A stretch of DNA of 64,000 nt from Juglans regia (Eukaryota > Streptophyta > Magnoliopsida > Fagales > Juglandaceae). Location: NCBI RefSeq assembly GCF_001411555.2, contig NC_049901.1, positions 42,586,302 through 42,650,301 of the forward strand. Direction: 5' to 3'. The translations under genes and the position numbers were made by a program. Positions 1-64,000 of this stretch are shown piece by piece. Under the pieces are notes generated by a model that worked only from the letters and a program-made list of their open reading frames with translations, had not been told where the DNA came from and ran no database searches. How positions within the stretch are numbered: the first letter of the stretch is position 1; each line of letters opens with the position of its first letter.

Positions 1-1163
1 TAAAGGTAGCACAACAAAAGAATGCGGAAAAGAATCTTGACTGGAGGCCCCAGCTAGACCAGCATGCAGCGAACATTCCTCATACGCCATTGTCTTGATT
101 TTGAGTTTACTTTGAACGGACATAACATGGTGGAAGTACGGGCATTTCGTTTTGGTACGTGGAAACACGCTTACTTAGATAGGAAAATATTTTCCCAGAA
201 ATGATATGGGTTGAACGGACTATATTTTCTTCCTCAACTAGGAAAACGTGTCTTGCACGTTACACCATTACTTGTATGTATGTATATATATTATATGTTA
301 CATTATTACTTGTATGTATGTAGGTATATATATTATATCTATCGAAATAGGTCCATCGATCTTGTTATATATATATATGCGTGTATATATATATATATAT
401 ATAATTTGACCAAAATGTGTATATCCGCATCATGAAACAGTTATGGCATGACGGGTTAAAATAATTAAAGAGTAGTATTATTATGCCTCTTCAATTTGCC
501 TATTTAGTGTGTCTTTAGTGTAAATTATACTTATTTTTATGCTTTATTTTCTTAATATTTTTTAAACTTCATTAAATATTTTTAAAAAATAAAAAATTTT
601 AATACATTAATAGTCACTATTAAATGAAAAACTTTTCTTAAAAACGAATTAAAGGAATGAACGGTAAAATGAAAGTGCAAATAGAGGAGACCAAATATTT
701 AAATGCTATTTTGCGAGTGACGACAAAAGACAACTTTGACGATTCACTGATTTGAGACCAAATATTTTCCTTTCTTAGACGCATTCAATTAAAGTCTCAA
801 CATATATAAAATTATAGCCAAAAGTCGATCCACTCACTTAATTTTTTTTTTTTAAATAATGAAGTTTATTATTAAAAAAATAATTTTTTTTATATAAATT
901 TCGTATTTACTTCTTTTCTTTTAAAACAAAATGTAAAATTTATATATTTTAAAACTGTAAATTAATATAATTTTTCATTACATATATTATACACCTAATT
1001 TCAGATGAATATATATACATGGAAATACGAATTATCAATTAAGTATATATTTCAGGTTGCCCGATCGATTAATTACACCAACAACTAGAAAATGAACGAA
1101 CCATTTACTGAAAATTAATCATAATTAATTAACAAATTAAAGAGCTTTGATCATATGGGGAGG

Positions 1164-1164
<1 letters not shown>

Positions 1165-1207
<43 letters not shown>
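1165..1207. repeat. (TA)n microsatellite
   Basis: Uninterrupted run of TA dinucleotides within the flank of copy A. Confidence 0.95.
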
Positions 1208-1213
<6 letters not shown>

Positions 1214-1514
1214 AGTCCCGTCAACAAAAGTAGTCCTCGTTTCCGAGTTTGAAGTCTAGGCCATATTGGACTACAGCTTGCAACCAGGTTTTAAAATTTC
1301 AAAGCGGCGAAATACTTTGCACATACGTAATTGTCAACTTAACTATATACAGCACTATTTTATTTACATCAACGTAAAATATAATGTACTCCACCTATAG
1401 CGCATGACTAACTTCGATCCGTACGTTATGATCGAAAACATTTGATTAGATTAATATGGCAAATTATAAGCTTTTTTTCTCAACTTATAAACGATATATA
1501 TATATATATATATA

Positions 1515-1635
1515 ATTCTATATGTAGTTACTTTTACGTATTCTTTGCGTACTTCACTAATGTGATTGACTGCTTTGGACAATCACCTCAGTGGAGTGCG
1601 CAAAGAATACGCAAAAATAATTATATGTAGCAGAA
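1515..1635. repeat. Fold-back (hairpin) MITE-like sequence
   Basis: A perfect 13-bp inverted repeat (CGTATTCTTTGCG at 1537-1549, CGCAAAGAATACG at 1599-1611) encloses a second imperfect inverted pair: CTTCACTAATGTGATT against AATCACCTCAGTGGAG. Almost the whole 120 bp can fold on itself. It looks like a small fold-back element, but no target duplication is clear among the flanking TA repeats. Confidence 0.45.
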
Positions 1636-1699
1636 CTATTCGATATATATATATATATACACTAGTAATAGTTTAACGTTTTCCTAGTTGAGGAAGAAA

Positions 1700-2560
1700 A
1701 TATTGTGAAATAATTTCAAACAAATAAATAAAATGTGATTTGAGATAGTTTAATGTGGAGAAGCATAAAAACCTGATATATACAAGTATGCATTGATATT
1801 AGTGTTCATTACTGTTAAAGATGTGTTTCAGACCACCAATTGCATGGACAACCTGCAACAAATAAGATGGCGGCACTGGGTGACTGAGCTGGGTACTTCA
1901 ATGTGTAAGTTAGAGAGAAATGTTCTCAGTATATGTATATGAATGAATCTCAATGTGTTACCTGTAAGTGTTATTAATTTATAGGAGTATGAAAATGTTG
2001 ATAACGACTAACTCCAGAGTTTATCTTAGATAACTCTTGAATGAATCGGTAGGATAACTTTCCTGATTCATCGGAGATGTTATCTATTCTTAATATTATT
2101 CACCATGTGGTTAAAGATCCAATCTCTGGGCTTGCAGTGCTGATTCGACTCCTGGTGTCTCAAACTTGGGCCTTCCAACGCATGCGCTTATTTGCTCCAA
2201 AGCCTTAAATATCTTTTCTCGTTACCCGACTAATTTCTTTCTTGCCTACTCGTGAAAAATTCATCAATTTGTGCCTTCACTTTACCCCACTAAGGTGTGG
2301 GCTTTAGAAAATTCATCTTTTCGTTATGTTAAAAATGTGGCTCATGTCATCCATAACTATTCACGCGCTTTAATTTAATATTTTCTTTTATTCAAATAAA
2401 AAGCGAAGGTGTTGTAACCCTTTCTTTTTTCCAAGAATTCCTCATTATTGCACCTCTTTCCCACTCTGCTTACTTCATCTTCTTGCATCATTTCCTCTTC
2501 TTGCTTTATTCTAAAGTTTTAAATACTCATTACCTTTCACCATCTTGATCTTGTCTCTAT
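1700..2560. other. Intergenic, no gene seen
   Basis: Mixed AT-rich sequence between the end of the copy A flank and the gypsy-type pseudogene. I see no coding frame, structured RNA or terminal repeat I can support. The part from about 2100 to 2560 probably belongs to the same element as the following pseudogene. Confidence 0.4.
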
Positions 2561-2570
2561 TTCTTCAACA

Positions 2571-3028
2571 ATGGCTCAGCATGGCTCTTTTCGTGTTCCA
2601 AACCATGCCTCCGCCTAAGCTCCATTAAGGATTTCTCCTCATTATGTGTCCAAATCATCTGACGGTCAAACTTTACCTTTCTTTGAAGACTTCAAGTAGT
2701 GCTCCACACTCACCGCCCGAGACTTGGCAAAACTGAGGACTTCGTATCATATCTCCGACACCGTAGTACTCACTCTTCTAGTGGAGGGCGCTGTCGACGA
2801 GGAAGGCTTCTCAAGGAGGGTTGCTCTCCCTGTTTGTGCCCTAATGCATGGTTTGTGCCTTCCATTCATCCGCCCCATTTGCAATGTCCTTGATTTCCTT
2901 CGATTGGCCCCTGGCCAACTCCATTCACATGCTTGGCACATATTTTTGTATTCATACGTGGTGTTCCATATGATTCTGGAACCCATAAGGGATATGTACC
3001 CAAATCTGAATGCTTGCGAATTCCTGTA
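2571..3028 (+). pseudogene. Transposase_28-type (putative gypsy type transposon) pseudogene
   Basis: A frame starting at the ATG at 2571 runs to 3028 but carries in-frame stops at 2616-2618 (TAA) and 2697-2699 (TAG). The open part from 2724 encodes about 100 residues. It contains the pattern FIRPICNVLDFLRLAPGQLH followed by a Trp and aromatic-rich stretch, typical of the N-terminal 'putative gypsy type transposon' domain (Transposase_28) found in plant retroelement-derived proteins. A full domain is longer, and the frame ends soon after that block, so this is a truncated relic. No LTRs were identified around it. Confidence 0.65.
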
Positions 3029-3029
3029 A

Positions 3030-5540
3030 TTCTAATTTAATTGTGAAAGGGCTATCAGATAATATTTGTAGTTTTTATATTCGGTTGCAACGTTTGGCGG
3101 CATTCGAAAGCCGCCATTCGAATTCCAAATAGTGGCAAAAGAAATTTTTCCTAATTTATGGTGGTGGCTGGGGCTTTTGGTTCTCGATGGTTGGCCTTGT
3201 GCGTGCCTTGCGTTGGCTACTACTAGCGGCGGTGTGGCCGACAATGAGGCCTAGGTGGTGCGACTATGGTTGAGAAGATCGAAAAGGAGTGGGAGAAGTT
3301 TAGAGAGAGAGGGTCTGAGGCTGAGACTGAGGCCGAGAGGGAGGAGGGGTTGTCTCTAAAGAGACTCGACAATGAAGATAGGTGTTGTTCACTGCGGCTA
3401 GGTTGCAAGGAATTGTGCAGAGGGCTAATGGCAGGGGTGGCGCGGGGAAGGAAAAGAAAGAGAAGAGAGAGGGGAGGGGAATTAGGATTTGTGTGTGGAG
3501 TCTGAAATTATGGAATAGTATCACTCAGTCAAGGACAAAATGGTAAGAAAAATAAGGGCATAAATGTAAATGTGAATAAAATAGAAGGACAAAAATGGAA
3601 GCAAAAAGTGGTCGAAAATTTACTGTTCATGAAACTGAAGAACAAAAACGTAAAAACACTAATAAAACAAAAACAAACTAAGGGATAAAAATGGTAAACA
3701 AACAAAATAGTGTCAAAACTGTAAATATGTGAACAAAAGGTAATTGTTGTGCTAAAAATAAATCTGCAAGTGCACATAATCGTAACAAGTAATAAAGTGT
3801 TTTAAAGAAAAAGGATATAGAACCCACAGTGAATAATTATGCTATTGAGTATTGAAATTAACTAAATTAATTACTATTTGAAAAACTGAAATTTGAAGAA
3901 TGAATTATCTAAATTAAACTGAAGACAAAAGCATTAAAATTAATATTTTTAAAGATAATAAGAATAGATTTAGAGCATTTGATTTCTCACCTAATAAATC
4001 CCATACAATGTATTCTTCCTTGTCATAGAATTCCAACTATCCCTAGTTGATGATAAAAATCGCTTAACTATTCAATATTTTCTCTCGAACAATACCAAAA
4101 ATATCTCCAACTAATAACTCCATATCTATATGTGAATTTAACTAATTGAAAACTCATTAAGTTCTTTGAATTTTTCTTGAAAATCACACTAATTGCGATA
4201 AAGTATCTCTACTTTCGCTCAACTAATGGTGCTTAATCCTAGAGCTTTAATCACAACTCACCTCTCAGTCTGACTGTGAGTCAATAGATTAAACACTAGT
4301 TAGCTAGAAAATTACAAGCATTAAGAATAAGGAATAAACACTCAATCATGGAAATATTGAAAATAAAATAATTTAGAATATAAATTGTGTGTTCACTGTT
4401 AGGCTATATCAAAACTCTAAAAAATAAAATTAATTCATAATGAAATTAAAAAGAAGAACAATAAAATTTGTGTTCTTTGTTGGAGTCTGCTGATGAAGCA
4501 TGCAACTCTCACCTCTGCTCTCCAAATCTGCCTTCTTGAAAGAAACATAAAATAATAAACTCTGGAATATTTTTACTTTAAAACTCAGACTCTAAAAACT
4601 CAAAGACTCCCTATTCATCCCACAAGACAAAATTAAATAGATGTCAAAACTCAAATTTGGAAACAAGATAAATGCGGCTACAATCTAGCTTGAAAATTTG
4701 AAAAATAGTTTCTAAAAGTAAATGTTAACATAAAAGGAAAAATCCCAAGAATAACGGGATTATCTAAAATGAAATATTTAGTGATATGTGGCTTGAATTG
4801 CGGAGTTCGAGAGGATTTGGTCTCCAACAAATTGATTGTGGAACTCGGATTTGGTGGTCAGGAAAAGATTGATCCCGGTCGGGAGGAATTATCCCACCGA
4901 GTAGATGCTGTGTGTACTGAATATAACTGGTCTTCTCGCTTACCTAGTGGAAAGACTCCTGATCAGAATGATAGATCCCCCTTGCCAACCTACCGAGCAG
5001 TAAAGCTGCTCGCCTTTTGTCTCGTGATGGACTTCAAGATGTGATTTAGGTTGGTCGTTTAAGTTGGTTGTTTAGACTAGTCGCCCAATCTAACCGCCTA
5101 GAGCCTTGTCGTCAAGTCTTCGCGCTTTCTGGTCGCGAGTCTCCTCGCCTACCAAGAGGTAAGTCTTCTCGCCTTTGAGTGAGAGAAATCTCTTTGCTGC
5201 CCACAAGACAAGGCTCCTCGCCCAAACCTCATCAACTCTCTTCAGATCTCGCTGCCTCTCATCGGTCTGGATCCGTAATCTCTTCTTTTGTACCAAAATG
5301 TTCTCATTTGCACTAAATCTTTTCATTCCTTCAAATCTAAGAAACATATAGAAATAAAATAAAATCAATAGTATTGAAGGAAAAATGACATTTTTTTATA
5401 AATAAAAGAGTGATAAAAATCACATAAAAATAACACTTATAAATAACAAAATCAAGGGACAAAAAGGGGAAAGAACTAAAATAGAAGGGTAAAATTGTAA
5501 CAAAAATGTGGTAAAAAATTCACTGTAAATTGTTGGATAG
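3030..5540. other. Gene-free region with probable LTR-element debris
   Basis: No supported coding frame. Two similar A-rich motifs (around 3532-3630 and 5450-5535, both with 'ggacaaaaa...aaaattcactgt'-like text) bracket the stretch and may be fragments of one repeated element. The text near 3755-3800 (a potential 'aagtgcacataatcgtaacaagtaataaag' type block) resembles sequences common in plant gypsy LTRs. This is a weak impression only. Confidence 0.3.
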
Positions 5541-5544
5541 CCTC

Positions 5545-8285
5545 TTTGTGTAGCTCACCATGCTAGAATGCTGTTTTAACATCAAGTTGTTGTAGCTCTA
5601 AGTCATACAATGCCACCATAGCAAGTAACACTCTGATTCAACTGTATTTCATAACTGGAAAAAAAATTTCATTAAAGTTCACACCTTCTCTCTAACTGTA
5701 GCCCTTTGTAACTAAGCGTGCCTTGTACCTTACATTTATAACACCCTGGATTCCTTCTTTTCTATTGTAAACCTATTTGCATCCAACAATCTTAATCTTC
5801 TTCGGCAACTTAACAAAATCCTAGGTTTAGTACTTGTGAAGAGACTCAATCTTTTCAGTCATCATTGTGCACAATTAAGCAGACTCCTTACTCTTGATAG
5901 CTTCTGAATAATTGGAAAGCTCTTGGCCATCAATGTTTTGTGCCGTAAAATATGCATACATCACCATGTATGCATGAACATATCTCTAAGGTGGCCTGAT
6001 CTACCTACTTTGTTTACATATAGTTATACTGTAGTCTTGCTCACCCTGTGCGCCATTATCAGAATTAGAATCATGTTTACCAACAATAGCATGATCTTGG
6101 GTGCCGCCTGGCACCACTTGTGAAGCCTCAACCTGTAACTCCACTTTCTTGCCATTACCATACTATTTACCTATAGACACAGTAAAATACTTTCTTGGAG
6201 TAAGCATGGATTGTTCATCAAATACAACATCCCTACTAATTACAAACTTGGGTGATTTAGGATCAGTACACTATAACCTGAATCCTTCCAATGAATATGC
6301 CGACCTTCTTTGTCCTTGGTTCAAGTTTCCCATCATTAACATGAAAATATGCAGGATAACAAAAAATTTTCAAATTTGAATAATTAGCAGGAGTACAAGA
6401 CATACCTCATTTTGAGTTTTTAAACCAATAGCTATGGCTTGAGAGCGGTTAATCAAATACCAAATGACAAGCTATGTTGACTGCTTCAACCCATAAATCT
6501 TTAGCTGTGAAGTGTGTCTAACTATGCAATGTCTGACAATACTTTCATCTTTTCAAAAGTTTTCAAACTCACATCTGTAAAATTTCATACCATTGTCAGT
6601 TCGTAGTCGCTTTACCTTCTTGCCTGTTTGATTTTCAATCAAATTCTTCTATTGTTTAAGTTAGCAAATATATCGCTATTTTATTTCAGAAAATAAACCC
6701 AAACATTGTTTGAGTAATTATCAATAAAAGTGAGCAAATACTGAGTTCCACCTTTCAATGGAACAAAAGATGGACCTTAAAGATCAGAATGAATATAGTC
6801 CACAGTACTTTTAGTTTTGTAAACCCATGTAGTAAACTGAACCCTGCACTGTTTATCAAACACATAATATTTACAAAATTCAAGTTTCCCTATCTTCTAA
6901 TCACACAACAAACCCCGCTTACTCAGATAGTCATCCCATTCTCACTCATATGACCCAAACACATGTGCCACAAACGGGTAATGTTAGAGTCTGGATCATC
7001 TGAAATAGACACTAACATAAAGAAAATAAAGATCATCTGTATACTTATCACTATACTGCCCTGAAGAAAATAAAGTTCATCTGTCCTATCTCCTTTCATT
7101 TCAATCATGCAGCCCTTACTAACATTAATAGTTTCACCTTCACTGGTGTACCAGAAACCGCAAAAAAATAAGATTTTTCTTCAAATCTGGGACTTGTCGG
7201 ACGTTAGACAATGTCTTGACAATCCTATAAAAAATCTTAGTCCTAACTAAATCAATGCCAACAATTTTACAAGCCATGTCATTCCCCATCAAAACAGAAC
7301 CATTGTTGACTCGCTCATAGGTAGTGAATCAGTCCCTCTTGGGACACATGAAAAGTACAAGTTGAGTCCATAACCTACTTGTCACCAAAGCGACTATTAG
7401 AGCCGCTAATTGCTAAGACAAAATCTGAACCATTAGACTTTTCATCAACAATGCTAATGACATTAGAGGAACTCATGCCTTCCTTTTTGTTTTTCAGTTT
7501 TGGACACTCATTCTAGTAATGACCAAACTTATGATAGTAATGATATTTAATATTTTTCTTGTTAAATTTTGACTGTGAATTGCCCCTGGATTTACTACTG
7601 TTCTTCTCTAAACTCCTTTCATTAGATCTACCTCTGCTAGAGGAACCCTTAACAAACAAACTACTGGCTTGATTATCTACCCCCTTCAAATTCAATTCAG
7701 TTTTCAATTCCTTAGAATTCAAAGTAGATTTCACATTTGTCAAGAAAATAATATCTCTACCAAACAACATTGAATTCACAAAGTTATCAAACGACTTAGG
7801 AAACGAATACAAAATAATTCAGGCTTGATCTTCTTCAAGCTTAATGTCCATATTCCTTAAATCCGTAATAATTTTATTAAATTCATCTAAGTGTTTAGAG
7901 ATAGGAGTACATTCCTTTATTTTGAGCGTGTATAACTGTTGCTTCAGATACAAACGGTTTGTGAGCGATCTCTTTATATACAGGTCCTCAAGTTTAGTCC
8001 AAAGACCAGCAACGGTCTCCTAATCAGCAACCTCCCTAAAAAATCCATCTGATAATGACAACAGAATAGCACTGTGTGCTTTCTCTTCTTCTTCTCATGA
8101 CGATGCAGAAGAATTATCATACACATTCTCATCCAATACCTTTGACAAACCTTGTTGTCGCAGCAAAGCCTTCGTCTTGATGTGCCATAAACTGGAACTA
8201 TTCTAACTGTTGAATTTTTCCACTTCAAACTTTGCCGTAGCCATCCTTCAAGATCTCACACAGAGCCTTGGCTCTGATACCAGTT
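5545..8285 (-). pseudogene. Truncated Ty1/copia gag-pol (gag, integrase, start of RT)
   Basis: Reading the minus strand from right to left gives copia domains in order, all broken by stops. A gag segment ends in a degenerate zinc knuckle (KYHYYHKFGHY, near 7520). A GAG-pre-integrase piece has LWHMCLGHMSENGMT (near 6930). The integrase core has GPSFVPLKGGTQYLLTFIDN (near 6720-6820). A post-integrase piece contains HVNDGKLEPRTKK (near 6320). The start of reverse transcriptase follows, with LELQQLDVKTAF then a stop (near 5580). The element ends abruptly at about 5540 inside RT, so its 3' half and 3' LTR are missing. Its 5' LTR is at 8287-8992 and a tRNA-iMet-type primer site (TGGTATCAGAGCC) lies at about 8271-8283. 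Confidence 0.8.
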
Positions 8286-8286
8286 T

Positions 8287-8534
8287 GTTGAGATTAACAG
8301 GCTAACAACTGCTAATTTGAAATATAATAGTGGAAGCAAACAAAAGAAAAATCAACAATCACAACAGAACATCAAGACTTAAGTGGTTCGGCTCAATGTG
8401 AGTCTACGTCCACTAATGGGGTTGGTCTCAATGAATTCACTATCAACAAAAGTGGAGTACTAGAGATCAATCACAAAATTCTTAATCCCAAGACCCCAAT
8501 ACACCGAATAGAATCTTCGAATAGTAACAAAAGG

Positions 8535-8590
<56 letters not shown>

Positions 8591-8992
8591 GCATTCAGCT
8601 GCTCAGGAGGTAAAAAATCGTAATATACAATGTGAACAACATGTATTTACACTAAAACGTCTCGGAGCACTAGAATATGAACATTCGCTTGAGCAAACAT
8701 TAGGGCTAGTGCTAGCTTGTGCTGAGTGTTGAGCGAACTCTCGTATTGGAATCCTGCTCAAGTTGAGTGCTGAGTGGGTGTCGAGTGAATTCTCTGGTTG
8801 GCATCCCGCTTGAGCAGACTGTTGAGCGGGCATCATGCAAACTCACAGGTTGTGTCCAGCTCGAGCTAACTGTCGAGCAAGTGATGAGCGAACTCATGAC
8901 TATCTGATGCTTCACTAGAGCGGCAAAGACACCACTCGAGCAAACAATCTGTAGCTGTACTTTTTCAAAAGAAATCAAACCACCTCTCAACA
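8287..8992 (-). repeat. 5' LTR of the truncated copia element
   Basis: The segment begins TGTTGAG and ends CTCAACA, a perfect terminal inverted repeat of LTR type. It directly adjoins the primer-binding site on its left. It holds a long (CT)n tract and, at 8660-8960, loosely repeated units of about 60 bp built on 'gagcgaactc' and 'gctcgag' words. No partner LTR is in the window. Copy B of the large duplication starts at the very next base. Confidence 0.75.
8538..8588. repeat. (CT)n microsatellite
   Basis: About 50 bp of uninterrupted CT dinucleotides inside the copia LTR. Confidence 0.95.
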
Positions 8993-10062
8993 AAGTCTAT
9001 GGACTATGGCCAACAATTTTGGCCTTGTAAGTGCTCATCATCTTTTTCTATGCAGTAAATGGTACGTACATTTTTCACTTAGTCGTGAAAATGAAAGGAA
9101 CCTGCCGTCCATTAATTCATATAATTTACATATATATTGATCATCTGTCATGTATAACTATATATATTTGAGAGGATTATAAAATATGGACATTACACTT
9201 ATATTTTACACATCAATTAATTACAGAGAATAGTGAAAGAATTCTATGAAGATTTCTTCTTCATGCATGGGCCATCTAAAACTTTGTTTAGAAGCTAGCC
9301 CCAATTAACTTGTTGCACAAACCAAAATTTTAGATGAACTCCATGACTATGAAGATTAAATGGGGCATATTAATTACCTTTCATTTTGTGCAAGTTACAA
9401 TATAATTTATGTAAGCCCCAACGATCGAGACAGTCATTATCTATGCTATGATTATGATTTTCTATTGGTGGTTTGTTTGAGACTTTAAAACTTTGACATA
9501 AATAAGATGCAACGAATTTAATTAGCTAATTCAAAATTACTGTTTACTAATAATATTTTTTAAAATCAAATTCTAGTCTCGCCCGTTTGTGTATTTTCAA
9601 TATTGTGACTTCTTTTTTTCGTTTTTCTTGTTTTAATGTGGACTGAAACAATTGAAAAGCATACCCCAACATGCAGTAATAATATTATTACGTCAAGAAT
9701 TCAAGAATGTCATCAAAATGGAAAATGCTAAACTTTCTAGGAAAATCTTATAGACTTTATGTGATTGGTAACCCATCATGACTAATGTAATTATTAAAAT
9801 TGGTTTGACTTAGTTTTTCAATTTAAATTAATATGGGTATGTTAAATACGGAAATACATTTAAGTCTATATACGGAAATAAATTATATAAAAAAAAATAT
9901 AGGTAGTAAAACTTGTACGTAGTACATGAACTAGTGTTACCCAATCAAAATCTATTATATTGTGAAGCAAACACCTTGCAAGGGCATAAGTGAGGCCTGA
10001 ATTATATCTTTGTTTTGGTTTTTCATAGTTTTTTGGTTGAATATATTATCATAAAATGAAAA

Positions 10063-10258
10063 CCATAACTAAGGCGTCGTTTGATTACACAAATCATCTC
10101 ATCTCATTTAATCATTACAACTTTTTCAAACTAATCCCACATAAAATATAATAAATAATTCAACTTTTTTAAATATCAAAATAAAAATAATATTAAAAAT
10201 TTATATTTTAATAATATTTTATTCATGTCATCTCATCTGAGTAACCAAACGAGGCCTA
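10063..10258. mobile_element. Short MITE, shared with copy C
   Basis: An AT-rich about 195-bp block whose ends are imperfect inverted repeats (left CGTCGTTTGATTACACAAAT, right complement of GAGTAACCAAACGAGGCC). The same block sits at the corresponding place in copy C (about 55407-55595), so it was present before the duplication. Confidence 0.5.
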
Positions 10259-10315
10259 AGTCGTTTTAGTTTTCTTACCCTCCTTTCAAGTAGATGAGAA
10301 AAAGACAGACACAAA

Positions 10316-11912
10316 TAGGGCTCAACAAAAATTCGAAAATTCGATTCCGCCTCTGACTTCGCACTGACTCTGCTTCGACTCTGACTTATCAGAGTTGGAT
10401 TCGGAGTTTTTTTAATCAAAAAATTCAGAGTCGGAGGTGACGATGTACTGACTCAAACTCAACCTCCGATATTGTACATATTTTATAAAATATATGTAGC
10501 TTTTACATATGAATCTTATATATTTTATATAACTTTAACTTATATAGTTAATTAAATTCAATAATATACTAGTATGAGCAAATCTTTATAAATATATGCT
10601 TATACTATAATATAAATAGATTAAATTCGCTAATAAGAGTTTAGTATATGTAAATACCATATTATTAACTATTACTACCATATAACACTAACGTATAATA
10701 ACAACTAATACTAATGCATTTATAATACAAGAAAGTTGGTCTAAACCGGCGAGTTTTTAGTCGCTACAATAAAATTCGCTGGGAAAAGTATTCTTTAGCG
10801 GCGAGATCAAAATCGCCGGTTGTTTTTAAATGAAATACCACCAATCGTACACTGGGTCCATTGATCATGTTTATTGCAACGAGTTTATGGTCTTTGGAGC
10901 GATTAAAAACAGTATAGCGATGATATGTAGATCGCTGCTATATCGCTTGTATTAATACCGATGATATATAAATCTCTGGTAAGTCATAATTGACAGCGAT
11001 CTAAACTTGCCCATTTTTTTAATTTTCCCATCGAAGTTTTTGTCGCTGTGAATATTATAATCCCGGCGAGTTAACAATCGCTGGTAATTAATTTTAAAGA
11101 TGAAAGTGCAATTCATAGCGATTTTGTAATCGCCGCAATTATAATATTCACAGCGATTTTATGATCGTTGCTAATGAGTATTCGTCAATTGTAACGATAA
11201 AAGTTTGCTGGGAATCATATTTCGTAGCGAAATTTTATTGCCGTAACAGTTATTTCAGAACCATTAATTGTATTACGGGGATTTTTAAAAACCACTGCTA
11301 AAATCAAGTGCCAGCGATTTTTAATGTTTCCGCGACAGAACAGCAATTAACACACCAGTCGTATCTTGAAATTCCAGCGATTACAGGCGCTTTTAGCGGT
11401 GCGTTAATTTCGCCGGTATAAAAAAAAATTTTGCCTGCTATTTTTGACTTTCGTTGGAGTAGATCTAAAGTGGGGCTTTAATACCAACGAACGTCTAGCG
11501 ATTTATAAATCGCTGCTAAAGATTGTAGGCGGCGATTTTGTGGCATTTCCCACTGAATCATTTTCGCTGGGAATGGTCTTTGCCCTTGTAGTGTGAGTAT
11601 AAACACAAATATATAAATTTATAATAACATGTAATACTAATGTATAAGCTTTATTAACATATAATAATATATAATATTAATTTATAATAACAATAATTTG
11701 TACAATGATTTGTTTTTTTAATTTTGGTTATGTTTTAATAAAATTGAAATTGAAAAAATATTTTTTTTTGAAAAAACTGAAATTTAAAAGTCTAAATCTG
11801 ATTAGTGAGAGCTCAATATTAACAAATTAAAATTAAAATAAGTTAAGAAAAAAATTCCAATAAAAAAAAATCAAATTCGACTCTGCTTCGATATTATCTG
11901 TGCCGAGCTCTA
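10316..11912. mobile_element. Non-autonomous hAT element
   Basis: The ends are TAGGGCTC (left) and, read inward from the right, TAGAGCTC. The flanks carry a perfect 8-bp target duplication, GACACAAA (10308-10315 and 11913-11920). Copy C lacks the insertion at this place, which gives an empty site. Next to each end lie 'tccgactctgact'-type repeats. There is no transposase frame; the interior holds a nested CACTA-type element. Confidence 0.8.
10723..11593. mobile_element. Non-autonomous CACTA-type element nested in the hAT
   Basis: The right end reads ...CCCTTGTAGTG, the inverse of CACTACAAGGG. The left end is a mutated match, TAATACAAGAAAG. The interior is filled with short repeats in both orientations built on GCGATTTTTAATCGC and 'cgctgg', the clustered subterminal repeat layout expected of En/Spm elements. 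No coding capacity is seen. I could not recognise a clean 3-bp target duplication. Confidence 0.6.
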
Positions 11913-12137
11913 GACACAAAAATAAATTGAGGTAAGAGTGTCTGTTCTGGAGTCGGGTCAACAAACTTTCGAAGTCAAAGAGTGTCTGACGGTTTTTTTG
12001 AAAGGAACGATTCAAACTAGAGAACTGCACCAAAAACTTGTGATCTTCTATTTTTCGGTCCTTTTGTCGTTTGTTTCTTTAATTGAATCAATTAATTTGT
12101 CCGCACGTGATTCATGACCAAATAATATGGACCAGCA

Positions 12138-12829
12138 TAGGGCTGCAAATGGTCCGATCCGGTTCGGTCTAGTCAGGCGGTCTATTATTTTTTTGAATTA
12201 GACTAGACCGAATATCTAAAGGGACCAGACTGGACCGATAGCTATCCAATCGGTCCGGTCTAATTTTTTTTTATTTTTTTAAATAATTAATAAAAAAATA
12301 TTTATTTAAAATATTAAATTAATTTAAGTGACTTATTAATGTGGATTATATAACAAACTCAATAAAAAAAATATTTTATATGGTCAATGATAATAAATTA
12401 GATGAAAATTAGATTATTAATTTATATAACTACTATATAATTAACTAATTGATATTATATATTAGTTAATTTATAGAATATTAACAAGTGTTCATAACAT
12501 ATTTAAAATTTTATATTGTTAATAGTGATAGGTTAGATGAAGATATATATCAAATATTGTTAATTTATAGAATATTAACAAGTATTAATAATATATTTAA
12601 AAATTTATATTGTTAATTGTACAATTATTATATATAAAATATATAAAAAAAAATATATATTTTTTTTATATTTCATTCGGTCCGGTCCGGTCCTGTCCGG
12701 AAAAACCCTGGACCGTGGACCGGACCGAAACTTTTTGGTTCTCTAAAATATGGACTGGACCGGTTTAAGTCTCGGTTCGGACCGAAACGGTCAGTTCGTT
12801 CGGTTCGATTGAACCGTTTATCATCCCAA
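12138..12829. mobile_element. hAT-like MITE
   Basis: The ends TAGGGCTGCAAATGG and, inward from the right, TTGGGATGATAAACGG are imperfect inverted repeats of hAT type. Both subterminal regions are rich in 'ggtccggt' and 'accggacc' words. The interior is very AT-rich with no frame. A target duplication was not found, so the exact borders are approximate. Confidence 0.5.
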
Positions 12830-13586
12830 AATATGGTTAAGAAAATAATATAAATAATTAAATTGATTTTTATTAAATTTTTTAAAATAAGTGGTAATTT
12901 CATATGGTATCAGAGTCCTAAATTTAAACATTTACTCTAAATTCTATCTCATTTAATTAAATATTTCACATGTTAGACTTAGTCATTAAGAAAACAGTTG
13001 ACCCACACGTGAAAGAGATTCTTAAGAATATAGTATGAATAATTAAATCTATCAACTTAAGTTTTGGGACAATTAGTAATTTCATAAGTATTAAAATTAT
13101 ACCCTTCATGAGAAATTCCTAAAATTATGCATGTAGTAATTAATGTAGATCGACGGTATCCGGTCCAAAAATAGGATTTGGGAAAGTCTTTTCCGTGTAA
13201 TGCAAATTTTTTTTTTTTTTTTTTTCTATGCAATAATATTGTATATTCTATTAAAAAGTATATTGATTCTTTTAGATTGTAGGTGGCAAACAAAAACGAT
13301 TGGTTTTGGGTTTTGGGTCTGTTTGACGATTGATCCTTCCTAAAACGATATAGTTAAGTACCATGCATTGACGAGCTGAATAAACATAAATATATATGTC
13401 AAGATCTTCGAAAAAAACTTGGGCCTATTTTCCCTGATCATGCGTTTCTTTAGGACACTCCATTGTGGTAGCAATATATATAATATATAAACCCTTGCAA
13501 AACGTTCCAAAAATAGGCAAAAACGTACTGCGCGCTGGCTGACTTATAATTTTGAACCAGATCAAGTATATGTGCATGGTTAATCG

Positions 13587-13861
13587 TGTAAAGAAATGTA
13601 GAGAGAGTGTTTCAGTGGAAATTTTCCCAATTCTATTGATGTGTCGAGTTTATAATTTATACAGAGTACATGCCTAAATTAAATAATTACAGCAATCTAA
13701 ATATAGAAGAATATGCATTAGTTTTTGCTAGAATCCTGCTGCACTACCTATTTATATTAATTAATTATATAAATCAATAGCACTATTCCTGATGAGAATA
13801 TCCGCATGATTTTGGACTAGGAATCTTATTGATTGTCGTTTGATTGATTTGCCTTGATACA
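13587..13861 (-). repeat. 3' LTR of the copia element
   Basis: On the plus strand it starts TGTAAAGAAATG and ends CCTTGATACA. In element orientation it is preceded by the polypurine tract TTTTGAGGGGG (complement of 13862-13872). Confidence 0.9.
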
Positions 13862-15382
13862 CCCCCTCAAAAGTGGGCTTCTATTAGCAAGTCCAATTTT
13901 ACTTCTAAGTAGTTCTGTCCGCTGCCTTGAGAGAGGTTTTGTCAATAAATCAACAAGTTGGTCTTGAGTGTGGACATGTCTGACTTGAAGTGCGCTTCTT
14001 TGAACCAAATCTCGAACAAAGTGGAGGTCTATTTGGATATGTTTCAACCTTGAATGTTGAACAGGATTGAAACTAAGATGTGTAGCTCTAAGATTGTCAC
14101 ACAGCAGTGATGGAGTTTATTGAAGCCTGAAACCAAGTTCTTGAAGAAGAGAATGTATCCAAACAGTTTCAGAGGCTGCATTAGCAAGGGCCCTGTACTA
14201 AGCTTCTGTTGATGATCTTGCCACTGCACGTTGTTTCTTTGAGCTCCATGAGATGGGATTGGAACCTAGGAAGCTGATATAGGCTGAAGTGGAGGTGTGA
14301 TCATCAAAATTTCCAGCCCAATCAGTATCTGAAAAAGTTGTGAGAGTTGGATGTGCCTTGTGGGTCAGCCTAACATCATGGAAAATAGTTTGCTACAAGT
14401 AGCGTAGTAGCCTTTTAGTTGTTGTCCAGTGGGTTGTAGTGGGCTTGTGCATGAATTAGGACAACTTATTCACAGCGAATGAGATGTCGGGTCGAGTGAG
14501 GGAGAGGTATTGTAAGCTACCAATGACTCTTCTGTATTTAGTGCTATCAAAAGAAGTTGTACCATCATTGAGTTTGAGAGGTGTGCTTGTTGAGAGAGGA
14601 TTGCAAACATCTTTGGCACCAAGCATGTTTGTATTAGACAATAAATCACAAACATACTTATGTTGGGAAAGAAAGATTCCATCCTGAGTAGGAAAAACTT
14701 CCACTCCTAAAAAATAATGTAAGGAGCCCATATCCTTCAATGAAAATTTATGGCCAAATTGTTCAACAATGGAACTCACAAATTTGGAGGTATTTCCAGT
14801 AATCACTAAGTATACCAAAAAATAACAGATAATAGAGTCATGTTTATATATAAACAATGAAGAGTCTGCCTTTGAATTTTGAAAACCAAGCTAAAGTAGG
14901 GCATTTTTCAGGGCCAGGGACCTCGCCCGAGGGACCTATTTTAAACCATAGATGGCCTTGTGGAGTTGACAGACATGATCAGGTTTGGTAAAATCTTTAA
15001 AGCCTGGGGGTTACAACTTGTAAACTGTTTCACTAAGTTCCCCATGTAAGAATGCATTATTAATGTCCATTTGCCTCAAACCCTAACCATTCATCACAAC
15101 AATGGATAAAACAGTTCTAATCATGGATGGCTTAACCATTGGACTAAAAGTCTCCTTATAGTCAACACCTGGACATTGGTTGTACCCTTTAGTCACAAGA
15201 TGGGCTTTAAACCTCTCCACTGACCCATCAGGTTTGCGCTTCACTCTAAAGACCCATTTACAGCCTACTGGATTGCAGTGAAGTGGATGAGGTACTAATT
15301 CCCATGTCGCATGCCGCATGAGGGCAGTGAGTTCGTGGGACATAGCCTCATGCCCGTGAGGTTCAAAGACTGCTTGACTCAC
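13826..15382 (-). pseudogene. Copia reverse transcriptase and RNase H remnants
   Basis: The RT begins at 15382 with the copia block ELTALMRHATWELVPHP, then GCKWVFRVKRKPDGSVERFK and ETFSPMVKPSMIRTVLS. A second part (14456-14857) has SLKDMGSLHYFLGVEV and RVIGSLQYLSLTRPDISFAV. RNase H relics (14044-14229 and 13826-14047) include HIQIDLHFVRDLV and VHTQDQLVDLLTKPL. At about 14805-14815 the catalytic YVDD box is damaged: the frame reads FLVY directly followed by LVITGN, so the three residues VDD are absent without a frameshift. The enzyme could not work. Confidence 0.9.
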
Positions 15383-15802
15383 ACATGTGGGTTCAATGGT
15401 CTCGAGTAAGGGATGTTTGGTGACGGTGAAATTTTTTTGGTTTGTAGATTTGGTTCATAGACCGAGTGGTCATGTGGTGGGTTCGAGAGGTGGATGGGTG
15501 TTGAGTCCGTGAGGGATTTTGTGGTTTAGGTTCAGAAATGTGGTTAAAACTATTGCCTAGGTCAGGATGTATGGTGGGAGTGGAGGTTTGATTTGGGTTA
15601 GACAACAGATTGAGGGAATTAGGGTTTGTAGGTGCCAAGTGTGCAGCTTGAGAATCCAAATTCAATTGAGAGAATAAATCAGAGGAAGTAGAGATACGAG
15701 GATTACCTGAAGTTGCAGTGACCATGGTTGGAGCAACAACTGAAGGGACTGGTGGTAAAGAAAGCATGACAGGCTGCATAGCAACAAGAAAAGGATTTGG
15801 AA

Positions 15803-17175
15803 CTAGTGAGAGACTCGAGTTGGGGGTAGTTCTTGAAGATGAATGGGTTTCGGTCTGTGGGCTTTGGGCCTCATCAAGGAAGACGTGCCTTGAGATATAA
15901 ACACGCCGTGTATTTGGATCGATGATCGGTAGGCATTTTGAGTGAGGGAATAGCCCAAGAAGATGCAGGGTGTGGATTTAGGCTCCATTTTGTGTTTGTT
16001 GTATGGTTTGGTGAGAGGGTAACACAAACAGCCAAATTTTCTCAATTTGAGATAATTTTGAGAAAATTTGGTCGTTGTCCAAAGAGAGCCTGGTACGGGG
16101 ATTTATTTTGGAGTAACGGGGTGGGTTGACGATTTATAAGTACATGGTCATTTGAAAAGCATGTGGCCAATATGAGAGAGGTAAATTTGCATCATGGAGC
16201 AATGTGATCCCAGTTTCCACAAGATGACGGTGACGTCGTTTAGAGACACCATTTTGTTGTGGTGTGTGTGGAGCGGCAGTTAAATGACATATGCCGTGAA
16301 GAGAGAAAAATGATTTCAATCTCACATATTCACCCCCGTTGTCCGAGTATAAGGTTTTAATTTTGCATTGGATCTGGTTTTCAACAAGAGTTTTGAATTA
16401 TGGAAAAATTGTTGCCACCCCGGATTTTGTTTCCATCAGATAAAATCACATGTATTTAGTATGATGGTCAATAAAAAGAAGGTAATAGAGCCATCTAAAC
16501 CCACAATGAGCGGAACCCCAAACATCGGTATAAATTAGTTCAAGGGGTGCCTTACTCGAGAGACTAGTAGAACTAAATGGTTGTTGATGAACTTTATTGA
16601 TTGAACATGAGGTACATAAAAGAGACTCTTTAGTTGTTGTGATTGGAAGCGAAAAATTATGAACAACATTGTGAACAATTTTGGAGGACGGATAACCAAG
16701 ACGTTTGTGCCAGCCATCAACAGAGGTTCTTTCATGCACATTAGCAACCATTTTGAAGGAAGATGCCACCAACGATTTCGGAAAAATGTAGACACCATTT
16801 TTACATGCACCTCTTACCAGGGCCACATTCGGGATCTTGTCCTTCACAAGAAAATAAGAAGGTTAAAATTCAATCAACACATTATTTTGAGATTTAAAGT
16901 GGTGCACAGATATAATATTTTTGCAAAGGCTTGGGACACAAAGTGCATCTTTGAGAATGAAAATTTTTTTTGGGTGATTTTAAAGTTAGGGATCCAATGT
17001 GTGAGACAGCCAAACCTTAACTATCACCAAGCACAAGTTCATCAGTGCCATCATATTCTGAGTGAATGGATAAATTGTTGAGATCTCCAGTGATATTATG
17101 AGAAGCAGTAGAGTCCATGAGCCATTTATTGTCCGTGACATTGGAAGTAGAGGTACAATTAGCAGTGACTGCATG
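15803..17175 (-). pseudogene. Copia protease and integrase remnants
   Basis: Minus-strand fragments in order. A protease relic has WLMDSTASHNITGD (about 17095), with the usual DSGA changed to DSTA. A pre-integrase segment has HKRLGYPSSKIVHNVV (16710). An integrase segment contains LELIYTDVWGSA and YYLLFIDHHTKYM (about 16450-16540). Next is HGICHLTAAPHTPQQNGVSKR (about 16250), and then the post-integrase piece RKFGCLCYPL with the phrase PKSTPCIFLGYS (about 15990-16045). Frameshifts and stops separate the pieces. Confidence 0.85.
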
Positions 17176-17478
17176 AGGATTCAGTTGGAGACATGACTTG
17201 GCCGTGTGACCAATCTAGTCACAAAATTGACATTTTGGCTGATATCTTTTCTGATTGTTATTGGGTCGGCCCGAGGACTTGTTTTGAGGCCGTGAGTATT
17301 TATTTTGGCTCTGGTTGCGTGAGAACAGAGGGCATGCCTTGATTCTTCTGGTAGGAACTTCCAGAATTGGTCTTGTGATCCTCATAGTTCGCCGACACCA
17401 TAAGCTATTGAGTGGCGGTCTCTAGAAGCCAGCGATAGCTGTTGTGGCCTACCAAAAGATCATGGAGCTCTTCGAAGG

Positions 17479-18066
17479 TCAAAATTTCTCCCTCGCACGG
17501 ATTGGTACAACTATTTCCCTGAAATCAGAACCCAAACCATTAAGGATGTAAAGGGTTAGATCATCGTTAGATATGGGATGGTCAATTAGAGCTATCTCAT
17601 CAGCCAATGCCTTTACGACATGGAGATACTCCGGAATCGAGCGATTTTCTTTTTGAATCAAGGTAATTTCTTCCTTGAGTTGCATAGCTTGCATTCGAGA
17701 TCTACTAGCATACATATGATTCAATTTTTTCCACGTCTCATGGGATGTTTTAGCGGTAGCTATGAGAGGAGTGATGGTGGTGGAGGTTGAAGCAAGGATG
17801 GCACTGAGAATCAACTTGTCTTGCTGAACCCAATGGGTTTTTTGTAGGGCATATTCAGGAGTGTCATCAGATGATGGACACACAGAAACTCCAGTGACAT
17901 AGTCCAATAGGTCGTACCCAATGAGAAGAGCTTCGAATTGGGCACGCCATTGTGGAAAGGTGGAGGGGATTAATTTCTCATTGATTTGGGTTGTGATGTT
18001 AAGAGCAACCAGTGGTGTTTCGGTTGGGGAGAGAGGTTGATTGTTTGGATTTTGGGAAGAAGACAT
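17479..18066 (-). pseudogene. Copia gag (UBN2/retrotran_gag type)
   Basis: From the likely start MSSSQNPNN (18066) the frame stays open to 17479. It contains the copia gag pattern (NITTQINEKL, FPQWRAQFEALLIGYDL, LILSAILASTSTTI, AKTSHETWKKLNHMYASRSR, IPEYLHVVKALADEIA). It stops before the zinc knuckle, whose relic (CQFC-x-IGH) is out of frame near 17210. The longer frame back to 18117 would run into the primer site and is unlikely to be native. Confidence 0.85.
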
Positions 18067-18116
18067 GTTGGAATAAGGGATCGTAGTCACGTTTGAGTGG
18101 TGGTCTCTTGATACCA

Positions 18117-18385
18117 TGTAAAGAAATGTAGAGAGAGTGTTTCAATGGAAATCTTCTCAATTCAATTTATGTGTTGAGTATATAATTTATACAGTGTACA
18201 TGCCTATATTAAGGAATTACAGCAATCTAACTATAGAAGAATATACATTAGTTTTTGCTAGAATCCTGCTGCATTATCTATTTACATTAATTATAGAAAT
18301 TAGTAGCACTATTCTTGGTGAGAATATCTGCATGATTTTGGGTTAGGAATCTTGTTGATTGTCGTTTGATTGATCTGCCTTGAGA
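18117..18385 (-). repeat. 5' LTR of the copia element
   Basis: Matches 13587-13861 along its length. On the minus strand it is followed by TGGTATCAAGAGACC, a primer-binding site for initiator methionyl-tRNA (complement of about 18101-18115). Confidence 0.9.
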
Positions 18386-18819
18386 GATCGTTATATCTAG
18401 TAGTTTATAATTGTATGATAGGGTTTGCTAACTTTAATAAAAGGACAAGCAAACAGCTGCTCAATTCCTAAATGAAAAGATTGATAAAGCACAACGAAAA
18501 GAAATGATCGAGAAGCTAGCTAGCTACTAAAGAATCTCGTCAACTTCATATATTCTTTTGGATATGTGTATAGAGTGTGTATATAGTAATTAATCAGCAT
18601 GAATGATTAATTATACAAACAAACAAAAATACAAAGAAAAACCAAAAAAGAATAGCTAGCAAACTTTTTTGTTGTTATTATTCTCACAATAAGTACATTA
18701 CTGAATTAAAAAATGTACCACAACGTTTTGGATTAATAGGTCATCATGATTCTCTTTCTATTTTATTTATTTCTTTATTTATTTTGCTTTTATATCTTTA
18801 TTCTTGTTATTAATGATAG

Positions 18820-19950
18820 TTATTGTTTTGGCTGATTGTTGAAATGTGATGTCGGACTTTCGGATTGCCCCTTTTGTAGTATTGTCCCTAGCAAATGAGC
18901 CATTGGGTGACTTGTGAATGCCCTTTGACTGATTGTTGAAAGACGAGGTGGAATTGTCGGATTGAGCACAGATGGTCTAATTGGAGTGACCTTCTGCAGT
19001 GACTCCAATAACAAATGACTAGCCATAGAATGACTTGCAAAGGCCCTTTGTCTTATTGTTGAAAGTTGGCCTGAGATGATCGGATTGAGCGTAGATGGAG
19101 GAATATTAGCCTTTTTTAGTACTGACCTGAGAAAATGAGCCCTTGAGTGACTTGCGAAGGTCCTTTGGCTGATTGTTGAAAGGCGACTTGAAGTTTTTGG
19201 ATTGGGCACAGATGGAGGAATATGACCCTTTTGTAGTATTGTCCCTAGCAAATGAACCCTTGGGTGACTTGTGAATGCCCTTTGACTAATTGTTGAAAGG
19301 CGAGATGAAATTCTCAAATTGGGCGCAGATGGAGGAACATGACCCATTTGTAGTATTGCCCCTAGCAAATGAGGCTTTGGGTAACTAGCGAATGCCCTCT
19401 GATTGATTTTTGAAGGGTGAGGTGGAATTCTCGAATTGGGCGCAGGTGTACAAATTTGACCCTTTTGTAGTATTGTCCCTAGCATAAGAGTCGTTGAGTG
19501 ACTTACGAAGGCCCCTTGGCTAATTATTGAAATGTGACATGGGATTTTTGGATTGGGTGTAAATGGAGGAATATTATCCTTTTGTAGTATTGTTCCTAGC
19601 AAATGAGCCTTTGCGTGACTTGCGAATGCCCTCTGATTGATTTTTGTAAGGGTAGGTGGTATCGTCGGATTGGGCCCAAATGGACTAATTGGAGCACCCT
19701 TTTGGAGTGACTCCAACAACAAATGAGCCATGGAATAATTCGTAAAGGCCCTTTGGCTGATTGTTGAAGCTAGTAATGGGATGTCGGTGCTTGAATTAAA
19801 TGAAGATGGAGGGATTCGAGCTTTATGCTGCAACCCTAACAAAAGGATTTTGTTCATCAATAGTATTTTTTCTTCTCCATGCAAGACTCGACAAGCTTGA
19901 TTTGCATTCATGCACATTAGAAAAAGCAATGATATCACTACAGGAAGCAT
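18820..19950 (-). CDS. Secreted tandem-repeat peptide precursor (IDA/PIP-like polyprotein), intact
   Basis: 376 residues from the ATG at 19950. I chose it because it opens a clear signal peptide (MLPVVISLLFLMCMNANQA, then CRVLHGEE); the frame upstream (to 20115) is TA-repeat leader and is not shared with copy C. After residue 40 come nine units of 39-40 residues (starting about 38, 77, 117, 156, 195, 234, 273, 313, 353). Each has LLGTILQKG, then a core such as HIPPSVPNPK, VPPSAPNLR or PISPFGPNPT, then STISQRAFASHPRAH. The cores resemble the IDA/IDL (PIPPSAP) and PIP/PIPL (SGPxP) families, whose members are secreted, cleaved and sensed by receptor kinases; that role here is inference. A 20-bp deletion relative to copy C, near 18869, shifts the last unit out of frame. 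An alternative reading is a proline-rich wall protein. Confidence 0.72.
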   Translation of the reverse strand: MLPVVISLLFLMCMNANQACRVLHGEEKILLMNKILLLGLQHKARIPPSSFNSSTDIPLLASTISQRAFTNYSMAHLLLESLQKGAPISPFGPNPTIPPTLTKINQRAFASHAKAHLLGTILQKDNIPPFTPNPKIPCHISIISQGAFVSHSTTLMLGTILQKGQICTPAPNSRIPPHPSKINQRAFASYPKPHLLGAILQMGHVPPSAPNLRISSRLSTISQRAFTSHPRVHLLGTILQKGHIPPSVPNPKTSSRLSTISQRTFASHSRAHFLRSVLKKANIPPSTLNPIISGQLSTIRQRAFASHSMASHLLLESLQKVTPIRPSVLNPTIPPRLSTISQRAFTSHPMAHLLGTILQKGQSESPTSHFNNQPKQ

Positions 19951-20035
19951 TTTTAAACCCTCACTAGTTCTATAAGCCAAAATATATGAATATATCCAAC
20001 TTGATGCAAGTATCTGTGAAGGATATAGAGGTGTA

Positions 20036-20038
<3 letters not shown>

Positions 20039-20072
<34 letters not shown>
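20039..20072. repeat. (TA)n microsatellite in the leader of the repeat-peptide gene
   Basis: TA run about 90-120 bp upstream of the 19950 start codon, on the side where a TATA element would be expected. Copy C has only a short TATATATACC here (about 59208-59217), so the expansion is private to copy B. Confidence 0.85.
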
Positions 20073-20074
<2 letters not shown>

Positions 20075-20512
20075 TGTGTATCCACCAACTTGTATATAAG
20101 ACTTGGAATTTTCAACTTTTAGTATGTGGGAATCGTTTTACTCTTTATTATTAAGAGTAAGAGATTAAAACATTGAATGGGTCTTAAATGACAAAACTGG
20201 GTTTGATTTGAATCCTAAAGTAGTCCCGCTTTCACATGCATGAAAAAGTGATGCAATGAACAATTTTGTGAAGAAGAAAATGCATTTTTGATGGGCAAAA
20301 CATGCTTGTCTCGATGAGGCAAGAGTAGTACTGTTTTGTAAAATTCAAGACTTTTCGTCAGTAGGACCACTAATTTGTGTAAAGCTACAAAAAAGAATTT
20401 GTATGTGGATTAACAAGGGGGCTTCAATCCTCAAGAGAACCTTAATTTTAGGGTATCGTTAAAGATCACATATATTATTCAAGTTTTGAATTTTTTTTCA
20501 TATATATGTTAA

Positions 20513-21605
20513 CAGAAGCGCTTCGGAACAGCCCAACTATTTATAAGAGATAAATAGCCCGCTAATAACCATCTGACACGTAAGAAAGTATGGATATTGT
20601 ACAATACACAAACACGAAGTTGATTAAAACCGAAAAGAGAAAAAGACGTCCCCACCATCTACCCTCGAACCTGTACCCCTTTGGGCCTTCCCCACTGAAA
20701 CCCCTTTCCCCTTCCCCACTTCATAGCTCCGTGAATGACGGCATAGAAAGGTTTGGTTGCTAAGCAAAATGAGAAATACGAATTGCGTTCTTCTAAATAT
20801 TCGATATGCACAGTGGTCATTGACTTTTGGAAGCTTTTAGTCTTGGCTTGATTTTAGGTGCTGAGAAAAACGAGTAACAGAGTAGTGTTTGTAAAGTGCT
20901 TTGTTTGCTCATCTCATAAACAATGAAAATCCTCCAAGATTGTAATTTGGACCGTCTCCCATTTCTTTTCGTATTTCTCAGCTTCCAAATAGAAAATAAA
21001 TATTTAAATATTTTCATTTACAGTGGTTATTAATCACTGTTGAAAGAGAAAATTTGATTCTTATATTCCTTTCCAGCTATTTCAATGTAGCTCTGGGCTT
21101 TCCTTTGAGAAAAAGGCTTGCTTTTTAAAGCATAGTGTTTTGAGGCATGCATAGATCTTGTTGAGACTGAGGTGATATTTTAATCCATTGTTCACATTTG
21201 GGCAAAGAACAGTAGGTGCCTATGGAATCAGAAGGAGAAACTAGGGTGAGCGTCCTAAGAACTTAAGATTTAGCTTGCAATTTGCCTATTGTTTAGCTAA
21301 TCAGAAAAATGGGAGGTCGAGATCCCACTTTGGTTTGGATGAGGAAGAGGACATGAGAGGGCTGTGAGTTTTTCTTTCAAGGTCGAGCTCCGGGGGTTGA
21401 GTTGTCGCTGGGGACGAGTGTGGGGTCAAGATCTCAGTTACAGGTTGGGATGGAGTGGAAGAAGAATACTATGATAGAGGCACGGGAGGGTTGGGTTGTG
21501 ATGAGTTGATCATGTGTAGGCAACTCTACAATATGAAAAATAGTAGGCTAACGTGGAGGGCTGTTTATTGAGTAACAACAGCCGAACCGGCATTCAGGTT
21601 TTCTC
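20513..21605. mobile_element. 1.1-kb insertion with 9-bp target duplication (possible Mutator-like)
   Basis: Copy B has 1,093 bp here that copy C lacks. The insert is bounded by the identical 9-mer ATATGTTAA (20504-20512 and 21606-21614). A 9-bp duplication is typical of Mutator-like elements, but I see no long terminal inverted repeats: left CAGAAGCGCTTCGG, right ...CAGGTTTTCT. The interior has moderately GC-richer text around 20640-20730 and 21300-21480 but no recognisable gene. It may be a captured host fragment. Confidence 0.5.
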
Positions 21606-22095
21606 ATATGTTAATTAGTTCCCTTGTATTTCATATATATAAACCTTACATGGGTTAATTTGTTAATTCCAATAAACTCATTAGCATTTGTATTGAAATC
21701 CCCAGGCCAACTTATAGTTAATGTATATTTAGCTAAAGTACTCAAATTCAAAAATGATAAAGAGGTAGGGTACTTTAACTTCTAAACTTTTGAAAGATAT
21801 GTTGTTCATAAGCCCTACAAAAGAACTTGATTCTTCGGTTCAACCATCATTTAACTAGGAATTACCTGGATAACTTCAGCAGTAATTAGCTAGATCTGTG
21901 TCTTTCCCAGGACCGGAGGAAGGGCATTCAACTCCTGAAACTTGGCTTTCTCTTCGGGCATATATTTTGAATGGAAAAGAAAACTGATCAGAGAGAAGAT
22001 CGAAATGGTTCTAAAGGTAGCCCAAGCACAACAAAGAATGTGGAAAAGAATCTTGACTGGAGGCCCCAGCTAGACCAGCATGCAGCGGACATTCC
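21606..22095 (-). other. Conserved upstream block with broken open frame (copy B)
   Basis: Matches 59690-60180 in copy C, where the minus strand is open for 96 codons. In copy B the frame is interrupted by small indels, for example 'gttgtgcttgggctacc' against 'gttgctacc'. The product, if any, is unknown. Confidence 0.4.
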
Positions 22096-22099
22096 TCGT

Positions 22100-22800
22100 A
22101 AAATATCTTGAATGTGTCTAATGTCTATACGGCTTTAGGTTATGGGATAATCCTTTTACACAACATAAAATACTTTGGAAAAGACTTCCAAAAGTATCAA
22201 ATATGAAGTCTCTCAAGGCATGATGCACTGAATTTGGGAATGTTCTCTAAGACATTTGGGTAGGTGTTCCTTCCAACTGTTTCATTCTAAAATTCCTGAA
22301 ACAGGGACAAAGCCAATATCTTTTTTCTCGGAAACAGAGACAAAGACAAGAGGATTCAATTATGAGGATACTCAAGATAGGCTGCCCACTGGATGCTCAT
22401 CCAATTTCTAGTGTCATCAAAGCGTTCAAGGAACATCAAATTGTAGCTCAAGTTTCAAATGTTTTAACGAAGAATGGCAAGATTATTCATACATTTTCCT
22501 TCTGAAGTGATGCGACTCTTTAACTTAAGTTCCTGTCGGATGACTCGATGCTTTTCATAGAGAAAGTGATTCATGTTTTGATTTATGTTTTAAATTGCAT
22601 GAAGGCCATGAATCATGTAGACTGGGGATTTAGGCAACAATTTCACTATGAAATATTTTCTATGTGAAATGATCATACCTCAGTTAAAGAGAACCGCTAT
22701 CAGAATATTCTGTCTATATATAATCGAAAGCATTTTCTTGTACCAACTTAGCAATTTGTTTGAGAAATCTTTGATTTTCTTTTACCTCCACCTTGCCTTC
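22100..22800. other. Unassigned sequence left of the RPS13 retrocopy
   Basis: No homology to the duplicated unit, no recognised repeat and no supported gene. The frame that leads from 22648 into RPS13 is only an upstream extension of the retrocopy. Confidence 0.4.
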
Positions 22801-22840
22801 CATGCATGGTTGAGGGTCTATTTAAATGGGAAGACGGTAA

Positions 22841-22849
22841 AAACCCTAG
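22841..22849 (+). promoter_or_regulatory. Telo-box (AAACCCTAG) in the RPS13 retrocopy leader
   Basis: Plant ribosomal-protein genes commonly carry AAACCCTA-type telo-boxes near their start of transcription. Its presence 87 bp before the RPS13 ATG suggests that part of the parent gene's leader was copied too. Whether it acts here is unknown. Confidence 0.5.
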
Positions 22850-22935
22850 CCTCTTTCTCCCCCTGGGATTTCTCTTTGAGCATAACACGAAGAGAGGCAC
22901 AACTAGAGCGCCAGAGACACTCATTCGTTGTCACC

Positions 22936-23391
22936 ATGGGTCGCGTGCATAGTCAAGGTAAGGGTATTTCGGCTTCTGCTCTCCCTTTCAAGAGGACACG
23001 ACCAAGCTGGCTGAAGATCTCTTATCAGGATGTTGAGGAGAACATCTGCAAATTTGCCAAGAAGGGTCTGACACCATTTCAAATTGGTGTTATTCTTCGG
23101 GATTCTCATGGGATTGCTCTGGTGAAGACTGTTACTAGAAGCAAGATTTTGCATATATGGAAGGTCCATGGACTTGCTCCTGAAAATTCAGAGGATCTGT
23201 ACCACCTCATAAAGAAAGCAGTCCCGATCCATAAGCATTTGGAGAGGAATATGAAAGACAAAGATTCCAAGTTTAGGTTGATTTTGGTTGAGAGCAGGAT
23301 CCATCGCCTAGCTCGCTACTACAAGAAGACGAAGAAGCTGCCACGTGTATGGAAATATGAATCTACCACAGCCAGCACTCTTGTGGCTTAG
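22936..23391 (+). CDS. RPS13: 40S ribosomal protein S13 (uS15) retrocopy, intronless
   Basis: 151 residues starting [17 protein letters not shown] and ending [12 protein letters not shown], the full usual length of plant cytosolic S13, a small-subunit protein of the uS15 family. The start at 22936 is fixed by this N-terminus; the upstream frame is leader sequence. The coding region has no introns, although plant RPS13 genes are normally split. The 3' side runs about 160 bp to an A-rich stub (near 23552-23560), so this looks like a reverse-transcribed mRNA copy. Many changes fall at positions that are nearly invariant in the family: Arg to Gln at residue 7, TPSQ to TPFQ, GSKILRI to RSKILHI, AIRKHL to PIHKHL, and LPPVWK to LPRVWK. 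The frame is open, but selection looks relaxed. It is probably a retropseudogene; a working gene is possible. Confidence 0.85.
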
Positions 23392-23559
23392 AAAAAATGT
23401 TGGTTGGAAAAGGTTTGGATGCTCCCATGGATGTGTTCTTGGACGAGGAACTTTCAGTTTGCAATGGTTTCTTTTGTCACATTTCGATTCAATGAACTTT
23501 GTCAGGATAAATGTTATGGTAGATCAATTTGGCAGTTGAGTGCATTTGATTAAAAAAAA

Positions 23560-24120
23560 TACTTAAATTATGCTTGCCATGAAAAATAGCATTTCAATAG
23601 TGAGCTAATTAGCTCGTTACTTTTAATTTATTAATATAGAAAATGAACCAAAAATAGTACCATTTGCTTTGCTGTGAAATAATGCCATTAGTTTAAATGC
23701 CGGCAGATGGCTTTTTTTTGTAGTGAAATTGATGAATATTTTTTTTTTTCTTTTACTTATCGACAGGTAAAAAAAAATAATAAAAAGAGAAAGAAAAAAA
23801 AAAGAGAATGTTTTGTAGTTTAATTCTCGGTTACGTGGCATGCATGCTTACAAAGAATTTGGCTATTGCTTGTCCAACGCTAGTACTAGTACTACTTGCT
23901 GTCTTAATTGATGTGACACGCACAAATCTTGGACCCTATACATTAATTAATGTTCTTAATTTTCTCGTGGCTTGCATTGCTACGAGCTTAATTCGTCATA
24001 ATCTAATACACTTATATGGAATAGTACAATTAATGCTTAAAATTGCATAAAAGACGAGAAAGGATGAAAGAATAATTCTTGACCTACATTTCTGATTCGG
24101 GTTTTGATAAGGTGCTATTC
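23560..24120. other. Intergenic, AT-rich
   Basis: A and T runs around 23740-23810 with no supported gene. The 80-codon frame at 23808-24050 has no family signature and no repeat partner. Confidence 0.4.
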
Positions 24121-24129
24121 GCGTTCATC

Positions 24130-24560
24130 CATAAACATAATTAATAAATAAATAAATAAAAATAAATAAATAGGAACATAGAGATTTACGAGGTTCTGCA
24201 CAATGTTTATATTCGCAGGTTGTTTGGGCGGCGAAATCCACTATAATGAGTAATTTTATAATATCTTAAGACCTTACATATCACTCAATACAATAGAAGA
24301 ATTGAGGGAGGATCATTTGGAGTCGTTATGTGAGGTGAAGTTTGTACGTAGAGAGCTTTTGTGGAGAGCCTCTGGAGATTTCGTCAGATTTGTGGGGGAT
24401 CTCCTCTTTATATAGAGGTCTATTTGTTTTACGTAATTAAATCCAACTTGTCTTGTGAAATCTTTTCTTTTTAAGAATCGCTTATCTTATCTTTAACTTG
24501 ATTTTTGGCATTATCTCAAGGCTTATAAATGATAGGGTGCTGATTTGACACATACAAGTA
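24130..24560. other. Possible solo LTR or copia LTR fragment
   Basis: The text 'gagatttacgaggttctgcac' followed by 'gaaatccactataatgag' and a later CTCTTTATATAGAGG block resembles the layout of plant copia LTRs (a 'tacgtggttcggc' block, then a TATA box). No partner LTR, terminal TG/CA pair or target duplication was established. Confidence 0.3.
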
Positions 24561-24564
24561 CTTT

Positions 24565-24595
<31 letters not shown>

Positions 24596-24883
24596 TTATG
24601 GATATATGTATATATATAATTGATGTAGTACTATTCGATTAAGATAATCTACAATATTTTTGACTGTCTAGATTATCTTATCACCGCAGTAGTAAGAATA
24701 TTATATGTAGCTAGACCACGTTTCCCGGTATTAGGAGTTCAAACTATATATATACATCGCGCGCGAGCGCGAGTTGATTCATTCAAGCTCGGTTCAACCT
24801 TCAAACCATAGCTCATTCAAACCCTGGTAGGCACTAGTCAATGCATTTGCCCCCCCATTGAAAAATCTACCAGAGCCAATCCC

Positions 24884-24890
24884 TATATAA
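24884..24890 (+). promoter_or_regulatory. TATA box of the PIP-like gene
   Basis: TATATAA in the context CCCTATATAAGGAGC, 138 bp before the ATG. In the pseudogene copy the same place reads CCCTATGAGGAGC, so the box is lost there. Confidence 0.65.
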
Positions 24891-25027
24891 GGAGCTCTCC
24901 TCCACCTTTACCAATCAATCTAATCATCAAAAATTTCTATATATTTTTTCCCAAAATAAATTGGCTTGAGAGAGAAAGAGAGGGGATATAAACGGCAATT
25001 CCTTCAAAATTAGCTTTAGAAATAAAG

Positions 25028-25249
25028 ATGGGTTTATCTCGAGGGAAAAGCGTTTTCATAGTTCTGTTTTTTTTAACCATTTTATTTGCTTCTCCCCAAC
25101 TTGGAGCAATGAGGCCAATGGAAGGAGAACAATGGCGGGAGAAGGCTAGCCTTCTGGTTCTGTCCCTTCAAAAGGGTACTCCTGTCCGTCCATCTGGTCC
25201 CAATCCATGCACTCACATCCCTAGAGGGGGCAAAGGTGTATGCACCTGA
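25028..25249 (+). CDS. PAMP-induced-secreted-peptide-like (PIP-like) precursor
   Basis: 73 residues. A basic start (MGLSRGK) leads into a hydrophobic signal sequence (SVFIVLFFLTILFASPQLGA), then MRPMEGEQWREKASLL. A C-terminal core follows: SLQKGTPVRPSGPNPCTHIP, then RGGKGVCT. The size, signal peptide and a C-terminal Ser-Gly-Pro-type motif followed by Cys-Thr are what plant PIP-like (PIPL) precursors show. Such peptides are exported, trimmed and act outside the cell in immunity or development; the role here is inferred from family. The start is supported by the signal peptide and by a TATA box 138 bp upstream. The core closely matches the first repeat units of the polyprotein genes (LLLESLQKGAPI-x-P-x-GPNP), which links the two gene types. 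Intact and likely functional. Confidence 0.75.
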   Translation: MGLSRGKSVFIVLFFLTILFASPQLGAMRPMEGEQWREKASLLVLSLQKGTPVRPSGPNPCTHIPRGGKGVCT

Positions 25250-25264
25250 TTAGCAGCTAGCAGC

Positions 25265-26262
25265 CCGTTGCCATGCACGTACGTGCAGCCTGCATGCCTT
25301 TTCCTGACTCTGTTATTATTTTATTCTGGAAGTTATATATATGTTGCTACGGTACTTTCCTTTTCATGCATGGCCAAGATTAGAAGTCATGACTTTAATA
25401 ACATTTGATATTTATTATTTCTTTCAACAGCCTGTAATAACATTTGCATTGGGCACAACCATCTAAAGTACGATCGGTTGTCATGAACCTTGAAATTCAT
25501 GTTACGTGCAAATATTAAGAAATTTATTGCTTCAATTTTTATTTTTGTTCTTTGAGTAATGAGTTATTTCCAAAGTTTTTTATATGCACGGCCACTTGAA
25601 TATGTATCACGATCCTATATATATCACGAACTTTGGAGAGAGGTTTCGAACATGCAACGTGCCAATAAGTGTATATATTAACTTTTGGAACATGAAATAA
25701 GGAATGAAAATGTGTGATCAATCATAAAGATTTTTATCCAAATTAAAAGGAATGGATAAGGAGTTACTTAATTCCATGTCTTTTTTTTTTTTTTTGATCG
25801 TATATACATAAAAATAAATCAGGAACATAAGGGATTATTAATGGAACTTCCATCATCTTTGTTTTTTTAAGTAACCTCAAAAAACTTAACTCATGATCAT
25901 GAGGTTAGCGATTGCATGTTGGATGAACATCATGTTCAGAAATGCATGCGGTGATACCCGAAATTATCATGACTTGGACGGCACATTAGCCTCATACATT
26001 GGAGTACTGTTGGCATGCAGCTAGCACTAATATTTGATGGGTATCGGATTTTGGTGGCCGATTAGTACAATGGTTTTAAGCGTGTGTTAGTACGTCTTTG
26101 ATAGCCAAAGAACAATAAATCGGTTCTAGATCATCATCTGGCCGGAAAGGTCGATCTGGCTCCAGATTCGCTTCTTGCATGGTCTGATATTACAAGTACG
26201 TATGGTCATATTAACCATTAATTCATGAACTTAGTTACATACATACTTACATACATACATGC

Positions 26263-26300
<38 letters not shown>
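25265..26300. other. Intergenic between PIP-like gene and CACTA element
   Basis: Includes 3' sequence of the PIP-like gene and a TA microsatellite (about 26268-26301) into which the CACTA element inserted. No other gene supported. Confidence 0.45.
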
Positions 26301-26304
<4 letters not shown>

Positions 26305-26319
26305 TACAACACAATTGCT

Positions 26320-26410
26320 TTTTAGTGACGGTTGGGAAATTGTGACAGTCCCTAGACCGTCACTAAAAGGCATTTTCTGTGACAGTTTTTGGAAACTGTC
26401 ACTAAAGATA
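26320..26410. repeat. Left subterminal GTGACGGTT repeats
   Basis: Words such as TTAGTGACGGTT, CCGTCACTAAAAGG and TTTCTGTGACAGTTT in both orientations just inside the left end. The matching group is at 37786-38018 inside the right end. Such subterminal repeats are the binding sites of the smaller transposition protein in En/Spm elements. Confidence 0.75.
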
Positions 26411-26424
26411 GAATGAGATTTTTT

Positions 26425-26620
26425 TACATTCGAACGTATGGGAAATATGCGTTCGAACGTCACATATACGTTCGAACGTTATGTCTGTTTACGTTGGAAC
26501 GTAAAATGTTTTGGCGCAACCGTTCGAATGTTATTAATTTTACGTTCGAACGTAAAATGTTTTCCGCCAACATGCGAACGTTAATTACTAACGTTCGAAC
26601 GTTCATTGTAAATTTAAATT
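26425..26620. repeat. ACGTTCGAACGT palindrome cluster 1
   Basis: Perfect and near-perfect copies of the 12-bp palindrome ACGTTCGAACGT, about every 20-40 bp. Similar clusters lie at 28165-28640, 29020-29070, 30690-31140 and 37415-37835. Confidence 0.85.
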
Positions 26621-26906
26621 AAATGACTTTAATTTAAAAATTATGTATTTTTATTGTGCATAATTTGTGAACAAGTCTAAAAAATTGAATTGTATATATT
26701 TATATATACACACTTTGTAATATATAAATATATATTATTGATTTATATATATTTGAAATGCAGTGATTTAGTATTAAAGTTGAAAACTATAACATCAAAG
26801 AAGATTAAAAATTGAAATGAAAAAACGATAAAAATATTCCATAATATTTTTCGTTACAAATATTAAAAATAAAATACAAAAATTGATAGAACGTAGTAAA
26901 CAACAG

Positions 26907-28091
26907 TCAGATGATAACGTTATCCGCAAAAGTCGAACTCCGTACTTCCTCAGTCAAGGTATCAACCTTGTCGTTGAGGATAGTTACACGATGGGTGAGT
27001 TCGGCAACAGACGCCGATATAGCCTCGAGCGATCGATCGATCTTATGATCAATATGCGCAGTCAGCTGTGAGATGACCGCATCAACCCAAGCAGGCCGCA
27101 CATCTCCTGCAGATGTACTCGGCGTATGCTGACTACTACTCCCGACATGACCTGGCTCAGGCTGCGTCGGAGGAACTAGATCCTCTACAGGGGGTGGCTG
27201 ACGTCCCCTCGCCTGTCCAATGCTACGCCGATGCGTGGTCATGTCGAGGGGGCTCATCTGATCTTTGACCCGCTCCTCTGGCTGGGTCGGCACTCCCCGT
27301 GCAAGTAATAGTCGGCTGATGAGGACACCATATGGGAGATTATCCGTGGAGACGATGCTCGCCTCGTAACGGATCCTCTCAAAAATGTGCAGTGGCAAAT
27401 CTATAGGATCTCCACGTGCCACTCGTATCAAAAATTGTGCCCGAAGCCGACTAAATGTGGTTTTATGAGCCACAGGATCAACATTTGTTGCAACAATAAG
27501 GTGCAACATGCGGAAGAAATGCAGCAGATGGTTCTGGTTGAAGGCGTTCTTCCGCTCGATCTGCATGCGATCCCTCCCGGTGAGGATGTAGAAATCTTCG
27601 TCTCGGTCATCATCCCGAGCCTCGACGCCAGTATCCTCATCCTCTGACTGGCCTGCATCATCGGCTGATGCTGGCTCACATCCCCGGCCAGTAGATGATG
27701 CAGAAGTGCCTACATCCTCACGGGGTGTTGAGTGTGTAAATGTCTGAGCACCTCGATGAATCCCGATGTGCTCGCCGATGACATCTGCCGATACCTCAAT
27801 GGAAACACCGCGTACAGTCACGGTGTGAGAGGATGCATCCGGAGGCATGTCACACATCCCCATATAGAATTCTTGAACCATTGAGGGGTATACCTTCCCC
27901 CTCAATGTGCAGATATTTCCCCAGCCTCTACTGAGGAAAACATCTCTTAGGTTCGTCTGCTGCCAACAGAGTTCGTCGAACTCATTAATTAAGACCTCTC
28001 TCTCTACCATAACAGTACGAGCTCCGATACGGGCAGTGTCCGACGTGGCTCCTTCCCTCCCTCGTTTTCGTGTATGCAGTGGAAGAGCCAT
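26907..28091 (-). CDS. Putative plant transposon protein (PF20167-like), antisense gene in the CACTA
   Basis: 394-residue open frame starting MALPLHTRKRGREG. The N-terminal half has the pattern FLSRGWGNICTLRGKVYPSM, then VQEFYMGMCDMP, then VTVRGVSIEVSADVIGEHIG. This matches the 'putative plant transposon protein' domain (VREFY...VRG...) better known from gypsy-type elements. A low-complexity acidic linker (about residues 130-165) follows, then a helical segment (NAFNQNHLLHFFRMLHLIVA to about 270). The proline-rich part ends in a coiled-coil-like C-terminus (VAELTHRVTILNDKVDTLTEEV). It is flanked by palindrome clusters on both sides and is read opposite to the transposase genes. Its function in the element is unknown; it could be an accessory or captured gene. 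The frame is open throughout. Confidence 0.65.
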   Translation of the reverse strand: MALPLHTRKRGREGATSDTARIGARTVMVEREVLINEFDELCWQQTNLRDVFLSRGWGNICTLRGKVYPSMVQEFYMGMCDMPPDASSHTVTVRGVSIEVSADVIGEHIGIHRGAQTFTHSTPREDVGTSASSTGRGCEPASADDAGQSEDEDTGVEARDDDRDEDFYILTGRDRMQIERKNAFNQNHLLHFFRMLHLIVATNVDPVAHKTTFSRLRAQFLIRVARGDPIDLPLHIFERIRYEASIVSTDNLPYGVLISRLLLARGVPTQPEERVKDQMSPLDMTTHRRSIGQARGRQPPPVEDLVPPTQPEPGHVGSSSQHTPSTSAGDVRPAWVDAVISQLTAHIDHKIDRSLEAISASVAELTHRVTILNDKVDTLTEEVRSSTFADNVII

Positions 28092-28164
28092 ATCCTGAAA
28101 ATAGAAAAGGAAAAAAAAATTATTTAGAATAATGCATTTTTTTGTATTAATTTTAAGATGCTCT

Positions 28165-28640
28165 GGATTAACGTTCGAACGTTCTATCTTTAACGTTCGA
28201 ACGTTAAAGATAAAAACGTTCGGACGTTAACTTATACGTTCGCACGTAAAATAATGTAAATAAATTTACGTTCAAACGTAAAACAAATACGTTCGAATGT
28301 ACAGATGTACGTTCGAACATAAGCAGTAAACAAATACGTTCGAATTTAAGTTCGAACGTATTTGTTTTACGTGTGAACGTAAATATGAACGTCCGAACGT
28401 CGAAGCATGAATAATGTAGAAAATCACTACGTTCGGATGTTATAATTAAACGTCCGACCGTATGTGATTTACGTGCGAAAGTAAATATTAACGTTCGAAC
28501 GTATGTCGTTTAATAATATTCACGTCCGAATGTAAGACGATTAACGTTCGAACGTGGAAGCCGTAACGGCTCGGTAATTTAAACGTCGTACGTTCGAATG
28601 TCTTGGTGAAACGTTCGAACGTTTCGACGCAGAATGGCTG
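28165..28640. repeat. ACGTTCGAACGT palindrome cluster 2
   Basis: The densest cluster, immediately upstream of the antisense gene (its start codon is at 28091). At least five perfect cores plus many one- or two-base variants (ACGTTCGGACGT, ACGTCCGAACGT, ACGTTCGAATGT), on average every 25-35 bp. Confidence 0.9.
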
Positions 28641-29180
28641 AGTCGACTCAGCCATTATTGAAATCTCGAAAATTTCTCTACAAGGGTCTAAATGCCGAAA
28701 TGTCACCATGTAAATGAAGTATACACTTCAAGAAACATTTCTACGGTGACTATTCGGCCAATGACTGGTCGTGGTGGCCGGAAAATGAAGTTGAAAATCC
28801 GGTAATATTTATCCGGTTTTAAACCAAACTCAATCCAAATGTCAATCTAAATCTCAATAAAATACATGTTATTTGCATAAAAGATGAATGCCTACCTTTT
28901 AGTGACGGTTGTGGCGGAGTTGACGGCGGCGGTGACGGCGGCGTGGCGGCAAATAACGGAGAAGACGATGGATACGGGCAGGGAAATGCGTTTCGACGTT
29001 CGGTTTTGGCCTTATATACATAGAACGTTCGAACGTACTTATTATTACGTTCGAACGTTTGTCAATATAATATATTATATTATAAATGTTTAAGTTATAT
29101 ATTAGGATGTTATATAATATTATTGACAATTAGATTATTGGTTTTTTTGTGAGTGCTTCTTATATTTATAAAGTTTAGCA
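28640..29180. other. Spacer with a GGCGGCGG-rich patch
   Basis: Between palindrome clusters. A short GC-rich stretch (28905-28960, 'gttgacggcggcggtgacgg') stands out in AT-rich surroundings but has no recognised gene. Two perfect palindromes lie at about 29021-29060. Confidence 0.4.
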
Positions 29181-30685
29181 ATATATAAAATCCGCTCCGA
29201 CTCCGACTCCGACTTGTCGGAGCGGAGTCGGATTTTTTTATTATTTTTTTTTATCTTTTTTAACTTCATATTTGACCCACTTTTTTTTTTAAAAAAAATT
29301 TGTGAGCTTTTAAATTTCAATTTTCTCAACATTACCTGTGGGAATTAATTAAACTTTTGATTATAACAAGAAATACAACTAAATAAAACAAGTAACATAA
29401 TAACATGCATTCAAAAATTAAAAAGAAAGTCCTATTGCAATAGAAACGACGCCGTATTGTATAGTAGTATACTAACTAATATAAATCTATTTTATATATT
29501 ATATATATATGAAAATTTATAAAAAAAATGAATGATATATATTATTATATATGAATATTAAAAAAAAAGCACCGAAATATTAATAATAAACTAATATACT
29601 TGATATATATATATATATATTAAATCTCTAATCTCTTATACTTGATATATATATTATATAAATATTAGTTATACTAATAATTATATTAGTATTAGTTATT
29701 ATTAATACTATATATTATAGTATTATACTAATAGTGATATTAATACTATATCACTATTATAGTGATTAGTATAACTATATTAGTATTAGTTATAGTGATT
29801 TAGTATAACTATATAATATATTAGTATAAGTTATAATACTATAAGTTATAACTGTAGTCTATATTAGTATTAGTATTAGTTATAGCGATTAGCATAACTA
29901 TATATTAATATTTGCTATAGTGATTTTAATTTAGTATAACTATATAATAGTATTAGTATAAATATTATTATATTACACTAGCTATATCACTGATAGTATT
30001 AGTATACTAATGTCTAATACTAATATATCACTATAGTTAATAGTATCACATAGTAATATAGTATTAGTAATTAATACTATAGTGCTTTATATAGTAATTT
30101 ATATATAGGCTTAAAGTGGTTTACTAATAGTATTAGTATTAGGCCATAAATCTAATTATTATACTAATGTATATTAGAATTACTAATATATTTATCAAAA
30201 TGAATATGTTGAGAATTTATTAGGTCAAAAAATATAATTAATACAAGATATTGTTATATAAAATTGATATGAATAATACTTTAGTTATTATACATTAGTA
30301 TTATATGTTATTATAAATTTATAGATTAGTGTTTATCCATTAGTATATGTATTACAATATTACATGTTGATGTTATTATGCATCTTAGTGTTTATAGTAT
30401 ATTATATATACATTAGTATTACATGCTATTATATTTATACATTAGTAATTTAGAACAACATGGTAGTAATATTGTAAATTTTTAGTAGTATGATATTTAC
30501 ATATAGTCATATACTAAACTATTATTAGTAAATTTAGTCTTAATATTATAGTATAAATATATTATTTAACTAGTATAAATATAAGTAATTTAGAAAAACA
30601 CATATTTTGTGCATAATATATAAATTATATTATGCACAAAATACTATACAATGTAGTATATATATTATATTATAAGTTAAGTATA
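29180..30685. repeat. AT-rich low-complexity tract in the CACTA
   Basis: Begins with a 'tccgactccgactccgact' inverted motif (29187-29240) like the subterminal repeats of the hAT at 10316. About 1.2 kb of degenerate TAGTATTAGTATA repeats follow. There is no gene. It may be a decayed nested hAT element. Confidence 0.5.
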
Positions 30686-30689
30686 ATAG

Positions 30690-31140
30690 GAATATTACGT
30701 TCGAACGTTTGAAGTTAACGTTCGAACGTTAAAGTAAGAGGCGGGAATTTTCCCGCTCGATGTTTAATATCTGTGTGATTATTTAGACGTAAGGACGTTT
30801 ATACTATACGTTCGAACATCAAATCCGTCAACGTTCGAACGTTAGTCAAATTAGTGCGGGAGATTTCCCGCTCAAATATGGTAACACTTTCATGAAATGT
30901 ACGTTCGGACGTTTAAGTAGTATGTTCGAACGTTTATCTATAAATCTACAAACGTTCGAACGAGAAATTGTGATACATTCGAACATATATGAGGAAAGTG
31001 CGGGAACTTTCCCGCTAGATTTCATGTTATATCATAAGAAGGGTACGTTCGAACGTGTATTTTAAACGTCCGAACGTTCTGGGCGGGAATAATTTTAGAA
31101 TTAACGTTCGGACGTTTAAAGTTAACGTTCGAACGTTTAA
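30690..31140. promoter_or_regulatory. Palindrome cluster with E2F-like sites upstream of the transposase
   Basis: ACGTTCGAACGT copies alternate with a second palindrome, GCGGGAAnnTTCCCGC-type, at 30741-30756, 30856-30871 and 31000-31015, plus a half-site at 31083. The TTTCCCGC half matches the plant E2F/DP consensus (TTTSSCGC). Placement in front of the transposase gene suggests a cell-cycle-linked promoter; this is inference. Confidence 0.5.
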
Positions 31141-31167
31141 ACTAATAATTTTAGAACTTAATCAGTA

Positions 31168-31210
31168 CGCGCACGGGAGGATGCCCATTATTTCTTTTCT
31201 CCCGTGCGCG
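31168..31210. repeat. Perfect 12-bp GC-rich inverted repeat
   Basis: CGCGCACGGGAG (31168-31179) and CTCCCGTGCGCG (31199-31210) with a 19-bp loop. A (GA)n tract follows at 31217-31327. It probably lies in the promoter or leader of the transposase transcription unit. Confidence 0.6.
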
Positions 31211-31216
31211 CAACAG

Positions 31217-31327
31217 AAAGAGAAAGAGAGAGAGAGAGAGAGAGATTTCGACGAGAGAGAGAGAGAGAGAGTTAGAGAGAGAGAGAGAGTTAGAGTGAGA
31301 GAGAGTTGAGTTAGAGAGTGAGAGAGA
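31217..31327. repeat. (GA)n-rich tract
   Basis: Interrupted GA dinucleotide runs just after the hairpin. The open frame across it is low-complexity Arg/Glu and is not a gene. Confidence 0.9.
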
Positions 31328-31783
31328 GGTGAGTTTTGGTAAGATAATATTTTTATTTCTTGTCTTTATTTAAATTTTATGATATTTATAGAATGTGTTT
31401 TTGTTATAGAATATTTCTAATAAGTTTGTGTTGTATTTTTTTGAAGGATTGCTTGTAAGAGGATATTGTGCGTGCTAGGTATATTTCTAAACTTTATCAA
31501 TATGTTGTTGTGATTTGATACTTACTTTTTATCATATTGTGATTATTGTTTGTATAGTTTGTAAATAGTTTGTGAGTTATTCTAAATATGTTGTGATATA
31601 AATTTGAAATATTGTGTTTATTATTAAAAATATATTGTCATTAGGCTTTGTTAATACATGTTTATTGCTTATTCAAGTTTAGAAATATGTTAATACATGT
31701 GGCATGTTATTTTGTGAATATATTGTGAGTTATCACTTTTATATGTTGTGATATGGATTTGATATATTGTGATAATAGTATTT

Positions 31784-32235
31784 AAGTATGATAATTAAAT
31801 ATTTATAATAATAATTAATATATAAGTAATAACAAGCATAAAAGTAACTCTTTAAGAATTATAATAATTAAAATTATTGTATAACCATTGAAATTTAAGT
31901 ATGATAATTAAATATTTATAATAATAATTAATATATAAGTAATAACAAGCATAAAAGTAACTCTTTAAGAATTATAATAATTAAAATTATTGTATAACCT
32001 TTGAAATTTAAGTATGATAATTAAATATTTATAATAATAATTAATATATAAGTAATAACAAGCATAAAAGTAACTCTTTAAGAATTATAATAATTAAAAT
32101 TATTGTATAACCTTTGAAATTTAAGTACGATAATTAAATATTTATAATAATAATTAATATATAAGTAATAACAAGCATAAAAGTAACTCTTTAAGAATTA
32201 TAATAATTAAAATTATAGTATAACCTTTGAAATTA
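31784..32235. repeat. Tandem repeat, 4 x 113 bp
   Basis: Four almost identical 113-bp units starting at 31784, 31897, 32010 and 32123, each beginning AAGTATGATAATTAAAT (AAGTACGATAA in the fourth). It sits directly before the first visible transposase exon, where intron or N-terminal exon sequence would be expected. Confidence 0.92.
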
Positions 32236-32376
32236 AGTATAACAATTAAAATTATACTTTAAGAATAATGATCTTGTACACAACGAGGGAATATAATCTT
32301 GAAGAAATGTTGAAATTTCAATTTAATTACTTGACTGTCATAGTCTCTTCGGCTTCACATAAAATCATTGTGTGGG

Positions 32377-35300
32377 ATGTCGACGAAAGCAATAAACATG
32401 GTATTGGACTTATTTAACGAGGTGCTTCCCGAAGGGTCTGCATTGCCTAAGAACTTTTATGAAGCGAAACAGTTGAGAAAGGGATTAGGATTTGAGTACA
32501 AGTCCATACATGCATGCAAGAATGATTGTGTATTGTTTTGGAAGGAGAACGAGGAGATACAAGCATGTCCTGTATGTGGAGAGTCAAGGTGGAAAGGTAA
32601 GAAAAACGTGCCGGTTAAGGTGTTGCGGTATTTTCCCTTGAAACCTAGGTTGCAAAGACTATATATGTGTAACAAAACAGCTCATGATATGAGGTGGCAC
32701 GAGGAGAAAAGAGTTAAGAATGACGGGTATATGAGGCATCCGGCTGATTCACTTGCGTGGCAGTCTTTCGATAATCAGTATCCAGAGTTCGGGTTAGAAG
32801 CTCGGAACGTGCGCCTGGGACTCACAACCGATGGATTCAACCCTTTTGGGAATATGAGTACAAGTTATAGCACTTGGCCCGTTGTATTGATTCCGTACAA
32901 TCTTCCACCATGGAGGTGCATGAAGGCGCCAAACTTTTTGTTAACTTTACTCATCCCTGGCCCTAGATCACCTGGGAATGATATTGACGTATTCATGCAG
33001 CCGTTGATTGAAGAGCTGAAAGAGTTATGGGAAACAGGGGTTAGAACTTATGATGCATCTAAGTCGACATCTTTTCAGATGCATGCTGCGGTAATGTGGA
33101 CCATAAATGATTTTCCGGCGTATGGGAATCTTTCCGGCTGGAGTACGAAAGGGAAGTTAGCATGTCCGACGTGTAATAAAGAAACTGCTAGTGAGTGGCT
33201 AAAATTTTCTCAGAAGTTGTGTTTCATGTGTCATCGACGTTATTTACCAGCAAATCATGCATGGAGAAGAGAATGTGCCAAGTTTGATGGGAGAGTAGAG
33301 GATAGGATTGCACCAAAAGAGTTGTCTGGAGAAGAGATAGTGGAACAACTGCAACATGTTAGAGCGAACAATTTTGGCAAAGGTCGGGGAAAGAACAAGA
33401 GAAAACGAGCCGTATCAGAATTGAATTGGACAAAACGTAGTATTTTTTTTGATTTGCCGTATTGGTCGTCATGCAAGTTGCGACATAGTTTGGATGTAAT
33501 GCACATAGAGAAGAATATTTGTGATAATATACTGGGTACATTGATGAGTATTAACAAAAAGACGAAAGACACGATCAAGACGAGGAAAGATCTTGAGAGA
33601 ATGAGAATTAAACATAATCTGCATTTGCGGGTGGAAGGCAACAGGGTGGTCATGCCGCATGCATGTTTTACGATGACGAGGGAGGAGAGGATTGATTTCT
33701 GTAAATGGTTGCAAGGTGTGAAGTTGCCAGATGGTTATGCTTCAAATATTGGTAGATGCGTGAGTCCTGATGATTGGAAAATCAATGGATTGAAAAGTCA
33801 TGATTGTCACGTATTTTTGCAGAAGTTATTACCTGTGGGAATTCGTGGGAAGCTGACATCTAATGTACGTGTCGCCATATCTGAACTATGTATGTTTTTC
33901 AAGGATTTGTGCGCTCGGGTAGTAAATCGAGATGCGTTGTCGAAATTGGAAGAAGACATTGCTACTATACTATGTAAATTCGAGCAGATCTTTCCACCAT
34001 CATTTTTTGATGTCATGGTCCATTTAGCAATACATTTACCGCGAGAGGTACTTCTGGGTGGACCGGTGCAGTTCCGTTGGATGTATCCAGTTGAAAGATA
34101 TTTGGGTCGATTAAAGCGCACTGTTGGGAATAAAGCCAAAGCTGAGGGTTCAATAGCAGAGGCTTATATACACGATGAATGGTTAACATTTTGCTCTCTA
34201 TATCTTCGTGGTGTTGAGACACGATTTAGTCGTCAAGAGCGAAATGCTGATCTTGCTACTCCGCCTCCTCGTGAGCTATCAGTGTTTTCCCAGAATGTAC
34301 GACCCTTGGGTGCACAAACAGGTTACGATTTAATTGATGGAGAGTTGGGTAAGGTTCGGTGGTATGTGCTAAATAACTGCCGAGAGATTGATGATTATCT
34401 TAGGTATGTCATTTAATTTATTTGAATAATTATAGTTTTCTTTAAATTAATTAGAATTGTTGTGCTCAAAATATACTTCTTTTGCAATATGTTATAACAG
34501 TGACCACATGGACAAACTTAGAACGGAAGGCGTAGAAAATATAGAGGCAAGACACGAGGAAGAATTTCCCGGATGGTTTGAAGAACGTGTATGAACTAAA
34601 ATTATATATATGTTATATTGTGAAATTTTTAACTCTGGATAATAAAATAATAAATATATACTATTTCAATTTTTAGATTTTGGAACAACGTGCTCGTGAT
34701 CCCGGATCAATTTCTTCTGAATTGTATGCATTGGCCCGTGGTCCCTCAAATAGAGCACTTCGATATACTGCATGCACGGTTCGAGGTTATAGATTCCATA
34801 CTTTGGACCGTGAACGTAATAGAAAGACTCAAAACTGTGGTGTGTTGGTCGAGGGGAGTCATGGAACAGATGATATTGACTATTATGGTGTCATACGTGA
34901 TATTATCGGATTGAAATATCTGGGTGGGTCTGTAACATATGTCTTCAAATGTGATTGGTGGGATCTAGGCGGTGGTCGGGTTTCGATACATAGGGATAAT
35001 CACTTTACGAGTGTCAATACTGCATCTAAATGGTACGAAGATGATCCATTCGTATTGGCTTGTCAAGCTACCCAAGTCTATTACTTGATTGATCCAATGA
35101 AAAGTGCTGATGAAGATAGTGGGGAGATAACTTGGCGAGTTGTACAAAAATTTGTTCCTCTAAATATATATGAAGCAGGAACGAGTGCAGATTACGAGAA
35201 TAGTGGAGATGAAGATGACAATCCGATTGTTGAGGCATACCAGGAAGATGGAGAGGGTATTAACTTGTTTGTTGACCTCGGTGCACTCGAGTTGCTCCCC

Positions 35301-35504
35301 TTGTGTAGAGATGATGTCCCACCCGTACATCTCGACCCGTCTGTATTAAATGATCATTCAATTCAAGTCAGTTTGGAGGAAGATGAAGAAGACGAGTCAG
35401 AAGATGAATACGAATCAGAATCCGGGCATGAGGTGGATAATAATGATGAAGATGTTATTGATGGAGATTCTGAAACAACTATGGAAAATTCATCTGAAGA
35501 GTAA
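32377..35504 (+). CDS. CACTA transposase, TNP2 family (with DUF4218/DUF4216-like parts)
   Basis: Three exons join without a frame problem: 32377-34403, 34501-34588, 34677-35504. All introns are GT...AG, and the product is about 980 residues. The first exon starts MSTKAINMVLDLFNEVLP and continues with YEAKQLRKGLGFEYKSIHAC, CPVCGESRWKGKK and LTTDGFNPFGNMSTSYSTWP. The middle part has HSLDVMHIEKNICDNILGTL and LPVGIRGKLTSNVRVAI, then MYPVERYLGRLKRTVGNKA (DUF4218-like). The last exon has NCGVLVEGSHGTDDIDYYGV and FKCDWWDLGG (DUF4216-like) and an acidic tail. The enzyme cuts and joins CACTA ends. Family members usually start with an extra transposase-associated domain; the frame is open back to 32344 behind a possible AG acceptor, so an upstream exon may exist or be lost near the 113-bp repeats. 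Confidence 0.88.
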
Positions 35505-35605
35505 AAGTACTAAATATTTTATTTATATAGGTGACTATAAAATATCTTAAATTTTCATAATTTCTTCTAATTAATTTTCTTTGATATAATTAATTATTTT
35601 AAAGA

Positions 35606-37277
35606 ATGCCGCCAAAACGACAACGAAGAAATGTGCCTCCGCCAAGTCCAAGTCCTGAATCCATTGAGGACTCCCCACTCGAGGAATCCGTTCCTGAAGA
35701 TCAAGCTAACACAGAAGAGAACAACAGCCAGTCGACACCTACCAGTAAGGAATAATTATATATATAGTTAATAATTTTTTCTCAATAACTATATAATTAT
35801 AATTATAGTATATCTATTATTATCATGTAGTTGATGCATCTGCACGTCGCGGTCGTGGCTATACACGTGGAATCTCTCTTGAAAAAAATAGAAGGCACGG
35901 TAAACTGAAGGTCACAATTCCTGATAATTCCACTGGAGGAGTGGATGATAGTGCAGCAGCGCTTTCCTCCTATATTGGCACAGTAGTTCGAGCTTATGCT
36001 CCATTTTATGTGCGCTCATGGCGAGATGTTCCGAATGAGATTAAGGAGCACATTCGAAGTCGTGTGCTGGTGAGTTTACTTTTCAGTACATTTTTTTCAC
36101 TTAGATTAATCTATTATATTTTTTACCTGATTCCCTTGTTAGGATGAATTCGACCTCGACTTTAGCCGTAGCGAGGATTTGAGAACCGTGAATGAGTTGA
36201 TGGCTACACTATTCCGACGTCACAAAGGACGATGTCATGACCACTTCAAGAAGTTTGAGACGTTGGAAGAGGCTGCGCAGTCTCCTTTTCAGCAGATGAA
36301 GTTAGATGATTGGAGAAAGTGTTGTGATCTTTTCGCATCTCCAGATTATCAGGTATTTTACATTTATATCTTTAAATTATTTACATTCATATTCGTTTTA
36401 TACATTATATGTATACATATTACAATTAACATTTTTAATATATTTTGTAGCACTTGAGTTCTACAAATGCACAGAATAGATCCGTTCTGACTGTCCACCA
36501 TCGTGCCGGTTCAAGGTCATTCCACCGTCTTGCTGAAAAAATGGTAATTAAAAAATTATAGAATTCATTTATTTTCCTGATATTCTTTCTGATAAGTACT
36601 AACATTATCTTTTTAAAATTGCTAATATTGTCGCTTTGTTAGAAACGTGATGATCCTGAAAACTTTTCCCTCGTTCATGTCTATGCTGCTGCTCACACTA
36701 ATGAGCATAGTGAGTGGATGGATCCTGTCGCTGCAGATAATTATGTAAGCAGTGTTAATTTTGTTAAATAAATTTTTTATAGAACATTTTAATAGTTTAT
36801 TTCTTATTTATATTTCTTTTAATACGTTACTAATTATTTACGATCATTACCTTTTAAATTGCAGAACAAAATGTTGGAGATGCAGTCGACTTCTGCGGAA
36901 TCCTCTCCTAGTGACATAGACATATTCACCCAAGTGCTCGGGCCGCAGTCTAGTATGGCAAGAGGTTTGGGACGATCTATCAAGCATAAATGTTCATCTC
37001 CTCAACCTCATCGGCTTCACAAATTAATAATCTTACAGCAGATTTAGAAGCTGCACGGCGTGAGAATGAGTATATGAGGTCGAGACAGCAAGAGTTAGAG
37101 TCTCTCTTAGAACGACAGTCTCATTTAGAGACGCGTTTGCAGGACCAACAGAGAGACCAGGAGGAAAGAATACGCAGTGAAGTGCAAGAGCAAGTGCAAC
37201 GAGAGATGATGGTGCAAATGGAGCGTGTTATGTCGTTGCAACAGAATCCCCGTGGGCGAGGGAAAAAGAAGAAATAA
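35606..37277 (+). CDS. Transposase_24 (Ptta/En/Spm) protein, second CACTA gene
   Basis: Exons 35606-35744, 35831-36069, 36143-36352, 36451-36543, 36643-36744 and 36865 onward, with GT...AG introns and matching phases up to the last exon. The N-terminus is basic and proline/serine-rich. The middle has IGTVVRAYAPFYVRSWRDVP and FRRHKGRCHDHFKKF. The family core is PFQQMKLDDWRKCCDLFAS, SVLTVHHRAGSRSFHRLA and VHVYAAAHTNEHSEWMD. The C-terminus (37038-37277) is a glutamine/arginine-rich coiled coil. In the last exon the frame must change between about 36965 and 37038, by either a one-base indel or an extra 74-bp intron (36965-37038) that joins in frame. It probably binds the subterminal repeats, as TnpA-type proteins do. 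Confidence 0.75.
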
Positions 37278-37414
37278 ATTTTATCAATATTTCTGACTAG
37301 TTTTAATATCTAATTTTGTACTTTTATAAGACATTGTTACTTCTTAATTGGGTATGTAATATGATACTATTGGTATTTTGTTTTTAAATTTTATGAAATT
37401 AGTATTTCTGATCT

Positions 37415-38018
37415 GTACGTTCGAATGTAAATAAAAATCGTTCGAACGTTGGTTCACACTGTACCAAACGTTCGAACGTAAATACAATTGAATCGTTCGA
37501 ACGTTAAACCGACTAACGTTCGAACAAAGAACTTGCATTCGGACGCTCCTTCGTTTACATTCGAAATAACGTCCGAACATTAAACGCGCTACGTTTGAAC
37601 ATTTACGTTTACGTTCGAACAAATATTCGAACGTTTATTGTAATTAACGTTCGGACGCATTAACATGCGAACGTAAATATGATACGTTCGAACGATATAC
37701 AACAAACGTCAACTTCTCTCATTCGAACGCCAATCGGGTCGGGTATAACGTCCGAACGTTTAATTGTACGTCCGAACGTGATTTTCTGTGACAGTTCATA
37801 ACCGTCACAAAAAAGGAACGTTCGAACGTTGTACCGAACGGAACACTTCCAACCGTCACTAAAAATATTTTTTGTGACGGTTGAACAGTAAACCGTCACC
37901 AAATGTTTTCTGTGACGCACTTTACGTGACGGTCATGGTGACGGTTTCAAACCGTCACCAAATATGTTTAGTGACGGTTTGCCATTTTTTTGTGACAGTT
38001 TCCTCTGTCACAAAATAC
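37415..38018. repeat. Right subterminal repeats: ACGTTCGAACGT and GTGACGGTTT
   Basis: Palindrome copies and variants from 37415 to 37835, then inverted pairs of GTGACGGTTT and AAACCGTCAC from 37786 to 38018. This mirrors the left end and so defines the subterminal region. Confidence 0.85.
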
Positions 38019-38089
38019 ACATTCTGTTGTAGTGTATATATATATATATATATTATATATCCGTTCATAACTTTAAAAAAAAATCATAT

Positions 38090-39110
38090 AATTAGCCATA
38101 TTAATCTATTTAAATGTTTTCGATCATAACGTACCGATCGAACGTTAGTCATTCTATATATGGCATATTTTACGTTGATCCAAGTATACGTTCAATATGG
38201 CCTAGACTTTGAAACGCGGAAACCAGGACTACTTTTGTTGACGGGACTTCTATATATTTTTCATCCTCCCCATATGATCAAAGCTCTTTGATTTGTTAAT
38301 TAATTATGATTAATTTACTGTAAATGGTTCCTACATTTTCGAGTTGTTGGTGTAAATTGATCGGGCAACATGATATATACTATAAAAAAAAACTATTTAT
38401 TTATGGTCAGTTATTTTATGTTTAAATGATTATTTCTTGCAAAAAAAAATTTATTATTGTCACGAATAATCATTCTCATTTTAAATAATTCGTCATAAAT
38501 ATTTATTTTTCTTGTTGTGATATATACTTCGTATTTCCATATATATTCATCGGTATGAAATTAGATGTGTAATATATATAATGAAAATTTATATATTTAC
38601 GTTTTTATAGTGCGCAAGTTTCGCATACTTTTTATAAAAAAATAAGTAAATACGATATTCAAATGAAAAAATAAAAAATTAATAATAAACCATTCTCTTT
38701 CAAAAGAAATATATGGGACTTATACATATGTATATATCTAGCATTAATACTACTCAAATATAAGTAATATATATTTGAAAAAAAAAAAAAACCTAAAATT
38801 TAGGTGTAGTAGCTAGCATAGAATAGTGAAGAAAGATTAAATTCTAATTTCCGAATAATCAATTGTCTCCTCCATCCAAGACTACTAGGATTTTCTTTAG
38901 AATTTTAGAGGACTTATGGTTTGGCGCGCTTAAGCAAAGATTAATTAAATAAAATATCCATAAGCGGCATGCAATTAATAATTCAGATTGCAAGGTATTG
39001 AAAGTTTGAAATTGAATCGACTTTTGACTATAACTTTATATACGTTGAGACTTTCATGAGGGTCAGAAATTGAATGGATCTAAGAAATTATTAAGTTAAA
39101 CCTGTCATGC
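38090..39110 (-). repeat. Inverted partial copy D of the duplicated unit (left part)
   Basis: The complement of this segment follows copy A from about 1440 down to 770. For example, TGTTTTCGATCATAACGTAC matches the complement near 1425-1444, and 'caatatggcctagac' the complement near 1260. It also contains the 'ctcctccatccaagactactag' block seen inverted at about 61450-61475 in copy C. It is interrupted at 39111 by an LTR element and continues at 44118. Confidence 0.75.
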
Positions 39111-39486
39111 TGTCACAGTTCTAAACACATGCATCGTGATGGATCAAAGGCATTCGGATTTGGTGGGCTCAGCCCTGTTGGTTGTGTTAGCTTGTGGCCC
39201 TTTCTTTTATTTTCAAGTTAAGCTCGCGTTGGGCCATGGCCCATTTACAATTTGTTAGATTTGTTGAATTTTGCAATCTTAATAAAATGGCATTTGGCCC
39301 ATTAGTGAGTAAGAAGAGTAGCAGAATATGTAGTGGAAAGAGGGACGTGTATAGGCATGCAGAATTATAATCTAAACTGTTATTTTTTTTTATTTTTTAA
39401 TCTCTCTACTCCTTTTCTAGAGGATTGCTCTCCTCGAAGTGAGTTGGTTACCAAGAAATATTATCAAACAGTAAAGGTGTGTTACA
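39111..39486 (+). repeat. Left LTR of the gene-carrying retroelement
   Basis: TG...CA bounded and about 90 percent similar by eye to 43767-44117. It contains the GGTGGGCTCAGCCCTGTTGG block. Confidence 0.85.
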
Positions 39487-39684
39487 AAGTGCATCAGAGA
39501 TCCCGATCTCTTGTGCTACCATGGAAGAAATATTTTTTCATTCCTTCGTACAGTAAGCTGCAGTGAATATTTTCTGTAAAATCAAAGAGTCAATGAAACG
39601 AATTGAAGAAAAATTTGAAATTCTCCATCAACATGTAATGGATGGCAGGAAGGATTTAGCCATCTTGAGCAACAGCTTCGTGCG

Positions 39685-41205
39685 TTGCAGGAAGAAGAAG
39701 AACACGCAGCGAAGGTGGAAGAAAAAAAGGGAAGAACAACAGCGGATTGCTTGTCCGATTTCTTCTTCGACAAAGGCCATCTCTCTCAAATCGCGATTTC
39801 TTCACCACCACAATGGATTTCTTCTCATCGACTGGCCTCGGCTCAGATTTGGGGGCCGTCGAGATTTTCCCTTCTCAGGAAACAGATGCAAATAGATATG
39901 CGACAAAGAGAGGAGCGTGTCAGTTCAACCACTGGAAACGATTCCCTTGGCACCAGATGGAAGTTTGATCCTGGTCGTCTCCATTTCTTACCCTCACAAT
40001 TCTTCTTCTCTAACCTCTTTTTCAGTCTCTGTCACTTGGAATCCGAAAAACCAACAATGTTTCTTCCATTTCTTGTCTTCTTTCCCTCACTTGTTTCCTC
40101 TCTACCTTTGGCTCTCCAATCAGAAACAACCCTCAAATCGTCTCACTCCGTTTACTATGCCGACACCACGGTCTTTATAACTGGTAGTAGCAGGAGTAAC
40201 GACCGAAAAATCCACTTCCATTCGGTGATCCCCATAGTCAACAAGCTGCAGGACATCTTCGCGCAGCTCGAGAACCAGATCGGGCGTTATCCTGAGCCCA
40301 ACGTAGATCCAAGAGATCCAACAGAGAGATACCAGGACATTTCTTCGTTTATGCAGACATTCTTGGAGCCCATCATCAAGATGCCAGTGGACAAATCAAG
40401 ACGTGGGGTCGGTTCAAAAAGTCCTGGAACCCAACATCTGATTGGGAGATCACCTATTGAGGTATTTGAAGCTGTCGACCAGCAACTTCAAGGATATAAG
40501 CAGAAGCTCTTTGCACTTGCAGGCATGCCTTTGTTTAGCTTCAGTTTCCCAAGGTATTTGTATGGAGAATCTGGTGCTGTCAATAGCTTATTTGACGCAG
40601 TGAAGGGTGATGACGATATTCTCGGTGATTGTGGTGAGGTACAGAGGAGAAGCTCCATGAATATGTTGGTACCAATTTCTATTTCAAATCTCAATTGGTA
40701 CCCAAACGAATATTATAGGTTGGTTGAGAAAATTTGTGAAAGTTATTTTACCAACGTTGGAAATATTTTAGAGAAATCTGAAGTTATTGGTGTTTCTCCT
40801 GTAATCTCTGGTGGTAAAGAGTGGAGAAATTTTACGTGCTTGCAAATTCTAGAAGGCAGGGATAGTGCACCTTAGTTGCTCGATGAAACGTCACTTAGGG
40901 CCTTTTTTGAGGTGTATGGGATAAATCTACTAAAACTTGAAGAATATAATTTGATAGAAGAATATGATAGAGGAAAGGGAAAAGAAATTGTGGAGAATCA
41001 TTGGGTGAACAAAACTAATGTTTTTCACCTTTTTTATTTTGATTTTGATCTTAAAGAGGATGGATCTAGTGACGGGAAAGGTGAGGAAGGAGATGAGAGT
41101 GGCTGTTTAGAAACAGAATACTTAGAAGTTGGAATGGATCTTACAGAGAACTTGCTCAGTTTGGTTCTCTCTCTTAGACCACATCAATCTTTGCCGAGCG
41201 AGTAG
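39685..41205 (+). pseudogene. Captured, apparently chimeric coding sequence, one nonsense codon
   Basis: A single frame of about 507 codons without introns, broken only by TAG at 40873-40875. It opens with a Glu-rich helix (LQEEEEHAAKVEEKKG), then a stretch that looks like leader or frame-shifted sequence. Next comes SVIPIVNKLQDIFAQLENQ (about 40225-40280), which resembles the first helix of dynamin-related GTPases but is not followed by a GTPase domain. The rest (for example DPTERYQDISSFMQTFLEP and SPIEVFEAVDQQLQGYKQKL) I do not recognise. Lack of introns and location inside an LTR element point to a reverse-transcribed host mRNA or several mRNAs joined. Probably not functional as a host gene. 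Confidence 0.5.
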
Positions 41206-41561
41206 AGTGTGTAGGCAGTGGCGAGCAGCTAGTGCTCATGAAGAATTTAAGGATATGTGTAGAAGGTATCCAAAGGCAACATAAGTTAATATTTCGGGTG
41301 CTCTTGCTATTCACCTGCTTGTTATGAAAATAGTCTAATCATTAAGAAATATGGAGGTTTTAACAATGGGGAGAGGGCAGCTTGGGGATAATTTTTTCCT
41401 TGCTTTGGCTGCTTGTTATTTGTTAAAAAGATCGAGTATAAGTGATGCTACTCTTGGTAATGGCATTCAAGAAATACTTATCAACGACGATAGCTTACGT
41501 CATCTTCAACTAAATAACTGCTCGTGAGCTCCACAGCTGGGAGGGTATCACTTTAGCTTCA

Positions 41562-41956
41562 ATGGCAGCAATATCTCATAGTTACATGTTGGAAGTGTTG
41601 AGAGAGATGGAAATCAGTGGGATTTCTCCTAGCATAGAGACTTACGATTCATTGATATCGACTTATGCTAGAGTTGGTTTGATAGAGGAATCCATGGATC
41701 TCAAAAACCAAATGAGGGAGAAGGGGGGGTTAAGCTTGATGTATGTACTTTCACCACCACGTTGTCAAGGTTTGAGAAAGCTGGCAAGGATGAGTTTTCA
41801 ATAGAGATTTTTGATCAAATGTCCTCCCAATATGTTGTTTCCTTTAATGCTATTTGTTTAGGCCTTGCAGTAAATGGTGTAGAGGTCGGAAATTTTGATT
41901 GGATCACTGGTGATGAGCTGGAAGTTAATAACTTCCAGTTAGCACTGTTCATATGA
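41562..41956 (+). pseudogene. Pentatricopeptide-repeat (PPR) gene fragment, frameshifted
   Basis: The first frame has LREMEISGISPSIETYDSLI, then STYARVGLIEESMDLKNQMR. After a G-run near 41730 the reading shifts, and the second frame gives SRFEKAGKDEFSIEIFDQMS. Together these make about two and a half PPR motifs of the type ETYDSLISTYAR-x-G. It is a fragment of a host PPR gene captured by the retroelement; the frameshift and the nested hAT at 41940 end it. Confidence 0.7.
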
Positions 41957-42276
41957 GCTGGGTTTTTTCCAGGCCCGATTCGAAACCCGGGTACCTGGGT
42001 TCCAGTTTCGGTTCCTGTTTTCGGCCCGGATTTGATCTAGGCTGGAACCCGCATTACAAAACCCGGACCTATACGGTCTGGATCCGAGTTTTGAAACTGG
42101 GTTTCGAATTGAAAATTCGGTACCCGGTTTTAGATATATTTAAAAAAAAAACTCTTCAAATCCCAGTCAGCCAATCCCCACTCGTGAATCGTGATACTCT
42201 TATCTACTAGGGTTTCTGCCCCCTCTTTTATATCTCATTCCATGGCTCTCTATCAAATCCAAAAGTCGCAACTGCA

Positions 42277-42307
<31 letters not shown>

Positions 42308-43695
42308 TTCCTTTTCGAGTTTCTGAGGCTGCTGTTCTACATTATCGAGATCCATAAAGGTTCTCAATGTGGTGGCTGAGGTTAATCTCTCTCTCGCTGT
42401 CGTGTCTGTCTCGCCGGAGACCTTTCTGTAAGTCTCTCTCCCGATCTGTGAACAATGAATGTAAATATGGGTAGATCTGATGATTTGGTAAACTGGGTCT
42501 CTTCTTTGTACTTGAACTTGTCGAATGAGATTTTTGCTCTGTTTTGCCATTCCCTTTTCTCTTCCATCAAAGAATGAATGTAAATATGGGTAGATATGTT
42601 GATTCGGTGAACAATGAATGTAAATATGGGTTGATCTTTGGATTTTCTATTTTTGCTCTGTTTTGTCGTTCCCTTTTCTCTTCCATCAAAGAGGTACATT
42701 CGGTTTCTGTTTAATAGTTTTATTAAATTTTGATTGCAAAGTTGGCACGCTATGGTGAAGATATTCCTCGGCTATATCATTTGCAGTCGAGAATATTTTT
42801 ATTGTATAATTTGTTGACATTATACTGTTGAAGCTATCAAAAGTGCAGCTTTTGAGGTATGCATCATACACTCTATTTCTTTCATTTGGCATATATTATA
42901 TGGAGTAATGGAGTCTTCTACTTCTTGATGTTTTGTTACTCTATATGTTAAAGGAATTTAAAAGCACGAGTGATGAAGAAGCTGCAGTTTTGGCTGCTTC
43001 CATAGCTGCATCCACTGTTATTGATGCTTCTAATTCAATTGAAGTTTGAAGGTATGTACTTTCAGATCTAAGCATGTAATACAAATATTGAATAACAATG
43101 TGCTGCTTATGAATGCTAACATCATTTGTTAGTTTAAAAATAGTCTAATAGTACTTCCATGTGATGGTTTCAGGAGTTCTAGTAGTATAGAGACAATGAA
43201 TCCATGCAATACAGAGACAGAAACTAATGAGGATGAAAAAACCTTTTAGGGAATAATGAATAAGGAGTATGAAAAAGCAGAAGACCAACATTTGTAGTTT
43301 ATTATTGTGTATTGGAATTTGATTAAAGCAATGGATGTGTTTTGTAATATTCTTAGCAAATTATTTCAAATAATGTAATATGTAATGAATTGTATCATGT
43401 ATGTTGTATGCATTTGGATTTTATTTTATTTTATAAAATCATTCTAATGATACATCAATATCATATAAACAATATAAGGTTTTATGTAAGGGGGGAAAAA
43501 AATCGGGTTCAACTTGAAATCCGGATTCTGGGTTTAAAAAAATTCGGATTCATCCGGGTTTAAAAAATTCCAGATTCATCCGGGTTTCGACCTGTTCCGA
43601 GCTAACCCGATCTGAGTTTCAGCCCGAGTTTGAAATCCGGGTCTCGGTCTGAGTATACCCGAATTTTCGGGTTGGAACCCTGATGAACAGCCTTA
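41940..43695. mobile_element. Non-autonomous hAT element nested in the retroelement
   Basis: The ends TAGCACTGTTCATATGAG and, inward from the right, TAAGGCTGTTCATCAGGG share TA-x3-CTGTTCAT. The flanks are an 8-bp near-duplication, CTTCCAGT / CTTCTAGT. Subterminal zones carry many 'aacccgg' and 'ccgggtt' words in both orientations. The interior has a (CT)n leader, 'gtaaatatgggtagat' repeats and scraps of frames but no dimerisation or transposase domain. Confidence 0.7.
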
Positions 43696-43766
43696 CTTCT
43701 AGTTACAAAGGAGGCGTGGAAGCCAAACCGCACATTGTCAACAATGTGCTTTGAAGGGGGAGGGTT

Positions 43767-44117
43767 TGTCACAGTTCTAAACATGCACCGTGATGGAGCA
43801 AAGACACTCGGACTTGGTGGGCTCAGCCCTGTTGGTTGTGTTAGCCTGTGGCCCTTTCTTTTATTTTCAAGTTAAGCTTGAGTTGGGCCATGGCCCATTT
43901 ACAGTTGTTAGATTTGTTGATAAAATGGTCTTTGGCCCATTAGTGAGTAAGAAGAGTGGCAATATATGTAGTGGAAGGAGGGACTTGTATAGGCATGTTG
44001 AATTATAATCCAAATAGTTATTTCTTTTTATCTTTATATCCCCTTTTCTAGAGGATTGCTCCCCTCGAAGTGAGTTGGTTACTAAGAAATATTATCAAAC
44101 AGTAAATGTGTGTTACA
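43767..44117 (+). repeat. Right LTR of the gene-carrying retroelement
   Basis: Partner of 39111-39486, preceded by a polypurine tract at 43753-43764. It is shorter by small deletions, including one near 43920. Confidence 0.85.
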
Positions 44118-44220
44118 AACTTTTTCATGACGCAGATATACACATTTTGGTCCAACTATATATAACAAGATTGATGGACCTATTTCGTGTGTGTGTATAT
44201 ATATATATATATATATTCTA
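44118..44220 (-). repeat. Inverted copy D, right part
   Basis: Continues the complement of copy A (positions about 440 down to 350): TTTTTCATGACGCAGATATA and ATATACACATTTTGGTCC match the complement of the stretch around 400-435, followed by a shared TA microsatellite. Confidence 0.7.
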
Positions 44221-44725
44221 TTATATAAGAATATTGGTATTGGACAAGCTAAATGTCAGTGAAATCCAAAATATAGTTAAGTTTTATATAAATGACATGC
44301 ATTGGACTAGCTAAAAATGTTTAGGTTAGATTTTAAGCTACAGTTACTTTAAAAAAATTTTCAAAGTTGGAGAGGCACTCTTCACTCATCAAACCCATAT
44401 TATATTCACAAATAATCAACAACCCATGTGGATCTAAATCGTATACCAACACACATTTTCTACATTTTTTAGCAGTGCATTAGGATTTCATTACTAAACC
44501 ACATACCAATTCACACTATTTCATTAATGCCTTACAAGTCATGGAGATTGCTAATGGTTGATGATGTTTTTCCTCAAACGTACTTTTTAACTTATTTGAG
44601 ATTAAAAAATATTTTAATACGTAACAGTCAAACAACCTAATTTTTTTATTATTATAGAGTTTAATTATAAGGTTATTTTAGAACTTTTTAAAACTCCTAA
44701 TGCAACTCCAAACAAGCCCGGAGAA
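44220..44725. other. Intergenic, no gene seen
   Basis: AT-rich, no supported frame. The part around 44580-44715 may be a short degenerate MITE. Confidence 0.35.
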
Positions 44726-45060
44726 TATTCTATGTAGCTAGTCCACATTTCCCAGTATTTTGACGTTCAAGCTATATATATATACATATATCGTTCCCGT
44801 GCATGAGTTGATTCATTCAAGCTCAGTTCAACCTTCAAACCATGACTCATTCAAACCCTGGTAGGCACTAGTCAATCCATTTATGCCCCCATCGAAAAAT
44901 CTACCATAGGCAAACCCTATGAGGAGCTCTCCTCCAGCTTTATGTATCCATCGACTTATCAAAAATTTCTATATATTTTTTCCAAAATAAATTGGCTTGA
45001 GAGAGAGACAGACAGAGGATATAAATGTCAATCCCTTCATATTTAGCTTTAGAAATTAAG

Positions 45061-45243
45061 ATGGGTTTATCTCGTGGGAAAAGTGTCTTCATAGTTCTTT
45101 TTTTTTTTTTTTTTATCATTTTATTTGCTTCTCCCCAACTTGGAGCAATGAGACCATTAGAAGGAGAATAATGGTGGGAGACGACTAGCCTTCTGGTTCT
45201 ATCCCTTCAAAAGGCTACTCCGGTTTGTCCATCTGGTCCCAAT
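45061..45243 (+). pseudogene. PIP-like precursor pseudogene (sister of 25028-25249)
   Basis: It starts MGLSRGKSVFIVL, then a T-run that has grown by whole codons into a poly-Phe signal segment, then FASPQLGAMRPLEGE and a premature TAA at 45169-45171 (CAA in the intact copy). Downstream the frame still reads SLLVLSLQKATPVCPSGPNP. It then ends at about 45247, where a gypsy LTR begins, so the C-terminal CTHIP part is gone. The TATA box of the intact copy is also missing here (CCCTATGAGG at about 44915). Three independent lesions make this a dead copy. Confidence 0.85.
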
Positions 45244-45247
45244 CCAT

Positions 45248-47944
45248 CCACATATCTCAAATAACATAATAAAATGAACTAGAGTTTACATAAGTCTCCA
45301 TAAGCCATCTAGAAATATTGAAATTCAACCACTAAATAAAATAAATCCCACAATAGCAATAGTACCCTGAGGTACTCAACTCCTATCATCAGCTAATCTT
45401 GCCCACGGATTCTATTATTGATCCTCAGCTGAACCATCAAAATCATCTAAAATATTGTGAAGATAAAGTGGTGAGTTATCAACAACTCAGTAAGCAGATA
45501 ACATATACTAGTATGTAAACATAAGCATTTACAGAGTTCTGAATGTAGAACAAAATATTTACTTTCAGAATGTTGAATCAAAACATGTTGTCAAAATATT
45601 AGAAAGATAATTTCATAAATATTCTTATTTAAAAGTACTTGGGATAGTATAATTAAGACATAATCTTATTAGAGCAGATATCACTATTATTACCATGATA
45701 GGATCGTATACAACTATTATACCCATGACATGGGCGTATACCACTATTATTACCCGTTATGAGGCCGTGTACTACTATTATGCCTATGGCAAAGCTTTAT
45801 ACCACTATTATACCCATGACAGGACCTTAACAGAACAAAATAGAAACAAAATTAGATACAGAATCAGAAAGTCATGACAAAAATTTTTTAGATTCCACAT
45901 CATATCAAAACAAAATACCGAACAAATTCAGATCATTTCAAATATTAGAAAAAAACAGATTCAGAATCTCTTCACATCACATGCACAACTTTTCAGATTT
46001 CATATTCGCTTTTTTTTTTTTGAACAGTTCAGAAACAGAATGCCAAGATATTACTCATGTCTGCACCAGCCATGAGAAAAATACTTTCTCTTTTATACAA
46101 ATTTCATGAGTAATGCAGAACACATAATTGAGATTATTTTTAAGTTTTATTTTCAAAACATAACATGCATGTTTTTCATAAATTAACGTCAGTCCATATC
46201 TTTTTAATGCAAAGTCTAAGATTGGAAACCTACTTACCCGACTCGAGTAGTGTAATCTCTACATTTTGTGACCGTAAACTAATCGTGTCACGATAACCTA
46301 AATCAAAAAATATTTGTTCACACATCAATAACCCATCTAGTACATAAACTTAGCTAACAAAAACTTTACTTCCCTAAGAATAGAATATAACAAGCTCGTA
46401 ACCATTTAAGTATGTAAATCAGCCCATAAACAGACAAATTCTACAACCAACCAACAACAATTTACTCCTGTAAATCACTCCACCATTTCACCGACTACGC
46501 TATCACAAAATCATCACCAACCCACAATTATATCCACTCTCCACATGTTACACAATCCAAACAGCGACACCACCACCCAACCAATCCACTACTCAGCCCC
46601 AAACAACAGCATGCATCACGTCTCCTCCACTTGAAAACTCCACAATTTTGAGTCTTACGACATATCCAATAGAAACCAACAAATAACAACACACTTGATT
46701 TTTATTTGTTAACCGACTTCATCTAAAATTTTTCTGCAACTTTTGACCAGTCATAACACACATAACGATGCCAATGATGAGCCTAAAGGTCTGAATATCT
46801 TACCTAAACTCGTGTGTGGCTCGTGGAATTAAAGAGCAGAATAACATGGTCTAGAGCGATGGCGACGTCCTATGATATCAAGTAGTGACGTTAAATTATA
46901 CTCAAGAGTTGGGTAATGTACCACAATGGTAATTATTGAACAAGGGCATTACCTACGTTGGTGATGGAATTTATGTGGCTCCAAACAGCGGTGATGCACT
47001 GCTGAGAAGGGAAACGATCTATGCCAAATTTTTGTGAGTGATAAGTTAGTGAAAGTGCACAGAGAGAGAGAATTAGAAAATTACTCAACAAAATTTGAAG
47101 AGACTCACTACTATCAGGCAGGATTTCGGCATAGACAACAGCAACCTACGAATAGTGGCGTTAGTGTTCTGTGTACATCAAGATGTTTTAGGATTCAAAA
47201 CAATAGAAGAAAAGAAAAAGAAAAACAATATACATGTAGACACAGAGAGAAAAATAGTGAGAATGAGAACTAGATCTAAACATTTAAAGGGAAAGCGAGA
47301 GAAATAAAAACAAGGGAGTTAACGGTGAGGGATGCTTACTGTGTTCCACTAAAATTCTGTTAAAGGGTTGGCGGCAACCGACAGAAAAACAAAACACTCA
47401 AACTAAGGTGGGGTGTCGCATGGCTACTTAGTGGGAAAGGAAAGAAATAAAATTTCAAAGAGATAAAATTGAGATAAACCTATAACTACTGGTGGAGAGA
47501 TGAACATAGAGAGAGAGGTCTGAAACTTAGAGAGAGAGAGACAAAGAGACAGAGAGAGGGGTGTGGGCTTACCGCCCTGAGGGGAGTCAGCTGGCGATTG
47601 ATCACGCATTATGTGAGGATGGTTGACGATGACAGTGATCCACAGAAACCCACGAACTGTAACAATCAAAGTCACCAAAAATCATAGGATAGGAAGAGAG
47701 AGAGAGAGAGAGAGAGAGAGATCTATTAAGAGAGGTTTTGATGTGAGAAAAAAGGGAGAACTGCAGAGGTGGGGGGTTTGTATCGAGGTGGAGGGATTAT
47801 CGGGATGAAGAAAATTGTAAGGGGAAGAAACTGTCGAGTGAGAGAAAGCTAAAAAGGAAAGGATTAATACCAAAATGATGTCATTTTCGGTCCCCCTCGT
47901 TGGCTTCTCGTGGGCTTGGTCTAGGCTTGGGCCTGAGTGTTACA
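45248..47944 (-). repeat. 3' LTR of the gypsy element, outer end truncated
   Basis: Ends (plus-strand view) in ...CCTGAGTGTTACA. Its left side starts inside the PIP-like pseudogene and lacks about 190 bp that the other LTR has (52066-52256). It includes (GA)n tracts near 47520 and 47695 and no gene. Confidence 0.8.
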
Positions 47945-48105
47945 TCCTCCTCCCTAAAAAAAAAATTCATCCTTGAAATTTGCTACAAGACATGAAAATT
48001 CCTATAAAATAAACATGGGTATTTGACTCGCATCTCTTCCTCAAATTTCTAAGAAGCTTCGCTAGTAGCTTGATTATTCCACAAGACTTTAACCAAAGGA
48101 ATGGT

Positions 48106-49500
48106 TCAAGTCCGCAGCACTTGTTCTTTCCACTTTAGAATTTGCATTGGTTCTTCAGCGTATGTCAAATTTTCCTGAATCTGAAGGGGCTCATGAACAA
48201 TAATGTGGGTGGGGTCGAGGATGTACTTCCTCAACATAGACACATAAAATACATTGTTCACTCCCGAGAGTGTTGGTGGTAGAGCCACCCTATAAGCCGC
48301 TGGGCCAACCCGATCAAGAATCTCAAAGGGCCCAACATATCTAAGGCTCAACTTACCCCTATTTCCAAATCTCACGACTCCTTTCATCGGTGCAATCCTT
48401 AGAAATACCTTGTCTCCAACCTCAAACTTCAGTTGGCGAGGTTGATTATCTGCATAGCTCTTTTGTCGACTCTGTGTTGCCTTTATCCTAGCTCTAATAG
48501 TCTCTATCTTCTCTAATATTTTCTGTATGATTTATGGCCCTAGAATTTGTGTTTCACCCACTTCGTCCAAATACAAGAGAGATCTACGCCTCCTACCATA
48601 TAATGCTTCATACAGTGTCATCCCAATACAAGCCTGGTAACTATTATTATAAGCAAACTCAACTAGGGGCAAGTGTGGCATCTAGGTCTCCCTGAAATCC
48701 AATACGTACGCCCTTAACATGTCCTCCAAAATCTGAATAGTCATTTATGTCTCTCCATCCATCTAAGGGTGCAAAGCAATACTAAAATTCAAGATGGTGC
48801 CCATAGCCTCCTATAGACTCCTCCAAAACTTCAAAGTGAATCAAGGATCTTTATCTGATACGACCGATATCGGCACCCATGTAATCTTACTATCTCTTGT
48901 ACATACAACTCTGCTAATTTCTCCAACTTATATGAAACTTTGATGGGCACAAAGTGAGCAGTCTTCATCAAAATATCCACTACCACTCATATCGCATACT
49001 ATCCAATCGGTGACTATGGTAGTCCTATCACAAAATCCATGGAGATATGTTCCCACTCTGAAGTGGTTGCAACAATCATGTCGGTCTCTGATGTTCTGCC
49101 TTCACTTGTGGGCACGTTAAGCACTGTTCTACAAATTTCGCAATTTTCCTTTCCATACCATTCCACCAAAAAGATTATTCATATCTCGATACATTTTGAT
49201 ACTCCCTAGGTGGACAGTGTAAAGAGAACGATGTGCTCCCTCAAGAGTCACCCTTTTTACCCCATCGTTGTTAGGCACACACAATCTACCTCTAAATCTT
49301 AATGCCCAATCATAAAAAATGTTGAACTTGCAATTATCCTTTTTTCTTACTTCTTCAACAAGTCTTACTATACATGAATCTTCTTTTTGGGCGGCCTTAA
49401 TTCTATCTACCAAAGTTGGTTGAGCTGTCAAACTAGCCACGAACGCTTGTCGATTACTAGTGAAAATCTCTATCCCGACTCTTTCCATGTCCATTAGCAT
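48106..49500 (-). pseudogene. Gypsy integrase remnants
   Basis: The zinc-binding part (49129-49500) includes HRSLYTVHLGSIKMYRDMNN, the H...H half of the HHCC motif. The catalytic core between 48390 and 49130 is broken by stops. The C-terminal part (48106-48387) reads RFGNRGKLSLRYVGPFEILD, then VGPAAYRVALPP and VFYVSMLRKYI, the conserved end of gypsy integrases. No chromodomain was recognised. Confidence 0.85.
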
Positions 49501-50720
49501 TGATGTTGAGTAGTAAGAGTTGCAAGTGTTGGTCCCATAGACTTCTTACTTGGTGCATCAGCTACCACATTAGCTTTGCATGGGTGATAGTTAATGGTAC
49601 AATCGTAATCCTTGATCAATTCAAGCCATCTCCTCTGTCTCATATTTAACTTCTTTTGAGTAAAGAAATACTTTACGCTCTTGTGATTCGTGTAGATCTG
49701 GTATTTTTTCTCATATAAATAACGCCTCCAAATCTTGAGTACAAAAGTAACTATTGCTAACTCTAGGTCATGTATGGGGTGATTTTGTTCATATGCCTTC
49801 AATTTCCATGAAGCGTATGCTATAACCTTCCTGTGTTCATCAATACACACTCCAAACCCAACCTTGATGAGTCACTGTAAACCACAAATCCTTCTCTCTC
49901 ATTGGGAACTGTAGAACTGGAGCTGTCACCAATCTCTTCTTCAATTCCAAGAAGCTTTCCTCATCTTTGTAATCCATTCCAACTTATTATTCTTCCTAAT
50001 AAGGGCGATAAGAGGAACCACTATTTTAGAGAAACTGTCAATAAACCGACGGTAATATCCAACCAATCCCAAGAAACTTCTAACTTCATGCATATTGGTT
50101 GGTCGTGACCAATTAACTATTGCTTCAACTTTTCCAGGGTCTACTGAGATGCTGTCCTTTGAGACTATATGACCCAAGAATTAAATGGACTCAGGCCAAA
50201 ACTCACACTTCTTCAACTTAGCGAATAGCTTCTTATTCCTAAGTGTCCCAAGTACTTGTCTCAGATGTTCTTCATGTTCAGTTTTGCTCTTGGAGTATAT
50301 CAATATGTCATCAATGAATACTACCACAAACCTATCCAAGAATTCGTGAAATATCCAATTCATCAAATCCATAAATACAGGTGGGACAGTAGTTAGGCCA
50401 AACTGCATGACCAAGAATTTATAATGACCATATCCGGTCTTGAAAGTTTTCTTAGGCACATCCTCTGCCTTGATCTCCTATTGATGATACCCCAATCTGA
50501 AATCAATCTTGGAAAATACTTGAGTGTCTTGCAACTAATTAAATAAATCCTCTATGCAAGGCAACGAATATTTATTCTTTATGGTTACTCTGTTAAGCTC
50601 TATGTAATCAATACTCATTCTCATCGATCCATCTTTCTTTTTCACAAACAAGACTGGAGCTCCCCAAGGTGACACATTGGGCCTAATTAAATTTTGTAAC
50701 TGTTCTTTGAGTTTTGCCAA
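49494..50720 (-). pseudogene. Gypsy reverse transcriptase and RNase H remnants
   Basis: The RT starts near 50720 ([20 protein letters not shown], then [15 protein letters not shown]). It continues at 50181-50459 with [20 protein letters not shown] and the catalytic [12 protein letters not shown] (FIDD variant of YxDD). At 49941-50177 it reads [19 protein letters not shown] and [14 protein letters not shown]. RNase H (49494-49850) has IAYASWKLKAYEQNHPIHDL, a relic of the usual 'SR-L--E-NY--HD-E' block, and IYTNHKSVKYF in place of the usual TDHKSLKY. Stops and frameshifts separate the segments. Confidence 0.88.
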
Positions 50721-50814
50721 CTTAGATGGTGAATTTTCTAAGGGGCCTTGGAAAGAGGTGTCATACTTGGTGGTAACCCAGACAAATCCTTAGTGAATAC
50801 CTATGGATACTCGT

Positions 50815-51366
50815 TCATTGGACATCATCTAACTTCAATTCTTGATTTGGTTCATCCACCACGTAGGCCAAATACCCCTGAGACCCATCATAGATTAGCC
50901 TGCCAACCTGAACAGCAAATATAACTGATAGTAGGGTACGCACCATGGATCCCGTAAACCGAAACTCCTCTCCCTCTGGAGGTTTGAATACCACCTCCTT
51001 TTTAAAACAGTCAATATTGGCATAATTGGAAGCTAACCAATCCACTCTCAATATTACAGCAAACCCAATCATATGGAATACTACTAGATTAGTTGGCATT
51101 TCTCTCTCTCTAATTTTTATTGGACACCCATGCAGAATCTTGTTACCAGTCACTGAATTTCCCGCTAGGGTCGAGACTATTAAATTGTAATCTATCTTTT
51201 CAACTTCCCCAAGGCAAAGCTTGACATAATCCATTAAAATAAATGAGTGGGTAGCTCCAGAGTCAAACAAAATAGTAACTTTATCAAAAAATAGAGGAAG
51301 AATTCCTGTGATTACGTTTATATAATCCATAAATATAATTACATGAGCAGTCCAAAATTTTAACAA
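50815..51366 (-). pseudogene. Gypsy aspartic protease segment
   Basis: An open stretch of 183 codons with the retropepsin active site ILFDSGATHSFI, then LIVSTLAGNSVTGNKIL and VILRVDWLASNYANIDC (usually ILGMDWL). It belongs between gag and RT. The gag part to its right (51370-52065) is unrecognisable. Confidence 0.88.
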
Positions 51367-51369
51367 AAG

Positions 51370-52065
51370 GTAACTTAATTGGAGGAGGATTTACCTGTGA
51401 TTATGTCATTCTTGTCCTTAGCTTTTCCAAGATGCTAAATATTTCTTCCATGTCTTGAATCCAATCAATCGCTGCGTTTGAATGGCCTCTTCCATGAAAT
51501 ATGAGAGGATGGGTACGATTAAATTGCTCAAATATGCAGCCTCCCTCATTGTTGATTTCTTTCAAATCCGTAAGATTTTAGACTCGGTGACTGGACGTCA
51601 TCCTATAAGCTTAAACTAAAATGTTCTAGAGAAGGAACTCACATATACTAAATGTATATATAAACATAAATATAGATACAAAAGTAATAATTAAAACAAA
51701 TTCAGAACTTTCTTGTTTTACCCATTCCTCACCATATTTTTAATCAACTTAAGGTATGCATATTCTAAAATCTTAAGTCTCACTAAAATTCATGCCCTAA
51801 CACTTTCTACGCCTAAGTCTTGGTGTATGATTAGAACTCACATGCTATAATTCATAGAACCCAAAATTCTCCAATCAAATACCATATCCTTTCCTACCAC
51901 CTGTAATTCATACCTGACCTCAAGGCAACTTACCTATTTCTAAGACTAAACCTCGAATGTCATGATAAATCATTTGCTTAAAGTCTACAAAGTCTAAACC
52001 TTAGATCTCGAAAACCTCAATCCAAAAAGTCTGCAGAATGTCAAACCAGGCTCCAATACCAACTA
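51370..52065 (-). other. Degenerate gag/leader of the gypsy element
   Basis: Between the protease segment and the primer-binding site there is only stop-rich sequence. Normal gag length is several hundred codons, so much has been deleted. Confidence 0.5.
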
Positions 52066-52431
52066 TAACACCCTGATCTCAAAGGTCTAGGGAGTTAACT
52101 CTTGTTACCTAATAATCAACTTCAACAATGCTAATATATTCTGCAAATCCAAATATATATTTCCAAATGCTCCAAATCAAACATAAATTCCTTTAGTTTG
52201 ATTAACTACACATACTCGTTTGTCAGATTCTCAATATAATAAACCCAATAAAATAGATCAACCACTCCACATATCTTAAATAACATAATAAAATGAACAA
52301 GAGTTTACATAAGTCTCCATAAGCCATCTAGACATACTGAAATCCAAACACTAAATAAAAGAAATCTCCCAATAACAATAATACCCTGAGGTACTCAACT
52401 CCTATCATCAGCTAATCTTGCCCACGCACTC
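52066..52431 (-). repeat. 5' LTR remnant of the gypsy element
   Basis: The end next to the primer site (plus-strand TAACACCCTGATCTC) is intact. At about 52431 the LTR is cut off where LINE sequence begins. Confidence 0.8.
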
Positions 52432-53790
52432 TATTTGGCCTCATTAATGCATTTAGTGGAAGGCCCCAATCCAAAAAAAGGAAAGAGCTCTTCTCCTTCA
52501 CGAAGTGAAAGTGAATGTTTAATGGTGGAGGCTGGGTTCCAACCCAGCCAAGGCCAATGAATCTCTTAAGTTGGAACTTTCGAAGGCTTGAGAACCCTCA
52601 AACTGTCAGAATCCCGAGTCTCTTGACAAATGAAAAGTCTCACAACTTGGCTTTCTTAATGGAAACCAAGTGTAATAAAAAGTATAGTTGAGTTTACAAG
52701 GGTTAAACTGAAGTTTGATAACTGCTTTGTTGTAGAAAGTATTGGTTGTAGTGAAGCTTTGGCTCCCTTGTGGAATAATATGGTGGATGTTCAGCTTGTT
52801 AGTTATACCATATGGCATATTAATGCAATTATCTCAAAGGCTCCCAATGTATCTCCCTGGCAGTTTACTGGATTCTATGGTCATCCAGAGACATCGAAGA
52901 GGGAAAGTAACTGGACCCTGCTTAAGCACTTGAAACCAAATAGAGACATACCATGGCAATGTGCTGGGGATTTCAATGAGATTAAATGTCATGATGAGAA
53001 AAGTGGAGCTGCGTCTCGACCTTACAAGCAAATGGAGAATTTCAGGGAAGCTCTTGAATTTTGTGCTTTAAGTGAAGTTCATACTATAGGCCAGCAACTT
53101 ACTTGGTCCAATAAAAGGAGAGATCATGGCTTTACCAAAGAAAGACTTGATAGAGCCGTTGGTAACCCTGAATGACATAAAAACTTCAACTACTCTTGCT
53201 GCTCAGTTTTACCTGCCATCAAATCTAATAATAATCCCATCCACATTGTTGTTTCTGATACTTCCAGCTCTAATTACATCAGTGGTAACGAAAGAAGAAG
53301 ACGTTATCTCTTTAGATGGGAAGCTGCTTGGCAGCTAAAAGAAGGCTGCTCAGACACTATCAGAGAGGCATGGAGGTTGGCTTTTAATGGAGATCATGGA
53401 TGCTCAAGGGTCAAAGATAAACTCTTTAAGTGCAAATAGTCTATCAGGGAATGGAACTCTTCTATTGCTAGAAACAAGCAAGGAACTATTAGAAAGAAAA
53501 TGAAGGAAATTGTTGATTTACAAGCTTCAGCAAATGGTGAGCAGATTAGTATATTTCAGCAGCTTCAAAGAGAAGTGGAGAGCTGTCTTAGGGAAGATGA
53601 ACTCAAATGGAAGCAAAGAGCCAAGCAGAGATGGTTACATCAAGGTGATAGGAATACTACGTATGTCCATGTATATGCAGATCAGAGAAGAACATCAAAC
53701 ACGATCAAACAGATTGTAGATAATCAAGGCCACTCAATAACAAATCACTCCATGATAGGGGCCACTTTCACTCCATCATTATTCTTAAAC
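52432..53790 (+). pseudogene. LINE (L1-type) ORF2 fragment: endonuclease region
   Basis: ORF2 starts at the ATG at 52557: MNLLSWNFRRLENPQTVR, then NLAFLMETKC, the catalytic METK block of the AP-like endonuclease. After a frameshift it continues at 52759 with SPWQFTGFYGHPETSKRESN, WQCAGDFNEIKCHDEKSG (the GDFN block) and GQQLTWSNKRRDHGFTKERL. The region after 53500 (KQRWLHQGDRNTTYVHVYAD) is the linker before the RT. RT itself is absent. It is an old 5' piece, broken by stops, with no poly(A) end. Confidence 0.85.
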
Positions 53791-53937
53791 TTATTATATA
53801 TACCATCAATATTGCTAATTATTATGTGGCAAATTTTGATCCAAAATACACATGGTTCGATTGCCGGTACATGCGAAACTTGGGAAAGACTAGCAGTAGT
53901 GATGACATTTATAAATTATCAAACTCACGATGAATAA

Positions 53938-54368
53938 TGTTGGTAGTGGGTACTCCATGGCTCATATTGTGTCAACATGGGTGGGGAAGTCATTAAAATT
54001 AACTCCCCACTACTACCACTTAACTTCAGGGAAGTTAATCAACCTCCCATATGAAAACTCTTTAAATAAAAGTTTTACGTGCATTAAATTAAGAATAGTG
54101 AAAAAGTGAACGTACAAAAGAAAAGACATCATCTCTCTCTACAATTTCCTAGAGCAACCATCTAGATCTCTTGATCTTGAAGCGTTGATTTTTTAGAAGA
54201 CTCTAGTAGCCTCCTATAAGCGACGTAGAGGTGCAAATAACAAAGCGACGTGAGCTGTAAGACGAGCAAAGATCCGGCCTTGTGGGAATTCCGCTCCTTA
54301 AAATAATTCAAATTAACCTTATTTAACAAATATATTTACACAAACTTGTCGTAGTAAGTCGAGGACGC
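53938..54368. other. Unassigned segment, possible solo LTR
   Basis: Starts TGTTGGTAGTGGG and ends TCGAGGACGCA directly before the left edge of copy C. TG...CA ends and a length of 431 bp would suit a solo LTR ('gttttacgtgcattaaattaag', 'cttgtgggaattccgctcc' inside), but no target duplication or partner was found. Confidence 0.3.
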
Positions 54369-54378
54369 AAGTCTATGC

Positions 54379-54468
54379 ATGACTATGGCCTACAATACAA
54401 TTTTGGCCTTACAAGTCCTCATCATCTTTCTCTATGCAGTAAATGGTACGTACATTTTTCACTTATAG
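54379..54468 (+). other. Signal-peptide-like mini-frame at the left edge of copy C
   Basis: The frame reads MTMAYNTILALQVLIIFLYA and then meets GTAAATGG, a plausible splice donor at 54439. Without splicing it stops about ten codons later. The copy B counterpart has small deletions that destroy the frame. It may be the first exon of a decayed secreted-protein gene, but no following exon was found. Confidence 0.2.
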
Positions 54469-55406
54469 TCGTGAAATGAAAGGAACCTACCTTCCATTCA
54501 TATTTACATATATATTGATCATATGTCATGTATAACTATATATATTTAAGAGGATTATAAAATATGGTCATTACACTTATATATTTTACACATCAAATTA
54601 CAGATAATAGTGAAAGAGTTCTATGAAGATTTCTTCTTCATGCATGGGCCATCTAAAACTGTATTTAGAAGCTAGCCCCAACTTGTTGCGCAAACCAAAA
54701 TTTTAGATGAACTCCACGACTATGAAAACCAAATGGGGCATATTAATTAGCTTTCATTTTGTGCAAGTTATAATATAATTGTTGTAAGCCCCAACGATCG
54801 GACAGTCATTATCTATTGGTGGTTTGGTTCAGACTTTAAAACTTTGACATAAATAAGCAGCAAAGAATTTAATTAGCTAATTCAAAATTACTGTTCACTA
54901 ATAATATTTTTTTGAATCAAATTCTAGTCTCGCCCATTTGTGTATTTTCAACATTGTGCACTTATTTTTTTCGTTTTTCTTGTTTTAATGTGGAGTGAAA
55001 CAATTGAAAATCATACCCCAACATGCAGTAATAATATTATTACGTCATGAATTCATGAATGTCATCAAAATGGAGAATGATCATAAACTTTCTAGGAAAA
55101 TCTTACAGACTTTCTGTGATTGGTAACCCATCACTAATGTAATTATTAGAATTGGTTTGACTTAGTTTTTCAATTTAAATTAATTGGGTTTTGTTAAATA
55201 CGGAAATAAATTGTATAAAATATATATATATATGTAGTAAAACTTGTACCTAGTACATGAACTAGTGTTACCCAATCAAAATCTATCATGCTGTGAAGCA
55301 AACACCTTGCATGGGCATAAGTGAGGCCTGAATATCTTTGTTTTGGTTTTTCATATTTTTTTGGTTGAATATATTATCTTAAAATGAAAACCCCAAGAGA
55401 AAATAA

Positions 55407-55595
55407 CTAAGATCTCGTTTGGTTATATAAATTATTTCATCTCATTTAATTATTATAAATTTTTCAAATTTCTACACAAAATATAATAAATAATTTAATT
55501 TTTTTAAATTCTAAAATAGAAATAATATTAAGATATTATATTTTAATAATATTTTATTTAATTTTTATTTTATCCCATATGTATGAGACCTAAGT
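55407..55595. mobile_element. Short MITE (counterpart of 10063-10258)
   Basis: Same AT-rich block with TCTCGTTTGGTTATATAAAT at the left and ATGAGACCTAAG at the right. Confidence 0.45.
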
Positions 55596-56531
55596 TGTTT
55601 TAGTTTTCTTGCCCACCTTCCAAGTAGATAGGAAAAAGACGGAGACACGAGGAACAAATTAAGGCAAGAGTGTCTGTCCGGAGTCGAGTCAACAAACTTA
55701 CAAAGTCAACCAATTTTACTTTTGCTCGATAAGATCTTTGACGGTTTTTTGAAAGGAACGATTCAAAGAGAACGGTCCCTTTGTCCTTTGTTTCTTTGAT
55801 AGAATCAATTAATTTGGACCAACGTGATTGGCGAGGAAATGATATATATCCAATATAAATTTATCTTTTTAAAATTTTTAGAATAAATGATAGTTTTACG
55901 TGATATCAAATTCTTAAATTTGAATCTTTACTATAAATTATATCTCATTTAATTAAATATTTTACAAATTGACTGAGATCTCCACCCGTATGACTTTCTT
56001 AATAAAATCATTAATTTTTGGTTTACGGGTATTTCACAGTTTAAATAAAAAATTCTTAATACAAAATTCTCAATAAATTCTCATCGGTTGGGCGATGTTG
56101 TGTTAGATAGCTTAAGTGTGAATTTGTTGCTTGGTTGTAATAGTGTTGATGTAAACTGGTGTTCAAGAAAGAGGAGAACTTATTGGAAGCCTAAGAAAAT
56201 GTCATGCACAGAAAGTGTTTGGTAAAAATTCTAAGAAGAAAAATTATGCTCAAATCGGCCAAGGAGGGAAACGACGTCCTTAAGGTGGTGAACTGGTGGC
56301 GACGGATGCTATGGCAGATGCTGGTGGTGGTGCTTTGGTTGGCGACGCACGCGGGTTTAAGATGAAGATTCAAGTCGTGCATAGATGAAGTTGTCGATTT
56401 TGCAGTGTTTTACAATTTAATCCCGTGTGCACGAGTCTAGCCTCATTATGGTGTAATTTCTGATGTGGCGCCCTCCTATTGGAGGCCGGCTGTTATTCTT
56501 TTAAAAGCAGATGGACCACTTGGCAGGGGCA

Positions 56532-56532
<1 letters not shown>

Positions 56533-56575
<43 letters not shown>
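56533..56575. repeat. (TA)n microsatellite
   Basis: About 40 bp of TA repeats in copy C. Confidence 0.95.
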
Positions 56576-56578
<3 letters not shown>

Positions 56579-57509
56579 GGGTTCGTTCCGTAGTCCATAA
56601 ACTTTCGGAAGTCATCCTTTTTGACTTGGGCTCTATAAGATCTTTGACGATCGATCCTTTGAAAAAAAAAAGGATTTAAAGAGAATCGTCCACACAGTTA
56701 AGCACCATTGACGAGCTGAACAAACATATATATCATGATCTTCGAATTTTGGTAGCAATATATATAATACATAAATCCTTGCAAAACGTACTAAAAATAA
56801 GCATAAATGTACTGCGTGCTGGCTGGCTTATAATCTTGAACCAGATCTGCATGTACATGCATGGTTCATCGTTATATCTAGTAGTTTATAATTGTATGAT
56901 AGGGTTTGTTTGCTTTAATTAAAGGATAATTAAAGGACAAGCAAGCAGCAGTTGAATTCCTAAATGATTAGTGGGGATTACATGAATTTACTACAAGAAA
57001 ACAACTTATTTCCTGCCAGCTATTTCTTGCCAAAAATATTATTTCCTGTTAAAATGAGTTTATTTTTGTTCAAAATGATCATTCTCGTCGCAAATAATTT
57101 GTCTCAAATGTCCTATTTTTTTGTAGTGAATATTTACTAATTAGATTATTTACACTTCAAAAGACAGAAGTGACAAATGGATCAAAGCACAAAGAAAAGA
57201 AATGATCGAGAAGATAGCTAGCCACTAAAGAATCTCATCAACTTCATTTATTCTTTTGGATATGTGTACAAAGTGTGTAGTAATTAATCAGCATGCATGA
57301 TTAATTATACAAACAAACAAAAATACAAAGATGAACCAGAAAGAAAAGCTAGCAAATTGTTTTTGTTGTTATTATTTTCACAATAAGTACAATACTGAAT
57401 TATAAAATGTACCACAACATTTTGGATTAATAGGTCATCATGAATATTCACCTTCTTTTTTATTTATTTATTTATTTTGTTTTTATATTTTCATTCTTGT
57501 TATTTAATG

Positions 57510-59123
57510 CTAGTTGTTTTGGTTGATTGTTGAAATGTGACGTGGGACTTTCGGATTGGGCGCAGATGGAGGAACTTGACCCTTTTTTAATACTGTCTCT
57601 AGCAAATGAGCCCTTGGGTGACTTGCGAATGCCCTTTGACTGATTGTTGAAATGTAAGGTGGAATTGTCGGATTGGACGTAGATGGAGGAATATGGCCCT
57701 TTTGTAGTACTGCCCCAAGCAAATGAGCCTTTGGGTGACTTGCGAATGCCCTTTGACTGATTGTTGAAAGGCGAGGTGGAATTCTCGGATTGGGCATAGA
57801 TGGAGGAATATCAACCTTTTGTAGTACTGCCCCTAGCAAATGAGCCCTTGGGTGACTTGCGAATGCCCTTTGACTGATTGTTGAAAGTTGAGGTGGAATT
57901 CTCGGATTGGATGCAGATGGAGGAATATGGCCCTTTTGTAGTACTGCCCCTAGCAAATGAGCCTTTGGGTGACTTGCAAATGCCCTTTGACTGATTGTTG
58001 AAAGGCGAGGTGGAATTCTCGGATTGGGCATAGATGGAGGAATATCAGCCTTTTGTAGTACTGACCCAAGCAAATGTGCCCTTGAGTGACTTGCGAAGGC
58101 CCTTTGACTGATTGTTGAAAGGAGAGGTGGAATTGTCGGATTGGATGCAAATGGAGGAATATGGCCCTGTTGTAGTACTACCCCTAGCAAATGAGCCTTT
58201 GGGTGACTTGCAAATGCCCTTTGACTGATTGTTGAAAGGCGAGGTGGAATTCTCGGATTGGGCATAGGTGGAGGAATATCAGCCTTTTGTAGTACTGCCC
58301 CTAGCAAATGAGCCTTTGGGTGACTTGCGAATGCCCTTTGACTGATTGTTGAAAGGCGAGGTGGAATTCTCTAATTGGGCATAGATGGAGGAATATCAGC
58401 CTTTTGTAGTACTGACCCAAGCAAATGTGCCCTTGAGTGACTTGGGAAGGCCCTTTGACTGATTGTTGAAAGGAGAGGTGGAATTGTCGGATTGGATGCA
58501 GATGGAGGAATATGGCCCTTTTGTAGTACTGCCCCTAGCAAATGAGCCTTTGGGTGACTTGCGAATGCCCTTTGACTTATTGTTGAAAGGCGAGGTGGAA
58601 TTCTCGGATTGGGCATAGATGGAGTAATATCAGCCTTTTATAGTACTGACCCTAGCAAATGTGCCCTTGAGTGACTTGCGAAGGCCCTTTGACTAATTGT
58701 TGAAAGTTGACCTGGATTTTTTGGATTGGGCACAGATGGAGGAATATGAGCTTTTTGTAGTATTGTCCCTAACAAATGAGCCCTTGGGTGACTTGCAAAT
58801 GCCCTCTCACTTATTGTTGGAAGGCGGGGTGGAATTCTCGGATTGGGCGCAGATGGTTTAATTGGAGTGCCCATTTGCAGTGATTCCAACAACAAATGAG
58901 CCATGGAATGATTCTTGAAGGCCGTTTGGCTAATTGTTGAAGCTAGTAGTGGGATGTCGGTGTCTGAATTAAATGAAGATGGAGGGATTGGAGCTTTATG
59001 CAATGACCCTAACAAAAGGCTTTTGTTCATCAATATTATTTCTTCTTCTCCATGCAAGATTCGGCAAGCTTGATTTGCGCTCATGCATATTAGAAAAAGC
59101 ACTGTTGTGACTACAAGAAGCAT
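57510..59123 (-). pseudogene. Secreted tandem-repeat peptide precursor (IDA/PIP-like polyprotein), two nonsense codons
   Basis: From the ATG at 59123 a single frame of 537 codons runs to 57510 without any indel. It is broken only by TAA at 58638-58640 (codon 162, Gln in other units) and TAG at 58371-58373 (codon 251, Pro in other units). The signal peptide is MLLVVTTVLFLICMSANQA, then CRILHGEEEI. Thirteen units follow: an N-terminal one with APIPPSSFN, one of 40 residues (MGTPIKPSAPNPRIPP), ten of exactly 39 and a short last one (QVPPSAPNPKVPRHISTIN). Most later units alternate between cores GHIPPSASNP and ADIPPSMPNP, forming a 234-bp higher-order repeat. The spacer STISQRAFASHP(K/R)AHLLG is nearly constant. 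A truncated 161-residue product with three complete cores is possible, so partial function cannot be excluded. Confidence 0.75.
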
Positions 59124-59892
59124 TTTTAAAACCCACACTTGTTGATCTATAAGCCAAGATATATGGATATAACCAACTTGATGCAAGTATGGAGAAGGAT
59201 ATGGAGGTATATATAGATATCATGTGTATCCACCAACTTGTATATATGACTTGAATTTTTCAACTTTTAGCTTGTGGGAATTGTTTTACTCTTGACTATT
59301 AATGGTAAGAGATTAAAACATTGAATGGGTCTTAAATGACAAAACAGGGTTTGATTTGAATCCTAAAGTAGTCTATTTTTCACGTGCATGAAAAAAGTCA
59401 TGCAATGAACAGTTTGGTGAAGAAGGCAATGCATTTTCGACGAGCAATAGTGCCAATCTCGATGAGGCAGGAGTAGTACCATTTTGCAAAATTCAAAACA
59501 TTTTGTCAGTTGGACTCTAATTTGTGTAAAGCTACAAAAAGAATTCATATGTGGATTAACGAGAGGGCTTTGATCCTTAAGAGAACCTTAATTTTAGGGT
59601 ATATATCCTTAAAGATCATATATATTATTCAAGTTTTTAATCGTTTTCATATATATATATATATATATATAAATATATATATTAATTAGTTCCCTTGTAT
59701 TTCATATATATAAACCTTACATGGGTTAATTTGTTAATTCCAATAAACTCATTAGCATTTGTATCGAGATCCCCGGGCCAACTTCTAGTTAATGCATGCA
59801 TTTAGATCGATTTAGCTCAAGTACTCAAATGCAAAAATGATAAAGAGGCAGGGTACGTACTTTGAGTTCTAGACTTTTGAAAGATATGTTGT

Positions 59893-60183
59893 TTATAAGG
59901 GCCTATCAAAGAACTTGATTATTTGGTTCAACCATATTTTAACTAGGAATTTCCTGGATAACTCTGGCCAGCAATTAGCTAGGTCTGTGTCTTTCCCAGG
60001 ACCGGAAAAAGTAATATTCAACTCGTGAAACTTTGCTTTCTCTTCGGGCATATGTTTTGAATGGAAGGGAAAACTGATCAAGATCGAAATGGTTCTAAAG
60101 GTAGCAACAAAAGAATGCGGAAAAGAATCTTGACTGGAGGCCCCAGCTAGACCAGCATGCAGCGAACATTCCTCGTACGCCAT
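59893..60183 (-). other. Conserved upstream block with a 96-codon open frame
   Basis: The frame starts MAYEECSLHAGLAGASSQDS on the minus strand, about 0.8 kb upstream of the repeat-peptide gene and in the same direction. The first part recurs in copy A (1-90) and copy B (22012-22095), but small indels break the frame in both, so coding function is not supported. I do not recognise the protein. Confidence 0.25.
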
Positions 60184-60545
60184 TGTCTTGATTTTGAGTT
60201 ACTTTGAACGGACATAACACGGTGGAAGCACGGGCATTTCGTTTTGGTACGTGGAAACACGCTTACTTAGATAGGAAAATATTTTCCCAGAAATGATATG
60301 GGTTGACCGGATAATATTTTCTTCCTCAACTAGGAAAACGTGTCTTACACATTACACTATTATATATATATATATATGAGAAATGATATTTGTAATCGTG
60401 TTTATGCAAGTGTCGTGTAGTCGATTTGAAAAAAATAAATAAATATGAGGCCTATATGAAAAGAAATTAATTTTTTAATAATATATCCTACTCTTTTTCA
60501 AAATAACTGCACGACACTTATACATTCTACGACTATACATAACAT

Positions 60546-60550
<5 letters not shown>

Positions 60551-60583
<33 letters not shown>
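60551..60583. repeat. (TA)n microsatellite
   Basis: TA run in copy C, corresponding to the TA runs near 369-402 in copy A and near 44198-44216 in copy D. Confidence 0.9.
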
Positions 60584-60585
<2 letters not shown>

Positions 60586-61799
60586 AAACAGGTTCATCCA
60601 TCTTGTTATATATAATTTGAACAAAATGTGTATATCCGGGTCGTGAAAAAGAGTAGTACTATTATGTCTTCTCAATTTGTCTACTTTGTGTGTTTCGTGT
60701 AAATTGTACTTTTTTCTTTTGCTTTTTATTTCAAATATTTTTTAAATATTTTTAAATATATATATATTAATATATTAATAGTCACTTTTTTAATTATTAA
60801 AATTTTTTTAAAAAAATATTAAATGCATCAACTATTAAGATGAGAAGGTAAATAGAAGAAGCATAGTAGAATTATTCATAATTAAATGCTACCTTGCGAG
60901 TCGCGACAAAAGACAACTTTTGACGATTCACATGATTTGAGACCCAATATTTTCCTTTCTTAGACCCATTCAATTAAAGTCTGAACATATAATATAAAAT
61001 TACAGTCAAAATCTGATCGATTCACTTTTTTTGTTTTTAATATACGGGAAACATCTTTAAGACAGAGCCTTCCAACCCATTTCTAATGAGTAAATTTTGG
61101 TCCTACTCTCAAAAGTTTCCCATACACAACTGGGTAAGTTACTGACTTTTCACCTAGAGGTATAATTTCAAATAATTATTTGTACTTCTAAAATATTGAA
61201 CCTTGAACCTTAAGAACCTATACCACAATACCAAAACTTCCACCATTTAGGCCAACCCCTTGGATTAGCCGATCGATTCACTTAATTTCAAGCTTTCAAT
61301 GCCCTGCAATCTGAAAAAATCTGGAGTTATATAGATATTTGGTGAATATTTATAGATAAACAACTTATTAATTGCATGTCACATATGGATATTTTACCTA
61401 ATTAATCTTTGCTTAAGTGCGCAAAAAGATGAGAGTTCTAAATAAAAGCTTAGTAGTCTTGGATGGAGGAGTCATTAATTAATTATTTGGAAATTAGAAT
61501 TAATCTTTCTTCACCATTCTATACCACTTCACCTAACTTTTAGGTTATTTTTAAGATACATATAATTATATATGAGTACTAATGCTAGATACAATATGTG
61601 AAAGTTCAGTACATTGTTTTTGAAAAATAGTAGGATATCATTAAAAAAAATAATTTTTTTATATAAGTCTCGTATTTATCTTTTTTTCAAAAAAAGTACG
61701 CAAAATTTGTACATCCTAAAACTGTAAAGTAAACTTGTAATTTATGCAGATTTAGGATGGATTGCCCTTGTGTTGTCTCCCAATATGAAAAGTAATTTT

Positions 61800-64000
61800 T
61801 TTTATGATGCAGTTTACTTTTTTTAAAAAGGAGTTTTTTTTTTTTAAGAAAAGAAATTTCATTAATAAAAATATTATAGACATTTGTCAAGCCATAGAAC
61901 TTGAGAAAGAAAGTCTGGAATACTATCCCACCACATATCAATGCTTTTCACATATTTTGCATTTCGAGCTAACCTATGTGCAACCATATTATCTTCCCTG
62001 TGCACATACACAAAATCACATTTAACAAAACAGGATGAAAGAGATTTTATCTCTCTGGATAATAAGCCAAGCAGTGATCCCTCCATGCTATGCTTTAATG
62101 CCTCCACCACCATCAAACAATCAAATTCTACTAAAAGCTTTGAGATTTCCACCATGCTGACACACAGCTGAAGGCCTCTTAATATAGCACTTAACTCAAT
62201 AGTTTTTGCTTCCTCCACCTCATTCTCAACCTTACTAGCCACCATCAATACATTGCTTTGGTCATCCCTCAAAATTGCACCAAGACCAGATTTATTTTGA
62301 TCTTCAAAAATGGCACCATCAACATTTAGCTTCAGCACAACACACCTACTGGAGGGGGCTTCCATCGAAAATGGTTCTTTAGTTGTATACTTGATTTTAC
62401 TCTGACCTCTTTAAAATTTTTGACCAACACAATAGCTTTCTCAGCAACTTTGTTTGGGTTCAACAACATCTAGTCATGTACCATCGTGTTGATTCTATAC
62501 CAAAAACTCCATGCCAAACAAAAGAATAGTGGCAGCTTCTCCTTTAATACGCCCTCACATAACTTCAATGCAACCTCATAAAATTTCATTATAGCATATA
62601 TAACAATGTCTGGCAACTTTTCTTTCCATACACTCTGAAGACAAACACAGCTAACCAAAGCATGATGAATATCCTCACCCTCGAACCCACAGAAACAACA
62701 CTTCCCTTTAACTAATACATGTCTTCTTAACAAATTCTCTTTTGTAGTGAGCCCATCTTTACAAGCACACCAAACAAAGATTTTTATCTTACTTGGCACC
62801 TTCATCTTCCATAACTATTTCTATAAAGCCTGATGAGTCCCAGCCATAGATGATTCTGCAATGCTAGAACCCATTCTTGCCTTGATGAATCTGTAACAAC
62901 TTCTCACACTAAAGGATCCACTTCTCTCATGTGCCCAAATTATGCTATCCATTGAAGCTCCTAGACAGATTACTACTTTCAGAATATCAGACATCACACT
63001 TGGATTGAAGAGAGCTCTAAGCTTATTTACATTCCACATTCTTGTATCATTATCAATAAGCGTTGCCACCAATTCTTCTTGTGTATTATATGGTCTAAAC
63101 ACCCCGTCTGAAACAAGCTCAACATGCCCTGGTATCCACTGATCACTCCAAATTCTTACAGCTCTTCCATCTCCAATTCTCCATCTACAACCAACAAACA
63201 TACATTTTTTTGCTTTATATATACCCCTCCAAGTATAAGATGGAATATTTCTCAAGCCAACTTGTTGAAAACTAGAATTTGGAAAATATCTAGCTTTAAA
63301 TAGTTTGAAAATTAGAGAATTTTCATCATTCATCAGCCTCCATCCTTGTTTAGCCAATAGAGCTAGATTAAAGACCATAAGATCTTTAAATGATATCCCT
63401 CCACATGACTTCATCTCACACAATTTAGACCGACAGAGCCAATGAGTTTTCCTATCTTCTTCCTTTTGTCCCCACCAGAACTTGGACATAAGACTCTCTA
63501 ACTCAAAACACAAGCTTGATGGCAGTAGAAAGCAACTCATCGAATAAGTTGGAATAAAGAGAGTCATTGCCTTTAATAGCACTTCCTTCCCTTCTTGTGA
63601 TAGCAGTTTCTCTTTCCAACATTGGAGCTTTTGCCAAACTTTTTGTTTAATGGAATGAAAGGCTCAATGTCTTGACCTACCCACAACGGGTGGAAGGCCT
63701 AAATACTTTTTCGTACTGTTGGATTTCACTATTTCCCCACAGCAATCTTATCTCTTCTCTAGCCTCCCTACTTACATTTCCACTAAACACCAAGATAGTT
63801 TTTTCCTTATTAATTTTTTGACCAGACATAGTTTCATATCTCTCTAAGACATCATGCACTCTTATGTTCTCCCCTACCTAGGCTTTGCCGAAAAAAATAC
63901 CATCATCTGTAAAAAGGAGTAAATTACACGCATAATTTAGATTTGTATCTATTATTACTTATCTTAATTTGCAATAAGGTGCCAGCTAAAACAAGTTTGC
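61800..64000 (-). pseudogene. LINE (L1-type) 3' half: RT end, zf-RVT, RNase H; cut by window end
   Basis: On the minus strand, from the window edge: an RT piece (63677-63859) with HDVLERYETMSGQKINKEKT. The post-RT region (62821-63582) has FLLPSSLCFELESLMSKFWW and GGISFKDLMVFNLALLAKQG, then WRIGDGRAVRIWSDQWIPG. A zf-RVT zinc knuckle (62470-62805) has PSKIKIFVWCACKDGLTTKE and CCFCGFEGEDIHHALVSC. RNase H of the RVT_3 type (61874-62365) has LKLNVDGAIFEDQNKSGLGA, TIELSAI, FDCLMVVEAL and HREDNMVAHRLAR, so the acidic residues are present. T-rich sequence at 61820-61850 marks the 3' tail. A few stops separate the parts. It inserted at the right end of copy C. Confidence 0.88.

Follow-up and report, generated by a model that had tools for sequence, protein, structure and literature searches.

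PMC9191895 describes CTNIPs as peptides that stress induces and that are sensed through HSL3, with recruitment of BAK1; the filter applied there to candidates was two cysteines 9-11 residues apart in the C-terminal core, and both cysteines were required for the activity of CTNIP4 and for its binding to HSL3. The same paper gives length limits of <150 aa and then 300 aa for the published search, and the cysteine pair as necessary for its confident set (PMC9191895). CTNIP/SCREW peptides have also been implicated in the reopening of stomata, in immune signalling and in the growth of roots. A review holds that CTNIPs are unrelated in sequence to IDA, CEP and PIP (PMC12907539), and a research paper groups CTNIP, IDA, CEP and PIP by a PSGP core (PMC11331138). 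In PMC4526919, IDA/IDL peptides are defined by S(G/A/V)PS followed by (R/K)(R/K)HN and PIP/PIPL peptides by SGPS with GxGH, and in Arabidopsis double cores are given for PIP2, PIP3 and PIPL1 and none is reported for IDLs. Precursors with several cores have also been described among CEP and CLE genes.

We analyzed a window of 64,000 nucleotides of the walnut (Juglans regia) genome (C1:42586302-42650301, with C1 taken as walnut chromosome 1), which contains an uninterrupted minus-strand frame of 376 aa, here called JrB, with its ATG at 19950 and its stop ending at 18820. Its features are as follows, in window positions, with the cores of units 1 to 8 read from the sequence.

18820..19950, minus strand: JrB, candidate multi-core CTNIP-like precursor; one open frame, relative P0001 at E 3.6e-28
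19891..19950, minus strand: N-terminal hydrophobic signal-like segment, residues 1-20, then a conserved Arg; from the sequence, aligned in five paralogues or relatives
19786..19833, minus strand: unit 1 anchor and core, LQHKARIPPSSFNSST
19660..19707, minus strand: unit 2 core, LQKGAPISPFGPNPTI
19540..19587, minus strand: unit 3 core, LQKDNIPPFTPNPKIP
19423..19470, minus strand: unit 4 core, degenerate, LQKGQICTPAPNSRIP
19306..19353, minus strand: unit 5 core, LQMGHVPPSAPNLRIS
19189..19236, minus strand: unit 6 core, LQKGHIPPSVPNPKTS
19072..19119, minus strand: unit 7 core, LKKANIPPSTLNPIIS
18952..18999, minus strand: unit 8 core, LQKVTPIRPSVLNPTI
18820..18879, minus strand: ninth unit, with LQKG anchor, core missing and last 15 residues in another frame; from alignment with four paralogues

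The hydrophobic N-terminus, MLPVVISLLFLMCMNANQAC, is followed by R, so that the segment ends NQAC-R; we call it signal-like from sequence reading and alignment. The units have the form LQKG-(H/N)IPPSAPNPK-IP...STISQRAFASH.RAHLLGTI and a size of 39-42 residues, and in the pooled units the spacer STISQRAFxSH is conserved about as well as the core. A sequence-only reading of this DNA had proposed an intact gene for a secreted precursor of nine units, eight of them with a proline-rich core, and the unit count was borne out: JrB contains nine LQ/LK-type anchors, of which eight are followed by such a core (HIPPSVPNPK, VPPSAPNLR and PISPFGPNPT among them). The word 'intact' was accurate for the open frame. 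However, a 20-bp deletion, absent from all four paralogues aligned, lies exactly at the ninth core, with the result that this unit is coreless and its last 15 residues are out of frame, and the displaced frame is still visible at 18813-18887; 'intact' therefore applies to the frame only and not to the full unit set, and constraint on JrB is weak or absent (see below). The DNA of JrB is a tandem repeat with a period of 117 bp (6.9 copies, score 727, Tandem Repeats Finder), and in the search against plant proteins that had been proposed, P0001 aligned with 88% of the JrB length (E 3.6e-28). Taken together, these two observations indicate that the frame is no chance product. Pfam matches on JrB to LRR_5 and DUF2007 were sub-threshold only and were judged composition artefacts, and NCBIfam gave no match for four repeat proteins. 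Fragments at 15803-18117 (minus strand), adjoining JrB, resemble the gag and pol of a copia-type retrotransposon.

A search covering the 571-Mb walnut genome, whose match counts are lower bounds, placed at least four clustered repeat genes on C1 (JrA, JrB, JrC and JrD, all on the minus strand), JrE and a fragment on C4, and JrF on C10.

C1, 1 kb before the window, minus strand: JrA, open, 461 aa
57510-59123 of the window, minus strand: JrC, multi-core paralogue, one frame throughout with two in-frame stops
C1, beyond the window, minus strand: JrD, open, 384 aa
C4, L027:1450-2952: JrE, open, 500 aa, 12 unit matches
C10, minus strand: JrF, 185 aa, 4 unit matches

JrC shares the window with JrB and is longer; its stops are TAA at 58638-58640 and TAG at 58371-58373. 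The sequence-only account of JrB mentioned neither JrC nor the one-core CTNIP gene at 25028-25249, and did not comment on the conserved spacer. The unit profile described below matched 9-12 units in JrD, JrA and JrE and four in JrF. The units of JrE (L027:1450-2952 on C4) build a three-unit higher-order repeat, which points to recent expansion. Several diverged cores are also present in P0060, another annotated walnut chromosome 1 protein, of 217 aa.

Relatives in other plants were sought in protein searches that each scored only the 7992-7995 candidates sharing most words. Among the candidates scored, JrB alone as a query found one relative (P0001), a six-sequence profile found 25 proteins at E<=0.1 and a 20-sequence profile found 112 at E<=1; P0001, P0002-P0025 and 25 later proteins were inspected whole, and the other 66 of 116 by pattern counts. 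The relatives with a named source, mostly annotated as 'hypothetical', come from Carya, Carpinus, Castanea, Quercus, Lithocarpus, Morella, Juglans, Camellia, Bertholletia and Hibiscus. The genera from Carya to Juglans belong to Fagales, Camellia and Bertholletia to Ericales and Hibiscus to Malvales. A precursor in which a signal-like segment precedes a series of related proline-rich cores, as the sequence-only reading had proposed, finds support both in the anatomy of JrB and in the relatives from other plants. Unit number varies, with five in Camellia P0024 and about six, counted by eye, in Bertholletia P0027. Cores frequently read VPPSAPNPGTHIP or PSVPNPGTNIP. In 148 loose-pattern matches in the 116 proteins, the place of the first cysteine is occupied by Gly (73), Asp (28), Pro (20) or Cys (2), and GTHIP occurs 36, GTYIP 15 and GTNIP 8 times. 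A tree of the N-terminal part (26 rows, without CT4, a one-core gene listed below) had good support for 5 of 23 inner branches and does not distinguish a single origin of the repeats in Ericales and Fagales from more than one. The precomputed annotation PF27884 is carried by multi-core P0011, P0013 and P0030 and by CTNIP-type P0114, which suggests that multi-core and CTNIP-type proteins are one family; it was not recovered in our own Pfam search and is not used as support. Two serine carboxypeptidase-like models, P0073 (Quercus suber) and P0097 (Q. lobata), end in PSAPNPDTYIP-type cores, four and three respectively, which reflects either genes joined by annotation or a genuine fusion.

The cores of JrB had been likened to those of IDA and PIP, a comparison that we do not uphold. 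By motif count, S(G/A/V)PS, (R/K)(R/K)HN and GxGH are all absent from JrB and the five other walnut repeat proteins (6/6), so that these proteins contain neither the S(G/A/V)PS then (R/K)(R/K)HN arrangement of IDA/IDL nor the SGPS with C-terminal GxGH of PIP/PIPL, and profile comparisons favor CTNIP-type sequences. Profile A2, made from 20 multi-core proteins with no cysteine-pair CTNIP among them, matched Hibiscus P0109 (E 2e-4), P0114 (0.015) and P0116 (0.55), each of which has one core and a cysteine pair 10 residues apart, for example GCTNIPGTAGPIC. The tail of P0109, QAFAGHVM, matches the JrB spacer STISQRAFASH, and P0109 therefore aligns with the whole unit.

We then scored single sequences with a unit profile built from 31 multi-core proteins in the register LLGSLQKG...FAGHNMA, and made 1000 shuffles per sequence as controls, the fractions being given over reported shuffles only. 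P0109 scored 41.8 bits (shuffles <=7.0, 0/891 as high), P0114 27.0 bits (0/818) and P0116 16.5 bits (0/483). The register had been changed before these final scores from VPPS...LQKG, which split the motif and gave 21.6 bits for P0109, 7.3 for P0116, -1.7 for P0114, 3.8 for IDA and 5.0 for CLV3. In the final register, nine of 10 CTNIP-type sequences scored 16.5-41.8 bits and outscored every IDA, IDL, PIP, CLE and CEP tried, a comparison set of a handful of sequences in which IDA is that of Arabidopsis. The similarity of the repeat units to the CTNIP/SCREW core has one exception, 9wum_B, scored as a 20-residue fragment without the LQKG part (3.6 bits, 22/1620 reported shuffles as high). JrB itself, with 376 aa and eight cores, is not a small one-core precursor of the CTNIP/SCREW kind.

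It is quite unlikely, in our judgment, that the units are IDA/IDL- or PIP-like peptides for HAESA-type or RLK7-type receptors, although part of the evidence points that way. Units and IDA have an LxKGxPIPPSAP stretch in common; the Arabidopsis IDA core alone scored 15.5 bits with 0/1973 reported shuffles as high, whole IDA 12.1 bits (0/848) and IDL6 12.4 bits (0/924, and 1/1835 in another run), so that IDA too exceeds its reported shuffles. A signal peptide followed by Arg is likewise found in IDL/PIP, according to PMC4526919. Against this, the diagnostic motifs are missing, IDA aligns with only the first half of the unit core, and the scores of IDL7 (4.9 bits), PIP1 (0.4), PIP2 (2.1), CLV3 (6.7) and CEP1 (-0.1) are low. 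The weak IDA score fits the grouping by a PSGP core in PMC11331138.

Because P0109, P0114 and P0116 had been found with the family profile, we added tests free of that choice. The unit profile was run over 2044 six-frame segments of >=20 aa from the window, which were not chosen by CTNIP similarity. Apart from the two repeat genes, the profile matched best at 24992-25246 (E 7e-9) and then at 45172-45261 (E 2e-7), followed by the displaced frame of JrB (E 0.0057) and then noise (0.66, 0.85). The two best matches correspond to the following features, both from the six-frame profile scan.

25028-25249, plus strand: CT2, complete ordinary one-core CTNIP gene, 73 aa, ending SLQKGTPVRPSGPNPCTHIPRGGKGVCT
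45061..45264, plus strand: psiCT3, decayed CTNIP copy

CT2 lies 5 kb from JrB and has the CTNIP-diagnostic cysteine pair with 10 residues between, and psiCT3 has an in-frame TAA, Ser instead of the first core Cys, and an end from which the second Cys is missing. An extended scan of 214 kb (134 kb of the C1 cluster region plus 40 kb at JrE and 40 kb at JrF) gave as non-repeat matches at E<=0.05, besides the displaced JrB frame, five intact CTNIP-type genes and psiCT3, the new genes being CT0, CT1 and CT4 on C1 and CT10 on C10. In all five intact genes (CT0, CT1, CT2, CT4 and CT10) the cysteines are 10 residues apart. In contrast, a cysteine pair 9-11 residues apart occurs in none of the six walnut repeat proteins; after residue 20, JrB has two Cys and the other five have none.

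In a search of 177,635 distinct PDB sequences (>=20 residues), profile A2 gave a single match, 9w1s_C (E 0.007), named 'Transmembrane protein' by the depositors, which reads LQRGPVSGSGPNGCTNIPRG and is a CTNIP-motif peptide; JrB alone and profile A1 gave no match in the PDB. IDA peptides in the PDB are presumably shorter than 20 residues and hence no competitors in this search. CT2 also matched 9w1s_C (E 0.0021) and the CTNIP-motif peptide 9wum_B (23 residues, E 0.042), and judging from the motif these two are probably Arabidopsis CTNIPs. The unit-profile scores and the PDB match therefore place CTNIP/SCREW (HSL3/NUT) nearer than IDA (HAESA) or PIP (RLK7), and homology of the repeat family to CTNIP/SCREW is, at the level of sequence, well supported.

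We also considered a structural hydroxyproline-rich cell-wall protein whose repeats stay unprocessed, as the tandem repeats do contain proline. Extensins and other hydroxyproline-rich wall proteins have high proline, long proline runs and tyrosine cross-link motifs. The repeat proteins do not have this composition: proline is 11-17% only, the longest run is 2-3 and tyrosine is at most 0.6%. The conserved non-proline spacer and the homology to CTNIP precursors also make a wall protein improbable.

The order on C1, with strands, is CT0(-) CT1(+) JrA(-) JrB(-) CT2(+) psiCT3(+) JrC(-) CT4(+) JrD(-), and on C10 about 6 kb separate JrF(-) from the CTNIP gene CT10(+). The combination of a plus-strand CTNIP and a nearby minus-strand repeat gene is thus seen on two chromosomes. 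No CTNIP was found within the 40 kb around JrE on C4. Synonymous distances were 0.26-0.41 between CT10 and CT1, CT2 or CT4, and 0.33-0.60 (leader) between JrF and JrA-JrE, and the distance reported for walnut duplicate blocks is 0.40 (PMC7238675). The pairing of CTNIP and repeat gene may therefore predate the walnut genome duplication. The window contains two further features. An ORF at 22648-23391 (plus strand) holds a seemingly complete intron-free gene for 40S ribosomal protein S13, possibly a retrocopy, and at 31780-32250 an AT-rich sequence with a period of 113 bp is repeated in tandem (4.2 copies, 98% matches).

The state of these copies bears on the possibility that the cluster is a decaying minisatellite-like remnant without present function. 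Two stops in JrC, the 20-bp deletion in JrB and one dead CTNIP copy would be expected of such a remnant, and JrB is near-neutral against JrA and JrD: in tests that treat changes as independent and depend on the unit alignment, JrB-JrD was exactly neutral (147/194 changes nonsynonymous, p 1) and JrA-JrB gave p 0.44, with JrB-JrE (p 0.013) and JrB-JrC (p 0.04) intermediate. However, nonsynonymous changes were fewer than neutral in the full-length comparisons of JrA-JrE (142/238 changes, p 9e-8) and JrD-JrE (114/191, p 1e-6), and also in JrC-JrD (p 0.0003), JrA-JrC (0.0007), JrA-JrD (0.005) and JrC-JrE (0.009), so that the open genes JrA, JrD and JrE show purifying selection in their mutual comparisons. 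JrC is broken yet constrained, and its stops may therefore be recent. On the JrB lineage, the ratio of nonsynonymous to synonymous changes was about neutral when set against JrA (80/25) or JrD (83/24) and below neutral when set against JrC (75/37). The JrA and JrD lineages each fell below neutral once (p 0.04 and 0.015), which a further comparison of each did not show (0.37 and 0.41), and the JrB lineage did not differ significantly from that of JrA or JrD (Fisher p 0.11, 0.30). A neutral JrB lineage of 107 changes would have about 4 stops, and 0 were seen (P about 0.02). Together with the open frames of relatives from two genera of Ericales and several Fagales, these results make a functionless remnant unlikely. 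JrB, the copy in the window, looks relaxed, perhaps recently, and is probably losing function; JrA, JrD and JrE, which lie outside the window, are better preserved.

In 17 units of JrA, JrD and JrE, the spacer varied mostly at the third codon position (0.033, 0.111 and 0.183 for positions 1 to 3), and the core had no third-position excess (0.081, 0.066, 0.088). In view of its conservation and third-position variation, the spacer may be part of the active peptide or of the cleavage site. In eight 39-residue units of JrC (57579-58514), a small sample, variation in the cores falls mainly on the first two codon positions, and the spacers are almost invariant.

We consider it reasonably probable that JrB belongs to a family of precursors with many cores, probably secreted, that derive from CTNIP/SCREW or share an ancestor with it and that would release peptides. 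This reading draws on the gene and its units, the sequence kinship with CTNIP, the linkage, the relatives in Fagales and Ericales, and the constraint on the paralogues. Secretion, processing, receptor and activity are what it predicts. Each unit of 39-40 residues would be the counterpart of the module SLQKG-x-PV-x-PSGPNPCTHIP at the C-terminus of CTNIPs, with other residues in place of the paired cysteines, and would also cover the QxxFAGH tail that P0109, a tailed CTNIP of Hibiscus, carries. Removal of the signal peptide, and then cuts within the repeated spacer, would yield several CTNIP-like peptides without cysteines, eight in the case of JrB, which might serve as additional or modulating ligands of HSL3/NUT or a relative. 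CTNIP4 needs its cysteines, and the repeat units may therefore not be HSL3 agonists; the peptides might instead have another HSL3 binding mode, compete with CTNIP, or use another receptor. More tentatively, it is possible that in Fagales and Ericales a second arm of CTNIP signalling has evolved that does without the cysteines, in which polyproteins, in walnut beside one-core CTNIP genes, release a peptide mixture that competes with or tunes CTNIP at HSL3 or binds a diverged HSL3-type receptor, with agonist and modulator encoded by neighbouring genes. The spacer STIxQ(R/K)AFxGH, which is conserved, would then be part of the mature peptide or a protease site.

JrB and its kin would be filtered out by the published length limit and cysteine-pair rule. 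In the literature searched, which was covered mostly as listings and passages, relatives of CTNIP with many cores or without cysteines were not described, and six unit-motif strings had no occurrence. Multi-core CTNIPs are unmentioned in the available parts of PMC9191895, PMC11331138, PMC13056886, PMC12907539, PMC13157962, PMC4526919, PMC10704477, PMC9532867, PMC5853212 and PMC7238675. Should the units prove active, there would be either exceptions to the cysteine rule or a competing class of ligands that has escaped notice in walnut, oak, chestnut, hornbeam and Camellia, and the known receptors make a direct test possible.

Compared with known systems, the walnut repeat proteins resemble multi-core CEP and CLE precursors in having several cores per precursor, and differ in the core sequences (CLV3 6.7 and CEP1 -0.1 bits). 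With PIP/PIPL they share a proline-rich SxP core, and PIP2, PIP3 and PIPL1 have two cores, whereas GxGH is absent from the repeat proteins and the unit profile gives 0.4 (PIP1) and 2.1 bits (PIP2). The LPKGxPIPPSAP stretch and a signal peptide are shared with IDA/IDL; SGPS and (R/K)(R/K)HN are not. Compared with CTNIP/SCREW, the repeat proteins have up to 12 units instead of one core, are without the paired cysteines, and are larger, with 376-500 aa (JrF 185) against 73-106 aa in seven of eight full-length CTNIP-type sequences, the eighth, P0116, being a 185-aa model. They nevertheless resemble CTNIP/SCREW in the signal-like N-terminus, in LQKG followed by a V-PSGPN-x-x-T-x-I-P core, in the QAFAGH tail of Hibiscus P0109, and in genomic neighbourhood.
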